Assembly: GCF_023706045.1 (NCBI RefSeq)
Contig: NZ_BQYL01000001.1
Span: 620,001-684,000, forward strand
DNA length: 64,000 nt
Reading direction: 5' to 3'
Source of the DNA: Kangiella sp. TOML190
GTDB taxonomy: Bacteria; Pseudomonadota; Gammaproteobacteria; Enterobacterales; Kangiellaceae
The notes below the pieces were generated by a model, which did no database searches, was not told the origin of the DNA, and saw only the letters and a list, made by a program, of their open reading frames with translations. Shown one piece after another: positions 1 to 64,000 of this stretch. The position numbers were made by a program, and so were the translations under genes. How positions within the stretch are numbered: position 1 is the first letter of the stretch; each line of letters opens with the position of its first letter.

Positions 1-1190
1 CCATCTTCATGAAAACCCCATCCCCAATAAGCACCACAATAATAGCTATGTTGCCCACCTTGTATTAAATGCTTTTGCTTCTGTGCTTCGATAGCTGCTT
101 GATTGTAAATAGGATGATGGTAAATAATTTCTTTTAGTATTTTCCCTTTATTCACTTTATCTTGCATATTTAAGCTAACAATTATCGGAGTCTGAGTGTT
201 AAGCGATTGCAGTAGATTCATATAGTAGCTTACTCGACAGGCTTTACTTGTGCGCTCATCGTTGAGCATGTTCCAACTCGCCCAAGCCTTTTTATTCTTA
301 GGTAAGACCTTAGTATCGGTATGCAGCTGCATGGTATTTTCTTGATAACCGATATTACCCAGTAGCCACTTTTCATCATGAGTTGGATCAGCGATCATTT
401 TCAAAGTCTGATCGCTATGGCTCGCAAAAATAACCTTATCAAAATCATAAGCATCTGAATTAGTAATAATTCTGACCCCAGCATGATGCCTTTCTACTGA
501 GCTAATAGCTGAATTTAATTTCAGCTTGATTGAGATACTCTCAAGAATTGAGTTCAAGTAGGTTTCTGAGCCTCCTTGAATAGTCTTCCACACTGGGCGG
601 TTAAAGGCTTGCAGCATTCTATGGTTATTCATAAAAGCGACCAAATAACTCGCTGGAAACTGCATTATAGCTGAGCTATCGCCAGACCAAAGTGCGCTGG
701 CCATTGGTATTAGGTGTTCATCAATGAAATATTGACTGTAGCGCTTCTTTTTTAGATATTCACCTAAATTTATTTGCATATCAGAGTCTAATAACTCCTT
801 AGCCTCTCGATAAAAACGAAAAATATCCCAAATCATTCGGTAGAACTTGGGGCTAATCAAATTCTTTCTCTGACAAAAAAGTTGATCCAACGAACTTGCA
901 TTATATTCAAGTCCATTCATGCGATTAGTTACCGCAAAGCTCATATCGCTATCCTGATAAGCCACTTGATACTTTTTTAGCAAAGTAAAGAAGGTCGGAT
1001 AGTTTTCCGGATTAAACACAATGAACCCTGTGTCTACCTTCAAAGTTTTATCATCAACGAAAATAGTTTGAGTGTCTGCGTGACCGCCCACCTTTTCGTT
1101 CTTTTCAAAAATCGTCACATCGCAGTGTTGATAGAGCTTTTCTGCCGCAGCGATACCGGATATACCGCTGCCAATAATTGCCACCTTCAT
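1..1190 (-). CDS. FAD-dependent oxidoreductase (amine-oxidase-like), 3' end outside window
   Basis: The frame opens with ATG at 1190 and runs off the left edge without a stop (about 396 codons seen). The N-terminus carries a Rossmann dinucleotide signature (VAIIGSGISGIAAAEKL) followed by FEKNEKVGGHADT, as in flavin amine-oxidase-like proteins that bind FAD. Near the window edge the translation reads YYCGAYWGWGFHED, typical of the family that neighbours DUF1365 and cyclopropane-fatty-acid-synthase-like genes. It starts inside the desaturase stop codon (ATGA, 4-nt overlap), so the two are translationally coupled. Family knowledge: homologues sit in light or singlet-oxygen induced clusters and are thought to act on membrane lipids; the exact reaction is not known to me. 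The rest of the cluster probably lies to the left. Confidence 0.85.
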   Translation of the reverse strand, partial: MKVAIIGSGISGIAAAEKLYQHCDVTIFEKNEKVGGHADTQTIFVDDKTLKVDTGFIVFNPENYPTFFTLLKKYQVAYQDSDMSFAVTNRMNGLEYNASSLDQLFCQRKNLISPKFYRMIWDIFRFYREAKELLDSDMQINLGEYLKKKRYSQYFIDEHLIPMASALWSGDSSAIMQFPASYLVAFMNNHRMLQAFNRPVWKTIQGGSETYLNSILESISIKLKLNSAISSVERHHAGVRIITNSDAYDFDKVIFASHSDQTLKMIADPTHDEKWLLGNIGYQENTMQLHTDTKVLPKNKKAWASWNMLNDERTSKACRVSYYMNLLQSLNTQTPIIVSLNMQDKVNKGKILKEIIYHHPIYNQAAIEAQKQKHLIQGGQHSYYCGAYWGWGFHED

Positions 1191-2089
1191 GAGCTCATGG
1201 CCTTATTTATCTGCTCTGCATTAGGAGCTTTTAGATCATGAACTAGCCCGAAAGTTTTTAACAAGTAAAGACCATAATAGCTCAGATCTAATTCCCACCA
1301 GTAAACCCCCTGCTTAGCAGAATAAGGAAAGCGATGATGATTATTATGCCAACCCTCTCCTAGGGTCAGGATTGCCAATAGCCAATTGTTGCGACTATTA
1401 TCATTGGTATCAAAACGCTTAGTTCCCCAGCGATGCGCCACGGAATTTATAGAAAAAGTAATATGTGCCAACACTACAGTGCTAATAAAATAACCCCATA
1501 TTAGAATTTGCCATTTGCTCGCGCCCAACTGCGGGAAATAGACTTCGACGATAATACCCACCGAAAAAATCAAAGCCGCGAAAAGAATCGGCGGTATTAT
1601 GTCGTACCGATCAAGCCAGACTAATTCTCTATACCGCGCTAAATCTTTAACCCGCTCAAGATTGGTTGGAAAATTCTTTTTATTTAAAAACCAGAACATA
1701 TGACTCTTCCAAAAACCTTGTGCAGGACTGTGTAGATCCGCATCTTTGTCTGAGTGAATATGATGATGGCGATGATGCGCAGCCCACCATAAAGGCCCTC
1801 GCTGAGTCGCGGTGGTACCAATAAAGGCAAAAATAAATTGAGTTACACGGCCCACTCGAAAAGTTTTATGAGAAAAATACCGGTGATAAAAAGCAGTAAT
1901 CGCAAACATTCTGATTAAATAACTGATTGCGAAAATGATCACAGCTATACTGCTTACTCCTACCCAAATTACGGACAGGCAAGCTAAATGTAGAAAAATA
2001 AAAGGGATTACCCTAGGCCAGTCGATGCCATCCATAGCCTCCTGCCCACCTTTGGTAACGACCAATGAATTGTCAAACCATTTTTTCAT
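1187..2089 (-). CDS. Acyl-CoA/fatty acid desaturase
   Basis: 300 aa. Three histidine clusters of membrane di-iron desaturases are visible: HRYFSH at about residues 69-74, HHRHHHIH at 105-112 and HNNHH at about 248-252. Several hydrophobic stretches (about 28-65, 85-95, 165-210) fit the four-helix membrane topology. The expected role is to introduce a delta-9-type double bond into acyl chains at the inner membrane. It is the first gene of a minus-strand unit and overlaps the FAD oxidoreductase start by 4 nt. It is divergent from a lipoprotein gene over a short control region rich in repeats. In this setting it probably takes part in adapting membrane lipids to photo-oxidative stress (inference from neighbours). 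Confidence 0.9.
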   Translation of the reverse strand: MKKWFDNSLVVTKGGQEAMDGIDWPRVIPFIFLHLACLSVIWVGVSSIAVIIFAISYLIRMFAITAFYHRYFSHKTFRVGRVTQFIFAFIGTTATQRGPLWWAAHHRHHHIHSDKDADLHSPAQGFWKSHMFWFLNKKNFPTNLERVKDLARYRELVWLDRYDIIPPILFAALIFSVGIIVEVYFPQLGASKWQILIWGYFISTVVLAHITFSINSVAHRWGTKRFDTNDNSRNNWLLAILTLGEGWHNNHHRFPYSAKQGVYWWELDLSYYGLYLLKTFGLVHDLKAPNAEQINKAMSS

Positions 2090-2112
2090 ACAGCAATTCT
2101 TTTGTTTTTTGT

Positions 2113-2198
2113 TATCTTATTGATATTATTGTGAAAATGCTGTGAATAATTGTTCACAATATTTTGACAAGTTGTGTTTTAGGCTATCTTATTGTCAA
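2113..2198. promoter_or_regulatory. Divergent control region with repeated and inverted elements
   Basis: The gap between the desaturase and the lipoprotein gene holds three ordered elements. A perfect 9-bp inverted repeat is formed by TATTGTGAA (2127-2135) and TTCACAATA (2153-2161). A second inverted pair is TTGACAA (2164-2170) and TTGTCAA (2192-2198). A 10-bp direct repeat TATCTTATTG lies at 2113-2122 and 2185-2194. The TTGACA at 2164-2169 is followed after 15 bp by TATCTT, a short-spaced promoter-like arrangement. This looks like an operator for one or more regulators, but I cannot assign which one (MerR-type LitR/CarH or the ECF/ChrR system would be candidates in this kind of cluster). 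Confidence 0.45.
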
Positions 2199-2213
2199 CT
2201 CATTTATACTAGT

Positions 2214-2771
2214 ATGCGTTTTTTCGCCAGCCTATTAATGATGATTGTTGTGGCAGGTTGCACAACAAAAGGGGAGCAAGCTATGTTCAACGATCGTGTC
2301 GATGACTTTCTAAGCCAGCTTAAGATGACTGAAGCCACCCAGGATTCTGATGCGATACAATCCAAGTTTGAAATGGTGTTCAAGGATTTTAAAAAGGGCG
2401 TCTCGGAATCGAATATTCGAAGCCTCTATGCAGATACATTTTATTTTAATGATACCTTTAAAACCATTACTGACATTGACCAGCTAGTAGCTTATATGAC
2501 CGAAACTGCTGAGCAGGTTGAAACCACTAAAGTAGAGATTATTGACGTTGCTAAAGGTAAAAGTGACTACTATTTACGCTGGGTAATGCACATGAAATTT
2601 AAAGCTAAGGGCAGGCAAGTAGACTCTCGTTCCATAGGCATGACCCAAATTAGACTCAACGCGGAAGGTAAAATAATCTTACATCAAGATTATTGGGATG
2701 GAGTAGAAGGCTTTTACCAACACCTACCCTATATCGGTTATTTTGTGCGTAAAGTCAGAGATTCATTATAA
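2214..2771 (+). CDS. Lipoprotein with NTF2/SnoaL-like fold
   Basis: 185 aa from the ATG at 2214. An upstream ATG at 2142 is in frame but would add 24 residues before the signal peptide and overlap the palindromic control region, so the later start is preferred. The N-terminus MRFFASLLMMIVVAGC is a lipoprotein signal with lipobox VAGC (Cys16). The mature part (about 150 aa) has the alternating pattern of nuclear-transport-factor-2-like proteins found next to photolyase and cyclopropane-synthase clusters (VDDFLSQLKM, LYADTFYFNDTF, HQDYWDGVEGFY). Its stop codon shares one base with the start of the next gene (TAATG), so the pair is coupled. Function unknown; a ligand-binding or enzymatic role toward lipids in the envelope is a guess. 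Confidence 0.75.
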   Translation: MRFFASLLMMIVVAGCTTKGEQAMFNDRVDDFLSQLKMTEATQDSDAIQSKFEMVFKDFKKGVSESNIRSLYADTFYFNDTFKTITDIDQLVAYMTETAEQVETTKVEIIDVAKGKSDYYLRWVMHMKFKAKGRQVDSRSIGMTQIRLNAEGKIILHQDYWDGVEGFYQHLPYIGYFVRKVRDSL

Positions 2772-3403
2772 TGAAATTCATGAAATTACTGCTAATCACA
2801 TCCTTAAGCCTATCTTCCTTGGCGGTTTTAGCTAAACCAATTAGCGAAGATTTAAACCCTAAGCTGCCGCAAACTGTAGTCAAATCGGAGCAGACCTACC
2901 ACCGCTGCTCTCAAGTAAGGATAACCAAAGCATTATTCTTCAAAATTGTCGACGTAGCGCTCTACCTAGAAGACTGCAGAAATTTCCAAGGTATCTTTAG
3001 CCAGCGAGCCAAGGTTTTGCGTTTTTCTTACCTAAGAAAAGTTACTGGCGAACAATTTTCTGAAGGTGCTAATGAGTACCTGCAAAAGAACTTATCTACT
3101 GAGCAATATGAACGCTGCATACCCCACTACAGCAAGCTCAACAACGCTTATCAGGATGTAAAAAAAGGCGATACCTACGAGCTATTGATGGCTCCAGATA
3201 AAACCACCGTTACGCTAAACAAAATACCAATAGGCCTTATTACTGATGATAGCTGTGGCGAACTATATTTAAACGTTTGGTTTGGAAAAGAGAGCATGGA
3301 CTCAGGCTTTCAAGAGCTGCTTGAAAAAGCACACAAGAAAGCAAGCGAGAAACCAAAAGATTATGCCAACACTCTTAACGCTTCTTTGCGCGCCTCTGGG
3401 TAA
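2771..3403 (+). CDS. Chalcone-isomerase-like exported protein
   Basis: 210 aa with a signal peptide (MKFMKLLLITSLSLSSLAVLA). The body resembles the bacterial chalcone-isomerase-like family: Tyr-rich start of the domain, LFFKIVDVALYLEDC, LRFSYLRKVTGEQFSEGANE, and a late LYLNVWFGKESMD segment. Bacterial members lack an established flavonoid role and are commonly found beside photolyase, desaturase and cfa-like genes. It is coupled to the upstream lipoprotein gene. Its 3' end overlaps the 3' end of the convergent photolyase gene by 43 bp, so no terminator separates them. Confidence 0.75.
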   Translation: MKFMKLLLITSLSLSSLAVLAKPISEDLNPKLPQTVVKSEQTYHRCSQVRITKALFFKIVDVALYLEDCRNFQGIFSQRAKVLRFSYLRKVTGEQFSEGANEYLQKNLSTEQYERCIPHYSKLNNAYQDVKKGDTYELLMAPDKTTVTLNKIPIGLITDDSCGELYLNVWFGKESMDSGFQELLEKAHKKASEKPKDYANTLNASLRASG

Positions 3404-4761
3404 TCAATAATTGGTTGAGGATAACCGCAGGACTGCCGTTGCTCCGCATTCGGACAATGAATCTCTTTGGGACTCAGCTCAGCAAGAGAAGGTAGAAACC
3501 TCTTAATAAACAACCCTTCTTGGTCAAACTTCTTGGATTGAGTGATCGGATTCATAATCCGAAAGTAAGGCGCGGCATCAGCACCCGTTGAGGCACACCA
3601 CTGCCAACCACCATTATTGGAAGCAAAGTCACCGTCAATCAGCTGCTGCATAAAGTATTTCTCTCCCCAACGCCAGTCGACTAAGCACAGTTTGGTCAAA
3701 AACATGGCACTTAACATTCGCAACCGATTGTGCATCCAGCCTGTTTTCTTGAGTTGCAACATAGCAGCGTCGATAAGAGGAAATCCTGTTTTAGCGTTTT
3801 TCCATGCCTCAAACCGCTGCACAGCAATTTCACCATAAATCCAATTTTCAGGTTTGTTTTTGAAAGGCTTATGCTTACTAAGGGTACTACAGTTGTCGAT
3901 TAATATTTGCCGGTAAAACTCGCGCCATATTAACTCAGAAAGCCAAACATGGCTTAGCATATCGTCTTCTGAAAAATCGCCATGCTGGATATTTTTTTTC
4001 ATCAGTTTAGCGATGCACTGTTTTACTGAAATGGCACCAACTGCCAAATAAGGAGATAAGCCACTAGTGCCATTTATCGACGGAAAGTCTCGATGATTGC
4101 CATAAGATGGGATTTTTTTCTCAAATGAGTCAAGTCGTTCTAAAGCTTCTAAATCACCTGCTGGCCACAAATCATTTCGATGCTTATCCATCAATGCTAT
4201 GTCGTTTTGCTTGACGCTGCTTAAATCAAATTTTTGAGTCTGCGGCCCTCTAGCAAGGCTTAGCCCTTGCATCAAAAATTGTTTTATCCAAGCTTTCTTG
4301 TAGGGAGTGAAAACGCGATAAGACTGTCCTTGTAACGTTTTCAACTGTGAGGGCTCTAGCGCTAAATCACCATCATAGTGCTGAATTGAGACTTTATTCT
4401 TGAGTAATTCACAAACTTCATCATCTCGTTGTTTTTCATTCAAAGGATATTCACGATTAAAGTGAAGCGCTGCTATCGAGTGTTGTTCGACTAACTTTTC
4501 AATAACCCCAGCAACAGACTTAAAATCATCTGTCTCACGATAGATCAGTGGAATATTAAGCTGATTCAATTGGCTTTTTAACTGCTGTAAGCAGGCTAAG
4601 CGAAAGCTTTGCTTTGCCACAGATTCATCATGTGCCTGATGTTGTTTCGCCGTTTCAATATACAAACACACCACAAGCCCCTGTTTCGAAGCTTGCTCTA
4701 AAGCAGGATTATCATTAATCCGTAAATCCTGCCGCAACCAGACTAGTTGTAATGGCCTCAT
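3361..4761 (-). CDS. phrB: Deoxyribodipyrimidine photolyase
   Basis: 466 aa, the usual length for a class I CPD photolyase. The N-terminal photolyase domain (LQLVWLRQDLRINDNPAL) binds the antenna cofactor; the C-terminal half carries the FAD and DNA-binding signatures (SPYLAVGAIS, LIWREFYRQIL, GFPLIDAAMLQLKKTGWMHN, WQWCASTGADAAPYFRIMNP). It repairs cyclobutane pyrimidine dimers using blue light. It starts immediately after the stop codon of the DUF523/DUF1722 gene with no gap, so the two form an operon. The 3' end overlaps the chalcone-isomerase-like gene on the other strand by 43 bp. Confidence 0.97.
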   Translation of the reverse strand: MRPLQLVWLRQDLRINDNPALEQASKQGLVVCLYIETAKQHQAHDESVAKQSFRLACLQQLKSQLNQLNIPLIYRETDDFKSVAGVIEKLVEQHSIAALHFNREYPLNEKQRDDEVCELLKNKVSIQHYDGDLALEPSQLKTLQGQSYRVFTPYKKAWIKQFLMQGLSLARGPQTQKFDLSSVKQNDIALMDKHRNDLWPAGDLEALERLDSFEKKIPSYGNHRDFPSINGTSGLSPYLAVGAISVKQCIAKLMKKNIQHGDFSEDDMLSHVWLSELIWREFYRQILIDNCSTLSKHKPFKNKPENWIYGEIAVQRFEAWKNAKTGFPLIDAAMLQLKKTGWMHNRLRMLSAMFLTKLCLVDWRWGEKYFMQQLIDGDFASNNGGWQWCASTGADAAPYFRIMNPITQSKKFDQEGLFIKRFLPSLAELSPKEIHCPNAEQRQSCGYPQPIIDYPEARKEALRVLA

Positions 4762-5709
4762 CTATAAATAATTCCTTAAGCCTAACTCTATTGGGTGAGG
4801 ATTCAGGTATGCCTGATTATTAATATAATCACTGCCAAACTGCTTCATATAATGATTTAACAAAGTGATCGGTACTATCAAAGTCACAATGCCTTTACGG
4901 TATTGCTCAATAACATTAATCACCTCTTGCTTTGCTTCAGTACTTAGATCTTTTTTCAAATAGCCAAAAATATGATACAAGGTATTGGTATGATTCTTTG
5001 ATGAAGCCACTTTTTTTAAACTCGTCATCAATAGCATTTCATAATCCGCTATTACTTTAGGCAAACTCTTTGAGCCATCGTTCGCCACCAGCTGTCCTAA
5101 TTCTTTATAGGCCTTGTAGCTATGCGCCATGATTAGATATTTATAGCGGCTGTGAAAATCAATTAATACTTTAATACTTGGACTTTTTAGAACACTGTTT
5201 TGCCATTCATTGTAGGCAAAAACTCGATTAATAAAATTTTCACGAAGTTTAGGATCTTGCAAACGCCCCTCTTCTTCTATCGGCAACTCAGGTCTTAATC
5301 TCATTAATTCACCAGTGTAGATCCCGCTTGATGAAATATTCGAAGGATTGCCGTTTTCATGGTACACCTTCACTCGCTCCATGCCACAACTGGGTGAATT
5401 TCGTATCACGATATAGCCACTGACATCACGAATTTTAGGTAGTATTGCTTTGGCATAGCCACTTAACTCCTGAGTGAAATCCACACTAGGATCATCTACC
5501 ATTTTCACCGTTATTTTATCACCTTGATTAACCAGACGTATTGGCGGTCTTGGCGTCGGCATACCAACCCCCATCTCGGGGCAGATAGGCAAGTATTCAA
5601 ACCAATCACTCATCACATCAAGGCAATATTTTGAACGCTTATGCCCACCGTCATAACGAACCTGATTGCCAGCCAAACAGGAGCTGATTGCTATATTAAT
5701 CTTTTTCAT
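4762..5709 (-). CDS. DUF523 + DUF1722 (YbgA-type) protein
   Basis: 315 aa when started at the ATG at 5709, which is preceded by an AGGA at 5-nt spacing and begins directly at the conserved core (INIAISSCLAGNQVRYDGGHKR). An in-frame ATG at 5778 would add 23 basic residues and cross the repeats upstream, so it is less likely. The N-terminal half is DUF523, with the Cys positions of SSCLAG, CPEMGVGMPTPRPPIRLV and RNSPSCGMERV; the C-terminal half is DUF1722 (YbgA), with LIDFHSRYKYLIMAHS. Such proteins are habitual partners of photolyase genes. DUF523 has been linked to tRNA or sulfur chemistry in other bacteria, but here the role is unknown. Confidence 0.88.
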   Translation of the reverse strand: MKKINIAISSCLAGNQVRYDGGHKRSKYCLDVMSDWFEYLPICPEMGVGMPTPRPPIRLVNQGDKITVKMVDDPSVDFTQELSGYAKAILPKIRDVSGYIVIRNSPSCGMERVKVYHENGNPSNISSSGIYTGELMRLRPELPIEEEGRLQDPKLRENFINRVFAYNEWQNSVLKSPSIKVLIDFHSRYKYLIMAHSYKAYKELGQLVANDGSKSLPKVIADYEMLLMTSLKKVASSKNHTNTLYHIFGYLKKDLSTEAKQEVINVIEQYRKGIVTLIVPITLLNHYMKQFGSDYINNQAYLNPHPIELGLRNYL

Positions 5710-5730
5710 GATTCCTATTTTGAGAAGTTG

Positions 5731-5766
5731 GCGTGAAGCTTTCGTGAAAAATTCACGCTTTCGTGA
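5731..5766. promoter_or_regulatory. Repeat cluster upstream of the photolyase operon
   Basis: Between the divergent DUF523 and DUF4397 genes, GCTTTCGTGA occurs twice (5738-5747 and 5757-5766, 19-bp period), and GCGTGAA (5731-5737) faces TTCACGC (5752-5758) as an inverted repeat. The CGTGAA/TTCACG words resemble the TGTGAA/TTCACA words of the control region at 2127-2161, which may mean one regulator serves both. This is inference from sequence similarity only. Confidence 0.4.
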
Positions 5767-5823
5767 CTTATCTTTCACAGTCTAAATGACATTTTATCTT
5801 CAGACAATTTAAAGGAGGTCATT

Positions 5824-7173
5824 ATGTCTATTAAAAAACTATTACTCTTATTTACTTCAATGCTCTTATTCGTTGGCTGCGATGACGACGATGATTCTTT
5901 CGCGTTGATCCCACCAACTCCGAAAACCACCATACAAGTTGTTCATGCCTCTCAAGATTCGCCATTGGTCAATGTTCAAGTCAATGCTAGCACTGCCATT
6001 AGCGAATTAGACTTTGCAAAAGCATCCGAACGCATCGAGCTTGATGCCGCGACTTACAGTATACAGGTTGATGGCTTAACGCCGTCTGGGCCAGTGGCTG
6101 TGATTGGTCCGGTTGACTTAGATCTAGCAGCTAATCAGCTATATACCGTAGTAGCGCTCGATGAAACTGCCAACATTGAGCCTATTATCTTAACCCAAAG
6201 CGAAGCAGCGCCCGCAGCAGGACAGTTTACGTTACAGGTTCTACATGCCGCTTCGAATGCACCTACCGTAGATATCTACCTTACCGCTCCTGGAGAAGAT
6301 ATTAGTAGCTTGGTACCAACGGTCACTTTAGCTTTTAAAGATTCTTTGTCGCCAACGGATATCGCTGCTGGTGATTACCAAATTCGGATCACAGCAACTG
6401 GCGCAAAAGATGTGGTTTATGACAGCGGCGCCTTAACACTTACCGAAGGTGCTTTGTTGAATCTTGTGGCAGTGACCAATACCGGTCCTGGCACTAGCCC
6501 AGTTAATTTGCTAGCCCTTTCGGCAGACGGCGCAGCAACTCTGTACGATGCAGCTAAGGCAACGGACTTAAGGGTGTTCCATTTGTCACCGGACGCGCCA
6601 GCGGTAGACGTCGTTGCTAACGACGATTTTGCAAACCCATTACTGACAAATGTGGCTTTCCCTGAATTTTCTGACTACTTAACCCTCGCTGCCGACGACT
6701 ATAACGTCAAAGTTGTGCCCACTGGAGCGAGCACCCCTGCCGTGATTGATGCGGATGTTAGCCTAACAACTGGTATTAGCTATTCAGTCTTGGCCGTCAA
6801 TACCTTAGCCAATATCGAACCATTAATATTGGAAGATAACCGTAGAAGCATATCAACCGAATCACAGCTCCGTATTATTCACGGTTCTCCGTCTGCTGGA
6901 TTAGTTGATCTCTACTTGGTTCCGCCTGCCACTGATATCAGTATGGTCGATCCAAATTTTAGTGGCGTTGATTTTAAACAAGATACAGGCTATTTATCGC
7001 TGGCAGCAGGTGACTATGATGTGATTGTTACCGCTCAAGGCAGTAAAACACCGGCTATAGGTCCTGCCGCTATCACTCTCGAGAACAATAACATCTACAC
7101 GGTTATTGCTCGTGATAATGTTGGCGGAGGGGTACCGCTTGGCGTTGTTTTAGCCGATGATTTTGCAAACTAA
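5824..7173 (+). CDS. DUF4397-repeat lipoprotein
   Basis: 449 aa preceded by a near-perfect ribosome-binding site (AAAGGAGGT, 5812-5820). The signal peptide ends in a lipobox (LLLFVGC, Cys19) followed by a run of Asp residues. The mature chain is made of four successive DUF4397-like units of about 100 residues, each with a V(L)HAS..AP.VD(V/I) start, a ..AGDY.I.V...G.. middle and a ..Y.V.A.........I/L end (units begin near residues 38, 138, 250 and 345). These domains occur in secreted or surface proteins and are presumably adhesive or structural. The Asp after Cys would be an inner-membrane retention signal by the E. coli Lol rule. The gene is followed by a bidirectional terminator. Confidence 0.85.
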   Translation: MSIKKLLLLFTSMLLFVGCDDDDDSFALIPPTPKTTIQVVHASQDSPLVNVQVNASTAISELDFAKASERIELDAATYSIQVDGLTPSGPVAVIGPVDLDLAANQLYTVVALDETANIEPIILTQSEAAPAAGQFTLQVLHAASNAPTVDIYLTAPGEDISSLVPTVTLAFKDSLSPTDIAAGDYQIRITATGAKDVVYDSGALTLTEGALLNLVAVTNTGPGTSPVNLLALSADGAATLYDAAKATDLRVFHLSPDAPAVDVVANDDFANPLLTNVAFPEFSDYLTLAADDYNVKVVPTGASTPAVIDADVSLTTGISYSVLAVNTLANIEPLILEDNRRSISTESQLRIIHGSPSAGLVDLYLVPPATDISMVDPNFSGVDFKQDTGYLSLAAGDYDVIVTAQGSKTPAIGPAAITLENNNIYTVIARDNVGGGVPLGVVLADDFAN

Positions 7174-7204
7174 ATTGGAACTGCAAATAAAAAGTCATAA
7201 CACA

Positions 7205-7228
7205 AAAAGGCCTCGATTGAGGCCTTTT
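7205..7228. terminator. Bidirectional rho-independent terminator (DUF4397 gene / greA)
   Basis: A 10-bp perfect stem AAAAGGCCTC / GAGGCCTTTT with a GATT loop. It gives a T-run in either direction and lies between the convergent ends of the DUF4397 gene (7173) and greA (7245). Confidence 0.9.
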
Positions 7229-7244
7229 CGAATCTTAAATAATT

Positions 7245-7727
7245 TTAAATATAAAGCACTGCGGCTATTTCGTACTCTACCGCACCGCCAGGAGTTTGAA
7301 TGTTGGCAACTTCTCCTTCTTCTTTGCCAATCAAGCCGCGAGCTATCGGAGAATTCACTGAGATCTTATTACTTTTCAGATCGGCTTCATCATCGCCGAC
7401 GATTTGATACTGAATTTCATCAGCAGAGTCATCGTCTAAGTTAATTAGCACTACAGTGGCACCAAAAATCACTTTACCGTTGTTGGTCATTTTAGTGATA
7501 TCGATAATCTGCGCGTTGCCGAGTTTACTTTCAATATCTTGAATGCGACCTTCAGCAAAACCTTGTTGCTCACGTGCCGCATGATATTCGGCATTTTCTT
7601 TTAGGTCACCATGTTCACGAGCTTCGGCAATAGCTGCCACAATTCTAGGGCGCACCACTTTTTTTAGCTCTTCTAATTCAGCCTGCAAAGCTTCGGCGCC
7701 TTTAGCTGTCATGGGTACTCTATTCAT
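7245..7727 (-). CDS. greA: Transcription elongation factor GreA
   Basis: 160 aa, close to the 158 aa of E. coli GreA. It begins [19 protein letters not shown] and has the coiled-coil tip [21 protein letters not shown] with the acidic residues that are inserted in the RNA polymerase secondary channel to stimulate cleavage of backtracked RNA. The C-terminal FKBP-like half ends in [23 protein letters not shown]. The start overlaps the end of carB by 4 nt (ATGA), so translation is coupled. It is the last gene of the minus-strand dapB-carA-carB-greA block and reads into the terminator at 7205-7228. Confidence 0.97.
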
Positions 7728-10700
7728 ACTTTTTTAACCTGTGTATGCAACTCTTGCACCGAGCTCACCTCGCTGCGCGAATGATCTTTCATGGCGGCAC
7801 AAGAAGCCACCGCACCCGCTAAAGTTGTGGTATACGGGATCTTGTGTTGCAAAGCGCTACGACGAATCAAATAAGAGTCAGCGATCGCTTGCTTGCCTTC
7901 GGTGGTATTGATAATGTAATCCACTTCACCGTTTTTAATGTAATCAACAATGTGCGGACGACCTTCAAACATTTTGTTTATGCGCTGACAAGGAATTCCC
8001 GCGGCGCGAATGGTTCTAGCCGTACCGCCAGTAGCTAACAGCTCAAAACCTTGTTCAACCAAAGACTTAGCAACCGCGGGTAAACCTGAGCGATCGGCTT
8101 CACGCACACTAATAATCACACGGCCCGACATCGGCACCGCCTGTCCACCACCTAACTTAGCTTTGTAAAAAGCATCGCCAAAGGTTTTGCCAACCCCCAT
8201 CGCTTCACCAGTAGACTTCATTTCCGGCGTTAAGATTGGATCGGAACCTGGGAATTTATTGAAAGGGAACACCGGCTCTTTAACCGAATAATACTGTGGA
8301 ATAATTTCTTGGGTGAAGCCGGTTTCTGCCAAAGTTTTTCCAGCCATCACACTCGCTGCCACTTTAGCTAACGGCGTACTGGTGGCTTTCGAAACAAACG
8401 GAACGGTACGCGAAGCGCGAGGATTAACCTCTAAAATAAAGATCTTATCGCCTTGAATCGCAAACTGAGCATTCATCAAGCCGCGCACTTGCAATTCTTT
8501 AGCCATCACCAACATTTGGCGACGCATCTCGTCTTGCACTTCTTGGCCTAAGCTAAAAGGTGGAATCGAACAGGCTGAATCACCCGAGTGAACACCCGCT
8601 TGTTCGATATGCTCCATAACCCCACCAATCAGGATGTTCTCGCCGTCGAAAATAGCATCCACATCCACCTCGATAGCATCGTCTAAGAAACGATCCAACA
8701 AGACTGGCGATTCATTAGAAACACTTACCGCTTCGTTCATGTAGCGGCGAAGTTCTTCCTCGTTGTAAACGATTTCCATCGCACGCCCACCCAATACATA
8801 AGACGGACGAACCACCAGCGGATAACCAATTTCTTCGGCTAATCTGACGCCCTCAGCAAGGTTACGCGCAGTTCGGTTTGGTGGCTGCAATAAATTCAGG
8901 CGCTCAATGGCACGCTGAAAGCGCTCACGATCTTCCGCTCGATCAATCGCGTCCGGTGAAGTACCGATAATCGGCACACCAGCAGCCTCAAGATCACGCG
9001 CTAATTTTAATGGTGTTTGACCGCCGTAATGAACAATTACCCCTTTGGGCTTTTCCACTTCCACAATCGACAACACATCTTCCAGCGTTACGGGTTCGAA
9101 ATACAATCGATCGGAAGTATCATAATCCGTCGAAACCGTTTCTGGGTTACAGTTAACCATGATAGTTTCATAACCATCTTCGCGCATAGCAAAAGCAGCA
9201 TGCACACAGCAATAATCAAACTCAATACCTTGGCCGATTCGGTTTGGGCCACCGCCTAAGATCATGATTTTATCTTTCTCGCTAGCTTGTGCTTCGCATT
9301 CCTCATCATAAGTGGAATACATATAAGCGGTAGAAGTAGCAAATTCCGCAGCACAGGTATCAACTCGTTTATAAACTGGCAAGACGCCTAATGTTTTACG
9401 CAATTTACGAATTTCTTTTTCACTGGCTGCGAAAATATCCGCCAAACGTTTATCGGAAAATCCTTTGCGTTTTAGCGTGCGCAAAATAGTAGCGTTGAGT
9501 TCCGATAGCGACATTTCTTCTAAGGATTGTTCAATCGCAATCAGCTCTTCGATTTGTACCAAGAACCAGCGATCGATATTGGTATATTCAAAAACGTCTT
9601 CTAAACTCCAACCGTTTCTAAAAGCATCCGCAACATACCAAATTCGCTCAGCACCAGGGATCCGTAAACGCTGGCGTAAAGTATCCGTTAAATGTTCATC
9701 ATCAGCTTCAACTTGCGGTTCAAATCCGGCCGAGCCCACTTCTAAGCCACGTAAGGCTTTTTGCATCGACTCTTGGAAATTACGGCCAATCGCCATCACT
9801 TCGCCCACCGACTTCATTTGAGTGGTTAAGGTCGCATCCGAGTTCGGGAACTTTTCAAAGTTAAAGCGTGGAATTTTTGTGACTACATAATCAATGGTGG
9901 GCTCAAAGGAAGCAGGAGTAGCACCGCCGGTAATATCATTTTGCAATTCATCCAAGGTGTAACCTACTGCCAACTTGGCCGCGATTTTAGCAATTGGAAA
10001 ACCCGTCGCTTTCGAGGCTAAGGCAGAAGAGCGCGAAACCCGTGGGTTCATTTCGATAATGGTCATACGACCATTAGCAGGATTAACCGCAAACTGTACG
10101 TTAGAACCGCCCGTTTCAACGCCAATCTCGCGCAAAACTGCCAAGGAAGCGTCGCGCATGATTTGGTATTCTTTATCAGTTAAGGTTTGCGCAGGCGCAA
10201 CCGTGATCGAATCGCCCGTATGTACACCCATGGGGTCAAAGTTTTCAATCGAGCAAATAATGATGCAGTTGTCGTTTTTATCACGAACCACTTCCATCTC
10301 ATACTCTTTCCAGCCGATTAAGGATTCGTCGATTAACAGTTCGCTGGTAGGAGATAAATCCAAACCGCGCGCACAAATCTCCTCAAATTCTTCTTTGTTA
10401 TAAGCGATACCGCCGCCAGTGCCGCCCATGGTAAATGAAGGACGAATAATACAAGGAAAGCCAACTTCTTTTTGTACCCGCCAGGCATCATCCATACTGT
10501 GAGCAACGTCTTGTTTGGGCTGATCCAAACCAATTTTTGACATCGCCTTGGCAAATAACTCTCTATCTTCGGCTTTATCAATCGCTTCGCGAGTCGCCCC
10601 GATCATTTCGACGCCATAAATTTCCAGCACACCGCGAGATGCCAGATCTAAAGCACAGTTCAGAGCCGTCTGCCCGCCCATCGTTGGTAAGATAGCATCA

Positions 10701-10948
10701 GGTCTTTCTTTTTCAATAATTTTAGCAACCACTTCCCAATGAATTGGCTCGATATAAGTCGCATCGGCCATGTTCGGATCGGTCATAATGGTCGCAGGGT
10801 TGGAATTGACCAGAATCACTCGGAAGCCTTCTTCTTTTAAGGCTTTACAGGCCTGCGCACCCGAATAATCAAACTCACAGGCCTGACCGATAATGATCGG
10901 GCCAGCACCTAAAATCAAAATACTTTTTATGTCAGTACGTTTTGGCAT
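7724..10948 (-). CDS. carB: Carbamoyl-phosphate synthase large subunit
   Basis: 1074 aa (E. coli 1073). The two homologous ATP-grasp halves are clear: [25 protein letters not shown] at the start and [20 protein letters not shown] in the second half; the C-terminal MGS-like allosteric domain includes [17 protein letters not shown]. It makes carbamoyl phosphate from bicarbonate, ammonia delivered by CarA, and two ATP, for pyrimidine and arginine synthesis. It lies 11 bp after carA and is coupled to greA. Confidence 0.98.
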
Positions 10949-10959
10949 CTTAATTTTAC

Positions 10960-12135
10960 CTATGCTTTGTGTTCAGTCATTAGCTTGATGAAATGGTCGA
11001 ATAATGGTGCTGCATCGTGTGGGCCCGGGCTTGCTTCAGGATGACCTTGAAAGCTAAACGCTGGGAAGTCGGTGCGATGAATGCCCTGCAAAGAGCCATC
11101 AAATAAAGACCGGTGAGTTGCGCGTAAATTACTTGGCAAGGTATCTTCATCCGCTGCGAAGCCGTGGTTTTGGCTGGTGATTAATACGGTTTTATCATCG
11201 AGGTTTTGTACCGGATGGTTAGCACCATGATGGCCAAATTTCATCTTAATAGTTTTGGCGCCACTGGCTAGCGCTAACAGTTGATGGCCTAAACAGATAC
11301 CAAAAGTTGGGGTACCAGTTTCAACGATCTCGGTGATCGCTTCGATAGCATAATCGCAAGGCTCCGGATCGCCAGGGCCATTGGACAGAAAAACCCCATC
11401 AGGCTGCATGGCTAACACTTCGCTCGCTGGCGTTTGCGCTGGAACCACCGTTAACTCGCAACCGCGATCAACAAGCATTCGTAAAATATTACGCTTGACG
11501 CCATAATCGTAAGCAACCACTTTGAATTTCTTATCTTCAAGCTTGTCATGGCCTTTGCCCAGTTGCCAAGAAGCCGAATCCCATTGGTAAGTTTCTTTGG
11601 TACATACTTCTTTAGCTAAATCCATGCCCTTTAAACCAGGGAACTGCTTGGCTAATTCTAAAGCCTTGTCCTCGCTGAGATCCGCGACATCAGCGCCTGC
11701 CATCAAGCAGCCGTTTTGTGCGCCCTTGTCTCTTAGAATTCGAGTCAAACGACGAGTATCAATATCGGCAATTGCGACTTTATTATGGCGCTTTAAGTAT
11801 TCGCTTAAAGTTTCCTCGGAGCGGAAGTTGCTTTGCAGCAGCGGCAAATCACGAATGATCAAAGCTTCTGCCCAAACCTGGCTTGACTCTTCATCTTCAG
11901 TATTGGTACCCACGTTACCAATGTGCGGATAAGTCAAAGTCACCATTTGCTTAGCGTAAGAAGGATCGGTCAGGATTTCTTGATAGCCAGTCATGGCCGT
12001 ATTAAAAACGACTTCGCCGACGGCGTGACCATCACAACCAATTGAAGTACCACGGAAAATACTACCATCCTCAAGGACTAGAATGGCGGGCTGAAGCTCT
12101 TGAAAAGGCTGTGGTGCTGACAAGGAAACCTCCAA
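10960..12135 (-). CDS. carA: Carbamoyl-phosphate synthase small (glutaminase) subunit
   Basis: 391 aa. The N-terminal CarA domain ([38 protein letters not shown]) is followed by a class I glutamine amidotransferase domain with nucleophile Cys in [15 protein letters not shown] and the His-Glu pair in [14 protein letters not shown]. It releases ammonia from glutamine for CarB. The first 15 residues extend beyond the E. coli start. The mRNA leader contains a terminator-like hairpin (12200-12219), suggesting attenuation control. Confidence 0.98.
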
Positions 12136-12189
12136 TACTATGCTTAAGCGACAATAAAAATTGCTAATGCGCCTGTAAAAAAAAGGTGC

Positions 12190-12233
12190 AAAAAATCCAG
12201 ACTCATCAACGAATGAGTCCGTAATGCTTACGG
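12190..12233 (-). promoter_or_regulatory. carA leader: tandem hairpins, possible attenuator
   Basis: Read on the minus strand, the leader first forms CCGTAA-GCA-TTACGG (12233-12219), then GACTCAT-CGTTGA-type hairpin with stem GACTCAT/ATGAGTC (12219-12200), followed by TGGA and six T (12195-12190). The last hairpin plus T-run resembles a rho-independent terminator placed inside the leader, about 55 nt before the carA start. AAAAATCC upstream (12240-12247 region) can alternatively pair with GGATTTTT at the T-run, a possible antiterminator. The two stems share base 12219, so they compete slightly. Confidence 0.5.
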
Positions 12234-12260
12234 TTTACGGATTTTTGGCAAATTCGCGCT

Positions 12261-12289
12261 ATTTTAAGGGATCACCTTAATGAAGTCTA
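12261..12289 (-). promoter_or_regulatory. Predicted sigma-70 promoter of carA
   Basis: On the minus strand TAGACT (12289-12284) is followed by a 17-bp spacer and TAAAAT (12266-12261), matching 4/6 and 5/6 positions of the consensus. Transcription would start near 12254, giving a leader of about 120 nt that contains the tandem hairpins. Confidence 0.5.
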
Positions 12290-12375
12290 TTTAAAACCGT
12301 CCGATCCTCTAGGAATTTTTGACTAAATATAAACTAGGAGAAAAAAGAGGTTAGTCAGCTCGAAATGGTCACAAA

Positions 12376-12499
12376 AGAAAAAGGGCGCTAGTTCGCGCCC
12401 ATTTTCAGTTGGCCTCATGCCAGATTTGTTGCTCCCTGCGACTTCCGTGTTTCACCATGTCCTTCGGCTTCGTCTTCCTTAGTCGTACCTCCTTGGTAC
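12376..12499 (-). ncRNA. Candidate CsrB/RsmZ-type regulatory RNA
   Basis: About 120 nt. The predicted 5' end folds into GTACC-AAGGA-GGTAC, a 5-bp stem presenting AAGGA in its loop, which is the classical CsrA/RsmA binding arrangement. Five GGA motifs follow one another at 11-16-nt spacing (plus-strand TCC at 12490, 12476, 12460, 12444 and 12433). A wider stem CGACT/AGTCG encloses the middle motifs. The 3' end is a strong terminator, GGGCGC/GCGCCC (12400-12395 with 12388-12383) followed by TTTTTCTTTT. A promoter-like pair lies just upstream (12507-12534). No open reading frame explains the segment. Family knowledge: RsmX/Y/Z and CsrB/C RNAs sequester CsrA/RsmA and are activated by GacA/UvrY-type regulators. 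The size matches RsmX/RsmZ. Assignment is by structure, not by a covariance search. Confidence 0.7.
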
Positions 12500-12506
12500 A
12501 GTTGAT

Positions 12507-12534
12507 AATTTACGCTTTTTTAGAAGCTTTGCAA
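12507..12534 (-). promoter_or_regulatory. Predicted promoter of the Csr-type RNA
   Basis: On the minus strand TTGCAA (12534-12529), a 16-bp spacer and TAAATT (12512-12507) predict a start near 12500-12499, exactly at the first base of the 5' hairpin. Further upstream, TTTACA/TGTAAA (around 12603-12608) resembles one half of the TGTAAG-N6-CTTACA box used by GacA-type regulators; the other half is poor. The remaining gap between here and the dapB stop at 12729 shows nothing else I can support. Confidence 0.45.
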
Positions 12535-12728
12535 CTGGAAAATTAAACGACAATATGAAATTCTAACAATTTTAAGTCCTTTATAATCAATAACTTAACC
12601 TTTTTACAGATTGAAATTTAAACAAACTCTTGGGGAAAAAAGAATGATCACTGATCAGGTTTTAAGCAAACTCTCACAAGTAGAATGGTCACTTTCCTAC
12701 AAAATCACTACAAAACGTGATCTAATTA

Positions 12729-13556
12729 TCACTTTTTCAGGTCAGCCAACATGTCTTGTAAGGAAAATAACCCTTTTTCGCCTTGCAGATCTTGCTGAAA
12801 TAGCCACTTAGCCGCTTGAATGGCGCCCTGAGCAAAGCATTGCCTTGATTGGGCTTGATGTTTAATGCTCATCAACTCACCATCTAACGCAAAAGTTACT
12901 TCATGAGTCCCAACAATTTCACCTGCCCGCATTACCGAAAAACCAATCTCTCCCTCGGTTCGTTCACCTGCACGCTGCAAAGTTTTAATCTCGTCTAGTT
13001 TTTTACCCTGAGAGCTGGCAATAGCTTCACCGATAGACAAGGCGGTGCCAGAAGGTGCGTCGATTTTATGCTTATGGTGTGCTTCAAAGATCTCAATATC
13101 GGCTTGCTTACCTAAGATTCGTGTCGCTTCGACAGCCAGCTGAATCAGCGTATTGACACCCAAGCTGTAATTCGAAGCTTGCATGATCGGGATTTGCTGG
13201 GCAGCTGCTTCAATTTCTAATTGTTGCTCAGAGCTGAAACCCGTAGTGCCTATCACCATTGGGGTTTTCGATTTTAAAGCCATTCGAAGGCACGCTAGCG
13301 AATAATCGGGCAGGCTAAAATCAATTAATAGCTGCTGACCAGCTAAGTCGCTATCAAGCGCTGCTGACAAGTCATCAGTAATGTGAGTGCCTTGCGGGTT
13401 AGCGCCAATCAAATAGCCAATATCGGTACCTTGCAACGGATGGTTAGGCCGCGCTAAAGCACCGGAAACTTTAACATCCGCATCGCTCACCGCGGAAGCC
13501 ACTAATTCCTTCCCCATACGACCAGTAGCCGCATTTATAATTAAAGCAATGGTCAT
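12729..13556 (-). CDS. dapB: 4-hydroxy-tetrahydrodipicolinate reductase
   Basis: 275 aa (E. coli 273). The N-terminal Rossmann domain (IALIINAATGRMGKELVASAV) binds NAD(P)H; the catalytic signature EAHHKHKIDAPSGTALSIGE is intact, with the His and Lys that protonate and bind the substrate. It acts in lysine and diaminopimelate synthesis. The gene is 12 bp downstream of a small exported-protein gene, and upstream of the sRNA and carA, as expected in dapB-carA-carB arrangements. Confidence 0.97.
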   Translation of the reverse strand: MTIALIINAATGRMGKELVASAVSDADVKVSGALARPNHPLQGTDIGYLIGANPQGTHITDDLSAALDSDLAGQQLLIDFSLPDYSLACLRMALKSKTPMVIGTTGFSSEQQLEIEAAAQQIPIMQASNYSLGVNTLIQLAVEATRILGKQADIEIFEAHHKHKIDAPSGTALSIGEAIASSQGKKLDEIKTLQRAGERTEGEIGFSVMRAGEIVGTHEVTFALDGELMSIKHQAQSRQCFAQGAIQAAKWLFQQDLQGEKGLFSLQDMLADLKK

Positions 13557-13568
13557 TAAAGCTCCTGC

Positions 13569-13997
13569 TTAAGCATTACAACTAGATTTGTCTATTGAGC
13601 CTTCAACGCCCTTTGCGATTTGCGATAAACTCATATACTTCACATTGGCATCGCGGCGGCCACCCCACTCCATATCACGAATTTCCGGAAAATTGGTCAT
13701 AGTCAAAGCAATCAAAGGCTGCTTTAAGTCAACCATAAAGGAATGTTTGAACTTTGCTTGAGTGCTCTTCTCTGTAGCCACCAATAAACAGGCCAGCTTC
13801 TGTTTTTTATCCTCAGATAAGATCTTGCCAGTATTGGCTACAGGATACTTGGCCAAATAGGTTGCCGGATTATAATCGGCTTTTGTTGTGTATTCAGGTG
13901 GGATCTGAAAATCAGGATAGATCACCAGTTGTGCCGAAGCGGTTTTTGAAATCAACAAAAGTAACAAAATAGATAAAAAGAAAGCTAGTTTTTGCAT
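13569..13997 (-). CDS. Small exported protein of unknown function
   Basis: 142 aa. A signal peptide with a long leucine core is evident (MQKLAFFLSILLLLLISKTASA). The mature 120 residues contain two Cys (about residue 90 in KLACLLVA and near the C-terminus in KSSCNA) that may form a disulfide, and a basic tract EWGGRRDANVKYMSL. I recognise no family. It sits 12 bp before dapB and is probably co-transcribed with it, inserted in the otherwise conserved dnaJ-dapB neighbourhood. Confidence 0.65.
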   Translation of the reverse strand: MQKLAFFLSILLLLLISKTASAQLVIYPDFQIPPEYTTKADYNPATYLAKYPVANTGKILSEDKKQKLACLLVATEKSTQAKFKHSFMVDLKQPLIALTMTNFPEIRDMEWGGRRDANVKYMSLSQIAKGVEGSIDKSSCNA

Positions 13998-14079
13998 AAA
14001 GCCTCATTAATATTCCGATAAAATCAGCCGACACAATACCGAAAAACTGCCATCAAAATCAAATAAAAGCGCTTAATTT

Positions 14080-14574
14080 TCATACAGACTGGATAAATGC
14101 TTGATCCCAATCACTAAACTGCATTCGAACTTTATCAATTTGCGGAGCGAAACCGTCTTTTATCACCGAAATCGCCTTAAAACCGTACTTTTCATAAAAG
14201 CCTTGAACCTGCTGCGAAGTATCTATATAAACCTCGCGCTGTCCCAAAGCGGAATTTACTGCAGCTAATCGATGCGCTAACAACTGCAAGCCTAGCCCTT
14301 GCTTGTGCGCCGCTTGGTCGACCATTCCCCAGCGCAAAAATATTTTCTCCTCCAATTCACCAAAACCGCCACAGGCTAGAATCGCTGCGGGATCTTGCGC
14401 TAAATACAGCACCAAATAGTGATTATCCTCGACCTGATTCAATAAAAACTCTTGGTAATCTTGAATTTCTTCAGCTCCAAAATAAAGGCCAATATTAGAT
14501 CGAAAAATAGCTAAACATGCGGCTTGGTCGGAAGCCTTATAAGCCCGACTTAGGATTTGAACTTGTTTACTCAC
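14080..14574 (-). CDS. GNAT-family N-acetyltransferase
   Basis: 164 aa with the GNAT fold: N-terminal RAYKASDQAACLAIFRSN, the acetyl-CoA loop region DQAAHKQGLGLQLLAHRLA (a Q/RxxGxG/A-type P-loop) and the C-terminal QVQGFYEKYGFKAISVIKDGF. The substrate cannot be told from sequence. Its start overlaps the stop of the upstream esterase gene by 4 nt, indicating coupled translation. Confidence 0.85.
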   Translation of the reverse strand: MSKQVQILSRAYKASDQAACLAIFRSNIGLYFGAEEIQDYQEFLLNQVEDNHYLVLYLAQDPAAILACGGFGELEEKIFLRWGMVDQAAHKQGLGLQLLAHRLAAVNSALGQREVYIDTSQQVQGFYEKYGFKAISVIKDGFAPQIDKVRMQFSDWDQAFIQSV

Positions 14575-15212
14575 TCAAGCGCACCATTATCTTCAAGAAT
14601 CTCAGCAATTCGTTGCGCCAACTTTTGGTAACCCAAGCCATTAAAATGAACCGAGTCCGACTTATACTTTTTGTTTTTAATCAGATCTGAAATGATTTCA
14701 CCATCAAATACCAGATGGTACTGCTCAGCCAACTCTCGGTATAAAGGCGCTGAATCTGAGAAAATATTTTTTTCAGGCACGCCCAATAAGATAAGCTGAA
14801 TATTGCGCGACTGAATTTCTTCGATCATCTGAGCTAAATTCTGCTTGGTTTGCACAAGGTTGTAATTACGCAGAATATCGTTGCCGCCTTCTAACAAAAC
14901 CACTAACTGAGGATTATGTTGATCGAGCACTGCTGCCAAGCGGGTTAAACCTTCCTGAGTGGTTTCGCCCGAAATGCCGGCATTGATAACTTTAAAACCA
15001 ATTAATTTCTCAAGCTGCGCAGGATAAGCCTCATATTCCGCAGCACCTACACCCGCAGTTAAACTATCGCCGAAGGTGAGAATTGATTTATTTAACGACA
15101 GCGTTCTAAGGTTATTGTCTGCACAACTAATTAGCAGAAAGACAATAACTACCGGCAACTTTTTTACTAGACTACTGATCAAATTCTTCTGGGTAAGCAT
15201 AAGACCAACCAT
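14571..15212 (-). CDS. tesA: SGNH esterase/lysophospholipase of TesA type
   Basis: 213 aa. All SGNH blocks are present: ILTFGDSLTAGVGA with the nucleophile Ser, the oxyanion Gly in NAGISGETTQ, GGNDILRN with the Asn, and SDSVHFNGLGY with catalytic Asp and His. The N-terminus has a hydrophobic segment ending FLLISC, a possible lipobox, so it may be a lipoprotein rather than a free periplasmic enzyme as in E. coli. The start at 15212 lies inside the 3' end of the Sel1 gene (41-nt overlap); an alternative ATG is at 15200. It hydrolyses short-chain esters, acyl-thioesters or lysophospholipids by family. Confidence 0.85.
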   Translation of the reverse strand: MVGLMLTQKNLISSLVKKLPVVIVFLLISCADNNLRTLSLNKSILTFGDSLTAGVGAAEYEAYPAQLEKLIGFKVINAGISGETTQEGLTRLAAVLDQHNPQLVVLLEGGNDILRNYNLVQTKQNLAQMIEEIQSRNIQLILLGVPEKNIFSDSAPLYRELAEQYHLVFDGEIISDLIKNKKYKSDSVHFNGLGYQKLAQRIAEILEDNGALE

Positions 15213-15941
15213 ACCAAGTTTTAGAATTTTTATAGAGACTCAACCTTTCCTCAAACTTACGATAACGCGGGGTATTCTTTTGTCCCTGAAGCTTATGTAA
15301 TGCGGTTTCTTGTACTTCAACAGCATTCTTAAAGTCCCCAATTTCAGCGTAAGCAGCTGCTAATGTATCTAAATTACCAGCTGTCTTCTTATAATTTTCT
15401 TTTAAAATTGAATTCATTATCTGTAAAGCTTCTCTACCATTTCGTAAAGATTTATCAGGACAAGTTGCTAACATCCACGCTTTGTTACCATAAGAATATT
15501 CATATCCATTTTTAATAGCTCGGTCATACCAATAAAGCGCTTCCGCACAACTTTGTTTTAAACCCGCATGTCCTCCAGAGTAAAATAAGCCCATATAGTC
15601 CTGAGCAGAACCGACACCTAACTCAGCAGCCTTTCTATACCATTTAACAGCGTTAGTTAGATCTTTTTCTCCACCTAAAGCAAAATGATAGGAACGAGCG
15701 ATAACTTCGTATATACGTGGCATATCATCATTTGCTACCTTTTTTAACCAAAAAATAGCTATATCTCTATTTATTTGAAACCATAATCACCATAAAGATG
15801 TGCTCGTCCCACTGCATACTGTACTGATTGGTCACCTCTCTCGGCGGCCTCCAATAAATGTTGTCGTATAAGCTTATACTTATCCCCATACGCAACATCA
15901 GCAAAAAATAAAAAACAAAATACTATAAAAAGAATTCTCAT
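15172..15941 (-). pseudogene. Sel1-repeat protein gene split by a frameshift
   Basis: A 56-codon frame starts at ATG 15941 with a signal peptide (MRILFIVFCFLFFADVAYG) and ends at TAA 15773-15771. Its last part, HLLEAAERGDQSVQYAVGRA, is the first half of a Sel1 repeat. The missing second half is found in another frame directly after TTT at 15780 (FQINRDIAIFWLKKVANDD) and continues into the long downstream frame that contains AVKWYRKAAELGVGSAQDYM and ALYWYDRAIKNGYEYSYGNK. One extra T in the GGTTTC at 15782-15777 would rejoin everything into one protein of about 256 aa. So this is a one-base deletion, either real or a sequencing error. Without it the 3' part (ATG at 15723, 183 aa) lacks a secretion signal. 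Confidence 0.8.
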
Positions 15942-15954
15942 GAATCTCCCATAA

Positions 15955-15979
15955 AAAAGCCCGCTTGCTGCGGGCTTTT
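15955..15979 (-). terminator. Rho-independent terminator after dnaJ
   Basis: Stem AAAAGCCCGC/GCGGGCTTTT (15955-15964 with 15970-15979) and a 5-nt loop. On the minus strand the stem is followed by TTTTTT. It lies just below the dnaJ stop and upstream of the Sel1 gene start, so dnaKJ and the following genes are probably separate units. Confidence 0.9.
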
Positions 15980-15988
15980 AATTTAGCA

Positions 15989-17125
15989 TTAACTGGTCAT
16001 ATTATCCCAGAATTTTTTAACGCCATCGAACCAGCCGGTTTCTTTCGGGCTATTTTTCCCACCCGACTCTTCAACACTTTGCTGGAACTGTTCGAGCATT
16101 TCTTTTTGCTCTTTGCTGAGTTTCACCGGTGTTTCCAAAATCACGCGACACATAAGATCGCCAGTATAATTTTGACGTAAGGCTTTAATCCCTTTGCCCT
16201 TTAAACGAAACATTTTGCCAGTTTGCGTTTCGGCTGGAATTTTTAGGCTAACTTTGCCATCCAGCGTTGGTACTTTTAGTTCTCCGCCTAGCGCCGCAGT
16301 AACGAAACTTACAGGGACTTCGCAATAAAGATTAGCACCATCGCGCACAAAAATCTCATGTTCTTTTACATTGATCTGAACATACAAGTCACCGGCAGGA
16401 GCCCCAGGACCACCCGCTTCGCCTTCGCCAGATAAACGAATCCGATCGCCGGTATCGACGCCTGCTGGAATTTTCACAGAAAGCGTTTTAGTCTTGTGTA
16501 CACGACCTTGACCAGAGCAATCACCACATGGATCTTTAATGGTTTGCCCTTGCCCCTGACAATCTGGACAAGTTTGCTGCACTGAGAAGAAACCTTGGGT
16601 CATGCGTACTTGGCCTTGGCCGTGACAGGTACCACAAGTAACTTTTTCAGAGCCCTCTTTAGCACCAGAGCCATCACACGTTTCACAGTCTACATAGGTC
16701 GGAACTTTGATGGTTTTAGTAACACCATTCACCGCTTCTTCAAGAGTCACCTGCATATTGTATTGCAGATCTGAGCCTCGCTGCGGGCCAGCACGACCGC
16801 CTCCGCGACGTCCGCCACCAAAAATATCGCCAAACATATCACCGAAGATATCGCCGACATCTGCACCGTGGAAACCACCTTGACCGTCGCCCATGCTTGG
16901 ATCAACCCCCGCATGACCAAACTGATCATAAGCTTGGCGTTTTTGCGGATCATTCAAGACTTCATAGGCTTCTTTAGCTTCTTTAAAGCGCGCTTCCGCC
17001 TCTTTGTCATCAGGATTACGGTCGGGATGGTTCTTCATCGCCAAACGACGGTAGGCTTTTTTCAGCTCCGCCTTATCGGCACTTTTAGCAACACCCAACA
17101 CTTCGTAATAATCACGTTTCGACAT
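15989..17125 (-). CDS. dnaJ: Chaperone DnaJ (Hsp40)
   Basis: 378 aa. The J domain holds HPD at residues 33-35, which stimulates DnaK ATPase. A Gly/Phe-rich linker ([20 protein letters not shown]) follows, then four CxxCxGxG zinc modules ([32 protein letters not shown]) and the C-terminal substrate-binding domain. It works with DnaK and GrpE in protein folding. It lies 176 bp downstream of dnaK, with a hairpin in the gap, and ends at a strong terminator. Confidence 0.98.
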
Positions 17126-17154
17126 ATTTATCTTCTTTCGTTTTTAAATTAGAA

Positions 17155-17281
17155 ACGCAGGAACTTAATCCTGCGTCTATTTTGCACCTGTCTAAGTCAG
17201 GAATTTTCTTTGATAACGAGGCGCGATACGTAACGAGAAGCGTAATGCACAATAGTGCTTGAGCATCGGAGCTAGTATCGC
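17155..17281 (-). other. Structured dnaK-dnaJ intergenic region
   Basis: The 176-bp gap holds a hairpin ACGCAGGA/TCCTGCGT (17155-17162 with 17169-17176), weakly followed by T residues on the minus strand, and further upstream an element bounded by GCGATAC (17223-17229) and GTATCGC (17275-17281) with an inner GCAC-AATA-GTGC. The hairpin may act as a partial terminator or mRNA-processing site that lowers dnaJ relative to dnaK. No reading frame is supported here. Confidence 0.45.
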
Positions 17282-17301
17282 AACAAAGTTAGCGATGAAA
17301 A

Positions 17302-19230
17302 TTACGAGCTAGACTTGTCGTCCTTTACTTCTTCGAATTCAGCATCAACCACATCATCGGCTGTATTCGAAGCTTGCTCAGAACCTGGCTGAGCGCCAGC
17401 TTCTGCTTGCTGCTGTGCTTGAGCATACATGCGCTCGGCTAACTTGGCAGATGCTTGACTTAGGGCTTCCGTCTTAGCTTTGATTTCTTCTAAGTCGTCA
17501 GTCTTGATCGCTTCTTCTAAATCATTAGCAGCAGCTTCAATCGCTTCTTTCTCACCATCTTCAAAAGTAACGTTTTCATCATTCAAAGATTTACGGCTAG
17601 CATGAACCAAACCGTCCGCCTGGTTACGAGCTTCCACCAGCTCTTGGAACTTCTTATCTTCTTCAGCATGAGCTTCGGCATCTTGTACCATTTGCTCGAT
17701 CTCTTCATCACTTAGACCAGAAGAGGCTTTGATCTGAATCGACTGCTCTTTACCAGTAGCTTTATCTTTGGCAGAAACGTGCATGATACCGTTAGCGTCA
17801 ATATCGAACGTAACTTCGATTTGTGGCATACCGCGTGGCGCAGGTGGAATATCCGCTAAGTCAAAACGACCTAGCGATTTGTTCTGCTGGGCCATTTTAC
17901 GCTCACCTTGTAATACGTGAACGGTAACCGCAGTTTGGTTATCTTCTGCTGTCGAGAATACTTGCGAAGCCTTAGTCGGAATCGTAGTGTTCTTGTCAAT
18001 AAGGTTAGTCATAACACCACCCATGGTCTCGATACCCAGAGATAGCGGAGTTACGTCTAACAACAATACGTCTTTAACGTCACCAGCCAATACCGCGCCT
18101 TGGATCGCCGCACCCATAGCTACTGCTTCATCAGGGTTAACGTCTTTGCGTGGCTCTTTGCCGAAGAAGCCAGTTACCGCTTCTTGTACTTTCGGCATAC
18201 GGGTTTGACCACCAACTAGAATCACATCGTCGATTTCAGAGGTTGATAAACCAGCGTCTTGCAGCGCTTGTTTAACTGGCGCCATTGAACGCTCGATCAG
18301 GTCTTCTACCAATGCTTCTAGTTTGGCACGTGTTAACTTGATGTTTAAGTGCTTAGGACCGGTTGCGTCAGCCGTGATGTAAGGTAAGTTCACATCCGTT
18401 TGTGAGCTAGAAGACAATTCGATCTTCGCTTTCTCGCCCGCTTCTTTCAAACGTTGCATCGCTAATGCGTCGCCTTTAAGGTCGATACCTTGTTCTTTCT
18501 TAAATTCTTCTGCTAGATACTCAATAACGCGGTTATCAAAATCTTCACCGCCCAAGAAAGTATCACCGTTAGTCGCCAATACTTCAAAAGTATGCTCACC
18601 ATCAACTTCCGCGATTTCGATAACAGAAATATCGAAAGTACCACCACCTAAGTCATAAACCGCGATAGTGCGATCGCCACGCTCTTTATCCATACCATAA
18701 GCTAAAGCCGCAGCAGTTGGCTCATTGATGATTCTTTTCACATCAAGACCAGCAATTTTACCCGCATCTTTAGTCGCTTGACGTTGTGAGTCGTTGAAGT
18801 AGGCAGGAACGGTAATTACCGCCGCAGTTACTTCTTCACCTAGGAAATCTTCAGCAGTTTTCTTCATCTTCTTTAAAACTTCTGCTGACACCTGAGGTGG
18901 CGCCATGTTTTTGCCATTTACTGAAACCCATGCATCGCCATTGTCCGCTTCAACGATCTTGTATGGGACCATTTCGATGTCTTTTTGCACCACGTCACTT
19001 TTGAACTTACGCCCGATCAAACGCTTGATCGCGTATAAGGTGTTCTCAGGATTAGTGACTGCCTGACGCTTAGCCGATTGGCCTACCAAGGTCTCGCCAT
19101 CGGTAAAAGCGATAATCGAAGGAGTCGTACGACCGCCCTCAGAGTTCTCGATAACGCGTGCTTTGTCGCCGTCTAAGACTGCAACACATGAATTGGTTGT
19201 ACCTAAATCGATACCGATAATTTTGCCCAT
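17302..19230 (-). CDS. dnaK: Chaperone DnaK (Hsp70)
   Basis: 642 aa. The N-terminal ATPase domain begins [17 protein letters not shown] and has [13 protein letters not shown] and [14 protein letters not shown]; the substrate domain follows after the conserved [14 protein letters not shown] linker. The C-terminus ends in the acidic EEVKDD-type tail. It binds unfolded polypeptides in an ATP cycle with DnaJ and GrpE. Unusually for the hrcA-grpE-dnaK-dnaJ order, grpE is 7.6 kb upstream, separated by four other genes. A sigma-32-type promoter precedes it. Confidence 0.99.
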
Positions 19231-19259
19231 TTTTCTACTCCGAAAAATACTGTTAAAAC

Positions 19260-19338
19260 TTGCTTGCAGTCTATATAAGGGCAGGGCTTAGGAGATCAAG
19301 GGGAAAAAATAAGAAAACTTAATTTTTTTGGGGTTATT
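19260..19338. repeat. Direct repeat copy A (dnaK promoter region)
   Basis: About 80 bp, similar in the same orientation to 24109-24186. Shared blocks include TTGCTTG, the gcaggg...ggagatcaa heat-shock promoter core, an identical 18-bp run aaaaaataagaaaactta and a terminal GGTTATT. The two copies bracket the 1478-aa gene and its terminator, as if dnaK's promoter region was duplicated when that gene entered. Confidence 0.8.
19272..19300 (-). promoter_or_regulatory. Sigma-32 (heat-shock) promoter of dnaK
   Basis: On the minus strand CTTGAT (19300-19295) preceded by CCC, a 13-bp spacer, then CCCTTATATA (19281-19272). This matches the RpoH pattern CTTGAA-N13/14-CCCCATnT. The start would lie about 35-40 bp before the dnaK ATG. 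Confidence 0.7.
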
Positions 19339-19355
19339 TGCCTACAGCAAAAAAA

Positions 19356-19383
19356 GCCCCTCAACCAGTCTCAGTTGAGGGGC
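19356..19383 (-). terminator. Rho-independent terminator of the giant gene
   Basis: Perfect 10-bp stem GCCCCTCAAC/GTTGAGGGGC, 8-nt loop, followed on the minus strand by seven T. It lies 24 bp after the stop of the 1478-aa gene, insulating dnaK from it. Confidence 0.92.
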
Positions 19384-19407
19384 AAGGGGTTATGAGCGAG
19401 TACGGAA

Positions 19408-22400
19408 CTAGATACTAATGGGGAAATCCGCATCAATTTGCGATTGCACGCCACTACAAGCGGTGTTAATCGCGCTAGTGCCGTGATCGGTATAACTACC
19501 TTGATCCGGGAAGTTTGGCAGATCGGTGATTTCAAGGCCCGTTCTATGGTGCACACTTCGTTGAGTACCAGGGTTCATAATGCAACCGGATGCTATAGCC
19601 GGTGAGTTATGATTGGTGAAGGTGCCATTCGGGTTCTTAATCTTACCCACTAGGCTATGGATCACCTCATGTGCCAAAGTCTCGCCAATTAAGCGTCCAA
19701 TCAGGTTAATATTTAAACTGGTTAAGCGCGCATCGGTCGATGCTAAACCACTGATCTCACTGACTAACTGACTAACCGCATCATCAATGCTGTCATTAGG
19801 GCTTGTAGTCACCAACGGATCGTCGTATTCACCGGTGAAGATCTTGATCGGCTCGTTAAAGACGCTTGGTCCAAAGGCACCGCCCACAAATAGCGTGCGC
19901 CCATAATCGGTATCGGTCGGATCTTCATCCTCCAGCTTGGCTATCGAAATATTCCCCGAAGCCACTCCCGCGCCGCTAAACTGCGCTGGCAGGGTTTCAT
20001 TAAGGCTACCCACTTGCCAAACAAGACGCACATTGGCGGTACTTAACAACTGCTCCGCGGTCGCCTTAATAACGTTAACTACGCTGTCTTTAACCGTATC
20101 CAAACCATAATTGGATAAAGCACTATCAAACTTAGCGGCATCTTCTTGCACTAACACAAACTGCGGAATAGCAACCGGAATATCCATAGTTGAACCCACT
20201 TGATTATTGGCGCTGTCGAATACTTTGAACTGAATCAAATGCTTGCCGGGCATCAATGCCGTCACCTTAGTTGCGGTAGCACTGTTATCACTAAAGCTGA
20301 CCGCGCCTGGATTCGCGCAAGACCACTGAACGCTACCTCCAGTAGGCATATTGTTTACCGTAACCTCAAGATCGAGTTCGCCCGTTTTGCTGCCAGCGAC
20401 GGCACCAAAAGTTAGCCCATCGCGCGACGCCGGAACGGTTAACACTGAGGTTACCGCATTAGGATCATCGGCGGTGGAACTGGTTGCATTACCCATCAGG
20501 GCATTGGCTGCCGTGTTCCCTTGCTGTTCGGTAAGGACGCCCGACTGAACTGCCCTTTGAATGGTTTGCAAATGGTCGCTCAATTGTGCTGGATTAGTCG
20601 AGCGCACCATTTCGCTGACCAAAGCTTGGGTTGGATCGGGCGAGGAGCCAGCAGAAGTTTTAGCGCCCGCGCCGCCTGATCCCGATGGCGAAGATTGTAT
20701 TCCCGTCGTACCTGAAGCAGCGCCACCTTTCTTACCACCGCTACTGGGGATCGGAACGCCGGTATAGGCTGAAACCAAGCCACGCACTACGTCACCGGCA
20801 ATGGCGTCCATCGCCGCGCGGTGCTGACGAGTACTGGTGAAGGCTTCTTTGGTTGCATTATTGATAAATTGCAACAATTCTGCGCCACGTGATAGATCCC
20901 TGAAAATATCCGGTGTACTCAAGGTGTTCATGGCCGCGGTCATGCCAGTAGGATCCGGCAAGCCAGGTACGTTTTGTAAGTTCACCATAGGCGCTGCCAA
21001 TGGCGTCGGAGTAGTATTGCCACGAGAAGCTCTTGAGCCAGGAGTAACGCCGGTAATATCCGGTGCGTTTCTGCCACAAGCTTGCTCTGGATCGATAAAG
21101 CGTTCCACATCGCGCTTTTCTGTAGCGTTGCAGCAAGACAGATACACTTCGCCAAAAATACCGCGAGTAGGCATGGTCACAATGCGACTGGAAACCACAA
21201 AATCCGGCGGATCCAGTTGCACATAGCGATGCCCTTCTAGCAAGGCAAAAGCAACGTAATTACCTAAAACGCCTAATGGACGATTAACGATTTTATCCAA
21301 TAAAGAATCACCATTCATTTCATACTGATCGAAACGAATCGCTCGTCGATCCGGATCTTCGCGCAACCACAAGGCCCGCATATAGCGCATCGGATGTGAC
21401 TGGATATGAGCGATCAACTCTTGCAGGCGACAATAGTCTTGGTGCTCTCGGCCACGGTAATCTTCGAAGTTCGGCTCCACATCGGCCACCGACACCATCA
21501 CCACCGGATTATCTTTGGATAAAGTGGCATTGACCCCGCCAACCGTTAAACGGAAGGATTGTGGGCTAGGCATAAATCTGGAAACGTCAGTACGAGCGGT
21601 AATTTCGATACGCTCTAACTTATGAGTTTGCGTATTGCCCAATAAGTCATCAATAAACTGCTCGCCAACGATATTGCCGAAAATGCCTAAATTGATGTTA
21701 TTAATCGCCTCATCAGCATCAAAGGACACTCTTAGCTGATCCAGATCGGTGGTTTTTACTGGCAGCGAGCGATAATCCACTGGGCCTTTCTGCCCGCTGA
21801 CACCGCGCGGTTCTAATGGAATACTTTGCCCCGAAGCCGTTTCGATACTCAAGGAAATACCTTTGCGCCATGAACGATCCAAATCAATTTTCCAGCGCGA
21901 AAAGGTCGCATAAGGCTTTTCGATATCGTACACATCGCCACAATGTAACAAGCGGCCTAGTGAATTAAACGCTCGACGGTATTTTCGCGGCACTAGTCGT
22001 CTTAAGATCCGTGAATTACGGTCTAAAAAGCGGGTGATCGGTCGCGATGGGGCTTTGACAAACTTATCGAAGCTAGGAATTTTATCGAAAATATCATCAT
22101 CAATATCATAAGGAACCAACACCACGGGCTTTTCTTCCACCAATTCGGTTTTTACCGCATAGTGCGAAACCACCGCCGAATACATCAGGTTCATGACGTG
22201 ATTTTTATTATGGTTATGGATATTGCGGGTATTGATCCGCTCCGACTCTCTTTGCGTCGAAGTAGTGACCACGGTACTGCGTTGTGAACGATAAGCAGAG
22301 GCTTTCTGCGTTACCGTATCAGAGATATCTTGAACTGTAGAACTATGAACATCGCGCCGACCTGAGGTACTACTGCTAGTGCCGCCGCCACCGCCGCCAA

Positions 22401-23844
22401 TACTAAAAAACCCCAAATCTAAACTGGCACCGCCACCGCCAGAAGCAGAAGATCCAGACTGTTTTTCTTTTAGAACCGCATCCACCACTTCGTCAATCGA
22501 ACGATCGTGATTCATTTGATGCGCCATTTTTTCGCGTGACGTAGTTTGCTCGACCCGAGTATCGCGTTCGCTGCGACGCCAATCAATCACGGTAATATTA
22601 ATGTCTTCGCACGGCGCTAACGACGTCGAATACAATAACTTACCTAACCCTTGACCTACCGGATACCAACCTTGCTTATAAAGGTTGGCCAAACCTAATA
22701 CCAAGTTGCCACCAGTAACTGAATAGGTACTTTCTTTTTCATCCCCAAAAGGAATTGGCCCAGTGACTTTATTTCTATCCACCGAACGCTTGTTATCAAA
22801 CACTAAATCCGCGTCTGTAATGCGCACGATTTGTCGGAAATGATACTCTCTTGAGGCAAATTCAGTTCGAGGCCGCAAGCAACAATTACCATCCACGTGC
22901 TCCTCATTTAAACCAAAAGAATCCGGCGATACCGAAATGTCTATGTCATCGGGATCTTCGATCGTTCCAGGCCTTCCTTCGTTATCATTACCAGTAAAAA
23001 TTTCTGGAATATCCAATTGTTTAGGGATCACAAAAATATGAGCTGAACCCAGCTCATTTTGTAAACGGATTTCCGGAATCAATAAACGATGGCTAGAGGT
23101 TACGCCACCCGCTGAAGAACCAATTTCGACTTGTAATTCCTCAAACGAATCGCGTGGAATTCGACTCATATTTACCGAAGCATAGCCTTGACCATCGGTT
23201 AGTCCTTGCTTGAGTAAAACCATCTCGCCTGATTGCGGATCCTTACCAGAAATACTAAAAGTCGCATTCTTGGCTAATTTGCTTTCTTCATTAGTAACTT
23301 TCAGGCGAATTTTGCCAATATTTTCTACTGGCTTTAGAACATCTCCCTCAAGTACGCTGACATTTCGAGGACCTAATCCATTAAAATTACTCGAACCTAA
23401 ATATTGAGCTGGCTGGATTTGAAGCTGGTCGTTAAAATCAAAACGTTTTTCACCCACCAGATCCGCAGCTTCTAGGCGAATAACGTCTTCTTGCTCATCA
23501 ATGCCAAAAAACTGAGCTGCCTGCGGAATATCTTTAGCCAACGCTAAAATCTGCTCCATTTCTTTAGCTAACAATTCGCTCTTTCGCCGCACATTATCGG
23601 CCAACTTATCGTCACCATTTAGGTACAGCTTTTCCGCTTCCTTATCCAGCTTCTGCATTTGCGCTTGAATACGGTGAACCTTGTGCTTGAAGCCATCCAA
23701 GACTTCCCTTGACTTTATCGCTTCAGCACGAATTCTTTCACCCTGACTTGGGTTTGATAGTCGTGAACTGGATTCTGCTACCTGAGAGCTTTTTTTAGGC
23801 GCAGAACCGCCACTGGCCTTTTCCTGAGAAGGTTTTTTAGCCAT
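19408..23844 (-). CDS. Giant protein of unknown function with C-terminal HExxH motif
   Basis: 1478 aa, preceded by a strong AAGGAG 7 nt before the ATG. No signal peptide. The first 35 residues are Lys/Ser-rich; about 36-110 is charged and likely coiled coil (KHKVHRIQAQMQKLDKEAEKL). A central block (about 340-560) contains LYSTSLAPCEDINITVIDWRRSERDTR, a Gly/Ser-rich insert and STVVTTSTQRESERINTRNIHNHNKNH; I recall this pattern from large bacterial proteins of unknown function but cannot name a family. A low-complexity linker (about 1045-1085) precedes an Ig/PKD-like domain (QWSCANPGAVSFSDNSATAT). The C-terminus has HEVIH at 1392-1396, a later His (about 1412) and a possible Met-turn CIMNPG around 1421-1425, suggesting a zinc metalloprotease; glycine spacing differs from classical metzincins. 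It is flanked by duplicated dnaK promoter sequence, implying insertion. Confidence 0.85.
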   Translation of the reverse strand: MAKKPSQEKASGGSAPKKSSQVAESSSRLSNPSQGERIRAEAIKSREVLDGFKHKVHRIQAQMQKLDKEAEKLYLNGDDKLADNVRRKSELLAKEMEQILALAKDIPQAAQFFGIDEQEDVIRLEAADLVGEKRFDFNDQLQIQPAQYLGSSNFNGLGPRNVSVLEGDVLKPVENIGKIRLKVTNEESKLAKNATFSISGKDPQSGEMVLLKQGLTDGQGYASVNMSRIPRDSFEELQVEIGSSAGGVTSSHRLLIPEIRLQNELGSAHIFVIPKQLDIPEIFTGNDNEGRPGTIEDPDDIDISVSPDSFGLNEEHVDGNCCLRPRTEFASREYHFRQIVRITDADLVFDNKRSVDRNKVTGPIPFGDEKESTYSVTGGNLVLGLANLYKQGWYPVGQGLGKLLYSTSLAPCEDINITVIDWRRSERDTRVEQTTSREKMAHQMNHDRSIDEVVDAVLKEKQSGSSASGGGGASLDLGFFSIGGGGGGTSSSTSGRRDVHSSTVQDISDTVTQKASAYRSQRSTVVTTSTQRESERINTRNIHNHNKNHVMNLMYSAVVSHYAVKTELVEEKPVVLVPYDIDDDIFDKIPSFDKFVKAPSRPITRFLDRNSRILRRLVPRKYRRAFNSLGRLLHCGDVYDIEKPYATFSRWKIDLDRSWRKGISLSIETASGQSIPLEPRGVSGQKGPVDYRSLPVKTTDLDQLRVSFDADEAINNINLGIFGNIVGEQFIDDLLGNTQTHKLERIEITARTDVSRFMPSPQSFRLTVGGVNATLSKDNPVVMVSVADVEPNFEDYRGREHQDYCRLQELIAHIQSHPMRYMRALWLREDPDRRAIRFDQYEMNGDSLLDKIVNRPLGVLGNYVAFALLEGHRYVQLDPPDFVVSSRIVTMPTRGIFGEVYLSCCNATEKRDVERFIDPEQACGRNAPDITGVTPGSRASRGNTTPTPLAAPMVNLQNVPGLPDPTGMTAAMNTLSTPDIFRDLSRGAELLQFINNATKEAFTSTRQHRAAMDAIAGDVVRGLVSAYTGVPIPSSGGKKGGAASGTTGIQSSPSGSGGAGAKTSAGSSPDPTQALVSEMVRSTNPAQLSDHLQTIQRAVQSGVLTEQQGNTAANALMGNATSSTADDPNAVTSVLTVPASRDGLTFGAVAGSKTGELDLEVTVNNMPTGGSVQWSCANPGAVSFSDNSATATKVTALMPGKHLIQFKVFDSANNQVGSTMDIPVAIPQFVLVQEDAAKFDSALSNYGLDTVKDSVVNVIKATAEQLLSTANVRLVWQVGSLNETLPAQFSGAGVASGNISIAKLEDEDPTDTDYGRTLFVGGAFGPSVFNEPIKIFTGEYDDPLVTTSPNDSIDDAVSQLVSEISGLASTDARLTSLNINLIGRLIGETLAHEVIHSLVGKIKNPNGTFTNHNSPAIASGCIMNPGTQRSVHHRTGLEITDLPNFPDQGSYTDHGTSAINTACSGVQSQIDADFPISI

Positions 23845-24018
23845 GATATTCTCCTTACAATATGATCTTTGCGGCCAAACTTCATGTTCAGCAGGCTCTA
23901 TTTTATCGAAGAAAATTGTGAAAAATAGATGTCGATAAAGTTAACAATGCAGCTATGCTTTGCTTTATAAGCACAGCGAGCAATTAATGCAGACTTGCAT
24001 TAAAATTCTGCAAGTGGA

Positions 24019-24045
24019 TTCACAAAATATTTAATCTTTTGTGAA
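24019..24045. promoter_or_regulatory. Inverted repeat upstream of the giant gene
   Basis: TTCACAAAA (24019-24027) and TTTTGTGAA (24037-24045) form a perfect 9-bp inverted repeat with a 9-nt spacer. It is 175 bp before the start of the 1478-aa gene. It could be an operator or an RNA hairpin in its leader. No other gene is visible between 23845 and 24526; the rest of that gap is promoter duplicate and repeat elements listed separately. Confidence 0.4.
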
Positions 24046-24108
24046 CTAGCGACAATTTTTGCTTTAACTTTTTTGTCGGTATTTTTTACTGAACATCAAA
24101 ATTTGAAA

Positions 24109-24186
24109 TTGCTTGATACCTCTATAAAAGCAGGGTTTTGGAGATCAAGGGAAAAAATAAGAAAACTTACCTTTTTTAAGGTTATT
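24109..24186. repeat. Direct repeat copy B (degenerate dnaK promoter)
   Basis: Second copy of the 19260-19338 segment, same orientation. The -35-like ATCAAG (24144-24149 plus strand) is kept, but the -10-like part has lost its CCC (minus strand GCTTTTATAG instead of CCCTTATATA). It lies 265 bp before the 1478-aa gene and could still give weak heat-shock transcription toward it, or be a decayed relic. Confidence 0.8.
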
Positions 24187-24229
24187 GGCTGATCCGTCAT
24201 TCCATTAAGCATGTCATGCCCTTTAAAAC

Positions 24230-24253
24230 GTCATTCCCACGAAAGCGGGAATC
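24230..24253. repeat. Short palindromic repeat (GTCATTCCC...GGGAATC type)
   Basis: ATTCCC (24233-24238) pairs with GGGAAT (24247-24252) around ACGAAAGC. The word GTCATTCCCRCGAA is a common dispersed intergenic element in gammaproteobacteria and recurs here at 32045-32094. Confidence 0.55.
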
Positions 24254-24328
24254 TTGGTGGGATTTTCCTGAAATGCCTGAGTTAATCGGCACTTTGTACT
24301 ATTTAATAGCTTATTTACCGTTTTACTT

Positions 24329-24488
24329 GTTCATTTTCTTTACTTGTCTAAAGAAAACGAACCAAAAGAAATGACACCCCAGTCGCTAGGTGCTGCGCAC
24401 TCCCCTCGTTCATCAAAGTTACTTACGCGCCGCAAAACGAAACATCCCTGTTTCGTCTTTGCTAAATTGGGCTGTCCCTGCCCAATTT
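24329..24488. repeat. Multi-hairpin dispersed repeat element
   Basis: Three hairpins in series: a 14-bp stem with one mismatch (24329-24342 with 24349-24362, loop CTTGTC); ACGAAACA-TCCC-TGTTTCGT (24437-24456); and AAATTGGGC/GCCCAATTT (24464-24472 with 24480-24488). The opening with CTTGTCTAAAGAAAACGAACC and the following ACACCCC resemble a widespread gammaproteobacterial intergenic repeat as I remember it. The plus-strand reading frame across it (24344-24610) is a by-product and not a gene. Confidence 0.5.
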
Positions 24489-24526
24489 ACACTATAACTT
24501 TGCTTCCCTCGGCTAGCTCAAGGGGA

Positions 24527-25201
24527 TTAATTACAGACTTGTCCCGTATGGCTCATATTAAATACATCATCTTTTACTTTAAAAGTGACACAATTATTAC
24601 TTTTAGATAACACTCCTGTTTTTATACTTCTCCAGTTAGGACTGTCTAACTCAATAGACTTACCATTAATATCACAACTGTAGCCATAACCTTTATCACT
24701 TTGTATGTTAAATCCACTTGAAGATTGATCTATTTTCGAATAATTAAATGCAGAGTTAGCATTTAACTTAGCAAGTGCAGCTTTACACAGCCTTATTTTT
24801 GTATTTTCACTGAGTCCTAAATCATCTTCTTTAAACACTGAAAATAGAAAAATCACAAGAAAAATCAAACCGATGATGCTTAAAATAGATATTTTTTCAA
24901 CGTGTTTAAACTCCTTGTGATCTCCCAAGGAATTTTTGATTCTTAAAATCTCATCTAAATCCTTCTTTTCTGCCTCAAGTTTCGCTTCATGAGCTTCATC
25001 AAAAAAAATGCTTAATATTAATTTCTTATTGCCTTCTTCTAGAATAGCCAGCTCTTTAATCATAGACTTTTCTACATAACTATCTTTAAATAGTTTAATT
25101 GAAGAAATTTTAGAGTTATTTTCTTTTAAGTCCCAAATTGCTCCTTCTTTAAAAAAATCAGGTGCACTGTCCCCTTTTCCTGAAACCACTGTTAATTGCA
25201 T
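24527..25201 (-). CDS. Single-pass membrane protein, unknown
   Basis: 224 aa with a good ribosome-binding site (AAAGGAA) before the ATG. A cytoplasmic-looking, charged N-terminal half (about 1-100) with a Lys/Glu coiled stretch (DEAHEAKLEAEKKDLDEILR) is followed by one transmembrane helix (ISILSIIGLIFLVIFLFSVF, about 107-126). The remaining 95 residues contain four Cys (LCKAAL, YSCDING, NCVTF, VCN), which could form disulfides outside. Base composition is more AT-rich than the neighbours, and it lies between repeat elements, suggesting acquired DNA. No family recognised. Confidence 0.65.
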   Translation of the reverse strand: MQLTVVSGKGDSAPDFFKEGAIWDLKENNSKISSIKLFKDSYVEKSMIKELAILEEGNKKLILSIFFDEAHEAKLEAEKKDLDEILRIKNSLGDHKEFKHVEKISILSIIGLIFLVIFLFSVFKEDDLGLSENTKIRLCKAALAKLNANSAFNYSKIDQSSSGFNIQSDKGYGYSCDINGKSIELDSPNWRSIKTGVLSKSNNCVTFKVKDDVFNMSHTGQVCN

Positions 25202-25298
25202 ATTAAAATTCCTTTACCATCCATACCAGCTAACTTTAACATAATTGTTTCTGATGCCAACATTAATAATATAATTCTGAAATCAAGTGACCATAAAA

Positions 25299-25321
25299 AA
25301 GCCTGAGATTAACTCAGGCTT
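25299..25321 (-). terminator. Terminator after the YebC/YeeN-type gene
   Basis: AAGCCTGAG/CTCAGGCTT stem (25299-25307 with 25313-25321), 5-nt loop, T-run TTTTTT on the minus strand. A second perfect palindrome ATCCCAAA-TCAAG-TTTGGGAT follows at 25340-25360; it resembles the GATC-CCAAA...TTTGGGATGAC dispersed repeat type and lacks a T-run. Confidence 0.85.
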
Positions 25322-25371
25322 TAGTAACGTCTTTATGAGATCCCAAATCAAGTTTGGGATGACAAAGTCAA

Positions 25372-26088
25372 TTACAACTCTGCATTATGATATACATTCT
25401 GCACATCATCTTGATCTTCTAGCATTTCCATAAATTTTTCGAACATTTCCATATCCTCGGCTGGTACTTGTGCCATGACTTTTGGGATAAATTGAATCTC
25501 GTCCACTTCAAACTCAATCTCGCCGAAGTTTTCGGTTAGCGCTTGTTTGGCTTTGGCGTATTCGGTGTTTGGTGCGAATACTGTGATCATGCCCTCTTCA
25601 TGTTCAATATCCGAAACATCCACATCCGCCATCATTAAAGCTTCCAGTACCGCTTCTTCGTCATCATGCGGGAATACGAAAATAGCGCTATGGTCGAACA
25701 TATGGCTGACGCTACCTTCGGTGCCAATTTTGCATTTGGTTTTAGTGAAACAAAGACGAACCTCGCCGAAAGTACGGTTAGGGTTATCAGTTAGGCAATC
25801 CACAATCACCATGGTATTACCTGGGCCATAACCTTCATAACGCGCTACCGCAAAGTCTTCACCAGCGCCCGAGGTCGCTTTATCAATGGCGTTTTTAATC
25901 ACGTGCGCGGGCACTTGGGCGCGTTTAGCACTATCAATTAAGCTACGAAGCGCTAAGTTCCCTTCTGGATCGGCGCCGCCTTGTTTTGCCACCACATAAA
26001 TCTGGCGACTGAACTTGCTGTAAATTCTTGAATTTTGATTCGAGGTTTTGGCCATCGAATCTTTACGGTTTTGATATGCGCGACCCAT
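25372..26088 (-). CDS. YebC/PmpR (TACO1) family protein, YeeN-type
   Basis: 238 aa, the length of E. coli YeeN, and with the same start ([20 protein letters not shown], then [21 protein letters not shown]). The family signatures [37 protein letters not shown] and the acidic C-terminus are intact. Family members are DNA-binding regulators or, by recent work on YebC, ribosome-associated translation factors; which applies to the YeeN branch is unclear. It lies in the expanded gap between grpE and dnaK. Confidence 0.93.
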
Positions 26089-26247
26089 ATTGCGTTCCTA
26101 AATGTCTCTTAAGTCGCGATTTTACCGACTGTTTGGCGGCTTTTAAACCTCTTATCCGCAAATTGCCCAGAAAAACTTGCAAAAAAAAGCTGACCAGTGG
26201 TCAGCTTTCAAATCATCGTTTTGATAGGGGTTATTGAATTTTAAAAC

Positions 26248-26550
26248 TTAACTACCAATCGATGCATCTTCTGCTTTGCAGGTTTTTAGGGTTTCTTCCA
26301 TATGTTGTTTAGCTACCGAGTCATCGCCACTCTTCTTAGCTTCCAAAATCAACTCATAGTTAGTATTTTCCGCGACGCACTGACACACAGCTAGTGCCTC
26401 TGCTTTTTCTCCTTCAGGTAAAACCGAAGCTTTACTTTCGCACATAGCCAAGCTTTTTTCTTTCAATACTTCTGCTGTGAGTGCTTCGTCTGCCGCTGCG
26501 CTTGCCGTAAAAAATAAAGATGCCAATGTTAAGATTATTAATTGTTTCAT
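26248..26550 (-). CDS. Small exported Cys-containing protein
   Basis: 100 aa from the ATG at 26550, chosen because GAGGAG lies 9 nt upstream and the signal peptide starts there (MKQLIILTLASLFFTASAAA). An in-frame ATG at 26613 adds 21 residues without a plausible site. The mature chain of about 80 aa is acidic and has four Cys (AMCESK, VCQCVAEN, KTCKAED), which fits a small helical periplasmic protein with two disulfides. No family recognised. Confidence 0.7.
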   Translation of the reverse strand: MKQLIILTLASLFFTASAAADEALTAEVLKEKSLAMCESKASVLPEGEKAEALAVCQCVAENTNYELILEAKKSGDDSVAKQHMEETLKTCKAEDASIGS

Positions 26551-26869
26551 ACCTGTACTCCTCGTGTTTAGGAAGGCTTTTTGTAGCGCACTCACCACCA
26601 CAAAAATGTGCACAAGTTGGCAGAGTTAAGTTCAAAAGGCAGGATTTGTTGCGACTGTGAACGACTCACGATCTTAATCAACAACTGGTGTGCTTTTTGC
26701 TCGTTAAAAGGTTCGAGGTACGAATGAGGCGCGGTAGAGATTTACAGTTTTGGGGATAAGTTCCGCCAATTTTCAAGCAGTGTGATGCCAGTCAAAACTT
26801 GCTAATTTACAATTAAAAAACCGCGAACTTGTCGCGGTTTAATAAAAAAATGCTTTTACTGACAAGGCA
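26551..26869. other. Intergenic region upstream of the small exported protein
   Basis: 319 bp without a supported gene. It holds the ribosome-binding site of the exported protein at the left and the grpE terminator at the right (26818-26840). I see no clear promoter match, tRNA or repeat in the rest. Confidence 0.5.
26818..26840 (-). terminator. Rho-independent terminator after grpE
   Basis: AAACCGCGA/TCGCGGTTT stem with an ACTTG loop, followed on the minus strand by TTTTTTAATT. It ends the hrcA-grpE unit, so dnaK is not reached from it. Confidence 0.9.
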
Positions 26870-27460
26870 TTATTGAGCGACCACCACACGAGCTGGACGA
26901 ATCAAACGACCATTAAGACTATAGCCTTTTTGGAATACGTCAATCACCGTATTGGATTCATGATCAGGGCTTGGCACCATGGTCATAGCTTCGTGCAATT
27001 GCGGATCAAAAATTTCTTCCAGCGGATTGAGCTGCTCGATGCCAAATTTTTCCAAAGTTGCCAAAGTCATCTTTAACGTTAGCTCCATCCCTTCTTTCAT
27101 GGCAATCGATTCTTCATGCTCCGCCTTCTGCGCCAAGCCTTGCTCTAAGCTATCGACCACCGCCAACATTTCATTGGCAAACTTCTCAATCGCAAATTTA
27201 CGCGCACTGGCAACCTCATTTTCGCTACGACGACGAATATTCTCGGCTTCCGCTTTGGTACGCAGTGCCAGATCCATATTGTCAGCAGCTTTAGCTTCGG
27301 CTTCTTCTAAGGCTTTTTCTAACTCATCAATGCGAGCTGCATCACCAGTTAATTCTTCTACCAGCTCGCCTTCTATTTCAGCAGCGATCTCTTCTGCCTG
27401 TTCAACAGCCTCTTCCGCTGCTTTAATAGCTTCTTGATTTTTAACGTCTTTTTCAGACAT
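26870..27460 (-). CDS. grpE: Nucleotide exchange factor GrpE
   Basis: 196 aa. The acidic N-terminus and long helix (about 30-100, ELEKALEEAEAKAADNMDLALR then AENIRRRSENEVASARKFA) form the dimeric coiled coil; the C-terminal beta domain has HEAMTMVPSPDHESNTVIDVFQKGYSLNGRLIRPARVVV. It releases ADP from DnaK. It is followed by its own terminator and lies 185 bp after hrcA. The GCGTCGC-TC-GCGACG palindrome around 27507-27520 in the hrcA-grpE gap is a possible mRNA structure. Confidence 0.97.
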   Translation of the reverse strand: MSEKDVKNQEAIKAAEEAVEQAEEIAAEIEGELVEELTGDAARIDELEKALEEAEAKAADNMDLALRTKAEAENIRRRSENEVASARKFAIEKFANEMLAVVDSLEQGLAQKAEHEESIAMKEGMELTLKMTLATLEKFGIEQLNPLEEIFDPQLHEAMTMVPSPDHESNTVIDVFQKGYSLNGRLIRPARVVVAQ

Positions 27461-27550
27461 TTCTATTCTCCAAATGGAATAAGATTAGTTCAATAATTTG
27501 AAATCGTCGCGAGCGACGCAAGTAGGCGGCAAATGACAATGAAAATACCG

Positions 27551-27600
27551 GAGATTACCTAATGGGTAATTGAGGATTTTGAATTGGCATTTAACAAACT
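27551..27600. repeat. Intergenic repeat segment (copy 1)
   Basis: The segment GATTACCTAATGGGTAATTG and its continuation (..GAATTGGCATTTAACAAACT) are similar to 32151-32200 (GATTCCCTAAATGGTAATTG ..AAATTGACTTTTAACGACCT). ATTACC-TAAT-GGGTAAT can form a small hairpin. It looks like a dispersed repeat; seen by eye only. Confidence 0.4.
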
Positions 27601-27645
27601 AGTTGCTAGTGCAGCAGATTTCCTTGCTGGGAATAATAAGGCTTA

Positions 27646-28680
27646 TTACTCAGATTTCAAGGCAGAACTGAGGATTTTTGCAGTAATATCGACAATCGGG
27701 ATCACCTTGTCATAAGCCATCCGAGTAGGCCCGACTACCGCCAATACTCCAACCGCTTGGCCGTCGACCGAATAAGGCGCGCCAACCACTGAACACTGGT
27801 TTAAGACATCATAACCCGACTCTTCGCCAATAAAGAGTTGCACTCCATCGGCAGACAAACATTTGTCGAGCAAACCCAGCATTTGCGTTTTTTCGGAAAA
27901 AGCCGTAAACACCGACTGTAAGTCAGAAATATCGCCGGTATTAACCCAGTTTAACAATTGCGACTTGCCGGAAATTTGCACTTCCTCGTCTTGCCCATCG
28001 TCATTGGCAAACCCTTTTTCCGCGACCGCCATCATCGAAGCCATCATTTCGTCCATCTGCGCCTTGTCGGACTTTAATTCTTCAAACAGCTCCTTGCGCA
28101 CCGTATCCAGCTCTTTTCCCGCATAATGTTGGTTCACATAATTAGCGGCTTGTTGCAACTCTTCGCGACTAATCTCCATATCAAGCTGAATCACGCGATT
28201 TTGCACTTCACCATTATCCAGTACTAAAATCACCAAGACTTTTTTCTGCGACAAAGGCACAAACTCCACCTGACTGACCCGTGTCACGTCCCGTCTTGGT
28301 ACTCGAATCAGCCCCGCCATATTGGTTATTTGCGAAAGCATGCTGGTTACGCTATTGAGCATTTGCCCAGTTTCAGTGGCTTTTTCTAATTGGCGTTTGA
28401 GTTGTTGTTGATAATTCTGTTCGACGTCTTTAACTGTCAGCAGTTGATCGACAAAAATTCGCACTCCTTGGGCAGTGGGGATCCGCCCAGCAGAAGTGTG
28501 CGGCGCCATCAATAAACCCATTTCTTCCAAATCGTGCATCACATTACGCACAGTGGCTGGACTAACGCTTAATTGCGAGCGCTCCAACAGCGACTTGGAA
28601 CCCACAGGCTGACCACTGGCGATATAGGTTTCTACCAGCGTTTTCATCAGGGTTTGGGCGCGTTCGTCGAATTTACTCAT
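27646..28680 (-). CDS. hrcA: Heat-inducible transcription repressor HrcA
   Basis: 344 aa. The N-terminal winged helix (RAQTLMKTLVETYIASGQPV and SPATVRNVMHDLEEMGLLMAPHTSAGRIPT) is typical; the rest has the GAF-like and C-terminal signatures (NQCSVVGAPYSVDGQAVGVLAVVGPTRMAYDKVIPIVD). HrcA represses chaperone operons by binding CIRCE (TTAGCACTC-N9-GAGTGCTAA), aided by GroEL. No CIRCE is visible in this window, so its targets here are probably elsewhere, such as groESL. Confidence 0.97.
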   Translation of the reverse strand: MSKFDERAQTLMKTLVETYIASGQPVGSKSLLERSQLSVSPATVRNVMHDLEEMGLLMAPHTSAGRIPTAQGVRIFVDQLLTVKDVEQNYQQQLKRQLEKATETGQMLNSVTSMLSQITNMAGLIRVPRRDVTRVSQVEFVPLSQKKVLVILVLDNGEVQNRVIQLDMEISREELQQAANYVNQHYAGKELDTVRKELFEELKSDKAQMDEMMASMMAVAEKGFANDDGQDEEVQISGKSQLLNWVNTGDISDLQSVFTAFSEKTQMLGLLDKCLSADGVQLFIGEESGYDVLNQCSVVGAPYSVDGQAVGVLAVVGPTRMAYDKVIPIVDITAKILSSALKSE

Positions 28681-28792
28681 GGCATTGATTATAGGGAAGC
28701 CTTTTCCATCTGTCTCTAGCTTCTTGTGTTAATTCAAAGGTTTATTTATCGGCCTATATATTGTTAAATATGGCTCAATACTAGAATTACAA

Positions 28793-29701
28793 GTGCAGAA
28801 GAGTTTGGATCCTAGCAATCAGCTAACATTTTCAACCATAGGCATTATGGGCAAGCCGAAACATAACGAAGTCGGTGAAACCATTATGACCTTGTTTAAT
28901 TTTCTGGAACAAGAAAAATATCAGCTATTGGTTGAAGACTCTGTGGCTAAAGATTTGGCCATTGATAAAGAGCAACAAGTCAGTTGGCAGACGCTTGGCG
29001 AGCAGTGCGATTTGGTGATTGTGGTTGGTGGCGATGGTTCTATGCTGTATGCCGCGCGTTTGATGAGCGACTACAATATTCCGTTGCTTGGCGTGAACCG
29101 CGGCTATTTAGGCTTTCTAACCGATATTCAGCCGCAACAGGTTTGCGAAAAAGTCGCCGAAGTCTTAGCGGGCGACTACAAAGAAGAGAAGCGCTTCTTG
29201 CTCGAAGCAGAAATCGACGGCGATAAAAACTCCAACAATCCGCGTTTTAGCGACGCGGTGAATGATATTGTGCTCTACCCAGGTGAAATTTCACGCATGA
29301 TTGAGTTTGAGGTCTATATCAATGACTCTTTTGTGTATAGCGTGCGCGGCGATGGATTGATTATCGCCACACCAACTGGCTCAACGGCTTATTCACTCTC
29401 CGCTGGCGGCCCAATTATGTCACCAGCAATTAATGCCATTTCCTTGGTGCCGATGTTTCCGCACACCCTTTCCAGCCGACCCATTTCGATTGATGCCGAA
29501 TCTAAAGTAGATATAGTCTTTAGCAAAGGCAATCGCAACGAAGCGCGCTTAAGTTGTGACGGTCAGGTGCGCTTTCCGGTACGCCAAGGGGAAACGATCT
29601 GCATTCGCAAGCGTAAGCAAGAAATGTGGCTATTACACCCCAAGGACTACGACTATTTCCGCCTGCTAAGAACAAAATTGGGCTGGGGCTCGAAATTATA
29701 A
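28793..29701 (+). CDS. nadK: NAD kinase
   Basis: 302 aa from a GTG at 28793. The homologous core FSTIGIMGKPKHN matches the start region of E. coli NadK, so an upstream start is needed; the ATG at 28847 would cut off a beta strand. A TTG at 28805 is an alternative. The GGDGSML motif (VIVVGGDGSMLYAARL), NRGYLGFLTD, the NDIVLYPG equivalent and TPTGSTAYSLSAGGPI are intact. It phosphorylates NAD to NADP. Divergent from hrcA over 112 bp. Confidence 0.96.
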   Translation: MQKSLDPSNQLTFSTIGIMGKPKHNEVGETIMTLFNFLEQEKYQLLVEDSVAKDLAIDKEQQVSWQTLGEQCDLVIVVGGDGSMLYAARLMSDYNIPLLGVNRGYLGFLTDIQPQQVCEKVAEVLAGDYKEEKRFLLEAEIDGDKNSNNPRFSDAVNDIVLYPGEISRMIEFEVYINDSFVYSVRGDGLIIATPTGSTAYSLSAGGPIMSPAINAISLVPMFPHTLSSRPISIDAESKVDIVFSKGNRNEARLSCDGQVRFPVRQGETICIRKRKQEMWLLHPKDYDYFRLLRTKLGWGSKL

Positions 29702-29705
29702 GAAT

Positions 29706-30026
29706 ATGAAAAAAATATTATTAGCGCTATTTCTGCTAGTTACACTGCTTCCCTTATTTAACTTTTTTTACGCTACCTCAGTTGCGACAGAAATTTTTAA
29801 CGATCATTCTAATTTTGATCATTATGAAAATTTAATATTTTTACAGATGGGTTTTGTATTTACATTAGTCATTGTTTATTTATTTCTAAACTATAAGTTA
29901 GATAATATAGCTAAAAATAAGAAAGGTTTATGGAGCCTAGCTATACTCTTCTTTAATATTTTTTCGATGCCAGTATTTTGGTATTTATTTCTTTGGAAAG
30001 AAGATTCCTCAAACAATGTTAACTAG
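29706..30026 (+). CDS. Small AT-rich membrane protein
   Basis: 106 aa, starting 4 bp after nadK and overlapping the recN start by 11 bp. Three transmembrane segments are likely: residues 4-24, 46-64 and 77-95. The base composition is clearly more AT-rich than nadK and recN. No family recognised. In relatives nadK and recN are usually adjacent, so this is an interposed gene of possibly foreign origin. Confidence 0.65.
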   Translation: MKKILLALFLLVTLLPLFNFFYATSVATEIFNDHSNFDHYENLIFLQMGFVFTLVIVYLFLNYKLDNIAKNKKGLWSLAILFFNIFSMPVFWYLFLWKEDSSNNVN

Positions 30027-31671
30027 CATCCATATTAAAGATTTTGCCATTATTGCGCAGCTCGATTTAGACCTGAGCGCTGGCATGACCGTGATCACTG
30101 GTGAAACTGGCGCTGGCAAATCTATTGTGGTGGATGCGCTTGGGTTTGCTTTGGGTAATCGAGCCGATTCTGGCGTGGTTCGTCATGGCGCCAAACGTGC
30201 AGAAATTAGCGCGATTTTTGATATTGAACAATTGCCCAAAGTGCAAAACTGGCTCGAAGAGCAAATGCTGGATGAGGAGCAAGACTGTATTTTGCGCAGA
30301 GTGATTAATCATGATGGCCGCTCCAAGGCGTTTGTTAATGGCCAGCCAGTAAATTTAGCCCAGCTTTCTGAGCTTGGCGATTTTTTAGTGGATATTCATG
30401 GGCAACATGAGCACCAATCGCTGTTCAAACCACAGACTCATTTGCAACTGCTCGATCGCTACGCAGGGCTATCCGATAAGGCTGTAAAATTGGCAGAGCT
30501 TGCTAAAAATATTCAGCATACTCAAGGCCAACTGAACCAGTTCCAAGCTGCGCTAAAAGATAAAAATGATCGAAAAGATCTACTCAACTATCAACTAGAA
30601 GAACTGTCACAAGCACCCATCGATCGCGCTCAACAAATAGAAAATGAACATAAAAGAGCGGCGAATGCTAGTCAGCTGTTAACCAAAGGCCAAGCTAGCC
30701 TCGCCGCCCTGAATGACGACGAGCAAAGCATAGCATCCACTCTCAATTCAGTGGCTGCGCAAATTAGCGAGCTGTATGGTGTTGATGACAATTTAAAAAA
30801 CACGCACGATTTATTGCAATCCGCTCTAGTGGAAATTGACGAAGCCAGCGCCGAGTTGAGAAATTATTTAGAATCGGTTGATATGGATCCCGAGCAACTG
30901 CAACAGCTGGATAGTGAGTTGTCACAATTACATGATTTATCTCGTAAACATCAAACCAGTATCCAAGCCTTACCGGAAGTTTTAGCATCGCTCGAAGACG
31001 AATTAACTCAACTGGCAGGTGATGAAGCCAGCTTCGGTGAATTGGAACAAGAACTGGCGAAGTTGCAAACCCAATACCAAAAATTGGCGCAAACCATCAG
31101 TAAAAAACGCCAAACAGCGGCGAAAAAACTGAATACAGAAATCGTTGCTTTAATGCAACAGCTGGGATTAGGCAATGGCGTATTTGAAGTTGCTTTTAAA
31201 GTGCACGATGCGCAAAGCTTTAAATCAATAGGATTAGAAAGGGCCGAGTTTATGGTCTCCACCAATCCAGGGCAACAGCCCATGCCTTTGCGCAAAGTGG
31301 CATCAGGTGGCGAGCTTTCTCGCATAAGCCTAGCACTGCAGGTGATTAACGCCCAAACCACTCAACTGCCCACTTTAATTTTCGACGAGGTGGACGTAGG
31401 TATTGGCGGCAGCACCGCCGAAACTGTCGGCAAACTGTTAAAATCTTTAGGCGCAAAAGCGCAGATCCTTTGCGTTACACACCAAGCGCAAGTTGCCGCC
31501 CAAGGTCATCAACATCTACTGGTCGCCAAATCGCAAAGCAAAACCAGCACCAGCAATCAAATGCTCGAAATCTCATGCGATGAGCGCGTCGAAGAAATCG
31601 CCCGTATGATAGGCGGTGTAGAAATTACTGAAACGATTAGAAGCCATGCAAAGGAATTGTTAGCCCAATAG
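30016..31671 (+). CDS. recN: DNA repair protein RecN
   Basis: 551 aa (E. coli 553). SMC-like: N-terminal LTSIHIKDFAIIAQLDLDL and Walker A GETGAGKS, DIHGQHEHQSL, a coiled-coil centre (about 160-360), then the signature RKVASGGELSRISLALQVI and Walker B LIFDEVDVGIGG. It acts in recombinational repair of double-strand breaks as a cohesin-like ATPase. The upstream small gene overlaps its start. Confidence 0.97.
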   Translation: MLTSIHIKDFAIIAQLDLDLSAGMTVITGETGAGKSIVVDALGFALGNRADSGVVRHGAKRAEISAIFDIEQLPKVQNWLEEQMLDEEQDCILRRVINHDGRSKAFVNGQPVNLAQLSELGDFLVDIHGQHEHQSLFKPQTHLQLLDRYAGLSDKAVKLAELAKNIQHTQGQLNQFQAALKDKNDRKDLLNYQLEELSQAPIDRAQQIENEHKRAANASQLLTKGQASLAALNDDEQSIASTLNSVAAQISELYGVDDNLKNTHDLLQSALVEIDEASAELRNYLESVDMDPEQLQQLDSELSQLHDLSRKHQTSIQALPEVLASLEDELTQLAGDEASFGELEQELAKLQTQYQKLAQTISKKRQTAAKKLNTEIVALMQQLGLGNGVFEVAFKVHDAQSFKSIGLERAEFMVSTNPGQQPMPLRKVASGGELSRISLALQVINAQTTQLPTLIFDEVDVGIGGSTAETVGKLLKSLGAKAQILCVTHQAQVAAQGHQHLLVAKSQSKTSTSNQMLEISCDERVEEIARMIGGVEITETIRSHAKELLAQ

Positions 31672-31675
31672 AGTT

Positions 31676-32029
31676 ATGAAAGTCGAAGATTTCGAGAAAG
31701 AAGCTCTTAGATTACTCTGCTCAGATGCGCTATCAAAAGATGTGCTTCGCAAAGCAATTTTAAGCCCTGATAGTATTCGCTGTGAATTTACAGGCGCGGG
31801 ATATTTCCTTGATATAGAGCATAAAGATATTGTTTCCAACAAAAAAATAGTATGCAGCACGCCGATTGTTTCAGGTAAGTTTAAAGACCAAGAAGTCGGT
31901 TTTATCGCCTTTATTGAAAACGGTTCTATTTGCCTTGAATGTTATAACTGCAGTGATAAAGATATGTCTAATGATATTAGAGCAGGTAGTTTTGAAATAC
32001 ACACCTCTACATCATTACCCTCTAACTAA
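31676..32029 (+). CDS. Hypothetical soluble protein
   Basis: 117 aa, starting 4 bp after the recN stop, so likely translated from the same mRNA. No signal peptide or membrane segment. N-terminus acidic and helical (MKVEDFEKEALRLLCSDALSK), then beta-type stretches (IRCEFTGAGYFLDIEHKD, VGFIAFIENGSICLECYNC). Four Cys are spread along the chain. I recognise no family; lineage-specific. Confidence 0.55.
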   Translation: MKVEDFEKEALRLLCSDALSKDVLRKAILSPDSIRCEFTGAGYFLDIEHKDIVSNKKIVCSTPIVSGKFKDQEVGFIAFIENGSICLECYNCSDKDMSNDIRAGSFEIHTSTSLPSN

Positions 32030-32044
32030 GAACTAGAATATTTT

Positions 32045-32094
32045 GTCATTCCCGCGAACTTTCGCCATCCCTGGCGATCGTTCACGGGGATGAC
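32045..32094. repeat. Nested palindromic intergenic repeat
   Basis: GTCATTCCCGCGAAC (32045-32059) pairs with GTTCACGGGGATGAC (32080-32094) with two G-T wobbles, around an inner hairpin CGCCA-TCCC-TGGCG (32063-32075). It shares GTCATTCCC with 24230-24253. It may be a REP-like element and could act as a weak terminator (GGCTTTATT follows). Confidence 0.6.
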
Positions 32095-32150
32095 GGCTTT
32101 ATTAAAGACTAGATTTTCTTTTGAAGTCAAAGCAAAAGCCAATTTTGAAG

Positions 32151-32200
32151 CGGCGATTCCCTAAATGGTAATTGAGCAAGCAAAATTGACTTTTAACGAC
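32151..32200. repeat. Intergenic repeat segment (copy 2)
   Basis: Partner of 27551-27600, same orientation. It starts within GCGGCGATTCCC and continues TAAATGGTAATTGAG. No coding frame is credible here. Confidence 0.4.
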
Positions 32201-32290
32201 CTACAAGGAAGTAGGGAGTGCTGGAAATGCAGGAGCAATTTCCAGCCTAAAAGATAGAACGAATCATCGAAAGAAAAGATGTTTTTCAAA

Positions 32291-33094
32291 CTACTTATCC
32301 ATCTTTGAAGATAAATCCCCTCTATGCGTAAAGATGGCGTAGCTTGTTCCCTTAAAATTACTGGAAAAACGATCAAACACCGCTTCGGCCTTTTCTTTAG
32401 AACCTAGGTGTTTTGCTGCTTTTTCGGCAAAACTTGGTGAAGAAGGGCTCATATCTGCAAAGTTTTCAAATGGGAATACTAAGCGGACGCTACTTGGCCC
32501 CGAAGCAGAGAAAGACCAAGCCCAAGACTTATCCCAACCCATATCTTTGGCCAACTTGCTGATTTCCTTGACCGATTCGTTGGCATTAGAACCCGGTTTG
32601 ATTTTGTAAGTGGTGACCCCGACCATTGCATAGGACTTACCATCGTTTGGCCAATTGCTATTTTCATGGTCAACCCACGAATAGTGATGGCTATAACTTT
32701 TAGCATATTTCCCAGGGCCACTATTCCAGTCTTTGCCGATCTCGCTGTCTTGGGACCATTTAGCATAAGCATCTCTATCGGCCCATTTGAAACAACAATG
32801 TCGAATTAAGTAGCGATCCATTTCATCGCCCGTGTGCGGGGTATATACCTGCCAAGCTCGAGGGTCGCCCTTTTTAGCGCGAACTTTCATATGATCTTTA
32901 AAAGCTTTTTCAAAAGCTTCCGTATCCTTAGCAGCAACTTCCACTTCCCACATTTCGGACATTCCCGGAGCTTCCTCCTCTTCAACCGCCGATACACTCA
33001 AAGGTAGTAGGAAAATAGCCAACAATGGCCAGTGGTTCAGTTTTTTGAAGCTGAATTTTGAGGTGTTGCTTTTATTGGTAGTGCGTTTGTTCAT
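32291..33094 (-). CDS. Exported protein of unknown function
   Basis: 267 aa from the ATG at 33094, which has GGAGA at 6-nt spacing; the in-frame ATG at 33106 overlaps that site. A long basic N-region precedes the signal-peptide core (WPLLAIFLLPLSVSA, about residues 22-36 from the chosen start). Two similar ferredoxin-like halves are possible: MWEVEVAAKDTEAFEKAFKD...LIRHCCFKWADRDAYAKW and YAMVGVTTYKIKPGSNANES...VRLVFPFENFADM. Rich in Trp and Lys. No family recognised with confidence; an antibiotic-biosynthesis-monooxygenase-like fold is a guess. Confidence 0.65.
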   Translation of the reverse strand: MNKRTTNKSNTSKFSFKKLNHWPLLAIFLLPLSVSAVEEEEAPGMSEMWEVEVAAKDTEAFEKAFKDHMKVRAKKGDPRAWQVYTPHTGDEMDRYLIRHCCFKWADRDAYAKWSQDSEIGKDWNSGPGKYAKSYSHHYSWVDHENSNWPNDGKSYAMVGVTTYKIKPGSNANESVKEISKLAKDMGWDKSWAWSFSASGPSSVRLVFPFENFADMSPSSPSFAEKAAKHLGSKEKAEAVFDRFSSNFKGTSYAIFTHRGDLSSKMDK

Positions 33095-33315
33095 AGTGTT
33101 CTCCATTTAACAAAGTTAACTCACTATGCACAAGCCAAAAAAATAGAAGTCAAAAATAACGCGAGGGCGACTCCAAAGTGATGATTATTCTACACATTTT
33201 GCCAATTCTTGCAAATTGGCCTTGGAGTCGTTAGGCTTCTCGGACGATTCTTTAATCGTCCAATAGACACGGTCTTAAAATAAGTTGATTAGAAAGCCAT
33301 AAGGAAAATGGCGGA

Positions 33316-33717
33316 TTATTTTTTCTGTTTAACGTACAAAACTAGGCTATGGTCGACAATTTCGACACCATGTTTCTCAGCAATCTTATGCTGCAACTCT
33401 TCAATTTCTTCGCTAAAAAACTCAATCACAGTGCCATCGTCCACATCCACCATATGGTCGTGGTGTTCGCCGTCGTCCATTTCAAATACCGAATGACCGC
33501 CTTCAAAATTATGGCGTGTGACTAATCCCGCCTGCTCAAACTGAGTCAAGACTCGATAAACTGTCGCTAAGCCCACATCGTCCCCAGCCTCAAGCAGTTT
33601 TTTATATACATCTTCAGCGCTTAAGTGACGTTCCTCGGAACTTTCCAGAATTTGCATTATCTTAACTCTGGGTAAAGTAACCTTGAGTCCGGCTTTTTTT
33701 AGTTGTTTATTTTCCAA
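33316..33717 (-). CDS. fur: Ferric uptake regulator
   Basis: 133 aa. Winged helix AGLKVTLPRVKIMQILE..HLSAEDVYKKL and GLATVYRVLTQFEQAGLV are intact, as is the metal-binding EFGGHSVFE-like segment and HHDHM. The CxxC normally found as LICLDCG after HHDH is replaced by MVDVDDG, so the structural Cys pair is absent. It represses iron uptake genes with Fe2+. Divergent from bamE, the classic fur/omlA arrangement of pseudomonads and relatives. Confidence 0.96.
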   Translation of the reverse strand: MENKQLKKAGLKVTLPRVKIMQILESSEERHLSAEDVYKKLLEAGDDVGLATVYRVLTQFEQAGLVTRHNFEGGHSVFEMDDGEHHDHMVDVDDGTVIEFFSEEIEELQHKIAEKHGVEIVDHSLVLYVKQKK

Positions 33718-33751
33718 AATTTAAACTCCGATAGCTTTAAGCGACGAATCG

Positions 33752-33779
33752 ATTATACTATGCCCGAAATTAATGAAAA
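33752..33779 (-). promoter_or_regulatory. Predicted fur promoter
   Basis: On the minus strand TTTTCA (33779-33774), a 16-bp spacer and TATAAT (33757-33752). The -10 is a full match and the -35 matches 4/6. Confidence 0.5.
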
Positions 33780-33854
33780 GCCATTATCCACCATTTACAT
33801 CAGTTTGGTGGAAGTTGGCATGAGTTAGCAGAAATAAAAGATAAAATAAGGTTT

Positions 33855-34181
33855 ATGATGAAATATTTGAAACTAACCCTGTTACTATTGAGCCTTTGCA
33901 CCATTTCAGCGTGCCTCTATAAGCCCAATATCCAGCAAGGCAATGTGCTGGATCAAAAAGAAGTCAATAAGCTGCGCCCTGGCATGACTAAAGAGCAAGT
34001 GCGCTTTGTTTTGGGCAATCCGGTGCTAAATACTAATTTAGAAAACGATACTTGGTACTATTTGTATTATTTGATTCCGGCGCGTGGAGACAAGGTGGAA
34101 AAGCGCCTAACCCTAACCTTCGTTAACGACCAACTGACCACCATGGAAGGCACTATTAAGCCCGAAGCTAGCGAAGAGTAA
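33855..34181 (+). CDS. bamE: Outer-membrane assembly lipoprotein BamE (OmlA/SmpA)
   Basis: 108 aa. The signal peptide ends in a lipobox at Cys20 (TISAC). The core has the family's YKPNIQQGNVLDQKEVNKLRPGMTKEQVRFVLGNPVL and DTWYYLYY signatures. It is part of the BAM complex that folds outer-membrane proteins. AAGG lies 5 nt before the ATG; divergent from fur; followed by a strong terminator. Confidence 0.95.
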   Translation: MMKYLKLTLLLLSLCTISACLYKPNIQQGNVLDQKEVNKLRPGMTKEQVRFVLGNPVLNTNLENDTWYYLYYLIPARGDKVEKRLTLTFVNDQLTTMEGTIKPEASEE

Positions 34182-34210
34182 TTCACTCATTAGTATTCTA
34201 AGAATCAAGC

Positions 34211-34236
34211 AAAAGCCCTTTATATTAAGGGCTTTT
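34211..34236 (+). terminator. Rho-independent terminator after bamE
   Basis: AAAAGCCCTT/AAGGGCTTTT stem with TATATT loop and a T-run. It lies 30 bp after the bamE stop. Confidence 0.9.
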
Positions 34237-34379
34237 TGTTCTTTTGAACCTAGCTTTTACTTTTATATCTACTGAGAAACATTGTTATTGCCGCGAAATC
34301 GAGAATAACGGTTAGATCAGTTTTGGCTTAGAAGCTTGCTTTGAGTAATTTTTGCGTCAAGGTTCAGCCCATCGAGTCA

Positions 34380-34619
34380 CTAGTCACTCGATTTCATCGC
34401 CTCGGCATATTCTTTTTCCAGCGCTTGAGTTAGCTCTGCTGGGGGCTGTTGTTTCGGCGCCAGCCCAATCATGGCAATGGTTTGCTGTAACTGTTTTAAG
34501 TAGCGCTTGCAACGGACACAGATAAGGGTGTGCATTTTAAAGTTAAAACGCTGCCAAGCGTTCATCTCACCTTCAAGATAATCGCTACTATTCTCAATGT
34601 GTTTTTTACAATTTAACAT
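34380..34619 (-). CDS. Zinc-finger anti-sigma factor
   Basis: 79 aa. MHTLICVRCKRYL gives the HxxxCxxC zinc-binding motif of zf-HC2/ZAS anti-sigma factors, with an N-terminal CKKHIENSSDYLEGEM. No transmembrane helix, so a soluble regulator. It overlaps the sigma-factor stop region by 7 nt on the same strand. It presumably sequesters the ECF sigma factor encoded just upstream; a redox or metal signal at the zinc site would be plausible. Confidence 0.85.
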   Translation of the reverse strand: MLNCKKHIENSSDYLEGEMNAWQRFNFKMHTLICVRCKRYLKQLQQTIAMIGLAPKQQPPAELTQALEKEYAEAMKSSD

Positions 34620-35227
34620 TGCCCTGTCCTCTGAAAATGCGCCACCATCTGCTGCATCTTGTCTCGCGCTCGATGTAATAATACGCGGGCATTGGATGAA
34701 GTAACGCCCAGAATGTTACAGATTTCATCCATATCCAAACCGCCCACATCGCGCAGGTTTAGTACCTGTTTTTGATTATCGGGCAATAACTCCAGATGTT
34801 TATCGAAGCAATCTTGCAGCTCGCCCGCAGATAGCAACTCCTCTGGGGAAGCCGAGTCCCATTCGGGGCTAGTGTCGTTCCAATGACCCTTGCTATCAAA
34901 GCGCGGATCAGTCGCCCAAGTTTCATTAACGGCTTCGAGGCTGACCGAGCGCGACTCTTTTCTTAAGCGCGTTTTCGCTTCATTGGCAACAATCCGTATC
35001 AACCAGCTTTTCAACTTGGCGCGACCTTCAAACTTCGGCAGGGCACGAATTCCAGACACCCAAGCTTCCTGCACCACCTCGTCAGCAATCACCCCGCCCG
35101 CAATCGCATAGGCGACCGAATACATGGAGGGATAATAGGCTTTGACCACCTTGCCAAATAATTCCTGATCGTTATTCAGCAAGCCTGCAATCAATTCTTT
35201 TTCTTCAGGTAACTCTTTTTCACTCAT
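34613..35227 (-). CDS. ECF-type RNA polymerase sigma factor
   Basis: 204 aa. Region 2 (YPSMYSVAYAIAGGVIADEVVQEAWVSGIRALPKFEGRAKLKSWLIRIVANEAKTRLRKE) and region 4 (LPDNQKQVLNLRDVGGLDMDEICNILGVTSSNARVLLHRARDKM) are clear. A 50-residue linker (VSLEAVNETWATDPRF...) separates them. It is coupled to the anti-sigma gene and is divergent from the FMN glutamate-synthase-like gene, a candidate target. Confidence 0.95.
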   Translation of the reverse strand: MSEKELPEEKELIAGLLNNDQELFGKVVKAYYPSMYSVAYAIAGGVIADEVVQEAWVSGIRALPKFEGRAKLKSWLIRIVANEAKTRLRKESRSVSLEAVNETWATDPRFDSKGHWNDTSPEWDSASPEELLSAGELQDCFDKHLELLPDNQKQVLNLRDVGGLDMDEICNILGVTSSNARVLLHRARDKMQQMVAHFQRTGQC

Positions 35228-35304
35228 GATTTTTCGTCGTGATTTCGTTTACTGAAATCGGTTGTTTTGCCAAAATGCTGTTAAAGCATTGGAATCTTTG
35301 CCAA

Positions 35305-35332
35305 AGTATAGGCATATTTTAACGATTAGCAA
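35305..35332 (-). promoter_or_regulatory. Predicted sigma-70 promoter of the ECF sigma operon
   Basis: On the minus strand TTGCTA (35332-35327), 16-bp spacer and TATACT (35310-35305). No ECF-type GGAAC/CGT pair was found with confidence in the divergent gap. Confidence 0.35.
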
Positions 35333-35359
35333 CCTAACTCGATCGAAAGGAAACTTAGC

Positions 35360-36892
35360 ATGGGTATGCAAATGAACTTCATCGGCATTATGTCATTCGT
35401 CAAAACGTCGCTCGATTGGATCGGCGCTATTATCGTCTTTGCGATATTGCTGTTGATGATCGCAGTCCTGATACTCTATTTCATTGATAAAACCCAGCGC
35501 AAACAAACCATTCGCCGCAACTACCCAGTTATTGGCCGTTTTCGTTATTTTTTCGAGCATTTGGGTGAATTTTTCCGGCAGTATTTTTTTGCCCTCGACC
35601 GTGAAGAAATGCCCTTTAATCGCGCTGAGCGCAGCTGGGCTTACCGAGCCGCTAAAAATGTCAGCCGTACGCTAGCCTTTGGCTCGACCCGCAACTTAAA
35701 CCCCACTGGAACCGTGTTGTTCTTAAACGATCAATTCCCCACTCTTGAGCAAAATGCGCTAGAATCTAAGCCGGTGCTGATTGGTCCTTATTGCCAGCAA
35801 CCCTATAGCGCTCGCAGTTTTTTTAACATTTCCGGTATGAGCTACGGCTCGCTATCAAAAGTGGCGGTGGAAGCCCTTTCGCGCGGCGCGGCCAAGGCTG
35901 GTTGCTGGATCAATACTGGCGAAGGTGGCTTATCGCCCTACCATTTAGCGGGCGGTGGCGATGTGGTGTTCCAAATCGGTACGGCCAAGTATGGCGTGCG
36001 TAATACCCAAGGCGGTTTAGACGATAACAAGCTTAAAGACATTGCCACCCATCCTCAGGTCAAAATGATTGAGCTAAAAATGAGTCAGGGCGCAAAACCG
36101 GGCAAAGGCGGTATTTTACCCGGACGAAAAGTCACTAGTGAGATCTCACAGATCCGTGGCATTCCTGCTGGGGAAGATTCCATCAGTCCCAACGGACATC
36201 CAGAAATTAAGTCGGTAGCCGATCTTTTGGATATGCTCAATCATATTCGCCAAGTGACCGGCAAGCCAGTGGGTTTTAAAACGGTGATTGGTAGCCATCA
36301 ATTTCTACAGGATCTTTGCCATGAGATTCACGCGCGCGGTATAGAATCGGCACCCGATTTTATTACCATTGATAGCGCTGATGGCGGTACTGGCGCTGCT
36401 CCGCAGCCGCTTTTCGATTATGTTGGACTACCGTTAAAAGAAAGCCTACCGCTGGTTTTAGATACCCTTATCCAACAAAACCTACGCGATCGGATCCGCG
36501 TGGTTTGCTCCGGTAAAATGATCACTCCTTCTGGCGTAGCTTGGGCCTTAGCTATGGGCGCTGACTTTGCCCTTTCAGCACGTGGCTTTATGTTTGCTTT
36601 GGGCTGTATTCAAGCACTGCAATGCAATAAAAATACTTGTCCAACTGGCATCACCACCCACGATAAAGATTTACAAAAAGGCTTAGATATTAGTGATAAA
36701 TCCGAGCGCGTCGCTTATTACCATAAGAACATGGTGAAGGCAGTGGGTATGATCGCGCACTCGTGCGGTGTGGCCGAGCCAAGAGGCTTGAAGCGACAAC
36801 ACGTTAGAGTTGTAACAGAAAGCGGATTATCGACTCCATTAGATAAGTTACACCCGTATCAAGAAGATGAAATTGAGACTGAGCAAGTCTAA
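35360..36892 (+). CDS. FMN-binding glutamate-synthase-domain protein (GltB2-like)
   Basis: 510 aa. A start at 35360 has AAAGGAAA 11 nt upstream. One transmembrane helix (about 18-44) anchors the protein. The rest is the central plus FMN domain of glutamate synthase: GMSYGSLSKVAVEALSRGAAKAGC, INTGEGGLSPYH, KPGKGGILPG, SADGGTGAAP, and the 3Fe-4S motif CIQALQCNKNTC. It lacks the glutaminase domain, so it is not a complete GOGAT. Homologues are annotated as FMN-binding glutamate synthase family; their substrate is not established. DoxX follows 35 bp later. Confidence 0.9.
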   Translation: MGMQMNFIGIMSFVKTSLDWIGAIIVFAILLLMIAVLILYFIDKTQRKQTIRRNYPVIGRFRYFFEHLGEFFRQYFFALDREEMPFNRAERSWAYRAAKNVSRTLAFGSTRNLNPTGTVLFLNDQFPTLEQNALESKPVLIGPYCQQPYSARSFFNISGMSYGSLSKVAVEALSRGAAKAGCWINTGEGGLSPYHLAGGGDVVFQIGTAKYGVRNTQGGLDDNKLKDIATHPQVKMIELKMSQGAKPGKGGILPGRKVTSEISQIRGIPAGEDSISPNGHPEIKSVADLLDMLNHIRQVTGKPVGFKTVIGSHQFLQDLCHEIHARGIESAPDFITIDSADGGTGAAPQPLFDYVGLPLKESLPLVLDTLIQQNLRDRIRVVCSGKMITPSGVAWALAMGADFALSARGFMFALGCIQALQCNKNTCPTGITTHDKDLQKGLDISDKSERVAYYHKNMVKAVGMIAHSCGVAEPRGLKRQHVRVVTESGLSTPLDKLHPYQEDEIETEQV

Positions 36893-36927
36893 ATTCACAG
36901 GCAAACTTATTTTGACAGGAGAACCGT

Positions 36928-37533
36928 ATGAGCGCCCTTAAAGACCAGTATTATCAATTCCACGATTGGCTATTTCGAAAGTTAAAACACCTTTCAGGGA
37001 TCCCACCCTTATTATTCCGGATCCTGCTGTTTTTCCCGCTGTATGAAGCAGGAACCCGTAAGTTTGCCAACTTTGAGAGCACTGCTGAGTGGTTTGGTAA
37101 TTCCGAATGGGGTTTAGGACTGCCTTTCCCAGAAGTCATGACCTTTTTAGCAGCCAGCGCCGAAACCGTAGGCGCTGTTTTGATTCTGGTGGGCTTTGCC
37201 ACTCGTTGGGCAGCTATTCCCTTAATGATTACTATGCTGGTCGCTGCATTCACGGTTCATTGGGATAATGGCTGGTTTGCGATAGCTCAATCCGCCGATC
37301 CGGAAGTCGCCAATCGACTCGAAAAAGGGCGTGAAATTCTGCAACAACACGGTAACTATGATTGGCTGACGGGCAAAGGCAGTTTTGTGATCTTACAAAA
37401 TGGTATCGAATTTGCTGCCAGCTACTTCATTATGCTGCTATCGCTATTTTTTAGTGGTGGCGGTAGATATTTCTCTATCGACTATTGGCTTAATCGAGCC
37501 TTTGCCAATCACAAAACCGAATTGAGCTATTAA
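36928..37533 (+). CDS. DoxX family membrane protein
   Basis: 201 aa with GGAG 10 nt upstream. Four transmembrane segments are likely (about 25-40, 72-90, 92-110 and 150-175). The family pattern RILLFFPLYEAGTRKFANF, ETVGAVLILVGFATRWAAIPL is intact, with an extra loop at about 118-145. DoxX-type proteins accompany redox enzymes and are linked to oxidative stress control. It forms an operon with the glutamate-synthase-like gene. Confidence 0.85.
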   Translation: MSALKDQYYQFHDWLFRKLKHLSGIPPLLFRILLFFPLYEAGTRKFANFESTAEWFGNSEWGLGLPFPEVMTFLAASAETVGAVLILVGFATRWAAIPLMITMLVAAFTVHWDNGWFAIAQSADPEVANRLEKGREILQQHGNYDWLTGKGSFVILQNGIEFAASYFIMLLSLFFSGGGRYFSIDYWLNRAFANHKTELSY

Positions 37534-37552
37534 ATATCAGCAATAATCCATC

Positions 37553-37574
37553 AAGGGTGGCATTGGCCGCCCTT
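37553..37574 (+). terminator. Rho-independent terminator after doxX
   Basis: AAGGGTGGC-ATTG-GCCGCCCTT, nine pairs with one G-T, followed by TTTT. It lies 20 bp after the doxX stop. Confidence 0.85.
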
Positions 37575-37700
37575 TTTTACAGCTTAACTTTAACTCCTTG
37601 CGAACATAAATATGCAAATCCGACCACAATAGGATTAAAATAAGCGTATGATCGCCAGTCACTGCACAACAAGTGTTCTCCAAATCGGTTAAAGCAGCTT

Positions 37701-38894
37701 ATGAGTAAGTTTTTTCAACAATCTTTAGACATTCATCGCTATTTACGCGGCAAATGGGCCATCAAATCCAAGGTACCTTTGCAGAACCGTGACGATTTAT
37801 CGGTTGCCTACACTCCTGGAGTAGCGGCAGTTTCCAATAAAATCGCGGAAGAACCCAACTCAAGCTATTCACTAACCATGAAAGGCAACTCGGTTGCTAT
37901 CGTTTCTGACGGTTCGGCAGTGCTTGGCTTAGGCGATATTGGGCCGCAAGCAGCTTTGCCAGTGATGGAAGGTAAGGCCATTTTGTTTAAAGAGTTTGCC
38001 GATATTGACGGCGTTCCCTTAGTGATTAATGCCGGTAGTGTGGAAGAAATCGTCACCACCGTGAAAACGGTAGCGCCTACTTTTGGTGGTATCAATCTTG
38101 AAGATATTGCCGCGCCTAAGTGTTTTGAGATTGAAGAGCGTCTACAAGATATCGGTATTCCCGTTTTTCATGACGACCAGCATGGCACCGCTATCGTCTT
38201 GTTAGCAGCCTTGATCAATGCTTGCAAAGTCACGGGTAAAAGCATGCAGTCTTTAAAAGTAGTGATTAATGGCGCAGGCGCAGCGGGTACTGCAATTGCC
38301 CGCTTGTTGCGCTGCGTGGGGCATGATGAAAATGCCTGTAATCCGGTCGAGGATGTTCTGGTTTGTGATTCCAAAGGGATCATTTCCAAAGATCGCGAGA
38401 ACCTTAATGAAGAAAAACTGAAACTGCTGACCTACACCAATCGCTTCAATCGCAACGGCAAACTGAAGGCCGCGTTAGAAGGCGCGGATGTGTTTATTGG
38501 TGTCTCTAAAGGCAACCTGCTCACCGGCGACGATATTAAGCTAATGCATAAAGAGCCGATCATTTTGGCTATGGCCAATCCGATCCCAGAAATCATGCCA
38601 GACGAAGCTTTAGCCGCGGGTGCATCAGTGGTGGGAACCGGACGTAGCGACTTTCCAAATCAAGTGAATAACGTTTTAGCTTTCCCGGGAATTTTCCGCG
38701 GCGCACTGGATGCGCGCGCTACTCGTATTAGCGAAGGCATGAAAATTGCCGCTGCCTATGCACTGGCTAATGCGGTCAATAATATTTCGGCGGATCATGT
38801 TCTACCCGATCCCTTAAACCGTAACGTGGCGCAAAAAGTCGCCGAAGCGGTTAAGCAAAAAGCGATTGAAGAAAAGCTACAGCGTCCGTTGTAA
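37701..38894 (+). CDS. NAD(P)-dependent malic enzyme, short form
   Basis: 397 aa. Signatures: [11 protein letters not shown] (catalytic Tyr region), [26 protein letters not shown] with the Lys and metal ligands, [24 protein letters not shown] and the Rossmann [13 protein letters not shown]. It lacks the C-terminal phosphotransacetylase-like domain of MaeB, so it belongs to the short bacterial class. It converts malate to pyruvate and CO2. NAD versus NADP preference cannot be fixed by eye. Confidence 0.93.
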
Positions 38895-38914
38895 GTTTTC
38901 GCTAGCCCCCTAAT

Positions 38915-39895
38915 CTAACAATTAATAAGCCGCCGAACCGCGGCTTCAATTAATTGGGGATGAGTAAACATTAGTAAGTGTTCTTGCGTATCCACAGGCC
39001 AATAGGCGCTACACTTATGGCCTTGCGCCATAGCAAAAAACTGTTGTTTACCTTCGTCGCGCCACTGGCTAATCGACTGCTTAAATTTATCGTCCTGGAT
39101 CTTCTCCAGATAGCCGGTTTCAAAATCAGAATCTAAAATAACCACTGGTATCGATTTAGGAATTGGCGATAACTTGGCGTTTTCTAAATCCGACTTGTAA
39201 GCAGTAATTTCTTTAAATTTACGAATCTGGTAACTCGACTTTTCACGCAGCAGCTCATAGTCATGATACTGCTGCCAGTCCATAAACTCTGCTAAATCGT
39301 CACTGATAATAGTATCCAAGTCCGCTTTTTCTGCAGCAATTTTATCTTGTATTCTTTCCTGATATTTTCCCGAGGCAATAAAAGCTTCGAGCTTATCCCA
39401 GTTTTTTCTAAAGTTTTCACTCTCACCTGTATAGTGCTCGATCGAGTGTACGGTTAGCACATCGGGGTCTAACAGCACTACACCTCTAACCTTGTTAGCC
39501 GCAATAGGATCTCGCAAGGCCAAACGCACACTTAAATTTGAGCTAGCAAACGCCACGATAATCACCGGAGTCTTTTGCAGTGTTAAGATTTTCCTAAGGC
39601 GTTGCCCAAAATCTGTATAAGAAGGATTTTTTATGGGCTCGGAAAAACCTTGTCCGGCACGCTCAATTGCCAAAGTAGAATAGTCTTGTGCTAGATAGTT
39701 TTGCCCTAAAATCCACCAAGCTAAATCTGAATGCCAGTTATCGGTTGGGCCCGACAAGAGAAGCAGAGTTGGAGCCTGAGAGTTGTGGCCTTTTTTCACT
39801 TGATATAATTTCACCTCAGTTTTGTCCAAACCGATTGATACTACTGGTGTAAGCTGCAGTAATAACATTAAAATTATTAAGCTAGCATTTTTCAT
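38915..39895 (-). CDS. Exported alpha/beta-hydrolase-fold protein
   Basis: 326 aa with a signal peptide (MKNASLIILMLLLQLTPVVS). The fold markers TLLLLSGPTDNWHSDLAWW (oxyanion), YSTLAIERAGQGFSE and a late GHKCSAYWP are visible. The nucleophile elbow reads AFASSNL rather than the usual GxSxG, with the Ser kept. The catalytic Asp may be in VVILDSDFETG. Substrate unknown. Possibly an atypical or inactive member. Confidence 0.7.
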   Translation of the reverse strand: MKNASLIILMLLLQLTPVVSIGLDKTEVKLYQVKKGHNSQAPTLLLLSGPTDNWHSDLAWWILGQNYLAQDYSTLAIERAGQGFSEPIKNPSYTDFGQRLRKILTLQKTPVIIVAFASSNLSVRLALRDPIAANKVRGVVLLDPDVLTVHSIEHYTGESENFRKNWDKLEAFIASGKYQERIQDKIAAEKADLDTIISDDLAEFMDWQQYHDYELLREKSSYQIRKFKEITAYKSDLENAKLSPIPKSIPVVILDSDFETGYLEKIQDDKFKQSISQWRDEGKQQFFAMAQGHKCSAYWPVDTQEHLLMFTHPQLIEAAVRRLINC

Positions 39896-40094
39896 AGGGT
39901 ACTAACATGCCTGATTCAACACTCTCGATAGCTCTATCTTGGCTAGCTGACCGATATTTGTTAAGTGCAAAGATGTAACCAATTATGAGCTAGCAAGGTC
40001 AAAAGTTAGTAATCTTGTATATTTTTTAGTCTATCACTGTATTTTTCTTCAAAACGCCATAAAATCAATGGATCAAGTTGCTATAGGTATATCC

Positions 40095-42575
40095 ATGACA
40101 CTCATAATGGTAAGAAGATCCGTTAACGTTTGCGCAGCCTTGCTCATCGCCGCTATTAGCCTGCCTGTATTTTCCCACGGCGGTGGCCATCCGATCCGCT
40201 ATATCGCCAGCGATGGCGTCGATAAAGGCGATTGTTCCAGCCCAACAAAGCCCTGCAAAACTATTGCTTATGCAGTTAACAAGTCCAGTAAGGGCGACAA
40301 GATCCAGATGGCGGCTGGTAACTATCATGCCAAGAATATGGATATTTTCTATTTGCTCAACGACATGGTGGCGATTTCGGGCGGCTATTCGCGCTTGGAT
40401 GGATACCAAAATAAATCTGCAGAAAATATCACTACGATTGTGGGTTTACCTGCAAAATACCGCGACCAACTTGCGGCTAAGGGTTTTAAGCTCTTATCGG
40501 ATACTAAGGGCAACGATCAATATCGGATCAAGCCTGACTACTTAAAGTTGTTGGCAAAATATCAAAAAATTAACTCCAGTTTTGAAAAGAATATCGATTG
40601 TAGTAGCGGTATGGCTGATAATTATCCTTGTAATAATATCAACTTGTTATCCCACTTACCCTTATCCCAGATGAGTTCAACACCCTCCAGTGGCAACGAT
40701 ATTTGGGGTTATCGCGATCTAAATACTGGTCGTGAATATGCGGTGATGGGCTTATTTAATGGCACTATCTTAGTCGATGTCAGCGATCCCAGCGCACCCC
40801 AAGAAGTCGGCACCATTTCAGGGGTTAGCAGCACTTGGCGCGACGTTAAGGTTTATCAATTTTTTGATCCGCTGGCGAAAAAATACCAAGCCTATGCTTA
40901 CGTCACCACCGAGGGCAATGGCGGCTTTCAAGTTATCGATTTGACCAAAGCACCCGATAGCATTTCTCTGGCTAATACTATCAACGTATTTCAAACCGCG
41001 CATAACGTCTACCTTGGCAATATTGATTACGCCACCGGTTTGCCGCTCGATAATCAAGAAGCCTACCTCTATATCGCGGGCTCCAATAATGGAAACGGTT
41101 CTTATCGTATTTTTGATCTGAAAAATCCCGCTAATCCTAATTTAGTCACAACCCCACCCAACACCGGCTACGTGCACGATGCGACCAACTTAAGCATCAG
41201 CGATTCGCGTACCAGCCAATGTGCCAATGGGCATAACCCTTGCGAGTTGTTTATCGACTTTAATGAAAACACCATGGACATTTGGGACACCACCGATAAA
41301 GCCAATCCAGTCAAGTTAAGCGCCACTGGCTATAGCGGCGCTCAATACACTCATTCCGGTTGGTACTCGCAGGATAAAAATTATATCTTTATTCAGGACG
41401 AACTCGATGAACAACGCGATGGCCTCAATACAACCCTTTACGTGATGGACATTCGCGATCTGACCAGCCCAAAAATTGTTGGCTCTTATGTGGGCCCGAC
41501 ACGCGCCATTGATCACAACGGTTTCACCTTGGGCGATAAATACTATATGTCCAATTACAAACGTGGCTTAACTATCTTGGACGTAAGCAATCCGGCCACC
41601 CCCGCAGAAATTGGCTTTTTCGATACCTTTCCCGTACCTGCGGCCAACGATCCGCAGTTTGATGGTGCTTGGGGAGCTTACCCTTACCTACCCAGCGGGA
41701 ATATTTTGGTAAGTGATATTTCCAATGGTTTGTATGTGTTAGAAGACAATTCGGGCACTCAAGCAAACCAAGTCGGCTCTATCGAGTTGTTATTAAGCTC
41801 CGCTAGCTATGATGAAGCTAACGCGACCATAGCCGTCGCCGTATCCCGAGCGGCAGGCTCTAACGGCAGCGTAAGTCTGGATTATGAATTACAAGCGCAA
41901 TCCGCCACTGCTGGCGAAGACTTTGCTCCAGCAAGTGGTAGCTTAAGCTGGGCCGATGGGCAGTCAGGAGTTCAATATATAGATATTCAATTGCTCGACG
42001 ATACTAGCGAAGAAGCGGCTGAAAATTTCAGTCTGATCTTATCCAACGTGCAAGGCGGCGCCACCTTAAATAGCGATACTTTTACCGTCAACATTAAAGC
42101 CAGCGACGGCCCGTTACGGGGCACAGTAGGCTTAACCAGCACGGCCAGTAGCATCGAAGAAGCGGCGACGAGTCTTGATATTCTGGTTGCTCGAACCGGC
42201 GGTTCCGACGGCGAAGTCACGGTTAATTACGCTACTCAAGATAACTCAGCTACTGCTGGTCAGGATTATACAGCGGCTAACGGTAGCCTTAGTTGGGCTG
42301 ATGGCGACGCTAGTGACAAGACCATTTCGATTTCGATTTTAGATGACTCAGCGCAAGAAAATGATGAAAACTTTAGTCTCTTGTTATCCGATCCTCAAGG
42401 TGGCGCGGCATTAGGCACAAGTAGTTACAGCATAACTATCCGGCAAAATGATCAGCCGACGCCACCACCACCGCCGCCGTCTTCTGGCGGCGGTGGTGGG
42501 CCAATAGCACCTTTAATGCTGTTGACCCTGTTAAGTATCTTGCTTTATCGGGTAAGGCTAGTTCGATCATTTTAA
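40095..42575 (+). CDS. Choice-of-anchor B / Calx-beta surface protein with GlyGly-CTERM
   Basis: 826 aa from the ATG at 40095, which has AGGT 8 nt upstream; the ATG at 40068 adds 9 residues. A signal peptide (LLIAAISLPVFSHG) is followed by a short Cys-containing parallel-repeat-like segment, then LVIVD-type repeats of a beta-propeller (ILVDVSDPSAPQEVGT, LYVMDIRDLTSPKIVG, LTILDVSNPATPAEIG), two Calx-beta domains (about 570-790), a Pro-rich linker and a C-terminal SSGGGGGPIAPLMLLTL..RVRL tail. That tail is a GlyGly-CTERM sorting signal, normally processed by rhombosortase and exported by type II secretion to the cell surface. No rhombosortase gene is in the window. Confidence 0.88.
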   Translation: MTLIMVRRSVNVCAALLIAAISLPVFSHGGGHPIRYIASDGVDKGDCSSPTKPCKTIAYAVNKSSKGDKIQMAAGNYHAKNMDIFYLLNDMVAISGGYSRLDGYQNKSAENITTIVGLPAKYRDQLAAKGFKLLSDTKGNDQYRIKPDYLKLLAKYQKINSSFEKNIDCSSGMADNYPCNNINLLSHLPLSQMSSTPSSGNDIWGYRDLNTGREYAVMGLFNGTILVDVSDPSAPQEVGTISGVSSTWRDVKVYQFFDPLAKKYQAYAYVTTEGNGGFQVIDLTKAPDSISLANTINVFQTAHNVYLGNIDYATGLPLDNQEAYLYIAGSNNGNGSYRIFDLKNPANPNLVTTPPNTGYVHDATNLSISDSRTSQCANGHNPCELFIDFNENTMDIWDTTDKANPVKLSATGYSGAQYTHSGWYSQDKNYIFIQDELDEQRDGLNTTLYVMDIRDLTSPKIVGSYVGPTRAIDHNGFTLGDKYYMSNYKRGLTILDVSNPATPAEIGFFDTFPVPAANDPQFDGAWGAYPYLPSGNILVSDISNGLYVLEDNSGTQANQVGSIELLLSSASYDEANATIAVAVSRAAGSNGSVSLDYELQAQSATAGEDFAPASGSLSWADGQSGVQYIDIQLLDDTSEEAAENFSLILSNVQGGATLNSDTFTVNIKASDGPLRGTVGLTSTASSIEEAATSLDILVARTGGSDGEVTVNYATQDNSATAGQDYTAANGSLSWADGDASDKTISISILDDSAQENDENFSLLLSDPQGGAALGTSSYSITIRQNDQPTPPPPPPSSGGGGGPIAPLMLLTLLSILLYRVRLVRSF

Positions 42576-42736
42576 AACTCTTTGACACCTTTTTTAGGAT
42601 CTTTCGGCGCCATTTCTTTTTGGCAGAAAAACAACCAAAAAGCTGTTATCTTAAAATGATTGGTCATGACTAGCTATTACTCTAATAACAGAGTCTAACT
42701 CAAAGAATATAATGAAGAATCCAGTGAGAAGATCCC

Positions 42737-43588
42737 ATGGGCAAACTTAGACTGCATATTTATGTCGCCTTACTCGCGCTGGCCAGTGTTCTGGCTTTTA
42801 CCCAAGCGCTGGATAAATACGGCTACCAATATACCGACGAAGCGCTCAAGCGATCGCTGGTAGCTTTTGGTATTGCGCGCGGTTTAAATGGTTTAATTTC
42901 GGTAGCACAAGAAGCCGAGATTGCGATGCAACCTGCGGGCGTGGGCTTAACCCTATCGCCCGGCGAAATATTAGATCCAGTCAATGATCTGATAGAACGC
43001 TTTTCCAATATCATGCTGATTAGTGCTTCCGCTTTAGGGGTGCAAAAATTACTGCTTAGCATTAGTGCTTGGCACTACTTTAATTATTTAGCGATTGTTT
43101 TTTGGCTGGCTATAGCGATCTTTTTAGTCCTTAACCGTCATCATAATCCAAAGTTGCAATCGCGACTGATAACCATCGGACTATTTCTAGTGTTGGTGCG
43201 TTTTATTACGCCGGTGATGGCACTGTCCAGTCAAGGTTTGTACCAAATCTTTTTAAAACAGGATTACATTGAGGCCAGCCAAGGTTTAGAGCATTTATCT
43301 CAAGATCTAGAGGCCGAGTCAGAAACCACCCATAGCGAGGCTAATGCGGATGCCTCGGTATTAGAGAAAGCGCAAGCTTGGTTTAGCGATACGGTCTCTG
43401 AGTTTGATATCCAAAAGCAAATCGAATCCTATAAACAAGCCGCCGAATCGGCCAGTCAAGATGTGATCAAATTAATCACACTGTTTGTGGTGCAAACCCT
43501 AATATTTCCATTGCTATTTTTATGGCTGCTTATTGCATTAGGAAAAAAAGGATTAAGCTCTATCAGCTCGAATCGACCAACCCTTTAG
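42737..43588 (+). CDS. Multi-pass membrane protein, unknown
   Basis: 283 aa. Hydrophobic segments at about 4-24, 92-108, 114-134, 143-163 and 244-268; the 170-240 region is an acidic helical loop (EASQGLEHLSQDLEAESETTHSE, QIESYKQAAESASQDV). The last 4 bp of the frame overlap the convergent phoD-like gene. I recognise no named family, though the length and topology suggest a conserved hypothetical. Nothing links its function to the neighbours. Confidence 0.7.
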   Translation: MGKLRLHIYVALLALASVLAFTQALDKYGYQYTDEALKRSLVAFGIARGLNGLISVAQEAEIAMQPAGVGLTLSPGEILDPVNDLIERFSNIMLISASALGVQKLLLSISAWHYFNYLAIVFWLAIAIFLVLNRHHNPKLQSRLITIGLFLVLVRFITPVMALSSQGLYQIFLKQDYIEASQGLEHLSQDLEAESETTHSEANADASVLEKAQAWFSDTVSEFDIQKQIESYKQAAESASQDVIKLITLFVVQTLIFPLLFLWLLIALGKKGLSSISSNRPTL

Positions 43589-45762
43589 CTTAATTGCTTC
43601 AAACCATCATTAGTGACTGTAAACTGGTGCTTGGTTACTTGGTTTAAAAAATCTTGTGGTTGCTGGTAGTAGGATTGATAGAGCGACTCCTCTGGAACCA
43701 GATAAAGCTCAGCGATAATATTGTCCGCATTGACTTGTAAAACCGTTAAACCATGTCGCGCCATCTCCGCAAATTTTAACTGCGGATTGGCTTCTTTTAG
43801 CGATTGGTTAGCGCTTTTTAGCATTTGATCCACGTTCGGGATCGCGCTTAGCTTTTGGTGCTTTGCAGCCATATCAGAAATCATTTTGCGCTGAGTACTG
43901 GAGGATACCGATGGTGTAGTAAATTCCACCGCACCAGTAGTATGTTGACCAATTAAAGCAGCATGAATATCGCCGGATAATAAGACTAGGTTTTCTGCTT
44001 GGCTTAACTCTGCCAACAAAGCATGACGTTTCTGTGGAAAGGCATCCCAATGGTCGACGTTTAAGTAAAACCTTTGATTAAAGGGTTTAGGAATTTTCAG
44101 TTCTTTTTTACTTAAATCTAACACCAACGAGTTCATGGACACTGAATTAGCCACCAACTTCCACTTGGCTTTAGAGCGAGCTACTGCTTTTTTTAACCAG
44201 CGCTCCTGCTCTTCGCCCAGCGGGTTATGCAGCTGCGAATTTAGTCCATAACTGATTGCAGATACTAAATCATAAGAATCTTTTACCACAAAGTAGCGAG
44301 CGCCAATGGCCCCAAACAAATTTATTTTACCCAATAATGCATAACAAAATCCTAGTGGTAATTTTTGATTCCATTCTGCGCTAAATGTAACTGTCGAGCC
44401 TTCACCAGCTTTAACTTGCTGATATTGCTCAAGCCACTGATTAATAATAGGCACGGCTAAATTACCGCTAATTTTTGCCAATGCTTTTTGTTTGGCTGCA
44501 GCTTGCGCTAAACCTTGCTCTTGATAAGCTTCGGTCAACTGCGCGATCAAGATATTTTTTTGCTGATCATATTGTGGCTCATCAATATCAAGGTATGGCA
44601 TTAGAAAAGGTTTTATTTTTTCAAAACTAATACCTTTGGCAGCCATTAATAACTCAAGCGTTGTTTGATTAAAGATGATGCTGGCTGGGAATGCATCTTC
44701 AGGAATTAAGTGATCTGGTCTATGGGTTCTAAAATCCGTGACCATCAGATCTAAGTTTTTACCAAAATTAAACTGACGATAAATTTTAGTATTGGGATAA
44801 AGCCTCTCCGTATCCAGTAATGTCTTATCGCTTGCGAACTGTTCAAGATCGAGTGGCATATATTCGTAATAAGCCATTTCCGAATTCAGCTTGCGCTCAA
44901 GGTTGGATTCATTCTGCCGCCCACCGCTGTGGGTCGCGTTAGTACCGAAGCTATCGTCAGCAAATTCATGGTCATCCCAAGTGGCGATGATGGGAAACTG
45001 TTCGTGTAGCTTTTGCAATATCGAATCGGAGCGGTAGATTTGATACAGCTGACGATAATTATCCAAGCTATTGGCCGCGTAAAAAGGCGCTTGTTCCGCG
45101 CCCAACTTAATAGCATTTGCTAAATCCCGAAACTCCACCGAGCGACCATTATCTCTTTGAAAACGTGGATCACGCGTAGTTTCATAAATGTAGTCGCCTA
45201 AAAATAAGACAAAATCCAGATCCTCGATCTCGAGTAACTGCAGGTAAGTGTTATAAAATTTGCCAACATAATCTTGGCAACTGACTTGGGCAATTTTGAT
45301 CGAACGCTGCTCATCAGCTCTTGGCGCAGTTTTGGTGCGGCCAATTTTTGATGAAAAATACTGTTCTGATTTTCGATAAAGAAACCGGTAGAAGTAATAA
45401 TTCGAAGCTTCGAGTTCACTAACTTTGACTTTTACGCAACCGTCGCGCAGAGGATCGGTTTTTATTTTTTGGCTGAGGATAATGTTAGAAAAGCGCTTAT
45501 CCGCTGCTACTTGTAAGACTAATTCCAGTGGCTCTCGCGGCATCAATTGCGCATCCTCCACTCTGGTCCATAAGATCACACTATCGGCTTTAGGATCGCC
45601 CGATGCTAGCGATTGTGGAAAGTAGTCGCTCGCTTTGGTGTTGTCTATCTTAGCTTTTGACAGATCCAAAGAGTCACCAAGCTCTTGGCAGCCAGAAAGT
45701 CCCAGCAAACCAATGCCGCTAGTTGCGAAAGCCATAGATTGGAGAAATTGTCGTCGTTGCAC
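43585..45762 (-). CDS. PhoD-type alkaline phosphatase / phosphodiesterase
   Basis: 725 aa. The N-terminus RRQFLQSMAFATSGIGLLGLSGC combines a twin-arginine signal with a lipobox-like Cys. The core matches PhoD: ASGDPKADSVILWTRV, VSCQDY, FLGDYIYE (Asp metal ligand), TWDDHEFADD and SGDIHAALIG. It hydrolyses phosphate esters in the periplasm or at the outer surface by family. An insert of about 100 residues (roughly 370-480) exceeds the usual PhoD length. Its promoter side faces a short basic reading frame and rph. Confidence 0.9.
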   Translation of the reverse strand: MQRRQFLQSMAFATSGIGLLGLSGCQELGDSLDLSKAKIDNTKASDYFPQSLASGDPKADSVILWTRVEDAQLMPREPLELVLQVAADKRFSNIILSQKIKTDPLRDGCVKVKVSELEASNYYFYRFLYRKSEQYFSSKIGRTKTAPRADEQRSIKIAQVSCQDYVGKFYNTYLQLLEIEDLDFVLFLGDYIYETTRDPRFQRDNGRSVEFRDLANAIKLGAEQAPFYAANSLDNYRQLYQIYRSDSILQKLHEQFPIIATWDDHEFADDSFGTNATHSGGRQNESNLERKLNSEMAYYEYMPLDLEQFASDKTLLDTERLYPNTKIYRQFNFGKNLDLMVTDFRTHRPDHLIPEDAFPASIIFNQTTLELLMAAKGISFEKIKPFLMPYLDIDEPQYDQQKNILIAQLTEAYQEQGLAQAAAKQKALAKISGNLAVPIINQWLEQYQQVKAGEGSTVTFSAEWNQKLPLGFCYALLGKINLFGAIGARYFVVKDSYDLVSAISYGLNSQLHNPLGEEQERWLKKAVARSKAKWKLVANSVSMNSLVLDLSKKELKIPKPFNQRFYLNVDHWDAFPQKRHALLAELSQAENLVLLSGDIHAALIGQHTTGAVEFTTPSVSSSTQRKMISDMAAKHQKLSAIPNVDQMLKSANQSLKEANPQLKFAEMARHGLTVLQVNADNIIAELYLVPEESLYQSYYQQPQDFLNQVTKHQFTVTNDGLKQLS

Positions 45763-45804
45763 TTGAAATTCTAATCATCAAAAACAACTCATCTTACCAG
45801 CATT

Positions 45805-45876
45805 TTATGCCGTTGCTACTAATTCTTTTACCGTTCTTATCGCCCTTTTCTTTGCTTTTCTGTTAGCTTTTTTCAT
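45805..45876 (-). CDS. Possible 23-aa basic microprotein
   Basis: ATG at 45876, stop TAA at 45807-45805. The start is preceded by AAGGAG at 8-nt spacing, the best ribosome-binding site in this gap. The peptide is [20 protein letters not shown] plus ATA, with 10 Lys/Arg in 23 residues. The frame also continues open upstream, so the small ORF is defined by the start site. It lies between phoD and the rph promoter on the other strand. No homologue is known to me; it may be a microprotein, leader peptide or chance. Confidence 0.4.
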
Positions 45877-45892
45877 AGGTTTCTCCTTAGTT

Positions 45893-45921
45893 CTGACATT
45901 AGTTTTAGATTCTCGTATAAT
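45893..45921 (+). promoter_or_regulatory. Strong sigma-70 promoter of rph
   Basis: CTGACA (45893-45898), 17-bp spacer, TATAAT (45916-45921): 5/6 and 6/6 matches. Predicted start near 45928, 37 nt before the rph ATG. Confidence 0.75.
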
Positions 45922-45964
45922 GCCCCCAAACATTATTCCATCAGAATTATCCAAGGATCCGAAA

Positions 45965-46681
45965 ATGAGACCCAGTGGCCGTACTAGCAACCAACTTAGA
46001 CCCGTCACCATTAGCCGTAACTTCACCAAACACGCCGAAGGTTCGGTGTTAATCGAATTTGGTGAAACCAAGGTTTTGTGCAACGCCTCGGTTGAAGAAG
46101 GAGTACCTCGTTTCTTAAAAGGAAAAGGACAGGGCTGGATCACCGCTGAATACGGCATGCTACCGCGCTCTACCCACAGTCGCATGGGACGTGAAGCCGC
46201 TCGCGGTAAACAAGGCGGTCGTACTTTGGAGATTCAACGCTTGATTGGTCGCTCGCTCCGCGCCGCGGTTGACTTAACTCAGCTCGGTGAAAATACTATC
46301 TATTTAGATTGCGATGTAATTCAAGCTGATGGTGGCACCCGCACCGCTTCCATCAGCGGCGCTTGCATTGCATTGCACGATGCGCTGTTTTATATGCGAC
46401 AAAAAGGATTGATTAAAACTAATCCGATGAAGCATTGGATTGGCGCTATATCCGTCGGAATTTATCAAGGTACGCCGGTATTGGATCTGGATTATCCGGA
46501 AGATTCAGACGCGGAAACCGATATGAATATTGTGATGGATGAAAACGGTGGCTTTATCGAAATCCAAGGCACTGCCGAAGGCCAGCCTTTTTCAGGTAAT
46601 GAGCTAATGGCCTTATTGGATTTGGGTAAGCAAGGAATTCGTGAGATTTTTGACTTGCAGAAGCAGGCCGTATCAAAATAA
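45965..46681 (+). CDS. rph: Ribonuclease PH
   Basis: 238 aa (the usual length) when started at ATG 45965, which has AAGGAT 8 nt upstream and gives [20 protein letters not shown], matching the E. coli start; an earlier in-frame ATG at 45920 lies inside the promoter. The core [35 protein letters not shown] and [17 protein letters not shown] is intact. It trims tRNA 3' ends phosphorolytically. Confidence 0.96.
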
Positions 46682-46750
46682 TTTCAAGCATAACTAGGGT
46701 AGCTTATACCACATTAATCTGCCCTAGCTTGCTAATAAAACTGTTCGTTG

Positions 46751-47293
46751 CTAATAATTAACAACTAGCTTTGGCCAGTTTTCTAACCAAGCTTTATCTC
46801 TTACCCTAGCTCCAAAAGCTTTTGGTTTTCTGCGTTTGTCATTAATTGTAATAGAATAGTTAAACAGTGCTTCGCAACCAAAAGGAGCAATGACTTCTAG
46901 CGTTTGATCGCGATGCAAGCGTACCCCTATCGCAGTTTCTATCTCTACCCAGTAGCTCATTGCATCAGATGTAGACGAATAAGGTGAATCATTATTTCTA
47001 AGATGCATTCTCGCCTGATTCTTCACTGACCAAGGTTGAAGATATTTAGTTTTTAAAGTCTTCTCGATTTTTTTATCTACAGAGGTATCATTATTTTTGT
47101 CAAAGTAGATCAGATCAATATCATTTAACGGCGTACCATGCTGATTCTCATGAAGTTTATCCCATACCAGATTACGAACAAAACCTGCGGCTAAGCACCA
47201 ATCCTTTAATTCAAGGCTAGCAGCAGCTTTCAATGCATTAAATCTTACTTCATCGCTCTGTAACCATTGCTTTATTTGCCGTTCATAATTCAT
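46751..47293 (-). CDS. Nucleotidyltransferase-like protein (COG3575 type)
   Basis: 180 aa. CLAAGFVRNLVWDKLH and PLNDIDLIYFD reproduce the GGxxR/DxD-type nucleotidyltransferase core found in the uncharacterised COG3575/DUF925 family, followed by YWVEIETAIGVRLH. No signal or membrane segment. Substrate unknown. It stands alone between rph (plus) and trkH (minus). Confidence 0.75.
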   Translation of the reverse strand: MNYERQIKQWLQSDEVRFNALKAAASLELKDWCLAAGFVRNLVWDKLHENQHGTPLNDIDLIYFDKNNDTSVDKKIEKTLKTKYLQPWSVKNQARMHLRNNDSPYSSTSDAMSYWVEIETAIGVRLHRDQTLEVIAPFGCEALFNYSITINDKRRKPKAFGARVRDKAWLENWPKLVVNY

Positions 47294-47344
47294 CTTATTA
47301 TCGATTCAGTTTGTTGTACTTTTTCTAAAGACGGTTTCGTTAAG

Positions 47345-48793
47345 CTACCTTCTCCAAAAATAAGGCGTAAAGAGAACTAATAAAGTAAAGATCTCCAGGC
47401 GCCCTAATAACATGGCAAAACTTAAAACGTATTTAGAGAGATCCGAAATACTATTATAGTTAAGCGCCACTTCGCCAAGCCCGGGCCCAAGATTATTCAT
47501 GCAAGCCGCAACCGCAGAAAAAGCAGTAACCTGATCGAGTCCGTCGGCAATTAAGATCAGTAGTAAGATGACAAACAAGGCAACATAGGTGGCAAAGAAA
47601 CCCCACACCGATTGCACTACCCGATCGGACACCGAGTCTTTACCCAACTTGATTAAGAAGACACCATTAGGATGAATAAGTCGCTTGACTTCTCTTAGTC
47701 CTTGTTTGAAAAGTAGTAATACTCGTATCACTTTCATCCCACCAGCAGTTGAGCCCGCGCAACCACCAGCAAAACTGGCGAAGATCAATAAAGCAGGCAA
47801 GAAAATTGGCCAAGTATGAAATTCTGAGGTGGCAAAGCCGGTGGTGGTAGCGATAGAAACCGTATGGAAGATCCCTTGCACAACCGCATCGCCAAAATTA
47901 AAGAGCCCGTAAGCAAACAGCACCGCTATGCAACAAACGGCAACTAAAGTAAGCATCAATAGGTAACTTTTAAATTCCGGATCTCTTAGGTAAGGCCGAA
48001 TGCTAAGACGCCTGACTGCGCCAAAATGCAGAGCAAAATTAACGCCCGCGAAAAACATAAAAAAGCTGCAAATTAGCTCAATGGCCCGAGAATCAAAATA
48101 GCCGATACTGGCATCGTGTGGTGAAAAACCTCCGATAGCAATGGTCGAGAAGCTATGTGCTATAGCATCAAAAACATCCATTCCCGCTAGCCAATAAGCC
48201 AGCCCACAAGAAATGGTTAGACCTAAATAGATGTACCAAAGTGCTTTAGCCGTTCCTGCAATTCTTGGTGTTAATTTATTGTCCTTCATTGGCCCTGGCG
48301 TTTCCGCTCGATAGAGCTGCATACCACCAATACCTAACATCGGCAAAATCGCCACCGCTAATACGATGATACCCATGCCACCAAGCCATTGCAGTTGCTG
48401 ACGATAATATAAAATAGCGTGAGGTAGCTGATCCAAACCACTCAGTACAGTCGCGCCAGTGGTGGTTAATCCTGAGAAGGATTCAAAAATGGCATTGGCT
48501 AACGATACATTAAGACCATCGGTGAGCAAGAAAGGAAGCGAACCGAATAGACTCAAAACCGTCCAGAATAACACCACGATCAAGAATCCATCGCGAATTT
48601 TCAGTTCGGCTCGCGCTTGGCGGTTAGGAAAATACAGGATTAAGCCGGTAATCAAGGAAATGATAAAGGTAGCAAAAAAGGCTGTTCCGCCCCCATCTTT
48701 ATAAATAAAAGAAACCGCCACTGGCGGCATCATGGTCAAGCTGAACAGCATCAGCAATAAACCAAGAAAGCGGGTAATGGTGGAAACTTGCAT
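47345..48793 (-). CDS. trkH: Trk potassium uptake membrane subunit
   Basis: 482 aa, multi-pass, with the four pore-loop regions of TrkH/KtrB (SGLTTTGATVL, STIAIGGFSPHD, VSIATTTGFATS, AACMNNLGPGL). It imports K+ with TrkA gating it on the cytoplasmic side. The gene starts 12 bp after trkA stops, forming trkA-trkH, an arrangement not always present in gammaproteobacteria. Confidence 0.97.
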   Translation of the reverse strand: MQVSTITRFLGLLLMLFSLTMMPPVAVSFIYKDGGGTAFFATFIISLITGLILYFPNRQARAELKIRDGFLIVVLFWTVLSLFGSLPFLLTDGLNVSLANAIFESFSGLTTTGATVLSGLDQLPHAILYYRQQLQWLGGMGIIVLAVAILPMLGIGGMQLYRAETPGPMKDNKLTPRIAGTAKALWYIYLGLTISCGLAYWLAGMDVFDAIAHSFSTIAIGGFSPHDASIGYFDSRAIELICSFFMFFAGVNFALHFGAVRRLSIRPYLRDPEFKSYLLMLTLVAVCCIAVLFAYGLFNFGDAVVQGIFHTVSIATTTGFATSEFHTWPIFLPALLIFASFAGGCAGSTAGGMKVIRVLLLFKQGLREVKRLIHPNGVFLIKLGKDSVSDRVVQSVWGFFATYVALFVILLLILIADGLDQVTAFSAVAACMNNLGPGLGEVALNYNSISDLSKYVLSFAMLLGRLEIFTLLVLFTPYFWRR

Positions 48794-48804
48794 CTTTTAG
48801 TCCA

Positions 48805-50178
48805 CTAAAAGTAAGTCACGTTGACTTGGAACAGACGCTCAACATCGTGAATATACGCCTTGTCCACCATAAACAAAATCACGTGATCGTGATCGCGGAT
48901 AATCACATTATCATGAGCGATCAACACCCGCCCATCGCGCACTAAAGCACCAATGGTGGTGCCTGGTGGCAGCGGCACTTCGCTAACCGAGCGTCCGATC
49001 ACCAAGGAACTTTGTTCATTGCCACGAGCAACCGCTTCAATCGCTTCGGCGGCTCCACGGCGTAGCGAGTAGACGTTAGACACCAAACCGCGGCGAATAT
49101 GTTTTAACAGGCTGCCGATGGTGACTTGCTGAGGTGAAATCGCAATATCAATTTCTTGTCCTTGGATGAGATCGACATAAGCCGGACGGTTAATCAAAAC
49201 CATCGTTTTGCGCACGCCCATTCTTTTTGCCAACATCGCTGACATAATATTGGCTTCGTCGTCATTGGTAACCGCGACAAATAAATCGAAATCTTTGATA
49301 TTCTCATCATCAAGTAAATCTTGATCAGAAATATCACCATGCAGCACTAAACTGTCTTGCAAGGTATCGGCAAGATGTTGCACCCTGTCAGCATTCCGCT
49401 CGATAATTTTAACCTGCGCTTCTTTTTCAAGTGTTAAGGCAAGACCTTTACCGATATTACCGCCACCAGCGATCATAACTCTTTGGTAGTCTTTCTCCAG
49501 CCGTTGTAATTCACTCATCACCGCTCGAATGTGCTTTTTATCGGCCAAGAAGAACACTTCATCATCGGCTTCGATAATAGTATGCCCCGTTGGCACAATC
49601 GGATTACCTCGGCGAAAAATTGCCGCTACACGAGTATCAACATTAGGCAGATGGTGGCGCAACTCTGACAAAGCATTGCCGACCAAAGGACCACCATAAT
49701 AAGCTCGCACCGCCACTAGGCGCACTGCTCCATCGGCAAAATCCAGAACCTGAAAGGCACCAGGGTTCTCAATCAAACGAGTCACATAATTAGTAACCAA
49801 TTGCTCAGGACTAATGACAACATCGACAGGAATATGATTATCTTCAAAAAGGTTAGGAAAGGATTGGTAGTTTTGCGAACGAATACGAGCAATTTTTTTC
49901 GGCGTTTGGAATAAGGTATGCGCGATTTGGCAGGCCATCATATTAACTTCGTCGCTATTGGTCACAGCCACCAACATATCCGCATCATCAATTCCAGCTT
50001 TGTAGAGTACATTAGGGTGAGCGCCATGACCGACAATGGTCTTTAAGTCCAAATGATCCTGAATATCACGCAAGCGCCTCGAATCCGTATCGATCAGCGT
50101 AATATCATTGTCTTCGCCTTCTAAATTTAGTGCCAAGCTCATACCCACTTGCCCAGCACCCAAAATAATTATTTTCAT
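48805..50178 (-). CDS. trkA: Trk system regulatory subunit TrkA
   Basis: 457 aa. Two RCK halves, each with a dinucleotide fold: [22 protein letters not shown] at the start and [19 protein letters not shown] near 230, with TrkA-C domains ending each half. It binds NAD(H)/ATP and controls TrkH. It is 150 bp downstream of rsmB; that gap shows no feature I can support. Confidence 0.97.
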
Positions 50179-50331
50179 ATGCTTATTCTATGGCTTAACG
50201 ATTGGCTCTTTTTAGCGCCACACTGAGGCTCTCGCCATGATTTTGCCATTTAACATCAGCTACTTTTTAGGCCTATCCCTATATGCTAACTCCATAAGCC
50301 CCTGATCTAAAGGATTTTTTAGTAAAATTGA

Positions 50332-51654
50332 TTAGTTTTCAAGCGCTTGTTTCTCTAACAAGCAATAATAAAAACCGTCCATTTGACTTTGGCCTGGCAG
50401 AATTTGAAGGCCAATCTTGCTACTGGAAAGCCTCTGCAAAGACTCGGTAAAGGCTACTAACTTGGCGCTGGTTTCTTGTGCTAAAAAGCGCTCTATTTGG
50501 TGTATATTTTCTTGCGGTAATATGGAACAGGTGGCGTACAGCAATTGCCCGCCAGGTTTTAAGGCTGGCCAAGCTTGTTGCAAAATCATTGCTTGAATAT
50601 TAACTAACTCGTTAATATCGCTTTCTCGCCTTAACAGCTTTATATCGGGATGGCGACGAATAACGCCAGTTGCGCTACACGGAACGTCCAATAAAATTTG
50701 ATCAAACTGCTGCGGCGCTTCTTGCAAATATTCTAGCAAGTCGTGACAAATCACTTTGGCATCCAGCTCGAGCCGCTCAAGGTTTTCTTCGATCCGCTGA
50801 CAGCGGCCATCGTCAATATCGACCGCACTGAGATCCAACTGATTGTTGGAATATTCAAGCAAATGGGCTGTTTTGCCACCCGGCGCAGCGCAACCGTCAA
50901 GCAGCTTCATACCCGCTTTCGGTTTTAAGATCCAAGCCGCCAGTTGCGCAGCAGCATCTTGAACCGACACCCAACCCTCGGCAAACTTAGGAAGCGCCGT
51001 CACTTTAACCGGCTCGGCTAAAACAATAGCACTCTCTACTAACTCGTGTGCCTTGCCATCAATAGCGCTCTGGCTGAGTAATGATAAGTAATCCTCGCGG
51101 CTGGTTTTGGATAGATTCACTCTCAGGGTCAAAGGCGCTTGCTGATTAGAGTTTGCTAGAATCTGGTCAACTTGTCCTTTATAGCTGGGCTTAATTTTAT
51201 TGATAAGCCAATCGGGCATAGCAAATTTAGTATCCCAGTTTTTATCCAGCGCTTGGTTAATGGCTTCTTTTTGTCGTAGGTAATTTCGTAGGACTGCATT
51301 AAGCAGTTTTTTTACCCACGGTTTTTTCAATTGCTCACAAGCTTCGACGGTTTCGGCAATCGCGGCATGATCGGGAATACGACTGTATTGCAGCTGATAA
51401 AGGCCCACGATAATCAAACACAATATATCCGAATCTTTATTACGCAGCGGCTTTTGCAATAATTGATTGGCCATCGCTTCTAAGCGAATATAGTAGCGAC
51501 AACTGTTTAACACCAATGACTTAAACAAAGACACATCGGCTGAATTGTCAAATTCAATGCTCGCCAAAAGATCCGTCGCCGAGCGGCCGTGAAAAGCAAT
51601 CTCAACCAATGATTTAGCCGCTTGCGAACGGATATGAGAACTCTCAAAAATCAT
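50332..51654 (-). CDS. rsmB: 16S rRNA m5C967 methyltransferase RsmB
   Basis: 440 aa. N-terminal NusB-like domain (RSQAAKSLVEIAF..LVLNSCRYYIRLEA..LLQKPLRNKDSDILCLIIVGLYQL) and a C-terminal SAM-methyltransferase with KLLDGCAAPGGKTAHLLE, DVPCSATGVIRRHPDIK and the catalytic-Cys motif LLYATCSILPQEN. It methylates C967 of 16S rRNA. Its start overlaps the fmt stop by 4 nt. Confidence 0.97.
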   Translation of the reverse strand: MIFESSHIRSQAAKSLVEIAFHGRSATDLLASIEFDNSADVSLFKSLVLNSCRYYIRLEAMANQLLQKPLRNKDSDILCLIIVGLYQLQYSRIPDHAAIAETVEACEQLKKPWVKKLLNAVLRNYLRQKEAINQALDKNWDTKFAMPDWLINKIKPSYKGQVDQILANSNQQAPLTLRVNLSKTSREDYLSLLSQSAIDGKAHELVESAIVLAEPVKVTALPKFAEGWVSVQDAAAQLAAWILKPKAGMKLLDGCAAPGGKTAHLLEYSNNQLDLSAVDIDDGRCQRIEENLERLELDAKVICHDLLEYLQEAPQQFDQILLDVPCSATGVIRRHPDIKLLRRESDINELVNIQAMILQQAWPALKPGGQLLYATCSILPQENIHQIERFLAQETSAKLVAFTESLQRLSSSKIGLQILPGQSQMDGFYYCLLEKQALEN

Positions 51655-52616
51655 GAGCTGATCAGCTCAAATTGTTTACCTTCAGCAAACAAGGCTTGTC
51701 TAGCCGGAGCGTTAAGTAAATCCTTAACCGCCATCATTTTCGAGCCCGCCATCTGCAGATGAGTCAAGCGCAACAAAGCTTCATTACAAGCAACTAGAAT
51801 ACCCTCTTTATCAGCACGTAGAATAGTACCTGCCGCTTCATCGGTAATGCTATCCACCACTTCTGCCTGCCAAACCCGAATGATCTGCCCTTCAATCTGC
51901 GCAGTACAAATAGGCCATGAATTAAAAGCACGAATTTTTCGTTCGATGTGGGTAGCCGAATCTTGCCAGTCGATTTGCGCTTCTTGCTTGCTGAGTTTAT
52001 GCGCATAGGTTGCTAACTGGTCGTCTTGAATTTCAGCGCTTATCTGCTCATTGGCAAGCTTATCAATCGCTTTTACCAATAAATTCGCGCCTTGCGCTGC
52101 CAGTTTATCGTGCAAACTAGAACCCGTTTCAGAATCAGCTATTGGAATTACGGCTTTGAGCAGCATAGGTCCCGTATCCAGCCCCGCGTCCATTTGCATA
52201 ATGGTGATGCCAGATTGGGTATCGCCAACTTCGATAGCTCTTTGAATCGGCGCCGCGCCGCGCCAACGGGGCAGCAAAGAGCCATGTACATTGATACAGC
52301 CCAATTTTGGCGTATCCAACACCGCTTGTGGCAATAGCAGGCCATAAGCCACCACCACCATCAGATCCGCATGGTACTGCGCTAAATTTTCACGGTCATT
52401 CTGATCTTTAAAGTTAACCGGCTGCTCAACCGCAATATCATGTGCTAAAGCCAATGCTTTAACCGGACTCATGCTCGTTTTCTTGCCGCGACCCGCCTTA
52501 CGATCCGGCTGAGTATAAACCGCAACCACTTGATGCTCGGTATTATGGCAATGCGTAATCAAGGCTTGCAAGCTGCTAGCGGCAAAGTCGGGAGTTCCGG
52601 CAAAAATTATCTTCAA
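51651..52616 (-). CDS. fmt: Methionyl-tRNA formyltransferase
   Basis: 321 aa. IIFAGTPDFAASSLQALI, NVHGSLLPRWRGAAPIQRAIEVGD (catalytic Asn-His) and the SLLP loop are intact, with a C-terminal OB-type domain. It formylates initiator Met-tRNA. It sits in the def-fmt-rsmB unit, 74 bp after def and coupled to rsmB. Confidence 0.98.
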   Translation of the reverse strand: MKIIFAGTPDFAASSLQALITHCHNTEHQVVAVYTQPDRKAGRGKKTSMSPVKALALAHDIAVEQPVNFKDQNDRENLAQYHADLMVVVAYGLLLPQAVLDTPKLGCINVHGSLLPRWRGAAPIQRAIEVGDTQSGITIMQMDAGLDTGPMLLKAVIPIADSETGSSLHDKLAAQGANLLVKAIDKLANEQISAEIQDDQLATYAHKLSKQEAQIDWQDSATHIERKIRAFNSWPICTAQIEGQIIRVWQAEVVDSITDEAAGTILRADKEGILVACNEALLRLTHLQMAGSKMMAVKDLLNAPARQALFAEGKQFELISS

Positions 52617-52690
52617 GCTGGCGTCCTTTTAATTTTTTTACAGTGTTATTATCAAGATAATGGAAACGGCGAGATTAAAATCAGCTGAAA

Positions 52691-53209
52691 CTAACCCGCT
52701 TTAAGTTTTTTCTTTTGCTGCTTTTCCAGCATGGCGCGAATACGGCGCTGTTTTAGCGGCGACAAATAATCCACAAACACCTTACCGTTAATATGATCCA
52801 ACTCGTGTTGAATACATACCGCCAAGAGATCGCCCGTATCCAATTCAAAGGCTTCGCCATTTCTATCCAGCGCCTTAACCACAATTTCATTGGCGCGCTC
52901 AACTTTGGCATAAACTCCAGGAAAAGAGAGGCAGCCCTCTTCCATCACTTCTTGGCCGCGTTTTTCAACAATTTCAGGATTAATAAACACCAAAGGCTCC
53001 GATTTATCTTCGGAAACATCAATTACAAACAAACGCTTGTGAAAATCCACTTGAGTAGCCGCCAAGCCAATACCTGGCGCCTCATACATGGTTTCAAACA
53101 TATTGTCGATCTGGGTTTGTAAGGCAGGGGTAAAATCAGCCTCGGTAATTTCCTTGGCTTTAGTGCGCAAACGCGGATCGGGGTACTCTAAAATTTCTAA
53201 AATGGCCAT
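52691..53209 (-). CDS. def: Peptide deformylase
   Basis: 172 aa. The three motifs are present: [18 protein letters not shown] with the metal Cys, and [12 protein letters not shown] with the His pair. It removes the N-formyl group from new proteins. It is the first gene of the def-fmt-rsmB-trkA-trkH line and divergent from the ankyrin-like gene. Confidence 0.98.
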
Positions 53210-53370
53210 GGATTTGGTTTAATTAGCACAAATAGTGGTTTAATAAGCAACTATGATAATAAAATGTGGGTCCAATGACTAATGATTTCAATGGTTTTGG
53301 CCATTAAGCAAACCGTCGTCGCTTCCACAAAGATCAGCAGCAAGGCAGCCAGTAGCAGAGCATAACAAGA

Positions 53371-55308
53371 ATGAAGAATCTATTAATCGGACTTACTTTA
53401 ATCCTTATCGCAGCAGTATTTTTTTATTTCACCAAACCCAATCATGAGCCAGCGGTTGAAACCAATAGCAGTAGCAACAACCAACCGCTTCAAGCCAGCC
53501 AGCAGACTGAATCAGCTCTTGAGCCGGAGGAGCAACAAGCAGCAGCGGTAAGCTGTAACAGTCAAGAGCTTAACGAACAACTTAATCAGCTTAAAGAAGA
53601 GCGCAATGAGCAATTTTTAAGCTTTGTTGATAAAGGTGCCGACAAGGCTTTGTTAGAGCGTCTTGCGCGTGAAAGGCTACAAGATTACTCGTTGGTACAG
53701 CAACTCCAGCCTCCACAAGCAGCAGCAAACCATGAAAACCCTTTTTCCGATCTATTTAATTCCGAAGAAGGGCGGAAATTGTCAGAAGACTTGATGCTGG
53801 CTGCTATGGCCGGACAAGCGGATGAATACGCCGCTAAGTTTCGCCGTGGCGAGCTGTACCCTTTGGATCCGGACAAAGCAGAACATCGTGACTTATTATT
53901 ATCGACCTTTTCCATGGGCGGCGAGCAAGCAACCTTAACCATGATCGAGCAACTTTATCCTGAAAAGACCAGCCTTTCAGCCAACGTATTGCCCGCAATA
54001 TTTGCCACCATTAAAGATGAAACCACTTTGCGTAATATCATCAAACGAGTGGCTAATGTGAATTTACCCATCGAACAAAAGGTCGGTATCTTCGGCTCCC
54101 ATGGCAATGGCAATCGCCCGCTCGATTCAGCGCTACAAAACCAAAACTTCACCGCAGCACAAATTCTGCTCGATTTTGGCGCTAAACCGCGGCCCGAAGC
54201 CAACCGTGAAAGAGCCAGTCTTGATCTAATCTACCAAGCCGATGAAGCTCCACCTAAGCTATTAACCGATATGCTCAATCGCGGCTTTACCACTTCGGAC
54301 ACCCAACGCGCCGAGCGTTTGGCACAAGAGTTGGCGAGCAGCAATCCGCAACTATCAACCAAGTTCGAACTCATGGCACAACAACTGGCGCAAAAAGAGC
54401 AGCTGTATTTTGAACAGGCTCCGCCAGCGCTGCAAAACCTGATCACCGACTACCAGCAACAACAGCAACAGCTCAATCAAGAGTATATGGACTGTTTAGC
54501 CGAGGAAAACCAAGCAAAGCCAACCATTCCACCCTACCAACCTATCAATAAGGCTAAAATCGAGGCTGATATTGATCGGATGGTGTCACAAAAGGTCAAA
54601 TTTGAACAAATTATTGCCCAATTAGCAGCTTTTAATAAAGAAACGGTGCAGCATGCTTACCAATATTTGCGCCGTTTAAGGCTCAATAAAGTCAACCGTT
54701 TCAATAACTTCCAGAACTTACCGCCAGAACTTCGCCAGCTTATCCTGCTCTACAAAGACAAAAAATGGAATCAGATGGTAAAGCTGATGGAGACCACTAA
54801 GTTCCCGCCCGAATTAGAAATATCGCCCGCTACCATGCTGCCAGAAATGATCCAGCAAGAAGCACCTGAATCAGCGATTGCCGCTATGGTCAAAATTAGC
54901 GATAAGAACGACATTAAACTGATCCGGCAGGCTCAGTTTCAACCTAAATTGTTGGAGCGGATCGCGGGTTATGGTTTTAACCTAGATGCTAAGGACAATT
55001 CCAATAAAAACCTTTTTTATCAAGTGGTTACACGCGGACAAGTAGAGAAAGTCGATACCCTCTTAGGCTATGGCGTTTCCATGGTTTCAGATCCTTTTGG
55101 CTACGATCCGCTCGACGCACTACTGAGAAACCCCAATGCTAATGAAAAGATGCTGGCAAAATTGCAAGATATCGGTTTCCCCATAACAGCCCATCACCAA
55201 GATTACGCCCTCTACCTGAAGGAACATTATCCCAAGCGATACCAAAAGCTGATCGAGGCGATTCCGGATCTGGAAGTAACCGGCAAATGGCAGCCAAAAA
55301 GCCCATAG
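53371..55308 (+). CDS. Membrane-anchored ankyrin-like repeat protein
   Basis: 645 aa. A single N-terminal hydrophobic segment (MKNLLIGLTLILIAAVFFYF) is followed by a Gln/Ser-rich linker and a helical body. Weak ankyrin-like units are seen at about 250-300 (PLDSALQNQNFTAAQILLDFGA, LLTDMLNRGF) and 540-620 (YGFNLDAKDNSNKNLFYQVV, VEKVDTLLGYGVSMV, DPLDALLRNP). It is interposed between def and the LysM gene, which are normally nearly adjacent. Family not recognised beyond the repeats; probably periplasmic protein-protein interaction. Confidence 0.65.
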   Translation: MKNLLIGLTLILIAAVFFYFTKPNHEPAVETNSSSNNQPLQASQQTESALEPEEQQAAAVSCNSQELNEQLNQLKEERNEQFLSFVDKGADKALLERLARERLQDYSLVQQLQPPQAAANHENPFSDLFNSEEGRKLSEDLMLAAMAGQADEYAAKFRRGELYPLDPDKAEHRDLLLSTFSMGGEQATLTMIEQLYPEKTSLSANVLPAIFATIKDETTLRNIIKRVANVNLPIEQKVGIFGSHGNGNRPLDSALQNQNFTAAQILLDFGAKPRPEANRERASLDLIYQADEAPPKLLTDMLNRGFTTSDTQRAERLAQELASSNPQLSTKFELMAQQLAQKEQLYFEQAPPALQNLITDYQQQQQQLNQEYMDCLAEENQAKPTIPPYQPINKAKIEADIDRMVSQKVKFEQIIAQLAAFNKETVQHAYQYLRRLRLNKVNRFNNFQNLPPELRQLILLYKDKKWNQMVKLMETTKFPPELEISPATMLPEMIQQEAPESAIAAMVKISDKNDIKLIRQAQFQPKLLERIAGYGFNLDAKDNSNKNLFYQVVTRGQVEKVDTLLGYGVSMVSDPFGYDPLDALLRNPNANEKMLAKLQDIGFPITAHHQDYALYLKEHYPKRYQKLIEAIPDLEVTGKWQPKSP

Positions 55309-55503
55309 ACTGTGATTAAGTTGTAGTAATTTCGTAAGATTTGTTGATAAGATGATGATCCTTAACGACTTTATAACGATATTATTGGGCGAATAATCCT
55401 GTTATTAGCGTTTCCTTACAGTGTTTTTTTGGGGTATAGTAAGCGCTAGGAACTGTAAACTTCTGTTTTTTGGACAGGATGAACCAATTATAAAAGGAAA
55501 ACC

Positions 55504-56553
55504 ATGAAAAAATTATTAGTTTCCGTGGTTGCTTCAGCCACGCTTATTTTGGGGGCCATCGCTAATACAGCGACTGCGGCTGAACTTCGCGCTGATCATC
55601 CAGATACCTATGTCGTCAAAAAAGGGGATACGCTTTGGGATATTTCTGGCCGCTTTTTACAAAAGCCTTGGAAATGGCCTGAAATTTGGCACGTTAATCC
55701 AGAAATTGCTAACCCACACCTCATTTATCCTGGCGACATCCTAAAACTTGTCTACATCGACGGTAAACCTTATTTAGTTAAAGCCTCTGATGGCACCATC
55801 AAGTTGCGCCCGAAAGCGCGTGTCTTGTCAGAAGGCGATGCCATTACCACCATTCCGCTGGATTTGATTAAGCCCTATTTAACTGACGAATTGGTGATGG
55901 ACGAGTCAGCTTTTGCTAACACTCCTTATGTGGTGGCACACGACGAAGAACGCGCCATGTCAGGTGGTATGGACGATCGGATGTACGTGCGCGGCCTGAA
56001 CACTGAACGCGGTGCATCGTATGGCGTTTATCGTAAAGGTAAAGTCTACCAAAGCCCTGGCTCGGAAGAGATTTTAGGAGTTGAAGCTCGTTACCTTGCC
56101 AATGGCGTCATTAGCCGTGCTGGCGATCCGGCTTCTTTAGACATCAAAAAATCTAAACTCGAAGTGTTAAAAGGCGACTTAGTCTTACCGCGTAATGAAG
56201 ATCCACTGCCACCAGTCTATGCGCCGCGAGGCCCTGACTTCGACATCAACGCTAACATTATCTCGGTTTATGACGGCGTAACTCAGATTGGCCAATACAA
56301 TGTAGTGGTGTTGGATAAAGGTGCTCGCGATGGTATGCAAGAAGGACACGTGCTGTCGGTTTACAAAAAGGGCAAACTGATCCATGACAAAATTGCCGAA
56401 GAGCGCGGCGCTGAGAAAGTTAACGTAGTATTACCCGAAGAAAGAGCCGGTGAACTGATGGTTTTCCGTACTTTCGACAAGGTTAGCTTGGCGTTAATTA
56501 TGGGGGCAACCCGTCCTATCCACATATTGGACGTGGCTAAAAACCCTTATTAA
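55504..56553 (+). CDS. LysM peptidoglycan-binding protein
   Basis: 349 aa, AAAGGAAA 4 nt before the ATG. A signal peptide ends near ANTATAAE (residue about 27), then one LysM motif (YVVKKGDTLWDISGRFLQKPWKWPEIWHVNPEIANPHLIYPGDIL). The remaining 260 residues are the conserved C-terminal region of the LysM proteins that precede dprA in many gammaproteobacteria. It probably binds the cell wall. A terminator follows, so dprA has its own promoter or limited readthrough. Confidence 0.93.
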   Translation: MKKLLVSVVASATLILGAIANTATAAELRADHPDTYVVKKGDTLWDISGRFLQKPWKWPEIWHVNPEIANPHLIYPGDILKLVYIDGKPYLVKASDGTIKLRPKARVLSEGDAITTIPLDLIKPYLTDELVMDESAFANTPYVVAHDEERAMSGGMDDRMYVRGLNTERGASYGVYRKGKVYQSPGSEEILGVEARYLANGVISRAGDPASLDIKKSKLEVLKGDLVLPRNEDPLPPVYAPRGPDFDINANIISVYDGVTQIGQYNVVVLDKGARDGMQEGHVLSVYKKGKLIHDKIAEERGAEKVNVVLPEERAGELMVFRTFDKVSLALIMGATRPIHILDVAKNPY

Positions 56554-56614
56554 TGACTATCAAAGCTTGTAAGCTGATTTCAGAAAAAGCTTACAAAATA
56601 AAGAGTTAACAAAG

Positions 56615-56637
56615 CGGAGCCACAGGGCTCCGTTTTT
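56615..56637 (+). terminator. Rho-independent terminator after the LysM gene
   Basis: CGGAGCC-ACAG-GGCTCCG stem and five T, 62 bp after the LysM stop and 48 bp before dprA. Confidence 0.88.
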
Positions 56638-56684
56638 GTATAATGGCTCCATACTACTTCATACATTAGGCTTTAAACCAAAAT

Positions 56685-57782
56685 ATGTCGCACTCTTTGC
56701 CCGCTCTAAAGCATTGGTTAGCGCTTTCCCAGCTCAATATCAGCGGCAATAAATTGCTGCAATTTTTGCACCAACATGCTGATATAAAACGGCTATTCGG
56801 CATGAGCGATACCCAATTACAAAGCTATGGCTTTCGGGCAGGCCTTGCGAACAAGCTTGACGCCACTGATTGGCAAAAAGTTGAGCAGGATTTGCAATGG
56901 TTTGACCAAGACAATAAGCACCTAATACCCGTTGGTTCTAACGATTACCCTACGCTGTTAAAACAAACTCAAGGCGCTCCGGCACTACTTTTCTGTTATG
57001 GCAACAAATCCGTTTTAAACCAACATCAGATCGCCATTGTCGGCAGCCGAAACCCTAGTCCTCAGGGTAAAAATAACGCCGAACAATTCGCTCTATCTTT
57101 GGCTCAAGCAGGTGCAGTTATCACCAGTGGCTTGGCTTTGGGAATTGATGGCTACGCCCATCAAGCGGTAGTAAACGCCAACCTAGCCACCATTGCAGTG
57201 ACTGGCACTGGGCTAGATCGAGTCTACCCTGCTCGACATAAAGAGCTGGCAGAGCAAATTATCCAACAAGGCGCACTGGTCAGTGATTTTGCTCTTGGCA
57301 CTGGCGTTCGCGCGAGCAACTTTCCCTCCCGCAACCGCATTATTACTGGCATGAGTCTTGGCACTTTGGTGGTCGAAGCCGCCATTAAGAGCGGCTCTTT
57401 GATCAGCGCTCGACTGGCTGGCGAGCAAGGACGCGAAGTCTTTGCCATTCCAGGTTCGATCCATAATCCACTCGCTAAAGGTTGCCACCAACTAATAAAG
57501 CAAGGCGCAAAGCTGGTAGAAACCGCCGAAGAAATTATTGAAGAGTTGCAAGCGTTAGCGCTTTGGCAGCTTGAATCTCAAGAAACATCCTCCGCGCAGG
57601 CCAGTTTCGAGTTGGATAAAGATTATCAGCAACTGTTACAACAAATAGACTATGACACGACCAGCATCGAACAAATTTTAGACCGTTCAGGACTTGAAAT
57701 AGGGGTAGTCAGCCACATGTTATTGCTGTTAGAATTAAATAACCACATTGCTAATGTGGCTGGTGGCTACCAACGAAAATAA
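56685..57782 (+). CDS. dprA: DNA-processing protein DprA
   Basis: 365 aa. N-terminal SAM-like helices, then the Rossmann-like core with IAIVGSRNPSPQGKNNAE, ITSGLALGIDGYAHQAV, VTGTGLDRVYPARHKELAEQI and FPSRNRIITGMSLGTLVVEA, plus a C-terminal winged-helix remnant. DprA loads RecA on incoming single-stranded DNA in transformation and is widespread even in non-competent species. No other competence gene is in the window. Confidence 0.97.
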   Translation: MSHSLPALKHWLALSQLNISGNKLLQFLHQHADIKRLFGMSDTQLQSYGFRAGLANKLDATDWQKVEQDLQWFDQDNKHLIPVGSNDYPTLLKQTQGAPALLFCYGNKSVLNQHQIAIVGSRNPSPQGKNNAEQFALSLAQAGAVITSGLALGIDGYAHQAVVNANLATIAVTGTGLDRVYPARHKELAEQIIQQGALVSDFALGTGVRASNFPSRNRIITGMSLGTLVVEAAIKSGSLISARLAGEQGREVFAIPGSIHNPLAKGCHQLIKQGAKLVETAEEIIEELQALALWQLESQETSSAQASFELDKDYQQLLQQIDYDTTSIEQILDRSGLEIGVVSHMLLLLELNNHIANVAGGYQRK

Positions 57783-57875
57783 ATGACTTAAAACTCATCA
57801 TTTTCAGCCTACAGTCAGCTTCAGTGTGGTATATCTAGCTTAATATTGTTATTCCTAATAACCAAAGAGAGCTGA

Positions 57876-58355
57876 ATGAAAGAAGACGTACTCGACGTAC
57901 TACTTTATATCTTTGAAAACTTTCAAGACGAAGAAAGCAACCACATTTTCGCTAACGATAACCTAGTTGAAGCCCTTGAAGACGTTGGATTCTCTGACGG
58001 CGAGATCAAAGGTGCTATCGACTGGTTAGACGGACTAGTAATCGCTACTTCAGACACTTTCAAGCCAAACCGCGCGACCCAAGGCGCTCTTCGGGTATTT
58101 TCACCCAAAGAGCAACTGCATTTATCTACGCGGACTCAAGGTGCCATCATGTTCTTCGAACAAATAGGCGTTTTGGACATGCACGCGCGTGAAATGGTCA
58201 TTGACCGGATGTTAGCGCTTGGCCCACAAGAAGATGAAGAGATCGAACTTGATCGACTACGCTGGGTGGTGATGATGGTATTGTTTAATATGCCAGATCG
58301 TGATGCTGAATTTGCTTGGGTGGAAAACTTAGATATGGGACTCGCTGCTCACTAG
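57876..58355 (+). CDS. smg: Smg family protein (DUF494)
   Basis: 159 aa, all of E. coli Smg length, with MKEDVLDVLLYIFENFQDEE, LEDVGFSDGEIKGAIDWLDGL and RDAEFAWVENLDMG. Function unknown; it habitually follows dprA. topA often comes next but is absent here. A palindrome TATCCATGGATA at 58404-58415 lies downstream, with a second CCATGG at 58420, in a 99-bp gap. Confidence 0.95.
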   Translation: MKEDVLDVLLYIFENFQDEESNHIFANDNLVEALEDVGFSDGEIKGAIDWLDGLVIATSDTFKPNRATQGALRVFSPKEQLHLSTRTQGAIMFFEQIGVLDMHAREMVIDRMLALGPQEDEEIELDRLRWVVMMVLFNMPDRDAEFAWVENLDMGLAAH

Positions 58356-58454
58356 TTCAGCTAGTTTGAGTCTCAACATCGGCAATAAGCCGTAACAGTT
58401 TTATATCCATGGATAGCTTCCATGGAAACGCAACTTTCTACAAAAAAAGTAAAT

Positions 58455-59279
58455 TTACTTGACCTGGATAGAATCGTATAAGGGAGCATTTTCTATTAAT
58501 TCCGTTCCTTTAGCACGAGCCCAAGAAACGATAACATAACGATGACCTTGAGTCGTCAGCTCAGCTTTATGTAGGTAACGATGATCAGAGGGGAAGCAAA
58601 GTAACATTCCTTTTCTTGGTTTTAGCCGCATTTGGAAATTAGGAAAAGTTAGCTCCCCTCCATCGAAATCATCATTTAGATAAATGAGCAAACTGTAATC
58701 GCGATTGGCGCTTTTCACCCATTGTTTTTGGTGCTTATCCCAGTTTTCTGAATCCGCATGATAATCATAAAAGCCGCCTTTTGAATAAATAAGTGCTTGC
58801 GGCTTTTCAAAGCTTGAGATGTTTTTTTTATAATAATTAATAAATTCATCTTTAAAGAAATTATTAACGAGCGTTTCGAGGTCATCACTGAGCGAACCTA
58901 AACTTGAAATTTCATTGTTTCTAGTTTTAGATTCAATATTTCTTTCTACATCCTTAACATCTTGAATAGTTGCTTTGAATTTTTGTTCCGCGTTTATTTT
59001 ACTTATTAATTCGTCACAAAAAGCATCGCTCAAGAATGGCTGGATCATCAACACTCCTGGAGGTAAAGTTCCTTTGACTACTGTCAACCCAGGCTCTTGA
59101 TCACTACATACAGATTGCATAGATGGAGCCATCAAATTGCCCCGATAAATGCCTTCATCACTTAATAATGAGGTTTGACTAAATTCCTGCGACTTATCAG
59201 CATCCAAGCTACCATGGCAGTGCTTATATTTCTTCCCACTACCGCAAGGGCACTTTGAATTTCTTGAGATTGAGTTCAT
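58455..59279 (-). CDS. SEC-C motif / 2-oxoglutarate-Fe(II) oxygenase fusion
   Basis: 274 aa. An N-terminal SEC-C zinc motif (KCPCGSGKKYKHCHG, about residues 9-23) is joined to a prolyl-4-hydroxylase-type oxygenase domain at about 75-265. The iron ligands are seen in YDYHADSEN (HxD) and in the later LHKAELTTQGHRYVIVSWAR, the Arg of which would hold 2-oxoglutarate; LIYLNDDFDGGELTFP and PRKGMLLCFPSDHRYLH fit the jelly roll. It may hydroxylate a protein. SEC-C suggests binding to SecA, ribosome or another zinc-dependent partner. Substrate unknown. Confidence 0.85.
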   Translation of the reverse strand: MNSISRNSKCPCGSGKKYKHCHGSLDADKSQEFSQTSLLSDEGIYRGNLMAPSMQSVCSDQEPGLTVVKGTLPPGVLMIQPFLSDAFCDELISKINAEQKFKATIQDVKDVERNIESKTRNNEISSLGSLSDDLETLVNNFFKDEFINYYKKNISSFEKPQALIYSKGGFYDYHADSENWDKHQKQWVKSANRDYSLLIYLNDDFDGGELTFPNFQMRLKPRKGMLLCFPSDHRYLHKAELTTQGHRYVIVSWARAKGTELIENAPLYDSIQVK

Positions 59280-59400
59280 GGAATGTATTAATTTCTAAAC
59301 AATGACCTTTAATTATATCATCAATCAAACCAAAAATTTAACGCATTTAATTCACTCTTATTTGCTAGAATAGCAGAACAAGCTTCAATTAAACTGTATT

Positions 59401-60966
59401 TTGACAAACGCCTCTGTTAATAACTTTTTTATCGATAATCTACCTGCCGATACAGAAACGGAAAATTTCACACGGCAAGTTGCTAACGCTTGCTACTCTT
59501 TTTGCACGCCGGTCAAACCCAGCTCGCCTCAATTGTTGAGCCACTCTTGGGAAGTCGCAGAACTGGTAGGCATCGACACTAAGCATGGCGTCTCGCAAGA
59601 GTGGCAGGCCATTTTATCGGGTTCGAAACTTGCCGATGATTCTAAAACTTTTGCCATGCGTTATGCAGGACACCAGTTTGGCCATTGGGCGGGACAGTTG
59701 GGCGATGGCCGCGCCATTAACCTTGGTAACATAGTTCATAATGACCAATCGTTAGAGCTGCAACTTAAAGGCGCTGGACCTACCCCCTATTCCCGTGCTG
59801 GTGATGGTTTTGCGGTATTACGCTCTTCTATTCGAGAATATTTATGCAGCGAGGCGATGCATCACTTGAAGATCCCCACTACTCGCGCTTTGGCCTTAAT
59901 GACCACCGGCGACTGGGTTGATCGCGATATGTTTTACGATGGAAATGTGCAACCAGAAGCAGGTGCCATTGTCTGCCGTGTTGCGCCCTCTTTTATCCGC
60001 TTTGGCAATTTCCAAGTGCATGCAGCGTTTCAAGAATTGGAGATCCTTAAGCAGCTTGCAGATTTCACCATTGGTCATTATTTCCCGCAGTTAGTGGAAA
60101 AACATATTGATAAAGCAACCTATTTGGCCTGGTTTAAAATCGTCTGTGAGCTAACTGCCAAGATGATTGTCCACTGGCAGCGCGTTGGTTTTGTGCATGG
60201 CGTAATGAATACGGATAATATGTCGATCCATGGCCTCACCATTGATTATGGTCCTTACGGTTTTCTCGATAATTTTGATCCGAACTGGACGCCTAACACC
60301 ACGGATGCCCAAGGCAAACGTTACCGTTATGCCAACCAGCCTTATATTGCTCATTGGAATTTAGTCAAATTAGCGGAAGCGCTTTATCCCTTAATCGAAG
60401 ATGCTAAGCCTTTAGAGGCTATTTTGAATGAATTCCCTGTTTACTACGAACAACAGTCGCAACGCATGATGGCTAACAAATTGGGGCTTGATAAAGTCTT
60501 GGCCACTGATAAGGAACTGTTTGAAGACCTAGAAAAATTGTTAGCAGCTACTGAAACCGATATGACGATTTTTTACCGCGAGCTTGCTCAGTTCGACGGC
60601 CAGCTAACATCCATCAATAACTTATTCACTGATGCTTATTACCAAGAAACATTAACCGATGATTATATTCAAGCTCGTCACCAATGGTTTTTGGCTTATA
60701 GCGAGCGCCTACAGCAAAATACCATTAGTCATTCCGAAAAAACTGAGTTAATGAATCGCACTAACCCTAAATATATTTTGCGTAATTATTTAGTCCAAAT
60801 TGCTATTGATAAAGCCAATCAAGGTGACTATTCAGAAATAAATAAACTGCTTGAAATTATGCGTAAACCTTACAGCGAGCAGCCAGAGTTTGAGGACTAT
60901 TACCAAAAGCGCCCAGAATGGGCACGGAATAAAGCCGGCTGCTCAATGCTAAGTTGTAGTTCTTGA
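59401..60966 (+). CDS. selO: Protein adenylyltransferase SelO (YdiU)
   Basis: 521 aa from a TTG start at 59401; no ATG precedes the conserved region in this frame. The pseudokinase signatures AMRYAGHQFGHWAGQLGDGRAI, LQLKGAGPTPYSRAGDGFAVLRSSIREYLCSEAMHHLKIPTTRAL and HGVMNTDNMSIHGLTIDYGPYGFLD are intact. SelO transfers AMP to protein targets in redox stress. The C-terminus ends GCSMLSCSS, with two Cys in place of the selenocysteine motif of some eukaryotic forms. Confidence 0.96.
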   Translation: MTNASVNNFFIDNLPADTETENFTRQVANACYSFCTPVKPSSPQLLSHSWEVAELVGIDTKHGVSQEWQAILSGSKLADDSKTFAMRYAGHQFGHWAGQLGDGRAINLGNIVHNDQSLELQLKGAGPTPYSRAGDGFAVLRSSIREYLCSEAMHHLKIPTTRALALMTTGDWVDRDMFYDGNVQPEAGAIVCRVAPSFIRFGNFQVHAAFQELEILKQLADFTIGHYFPQLVEKHIDKATYLAWFKIVCELTAKMIVHWQRVGFVHGVMNTDNMSIHGLTIDYGPYGFLDNFDPNWTPNTTDAQGKRYRYANQPYIAHWNLVKLAEALYPLIEDAKPLEAILNEFPVYYEQQSQRMMANKLGLDKVLATDKELFEDLEKLLAATETDMTIFYRELAQFDGQLTSINNLFTDAYYQETLTDDYIQARHQWFLAYSERLQQNTISHSEKTELMNRTNPKYILRNYLVQIAIDKANQGDYSEINKLLEIMRKPYSEQPEFEDYYQKRPEWARNKAGCSMLSCSS

Positions 60967-61000
60967 GCTTCTAAAACTAAACCTTAATCTGAACTGGCCA

Positions 61001-62698
61001 CTAATCCTTGCTCATAATATTAGTTCTACCGCCTTGGGTTATGGCCAATTGATTTTTTTCTGCATCAAATTTGATGATTATTCCCGCCAAATCGAATTTA
61101 AACTCGCTATCCGAGACTGGGGTTAAAGGAAAAGCCGATTGCCCCGTTGCTTGGGCAAATAGATCGCCGTCTTTTAACATCACTTCAATGTCCAATGGGA
61201 AGTCATCTGCTTTGTATAGCCCTACATAAGAAGCTAATATTGATGCTTCAACTACAAGCTTCGGTGTTTTCGGTTTTGCTGATTTTTCGATAAAAATATC
61301 GGCACGACCGCCTTGTTTGATAACCAATTGTTGATTGGCAGGATCAAACTTCATTTCGATTGCCGCCGAAGCAAACTCAAAGGTGTCTTTTTCAATTGGG
61401 GTTAAAACAAAAGCATTTTGTCCTGTAGCTTGAGCAAATAGTTTATCGTCCTTGATCATGACGCTAATATCTAATGGATGGGTATCGCTAGTATAATCGC
61501 CTGCATAAACTTTCAACTCTTCAATACTAAGCTTTAGCGTTTTAAAGTCAGGAATCTCGACCTCTCTACCGAAGGCAGCTTTGATTAGTGCGCGATTAAT
61601 TTTTCCAACGTCGTAACTACTACCATTTGATAGGTAAGCAATCCCCAACTTTTCTTCAGGAAAATAAATCATATTCGACAAATAGTTTTCAATTTTACCG
61701 TTGTGCCAATAACCAATCAGTTTTCTATCACCTACCTGAACTTCTCGTTTAAAAATACCGTGGGCAAACCCGTCTTGCTCACTTAGCATGATATCTAAAG
61801 ACTCTCTCGAAATGAGATTGCCAGCAAATAGAGCGCTAAAAAACTTGTTTAAATCTTTTGTCGTAGAAACCAATGCTCCAGCAGCGTCAACAGAAGACAT
61901 ATCCCATTGCGGAATTGATTGCCAGCCTTGGTTTTGGACATAAGACAGCACCTCACCTTTTTCTGCTTCAGAGACTTCTTCTAAATAAGTCGCTTCTAAG
62001 CCTAAGGGTTTAGCAATTTTCTGGTCAATTAAATCTCCATAATCTTTGCCACTGATCATCTCTAAAATATAGCCCAGCAATAAATAATTACTGTTGCTAT
62101 ATTCTCCTTTCGAGCCAGGTTCAAAAATAGCATCAAACTGTTCGATTCGTTGTACCATTTGTTGCGGAGTCTGAGGCTTTTGAAAGTAACTGATGAATTC
62201 CGGACTATCGGTATAATTAAAAATTCCTGAGTGGTGATTCAGCAACATTTGAATGGTTATTTGTTCAGCCTTATCAATCTCTGGGAAAAATTTTGATAAC
62301 TTTGTTGCTAAATCCAGCTTGCCGCTTTCTATCATCTGCAAAACTAGCGTCGCGGTAAAAGTCTTCGAAATAGAGCCTATTTTATAACGATAATTATTGC
62401 TTGATTCGACTATCTTGTCGGCTTCTAGGATAAAAGCTTTTTCATAGTCCTGATCACCTTCGCGATAGATACCTATCGAACCTAATATCCGCTGCTTTTC
62501 TACTAGTGCATTAAAATACTCATCTAACTGCTGATAATGATTGCCATGATTTATTTTATCGGCTGTAGCTTCTTGCTGCTGATAAGTTTCCGTTATATTG
62601 GATTTTCCTTCGGAGCGCGTTGCTTTGTCATCACAACTAACAATACAAAGAAGGCTGAGTGGCACAAGGTATTTAATAAACATAGCTATTGATTTCAT
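61001..62698 (-). CDS. Lipoprotein serine hydrolase (beta-lactamase-like) with duplicated C-terminal domain
   Basis: 565 aa. Lipobox VSC (Cys22). The class-C/AmpH-like hydrolase domain spans about 55-390: SISK (Ser109-Lys112), YSNSNY and HNG in GYWHNGKIENY. The C-terminal part has two near-identical domains of about 80 residues (each DISVMIKDDKLFAQATGQNAF... and DIEVMLKDGDLFAQATGQSAF...). These resemble DUF3471-type domains appended to such hydrolases. Probably acts on peptides or esters at the envelope. No resistance function is implied. Confidence 0.88.
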   Translation of the reverse strand: MKSIAMFIKYLVPLSLLCIVSCDDKATRSEGKSNITETYQQQEATADKINHGNHYQQLDEYFNALVEKQRILGSIGIYREGDQDYEKAFILEADKIVESSNNYRYKIGSISKTFTATLVLQMIESGKLDLATKLSKFFPEIDKAEQITIQMLLNHHSGIFNYTDSPEFISYFQKPQTPQQMVQRIEQFDAIFEPGSKGEYSNSNYLLLGYILEMISGKDYGDLIDQKIAKPLGLEATYLEEVSEAEKGEVLSYVQNQGWQSIPQWDMSSVDAAGALVSTTKDLNKFFSALFAGNLISRESLDIMLSEQDGFAHGIFKREVQVGDRKLIGYWHNGKIENYLSNMIYFPEEKLGIAYLSNGSSYDVGKINRALIKAAFGREVEIPDFKTLKLSIEELKVYAGDYTSDTHPLDISVMIKDDKLFAQATGQNAFVLTPIEKDTFEFASAAIEMKFDPANQQLVIKQGGRADIFIEKSAKPKTPKLVVEASILASYVGLYKADDFPLDIEVMLKDGDLFAQATGQSAFPLTPVSDSEFKFDLAGIIIKFDAEKNQLAITQGGRTNIMSKD

Positions 62699-62966
62699 TC
62701 AAGATTAATAGGGACTGTTGCTAATCATAACGGATCCATTCTAGAAATATTCCCTATTTACTACGGAAAATTGTTTCAGAATAATTCTTTTCCAAGCGTT
62801 AAGGATTCATCTAATCAATAACAGATTAAATAAGATGGATACGATAGGAAGTCTGAAACGATAATGACAGCACAAGAGCTGCGCGCTATCTATACACTGC
62901 AATTACCGTTTATCTATTGAGTGTTAAGTGAGTGAATACCGAGCATTAATACAGTGATTGGCGCAA

Positions 62967-63287
62967 TCACGGCATCATTCTTTCGCCCAAATTACCCATT
63001 ACCCACAAGCTACCAAAGATCATCACAATCACCATAAAAGATGCTAAAAATAAGGCGATCCTGGCTTCGATAGGCACTCTATCGGTGGTGTAGTGAAGGA
63101 AAAACCTTAACTGCACCACTACTTGGATAATCGCCATAACGGTGATTACGGTGACCGTTGCAAAATAACCCACATCGTCTCCATGAGACGCTACGGTAAA
63201 AGGAATAACGGTTAAAATCACCGCCAAAATAAAGCCATAAATATAATCTGTTAAATGCGGTTTTCTTAGGTGTACTGGTTTCATCAT
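62967..63287 (-). CDS. cyoD: Cytochrome o ubiquinol oxidase subunit IV
   Basis: 106 aa from the ATG at 63287, which overlaps the cyoC stop as ATGA and has AGGA 5 nt upstream; a second ATG is at 63284. Three transmembrane segments, with HLTDYIYGFILAVILTVIPF and the family's VVQLRFFLHYTTD. It is an assembly/structural subunit of the bo3 oxidase. A GTGATTG-GCG-CAATCAC palindrome overlaps the stop (62954-62970). No cyoE follows in 62699-62966, where I see nothing else. Confidence 0.93.
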   Translation of the reverse strand: MMKPVHLRKPHLTDYIYGFILAVILTVIPFTVASHGDDVGYFATVTVITVMAIIQVVVQLRFFLHYTTDRVPIEARIALFLASFMVIVMIFGSLWVMGNLGERMMP

Positions 63288-63925
63288 AAAATTCCTGGCA
63301 AGTAGACAATAGAAAAGATCCCGATCCAAATAAGATCAAGGAAGTGCCAAAATAAACCGACTCGATACAGTCGCGACAATACTGGTTCAGTTAGCCCTTT
63401 GCTCAACATCTGCGCTGCAATTACGGCTAACATAATAAGACCGAACAAGACATGCAAACCGTGGGTTGCTACTAGCGCAAAGAAAGAGGACAGGAAGCCA
63501 CTGCGCTGCGGGCCATGGCCATCATCAATTAACTCTTTAAACTCAAGTAGCTCGAGCACAATAAAGCCCGCGCCTAAAATAAAGGTTACCACCAACCAAA
63601 TCAGCGCTAGATTTCGTTTTCCCGATAAAGCGCTTATGGTAATCATGCCAAAAGTGAAACTTGAGAGTAGTAATAACGCGGTTTCTTGCGCGGCGCGGCC
63701 AATTTCAAAAATTTCATTTGCTCTTGGCCCGTCGGCGACACCATTAATCAAAACTTCATAATTGGCAAACAAGAGAGCGAAAATAATGGAGTCACTCATC
63801 AAGTAAAACCAAAAACCCAGTGCGCGCTCGCCATGCTTGGCATTACTAGCAGGAGTACCCAAATTACCCATTGGGTGCTCTTTATCTTCTATCTCCTGAG
63901 CGTTGCTTGCGGTAATTTCTGTCAT
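63284..63925 (-). CDS. cyoC: Cytochrome o ubiquinol oxidase subunit III
   Basis: 213 aa, five transmembrane segments with LGFWFYLMSDSIIFALLFANYEVL, ATHGLHVLFGLIMLAV and RVGLFWHFLDLIWIGIFSIVYL, typical of heme-copper oxidase subunit III. It overlaps both neighbours by 4 nt (cyoB and cyoD), so the operon is tightly coupled. Confidence 0.97.
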   Translation of the reverse strand: MTEITASNAQEIEDKEHPMGNLGTPASNAKHGERALGFWFYLMSDSIIFALLFANYEVLINGVADGPRANEIFEIGRAAQETALLLLSSFTFGMITISALSGKRNLALIWLVVTFILGAGFIVLELLEFKELIDDGHGPQRSGFLSSFFALVATHGLHVLFGLIMLAVIAAQMLSKGLTEPVLSRLYRVGLFWHFLDLIWIGIFSIVYLPGIL

Positions 63926-64000
63926 GACGATACTCCTTGATGGCTTTCCATAATTTCTTTGACTTCCTCAGCCGTGATTTCATATTCATCATGATCGTTA
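63922..64000 (-). CDS. cyoB: Cytochrome o ubiquinol oxidase subunit I, 3' end only
   Basis: Only the last 25 codons lie in the window (ending EVKEIMESHQGVSS). The frame ends 4 nt inside cyoC (ATGA). Assignment rests on position upstream of cyoC in the conserved cyoABCD order; the sequence itself is too short to identify. Confidence 0.7.
   Translation of the reverse strand, partial: NDHDEYEITAEEVKEIMESHQGVSS

Follow-up and report, generated by a model that had tools for sequence, protein, structure and literature searches.

CsrB/RsmZ-type RNAs are already well known, and by precedent they act in trans. The E. coli csrB gene has a UvrY site, TGTGAGAGATCTCTTACA, whose centre is at -183/-182; a second, partial site follows 5 bp further downstream. 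The UvrY site of Salmonella csrC is TGTGAGACATTGACCATT (PMC4682653). Pseudomonas rsmZ lies beside fdxA, and Alcanivorax, a marine gammaproteobacterium, has an independently transcribed candidate CsrA-sponge RNA, CsrR2, which has six GGA motifs, shows conserved synteny and adjoins hpt and fdx (PMC9788540).

We studied a window of 64,000 nt from Kangiella sp. TOML190 (NZ_BQYL01000001.1, positions 620,001 to 684,000), in which the minus strand of the dapB-carA interval holds a 126-nt stretch of hairpins, A-N-GGA motifs and a terminator (12502-12377). We conclude with high confidence that this is a BarA-UvrY-activated gene for a CsrA-sponge sRNA of the CsrB/RsmZ kind, with five A-N-GGA motifs and its own terminator. 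The RNA resembles PrrB/RsmZ (RF00166) in its length of about 120–130 nt, its A-N-GGA motifs, its 3' terminator and an end-to-end, sub-threshold match; it differs in scoring below the cut-off and in lying after dapB. With CsrB/RsmB (RF00018) it shares the GCAGGGAGCA core and the terminator, and with E. coli csrB it shares UvrY-type boxes far upstream, but it is about 125 nt long with five GGA motifs whereas the CsrB model spans 356 positions. Like CsrR2, it is a candidate CsrA-sponge RNA with conserved synteny and predicted independent transcription; unlike CsrR2, it adjoins dapB. What is new is the finding of a very probable short member of this kind in Kangiella, in an unusual place next to dapB.

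The initial annotation had described a minus-strand 5' hairpin with AAGGA in its loop, five GGA motifs at 11–16-nt spacing and a strong terminator, all of which were confirmed (Table 1). The predicted sRNA probably starts near 12500 and ends in the T-run near 12375, for a length of about 123–126 nt. Folding of the window RNA gave the 5' hairpin as GUACC-AAGGA-GGUAC. The second hairpin belongs to the consensus structure, and the minimum-energy fold of the window's own sequence differs from it. In the third hairpin (helix 3), the outer two pairs were unpaired in most alignment rows. The promoter-like pair that had also been described was seen by eye, but it was absent from the promoter-scan output for the window. 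The claim that the RNA contains no ORF held for ORFs of 60 aa or more, as listed for the window, but four short ORFs of 20–45 aa overlap it in part.

Table 1. Features of the predicted sRNA, its upstream region and related loci. Positions are those of the window unless a locus is named.
Feature	Position	Strand	Evidence
CsrA-sponge sRNA (CsrB/RsmZ type, predicted)	12377..12502	minus	R1 match of 122.7 bits; alignments; sub-cut-off Rfam scores
5' hairpin, AAGGA loop, first GGA	12485..12499	minus	fold; both-side changes in 3 of 5 pairs
Second hairpin, GCC-GAAGGACAU-GGU, third GGA in loop	12454..12468	minus	consensus structure; 100% of cells paired
GCAGGGAGC element with fifth GGA	12431..12439	minus	core common to Rfam CsrB consensus
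Third hairpin, UGGC-AUGAG-GCCA	12410..12422	minus	consensus structure; both-side changes in 4 of 5 pairs
Intrinsic terminator (hairpin 12400-12383, then T-run)	12376..12400	minus	terminator scan; kept in 20 of 20 rows
Probable sigma70-type promoter, TTGCAA-16-TAAATT (TTGCAA 12534-12529, 16-nt spacer, TAAATT 12512-12507)	12507..12534	minus	read by eye in sequence and alignment
UvrY/GacA-type box 1 (candidate), TGTAGGAAAGTGACCATT	12684..12701	minus	14/18 to Salmonella csrC site
UvrY/GacA-type box 2 (candidate), TGTGAGAGTTTGCTTAAA	12661..12678	minus	14/18 to E. coli csrB site
Tandem Csr-type RNAs downstream of dapB, another family	L095:3243-5156, L144:6428-7083

Rfam searches at gathering thresholds gave no match in the window, and by these cut-offs the RNA falls outside both RF00018 and RF00166. 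The comparison with Rfam models proposed in the initial annotation came out divided: over the whole own genome each model had one match, at the RNA locus, but these scored 23.8 bits for RF00166 (gathering 44) and 21.9 bits for RF00018 (gathering 71). Among relatives, for which 11 of 20 loci were given to RF00166, there were five matches in four loci at E ≤ 1, with 38.1 bits in the sister genus (the best) and 29.4 bits in L004, all below the gathering score of 44.

We used two models of the RNA: R1, of the full RNA, and R2, which was built without the terminator to rule out terminator-only matching. Over 247 genomes of the order, R2 at E ≤ 0.05 matched 63, comprising 16 Kangiella genomes and 47 outside the genus. 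Twelve of the best 14 R2 loci outside the genus overlapped Rfam CsrB at E ≤ 0.01, five of them above the cut-off; the other two (L132 and L133) had no overlapping Rfam CsrB match. R1 matched nine genomes outside the genus, and five of the nine loci were CsrB above the Rfam cut-off, one (L062) was a sub-threshold RsmZ and three were without Rfam support. Judged by these overlaps with accepted members of clan CL00106, the RNA is homologous to accepted CsrB members, as reached from the Kangiella side.

R1 also catches unrelated terminators. Its match in E. coli csrB, at 21.2 bits, was no better than the terminator background and was set aside. Class-wide, R1 matched 11 of 369 genomes, the own genome and one genome of the order included. 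Eight class-level loci were inspected by eye; most were gene ends with terminators and were rejected as Csr RNAs, and the sole Csr-like one was L099:1501-1593 (genome G356). Scans of the own genome with the R1, RF00166 and RF00018 models gave no convincing second copy of the RNA, although a divergent copy may exist.

BLASTN against 61 genomes (the own genome and 60 relatives) matched the RNA in 18 of the 19 other Kangiella genomes, the unmatched one being 55% complete. Outside Kangiella, the matches were to a sister-genus genome (G020) and to G050, and the latter covers the terminator only. A degenerate core pattern run over a named genome collection returned 16 stretches, 13 of them titled Kangiella or Kangiellaceae; the three from unrelated organisms scored 12.8 to 20.1 bits and look like chance. 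A 330-nt query had no match in plasmids.

Conservation of the structure was studied in an alignment of 20 rows, 19 from Kangiella and one from the sister genus. The proposal that relatives be checked for retained GGA motifs and for compensatory changes in the hairpins was borne out on both counts. Four GGA triplets were invariant in 20/20 rows, with 5–7 GGA per aligned sequence, and the remaining one (the second in the window) falls in a gapped stretch. Over four helices, both-side changes occur in 9 of 19 pairs and 90% of cells pair; since the structure was itself derived from these rows, the first of the two figures is biased in its favour. When partner columns were slid by 1–3, the paired cells came to 31–49%. 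None of 500 shuffles reached any of five covariation measures, a test that is inflated by the related rows.

The two candidate UvrY-type boxes precede the RNA by about 190 and 170 nt and are 5 nt apart, in the gap past the dapB stop, so that, on sequence, a predicted UvrY/GacA site stands far upstream of the promoter. We scanned 300 nt upstream in 18 loci; in 17 of them the best match to the published UvrY sites was close to -200 or -178, whereas in L013 the boxes tied with another place. At most 16 of 300 shuffles did as well in 16 of the 18 loci, with weak results in L013 (74 of 300) and L018 (39 of 300). In L003 and L006 the Salmonella csrC site is present with 18/18 positions identical. 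Genes for three Csr-system proteins were identified in the own genome: CsrA, UvrY (NCBIfam equivalog, 313.5 bits against a cut-off of 280; 55% identity to E. coli) and BarA (39% identity to E. coli; 891 bits, just above the cut-off of 890).

We infer from these data that the RNA is transcribed, is controlled by UvrY, binds CsrA and affects CsrA targets. The BarA kinase would activate the response regulator UvrY, which would bind the two boxes and switch on the sigma70-type promoter. The resulting RNA would terminate at its own terminator, and its five A-N-GGA motifs, some of which sit in hairpin loops, would bind CsrA dimers and thereby draw CsrA off mRNAs. The predicted CsrA-sponge RNA of Kangiella is very likely functional and ordinary in its mechanism. 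The RNA, its hairpins, terminator and boxes are conserved, and csrA, uvrY and barA are present; together with covariation and the R2 matches at CsrB loci, these observations uphold the CsrB/RsmZ-type identity first suggested.

In the window, dapB lies at 13556-12729 and carA starts near 12123-12135, both on the minus strand, and DapB and CarA were confirmed by NCBIfam. Across 19 Kangiella loci (own included), carA was downstream of the RNA in 19 and dapB upstream in 18, the sole exception being a contig that begins 43 nt before the RNA. The synteny held across the genus, and the presence of carA within about 240 nt downstream in the window, would suit an RNA with a dual function, one that sequesters CsrA and in addition affects carAB through read-through or base pairing. 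We consider this improbable, as a strong terminator stands in 20/20 rows and in L017 the RNA and carA are about 1.2 kb apart, compared with about 0.2–0.3 kb in other relatives.

Less probable still is that the stretch acts in cis, as a conserved part of a leader or 3' UTR in the dapB-carA region, and is not a trans-acting sRNA, a reading favored by its fixed position between the two genes in all Kangiella loci showing both. The RNA has its own terminator and a promoter region with UvrY-type boxes, other Kangiellaceae carry Csr-type RNAs without dapB in the 3 or 13 kb covered, and the terminator-free model R2 finds CsrB loci. In addition, carA has a separate, conserved promoter-like pair of its own (12289-12261, TAGACT-17-TAAAAT), and its leader holds a terminator-like hairpin; the sRNA therefore looks like a separate unit and not part of an operon. 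Its initial placement inside a biosynthetic operon was not borne out. Nor was the suggestion that it links carbon and biofilm control to this locus: nothing observed ties the RNA to the regulation of carAB or dapB, or to the synthesis of arginine, pyrimidines or lysine.

In the window and in six aligned relatives, the carA leader (12289-12198, minus strand) has the conserved promoter-like pair and, immediately ahead of carA, the hairpin with TTTTTTGC after it; this leader is a candidate attenuator of carAB. Translation of carA probably begins at the TTG near 12123, which is preceded by GGAGG, in preference to the upstream TTG at 12135.

The GGA motifs of the sponge RNA start at 12492, 12478, 12462, 12446 and 12435 on the minus strand (spacings 14, 16, 16 and 11), and all five are in A-N-GGA context. 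Several such motifs, some in hairpin loops, are a feature of the CsrA-sponge clan CL00106, as are an intrinsic terminator without an ORF and a genome encoding CsrA and BarA/UvrY. A group of five A[ACG]GGA motifs within 60 nt occurs only once in the window, both strands counted, and that is at the RNA locus. The plain GGA count was within the shuffle range (mean 4.2; five reached in 806 of 2000 shuffles keeping the dinucleotide make-up), and hence what carries weight is the context of the motifs and their conservation, more than how many there are. The folding energy was mildly low only (z -1.6), and the third GGA in the window sequence had a predicted accessibility of about 0.4. A chance GGA cluster ahead of a terminator, with which the count agrees, is a negligible prospect, given that the stretch is conserved, shows covariation, has UvrY-type boxes and is homologous to CsrB.

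In the literature searched, no CsrB-type RNA in Kangiella was found in print; where the word Kangiella was counted, every paper among the matches listed was without it. Literature on Kangiella and sRNA came to nothing but a Legionella study, by its listing; that joining CsrB with carA and dapB, to nothing but fluoride work in E. coli; and that joining dapB with RsmZ, to P. aeruginosa work only. Nothing was found in the literature search for CSRfind, and Kangiella is absent from the main text of PMC5568370, supplements apart. The predicted RNA would complete the BarA-UvrY-Csr circuit throughout a genus whose sponge RNA goes unseen at Rfam thresholds, and it illustrates how short and divergent members can escape curated cut-offs. 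The compact Csr system and its dapB-linked location should be useful for finding other sponge RNAs.

Csr-type RNAs were also seen beside dapB in other genera. In the sister genus (G020; L096:5301-5881), two tandem Csr-type RNAs lie past dapB, with carA about 4 kb further. G049 and G092, which belong to another family, both show the order dnaJ, dapB and then two Csr-type RNAs. Four genomes of another Kangiellaceae genus had matches with neither dapB nor carA in the stretch covered (13 kb for three, 3 kb for one). The linkage to dapB thus extends beyond Kangiella but is not universal, and the shared position in Kangiella, the sister genus and the other family may be of common descent. Based on the tandem pairs, Kangiella may have lost one RNA copy. 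We tentatively speculate, without yet favoring it, that the Kangiella Csr system consists of a single short, five-site sponge RNA in an old dapB-linked place, with one tandem copy lost and with tandem csrC-like and csrB-like UvrY boxes. In two genomes (L135:1325-1849 and L137:1265-1776), an Rfam CsrB match directly abuts a Qrr RNA that is encoded on the other strand.

Follow-up and report, generated by a model that had tools for sequence, protein, structure and literature searches.

The promoter region of dnaK is present twice, in direct orientation, in the 64-kb stretch of Kangiella sp. TOML190 DNA that was analysed here as a whole (the window): once before dnaK itself (the inner copy) and once before a neighbouring gene encoding a 1478-aa protein (the outer copy). 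On balance, we favor the explanation that the 1478-aa gene has long been at this locus, that a copy of the dnaK promoter was placed ahead of it later and in this lineage only, and that this copy has by now decayed. The evidence comes from comparison of the two copies with each other, with the same locus in other Kangiella genomes, and with known sigma-32 promoters.

Two copies of the dnaK promoter around the 1478-aa gene

The first-pass annotation of this DNA had noticed two stretches of nearly 80 bp that were alike in the same direction, and had read them as a dnaK promoter duplicated around the 1478-aa gene. Alignment by MAFFT and BLAST confirmed both points; the two stretches (Table 1) are direct copies with ~81% identity over 84-85 bp and one indel, and their edges fall within a few bases of those first given. 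When the outer copy was used as a query against its own 2.45-Mb genome, the inner copy was matched at E = 5.2e-16, far above chance, and the next match had an E value of 0.82. No third copy was found in the genome, each copy as a query matching only its counterpart above noise. Local alignment of the two copies gave a score of 56, compared with a mean of 12 and a maximum of 25 in 300 shuffles. Their longest common stretch is 31 bp, broken by one 1-base indel, and the mismatches cluster outside this block (p = 0.004). Moreover, the outer copy is 70% identical, across 108 bp, to the dnaK promoter of another Kangiella genome (G011).

Table 1. Features of the yebC-dnaK region, in window positions
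Feature	Position	Strand	Remarks
dnaK (642 aa)	17302..19230	-	
Inner copy, working dnaK promoter	19257..19341	-	orthologous module before dnaK in every Kangiella aligned
Inner copy, -10 CCTTATAT	19280-19273	-	
Inner copy, -35 CCCTTGA	19302-19296	-	
Inner copy, upstream box AATAACCCCAAAAAAATTAAG		-	
Intrinsic terminator of 1478-aa gene	19356..19383	-	between gene and inner dnaK promoter; 12-pair stem, then TTTTTTT
1478-aa gene, function unknown	19408..23844	-	ortholog in Kangiella sp. HZ709, same place
Conserved palindrome AATGCA-N4-TGCATT, putative operator	23986..24001	-	nearly same distance in Kangiella sp. HZ709
Outer copy, degenerate dnaK promoter duplicate	24106..24189	-	groups with same-genome inner copy, bootstrap 86
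Outer copy, degenerate -10 position TTTTATAG	24129-24122	-	
Outer copy, -35 CCCTTGA (kept)	24151-24145	-	
REP-type dispersed repeat beside outer copy	24225..24254	.	14 more short genome matches, many inverted pairs
177-bp repeat	24339..24515	.	84% copy elsewhere in genome
yebC-type gene, other boundary of variable gap	25372..26088	-	

Between the copies lie the 1478-aa gene, its strong terminator, and ~262 bp of leader DNA running from the outer copy to the start codon; the earlier description, in which only the gene and its terminator separated the copies, was thus right about these two and overlooked the leader. The gap that holds them is that between yebC and dnaK, and not, as first stated, that between grpE and dnaK; grpE is more distant. 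No transposase or integrase was found in the inserted segment, as neither the 1478-aa protein nor a 224-aa protein matched one in Pfam, NCBIfam, or PHROG, and the DNA between the copies, with only the 1478-aa gene and its leader, does not qualify as a transposon or integrative element. The left flank has been rearranged, as the REP-type and 177-bp repeats adjoining the outer copy make plain; these repeats do not reveal the route.

A variable gap between yebC and dnaK in Kangiella

The yebC-dnaK gap was compared in 20 genomes of the genus Kangiella. The gene order hrcA-grpE-yebC-dnaK is kept in nearly all of them, and the gap measures 172-6144 bp and differs in cargo. In G011 it contains only a repeat and a terminator, and in G019 just a terminator; G016 and G017 have small genes of membrane or lipoprotein-like type, and G006, G010, and G012 have larger genes. 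Two small secreted cysteine proteins are encoded there as a pair in G001, G003, G005, G007, G009, G012, G014, and G015, and also in G018, where yebC is missing. In G004 (L047, L112), a rearrangement has its breakpoint in the gap, so that 40 kb separate yebC from dnaK and the two are on opposite strands; the dnaK promoter module is intact there. All species aligned have an intact module that runs from AATAACC up to the start codon of dnaK. The 1478-aa gene is therefore one of several gap cargoes, and most relatives have the site without it, in line with the first-pass annotation.

Three further observations were made at this locus. Positions 26248-26613 of the window encode a 121-aa small secreted cysteine-containing protein, the relatives of which form the tandem pair in the gap of many other Kangiella. 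The -35 element of dnaK is preceded by a conserved box, TAACCCCAAAAAAAnTAAGTT (inner copy and the dnaK promoters of L046-L060), that lies ~10 bp closer to it in half of the genus than in the rest; this shift by one helical turn suggests, from its spacing, a phased upstream element or a bound activator. Finally, recN of G010 (L055) changes reading frame at residue 465, owing to a frameshift or a sequencing error.

Among the 20 genomes, the 1478-aa gene is present only in this one and in Kangiella sp. HZ709 (G013), a member of the same clade, where the ortholog lies between yebC and dnaK in the same orientation and the proteins are 73% identical. At four-fold silent sites, identity between the two genomes is 29% in the 1478-aa gene and 31-38% in grpE, hrcA, nadK, and recN; the GC3 of the gene is 0.45, and that of its neighbours 0.41-0.52. 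A protein identity of 73% together with saturated silent sites indicates that the gene was not exchanged recently between the two species. In the species tree, HZ709 pairs with G011, which lacks the gene, so that the gene must either have descended vertically and been lost several times or have been gained repeatedly at the same place. Unrelated flanks around the gene in a relative had been named in advance as evidence against an insertion; HZ709 shows this in part, as its left flank differs and its right flank is the same.

The gene also appears to have regulatory DNA of its own. A palindrome, AATGCA-N4-TGCATT, lies between the outer copy and the gene; it precedes the start codon by 157 bp in this genome and by 158 bp in HZ709, in a region that is otherwise ~62% alike between the two; it was not found in two Alcanivorax relatives. 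Its conserved position suggests that the 1478-aa gene has control of its own, and makes the palindrome a better candidate than the outer copy for such control.

The 1478-aa protein

The protein has a conserved core at ~aa 317-1000 and an Ig/PKD-like stretch at ~aa 1156-1234, and alignment of its C-terminus revealed HExxH, then a conserved downstream histidine and IM(N), a pattern that looks like that of zinc metalloproteases. No Pfam, NCBIfam, PHROG, or PADLOC family scored above cut-off, and a sequence search of the PDB returned no relatives. Structure predictions, made with four sequences each, gave a mean pLDDT of 38 for the core and 46 for the C-terminal third, and were confident only at the Ig/PKD-like stretch. 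The core recurs in Polaromonas plasmid pH8NP2, where defence-type genes lie nearby, and in Streptomyces, Nostoc, and Haladaptatus; of 368 other gammaproteobacterial genomes that were sampled, 9 have it. The C-termini of the family differ, with HExxH here and a Haladaptatus relative annotated as DUF2272. Homologs in Alcanivorax sp. S6407 and DSM 26293 are full-length, are 54% identical, and have the same C-terminal HExxH motif; unlike the gene in Kangiella, they are not beside dnaK, but are flanked by genes that, from reading of the translations, are of monooxygenase type, of a second oxidoreductase type, and for electron-transfer flavoprotein. The family is undescribed, uncharacterised, and patchy in distribution. 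As a guess from the motif, the 1478-aa protein might be a cytoplasmic or otherwise exported zinc-dependent protease.

Origin of the outer copy

The first proposal was that insertion of the gene had created the duplication. Profile search and shuffled local alignment found nothing above noise in HZ709 that would be a second dnaK promoter copy; a single dnaK promoter was detected, and a hydrolase gene fills the left part of the gap. When the regions upstream of the 1478-aa gene in the two genomes were aligned, they matched over ~180 bp only, ending short of the position of the outer copy. Moreover, in a tree of the promoter module (~85 sites, just 3 of them exclusive to the two copies), the outer copy paired with the inner copy of its own genome at a bootstrap of 86. 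The two copies also share a T-rich spacer, TTTTCTTATTTTTTCCC, that differs in all other species aligned. Because silent sites are saturated between the species, a spacer that is under little constraint and yet shows no difference between the copies should have arisen well after the species split, and an outer copy younger than the split implies that the gene came first and the promoter copy later. The 1478-aa gene was thus probably in place before the outer copy arose, and creation of the duplication by insertion is not supported, given that in HZ709 the gene occupies the same position and no outer copy could be detected, and that the outer copy groups with its own-genome counterpart. At the other junction, from the stop codon of the 1478-aa gene to the promoter, the alignment between the two species did not exceed chance, its score being reached by 99 of 500 shuffles; CAAATAACC, next to the promoter and shared by both species, is suggestive only.

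We infer the following order of events. The 1478-aa gene would already have been in the yebC-dnaK gap of the common ancestor with HZ709. Later, and in this lineage only, a segment of ~85 bp with the complete dnaK promoter (upstream box, -35, and -10) would have been copied, landing in direct orientation ~262 bp before the 1478-aa gene and ahead of its own regulatory region. The simplest route would be a tandem duplication through which the dnaK promoter came to stand ahead of the gene, with the surplus gene copy then being deleted; if gene and dnaK promoter were duplicated together and the first gene copy was deleted, exactly the present order would result. A local template switch would be an alternative route. 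The outer copy may in the past have given the 1478-aa gene additional transcription under heat shock; it would since have lost its sigma-32 -10 element, and is probably a decaying remnant. Several points weigh against this order of events. An ancestral outer copy might have been lost from HZ709 and kept similar to the inner copy in this genome by gene conversion, and the promoter-module tree is small, with the bootstrap and the 3 exclusive sites given above. Because the gene is missing from G011, the nearest relative of HZ709, several losses must be assumed under vertical descent. Finally, random duplication plus deletion would not be expected to place the left edge of the outer copy almost exactly where the conserved promoter module starts, as is observed.

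Considerably less probable is that the gene arrived by recombination that used dnaK promoter homology and left the arrangement promoter-gene-promoter, for example through integration of a circular DNA bearing both the gene and a copy of the promoter. HZ709 would then have lost its outer copy later, and in the empty relatives recombination between the two promoters would have removed the gene. The layout is exactly as single-crossover integration would give, the empty sites of other species are clean with the promoter module intact, and the gene is patchy in the genus, G011 being without it beside HZ709. However, HZ709 shows no trace of an outer copy, gene conversion would be required to make the outer copy nearest to its own inner copy, the composition of the gene is not foreign, and the two Alcanivorax relatives carry the gene with no recognisable dnaK promoter before it.

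Sigma-32 signals in the two copies

The gammaproteobacterial consensus for sigma-32 (RpoH) promoters is quoted in PMC4263515 as CTTGAA-N13-17-CCCCATNT, and that of Shewanella is similar (PMC3168786); the genome studied here encodes RpoH. Our search for literature on the Kangiella heat-shock response found nothing useful. The inner copy reads CCCTTGA-N15-CCTTATAT before dnaK, matching 7/7 at -35 and 5/7 at -10 with a spacing of 15, and it is the top sigma-32-like site of the window (12/14; 128,000 positions scored). It is like known sigma-32 promoters, having the -35 CTTGA, a -10 of the CCCCATNT type, a spacing within 13-17, and a heat-shock gene downstream. The outer copy, when compared with known sigma-32 promoters, retains the -35 (CCCTTGA, 7/7) and not the -10. 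Its TTTTATAG matches 2/7 of the sigma-32 consensus at a spacing of 15 and 3/7 at a spacing of 13, the best found; all four consensus C positions are gone, and the element does not fit CCCCATNT. The partial loss of the outer -10 that had been noticed at first reading therefore stands, at 2-3/7 compared with 5/7 in the inner copy. In the same genome, groES and hslV have sigma-32 sites with the full CCCCATNT (-10 7/7). The CIRCE element (TTAGCACTC-N9-GAGTGCTAA) is absent from the whole window, and thus from the vicinity of dnaK; the sigma-32 promoter of groES (L142) overlaps a perfect CIRCE element, and dnaK is without one.

No sigma-70 site was present in the outer copy by promoter-scan criteria. 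As no terminator was found between the outer copy and the 1478-aa gene, weak read-through transcription from the outer copy may be possible. Heat-shock control of the gene today is nevertheless unlikely, judging from an outer -10 that matches at only 2-3/7, and the suggestion that the outer copy brought the gene under such control has lost ground accordingly; heat-inducibility of the 1478-aa gene should not be assumed for this genome. For the same reason we doubt that the outer copy functions as an additional heat-shock promoter for the gene, its weak -10 being tolerated. That it might be is suggested by the perfect -35 in the same orientation with no terminator before the gene, by retention of the upstream box and the 31-bp core with clustered identity, and by the presence of RpoH; against it are the poor -10, with the loss of all four C positions, and the make-up of the 31-bp block. 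Most of this block is spacer sequence that differs from species to species, and its identity consequently points to youth and not to constraint.

We give very little credence to the idea that the promoter copies form a reversible recombination cassette, in which a crossover would excise the gene as a circle with one promoter and circles would re-enter the same place in other strains; if true, it would account for the patchy presence of the gene at one place and for the clean empty sites. Chance likeness is refuted as the source of the similarity, for although both stretches are AT-rich intergenic DNA, the genome-wide E value (5e-16), the alignment score far beyond 300 shuffles, and the 70% identity of the outer copy to the G011 promoter over 108 bp all speak against it.

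Comparison with promoter capture

A late copy of the dnaK promoter, as favored here, would make this locus a dated natural case in which a heat-shock promoter was copied before a neighbouring gene and then decayed, with an unduplicated relative available for comparison. The genus comparison also indicates that the yebC-dnaK gap of Kangiella accepts varied cargo with the dnaK promoter unharmed.

Bacterial cases of promoter capture by way of tandem duplication are on record, the Salmonella histidine genes and the citrate transporter of the E. coli long-term experiment being among the examples given in PMC11111574 and the works cited there. As in known capture, a neighbour's promoter has been duplicated before another gene in direct orientation with the donor copy kept, and the copy is absent from HZ709, a relative with the same gene order. 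Unlike in known capture, the recipient gene has a conserved upstream region of its own and only a single gene copy remains; moreover, the junction here is old and the captured sigma-32 -10 has decayed. Taking likenesses and differences together, our best reading is that the outer copy represents an ordinary, small, and decayed instance of the known process of promoter capture.
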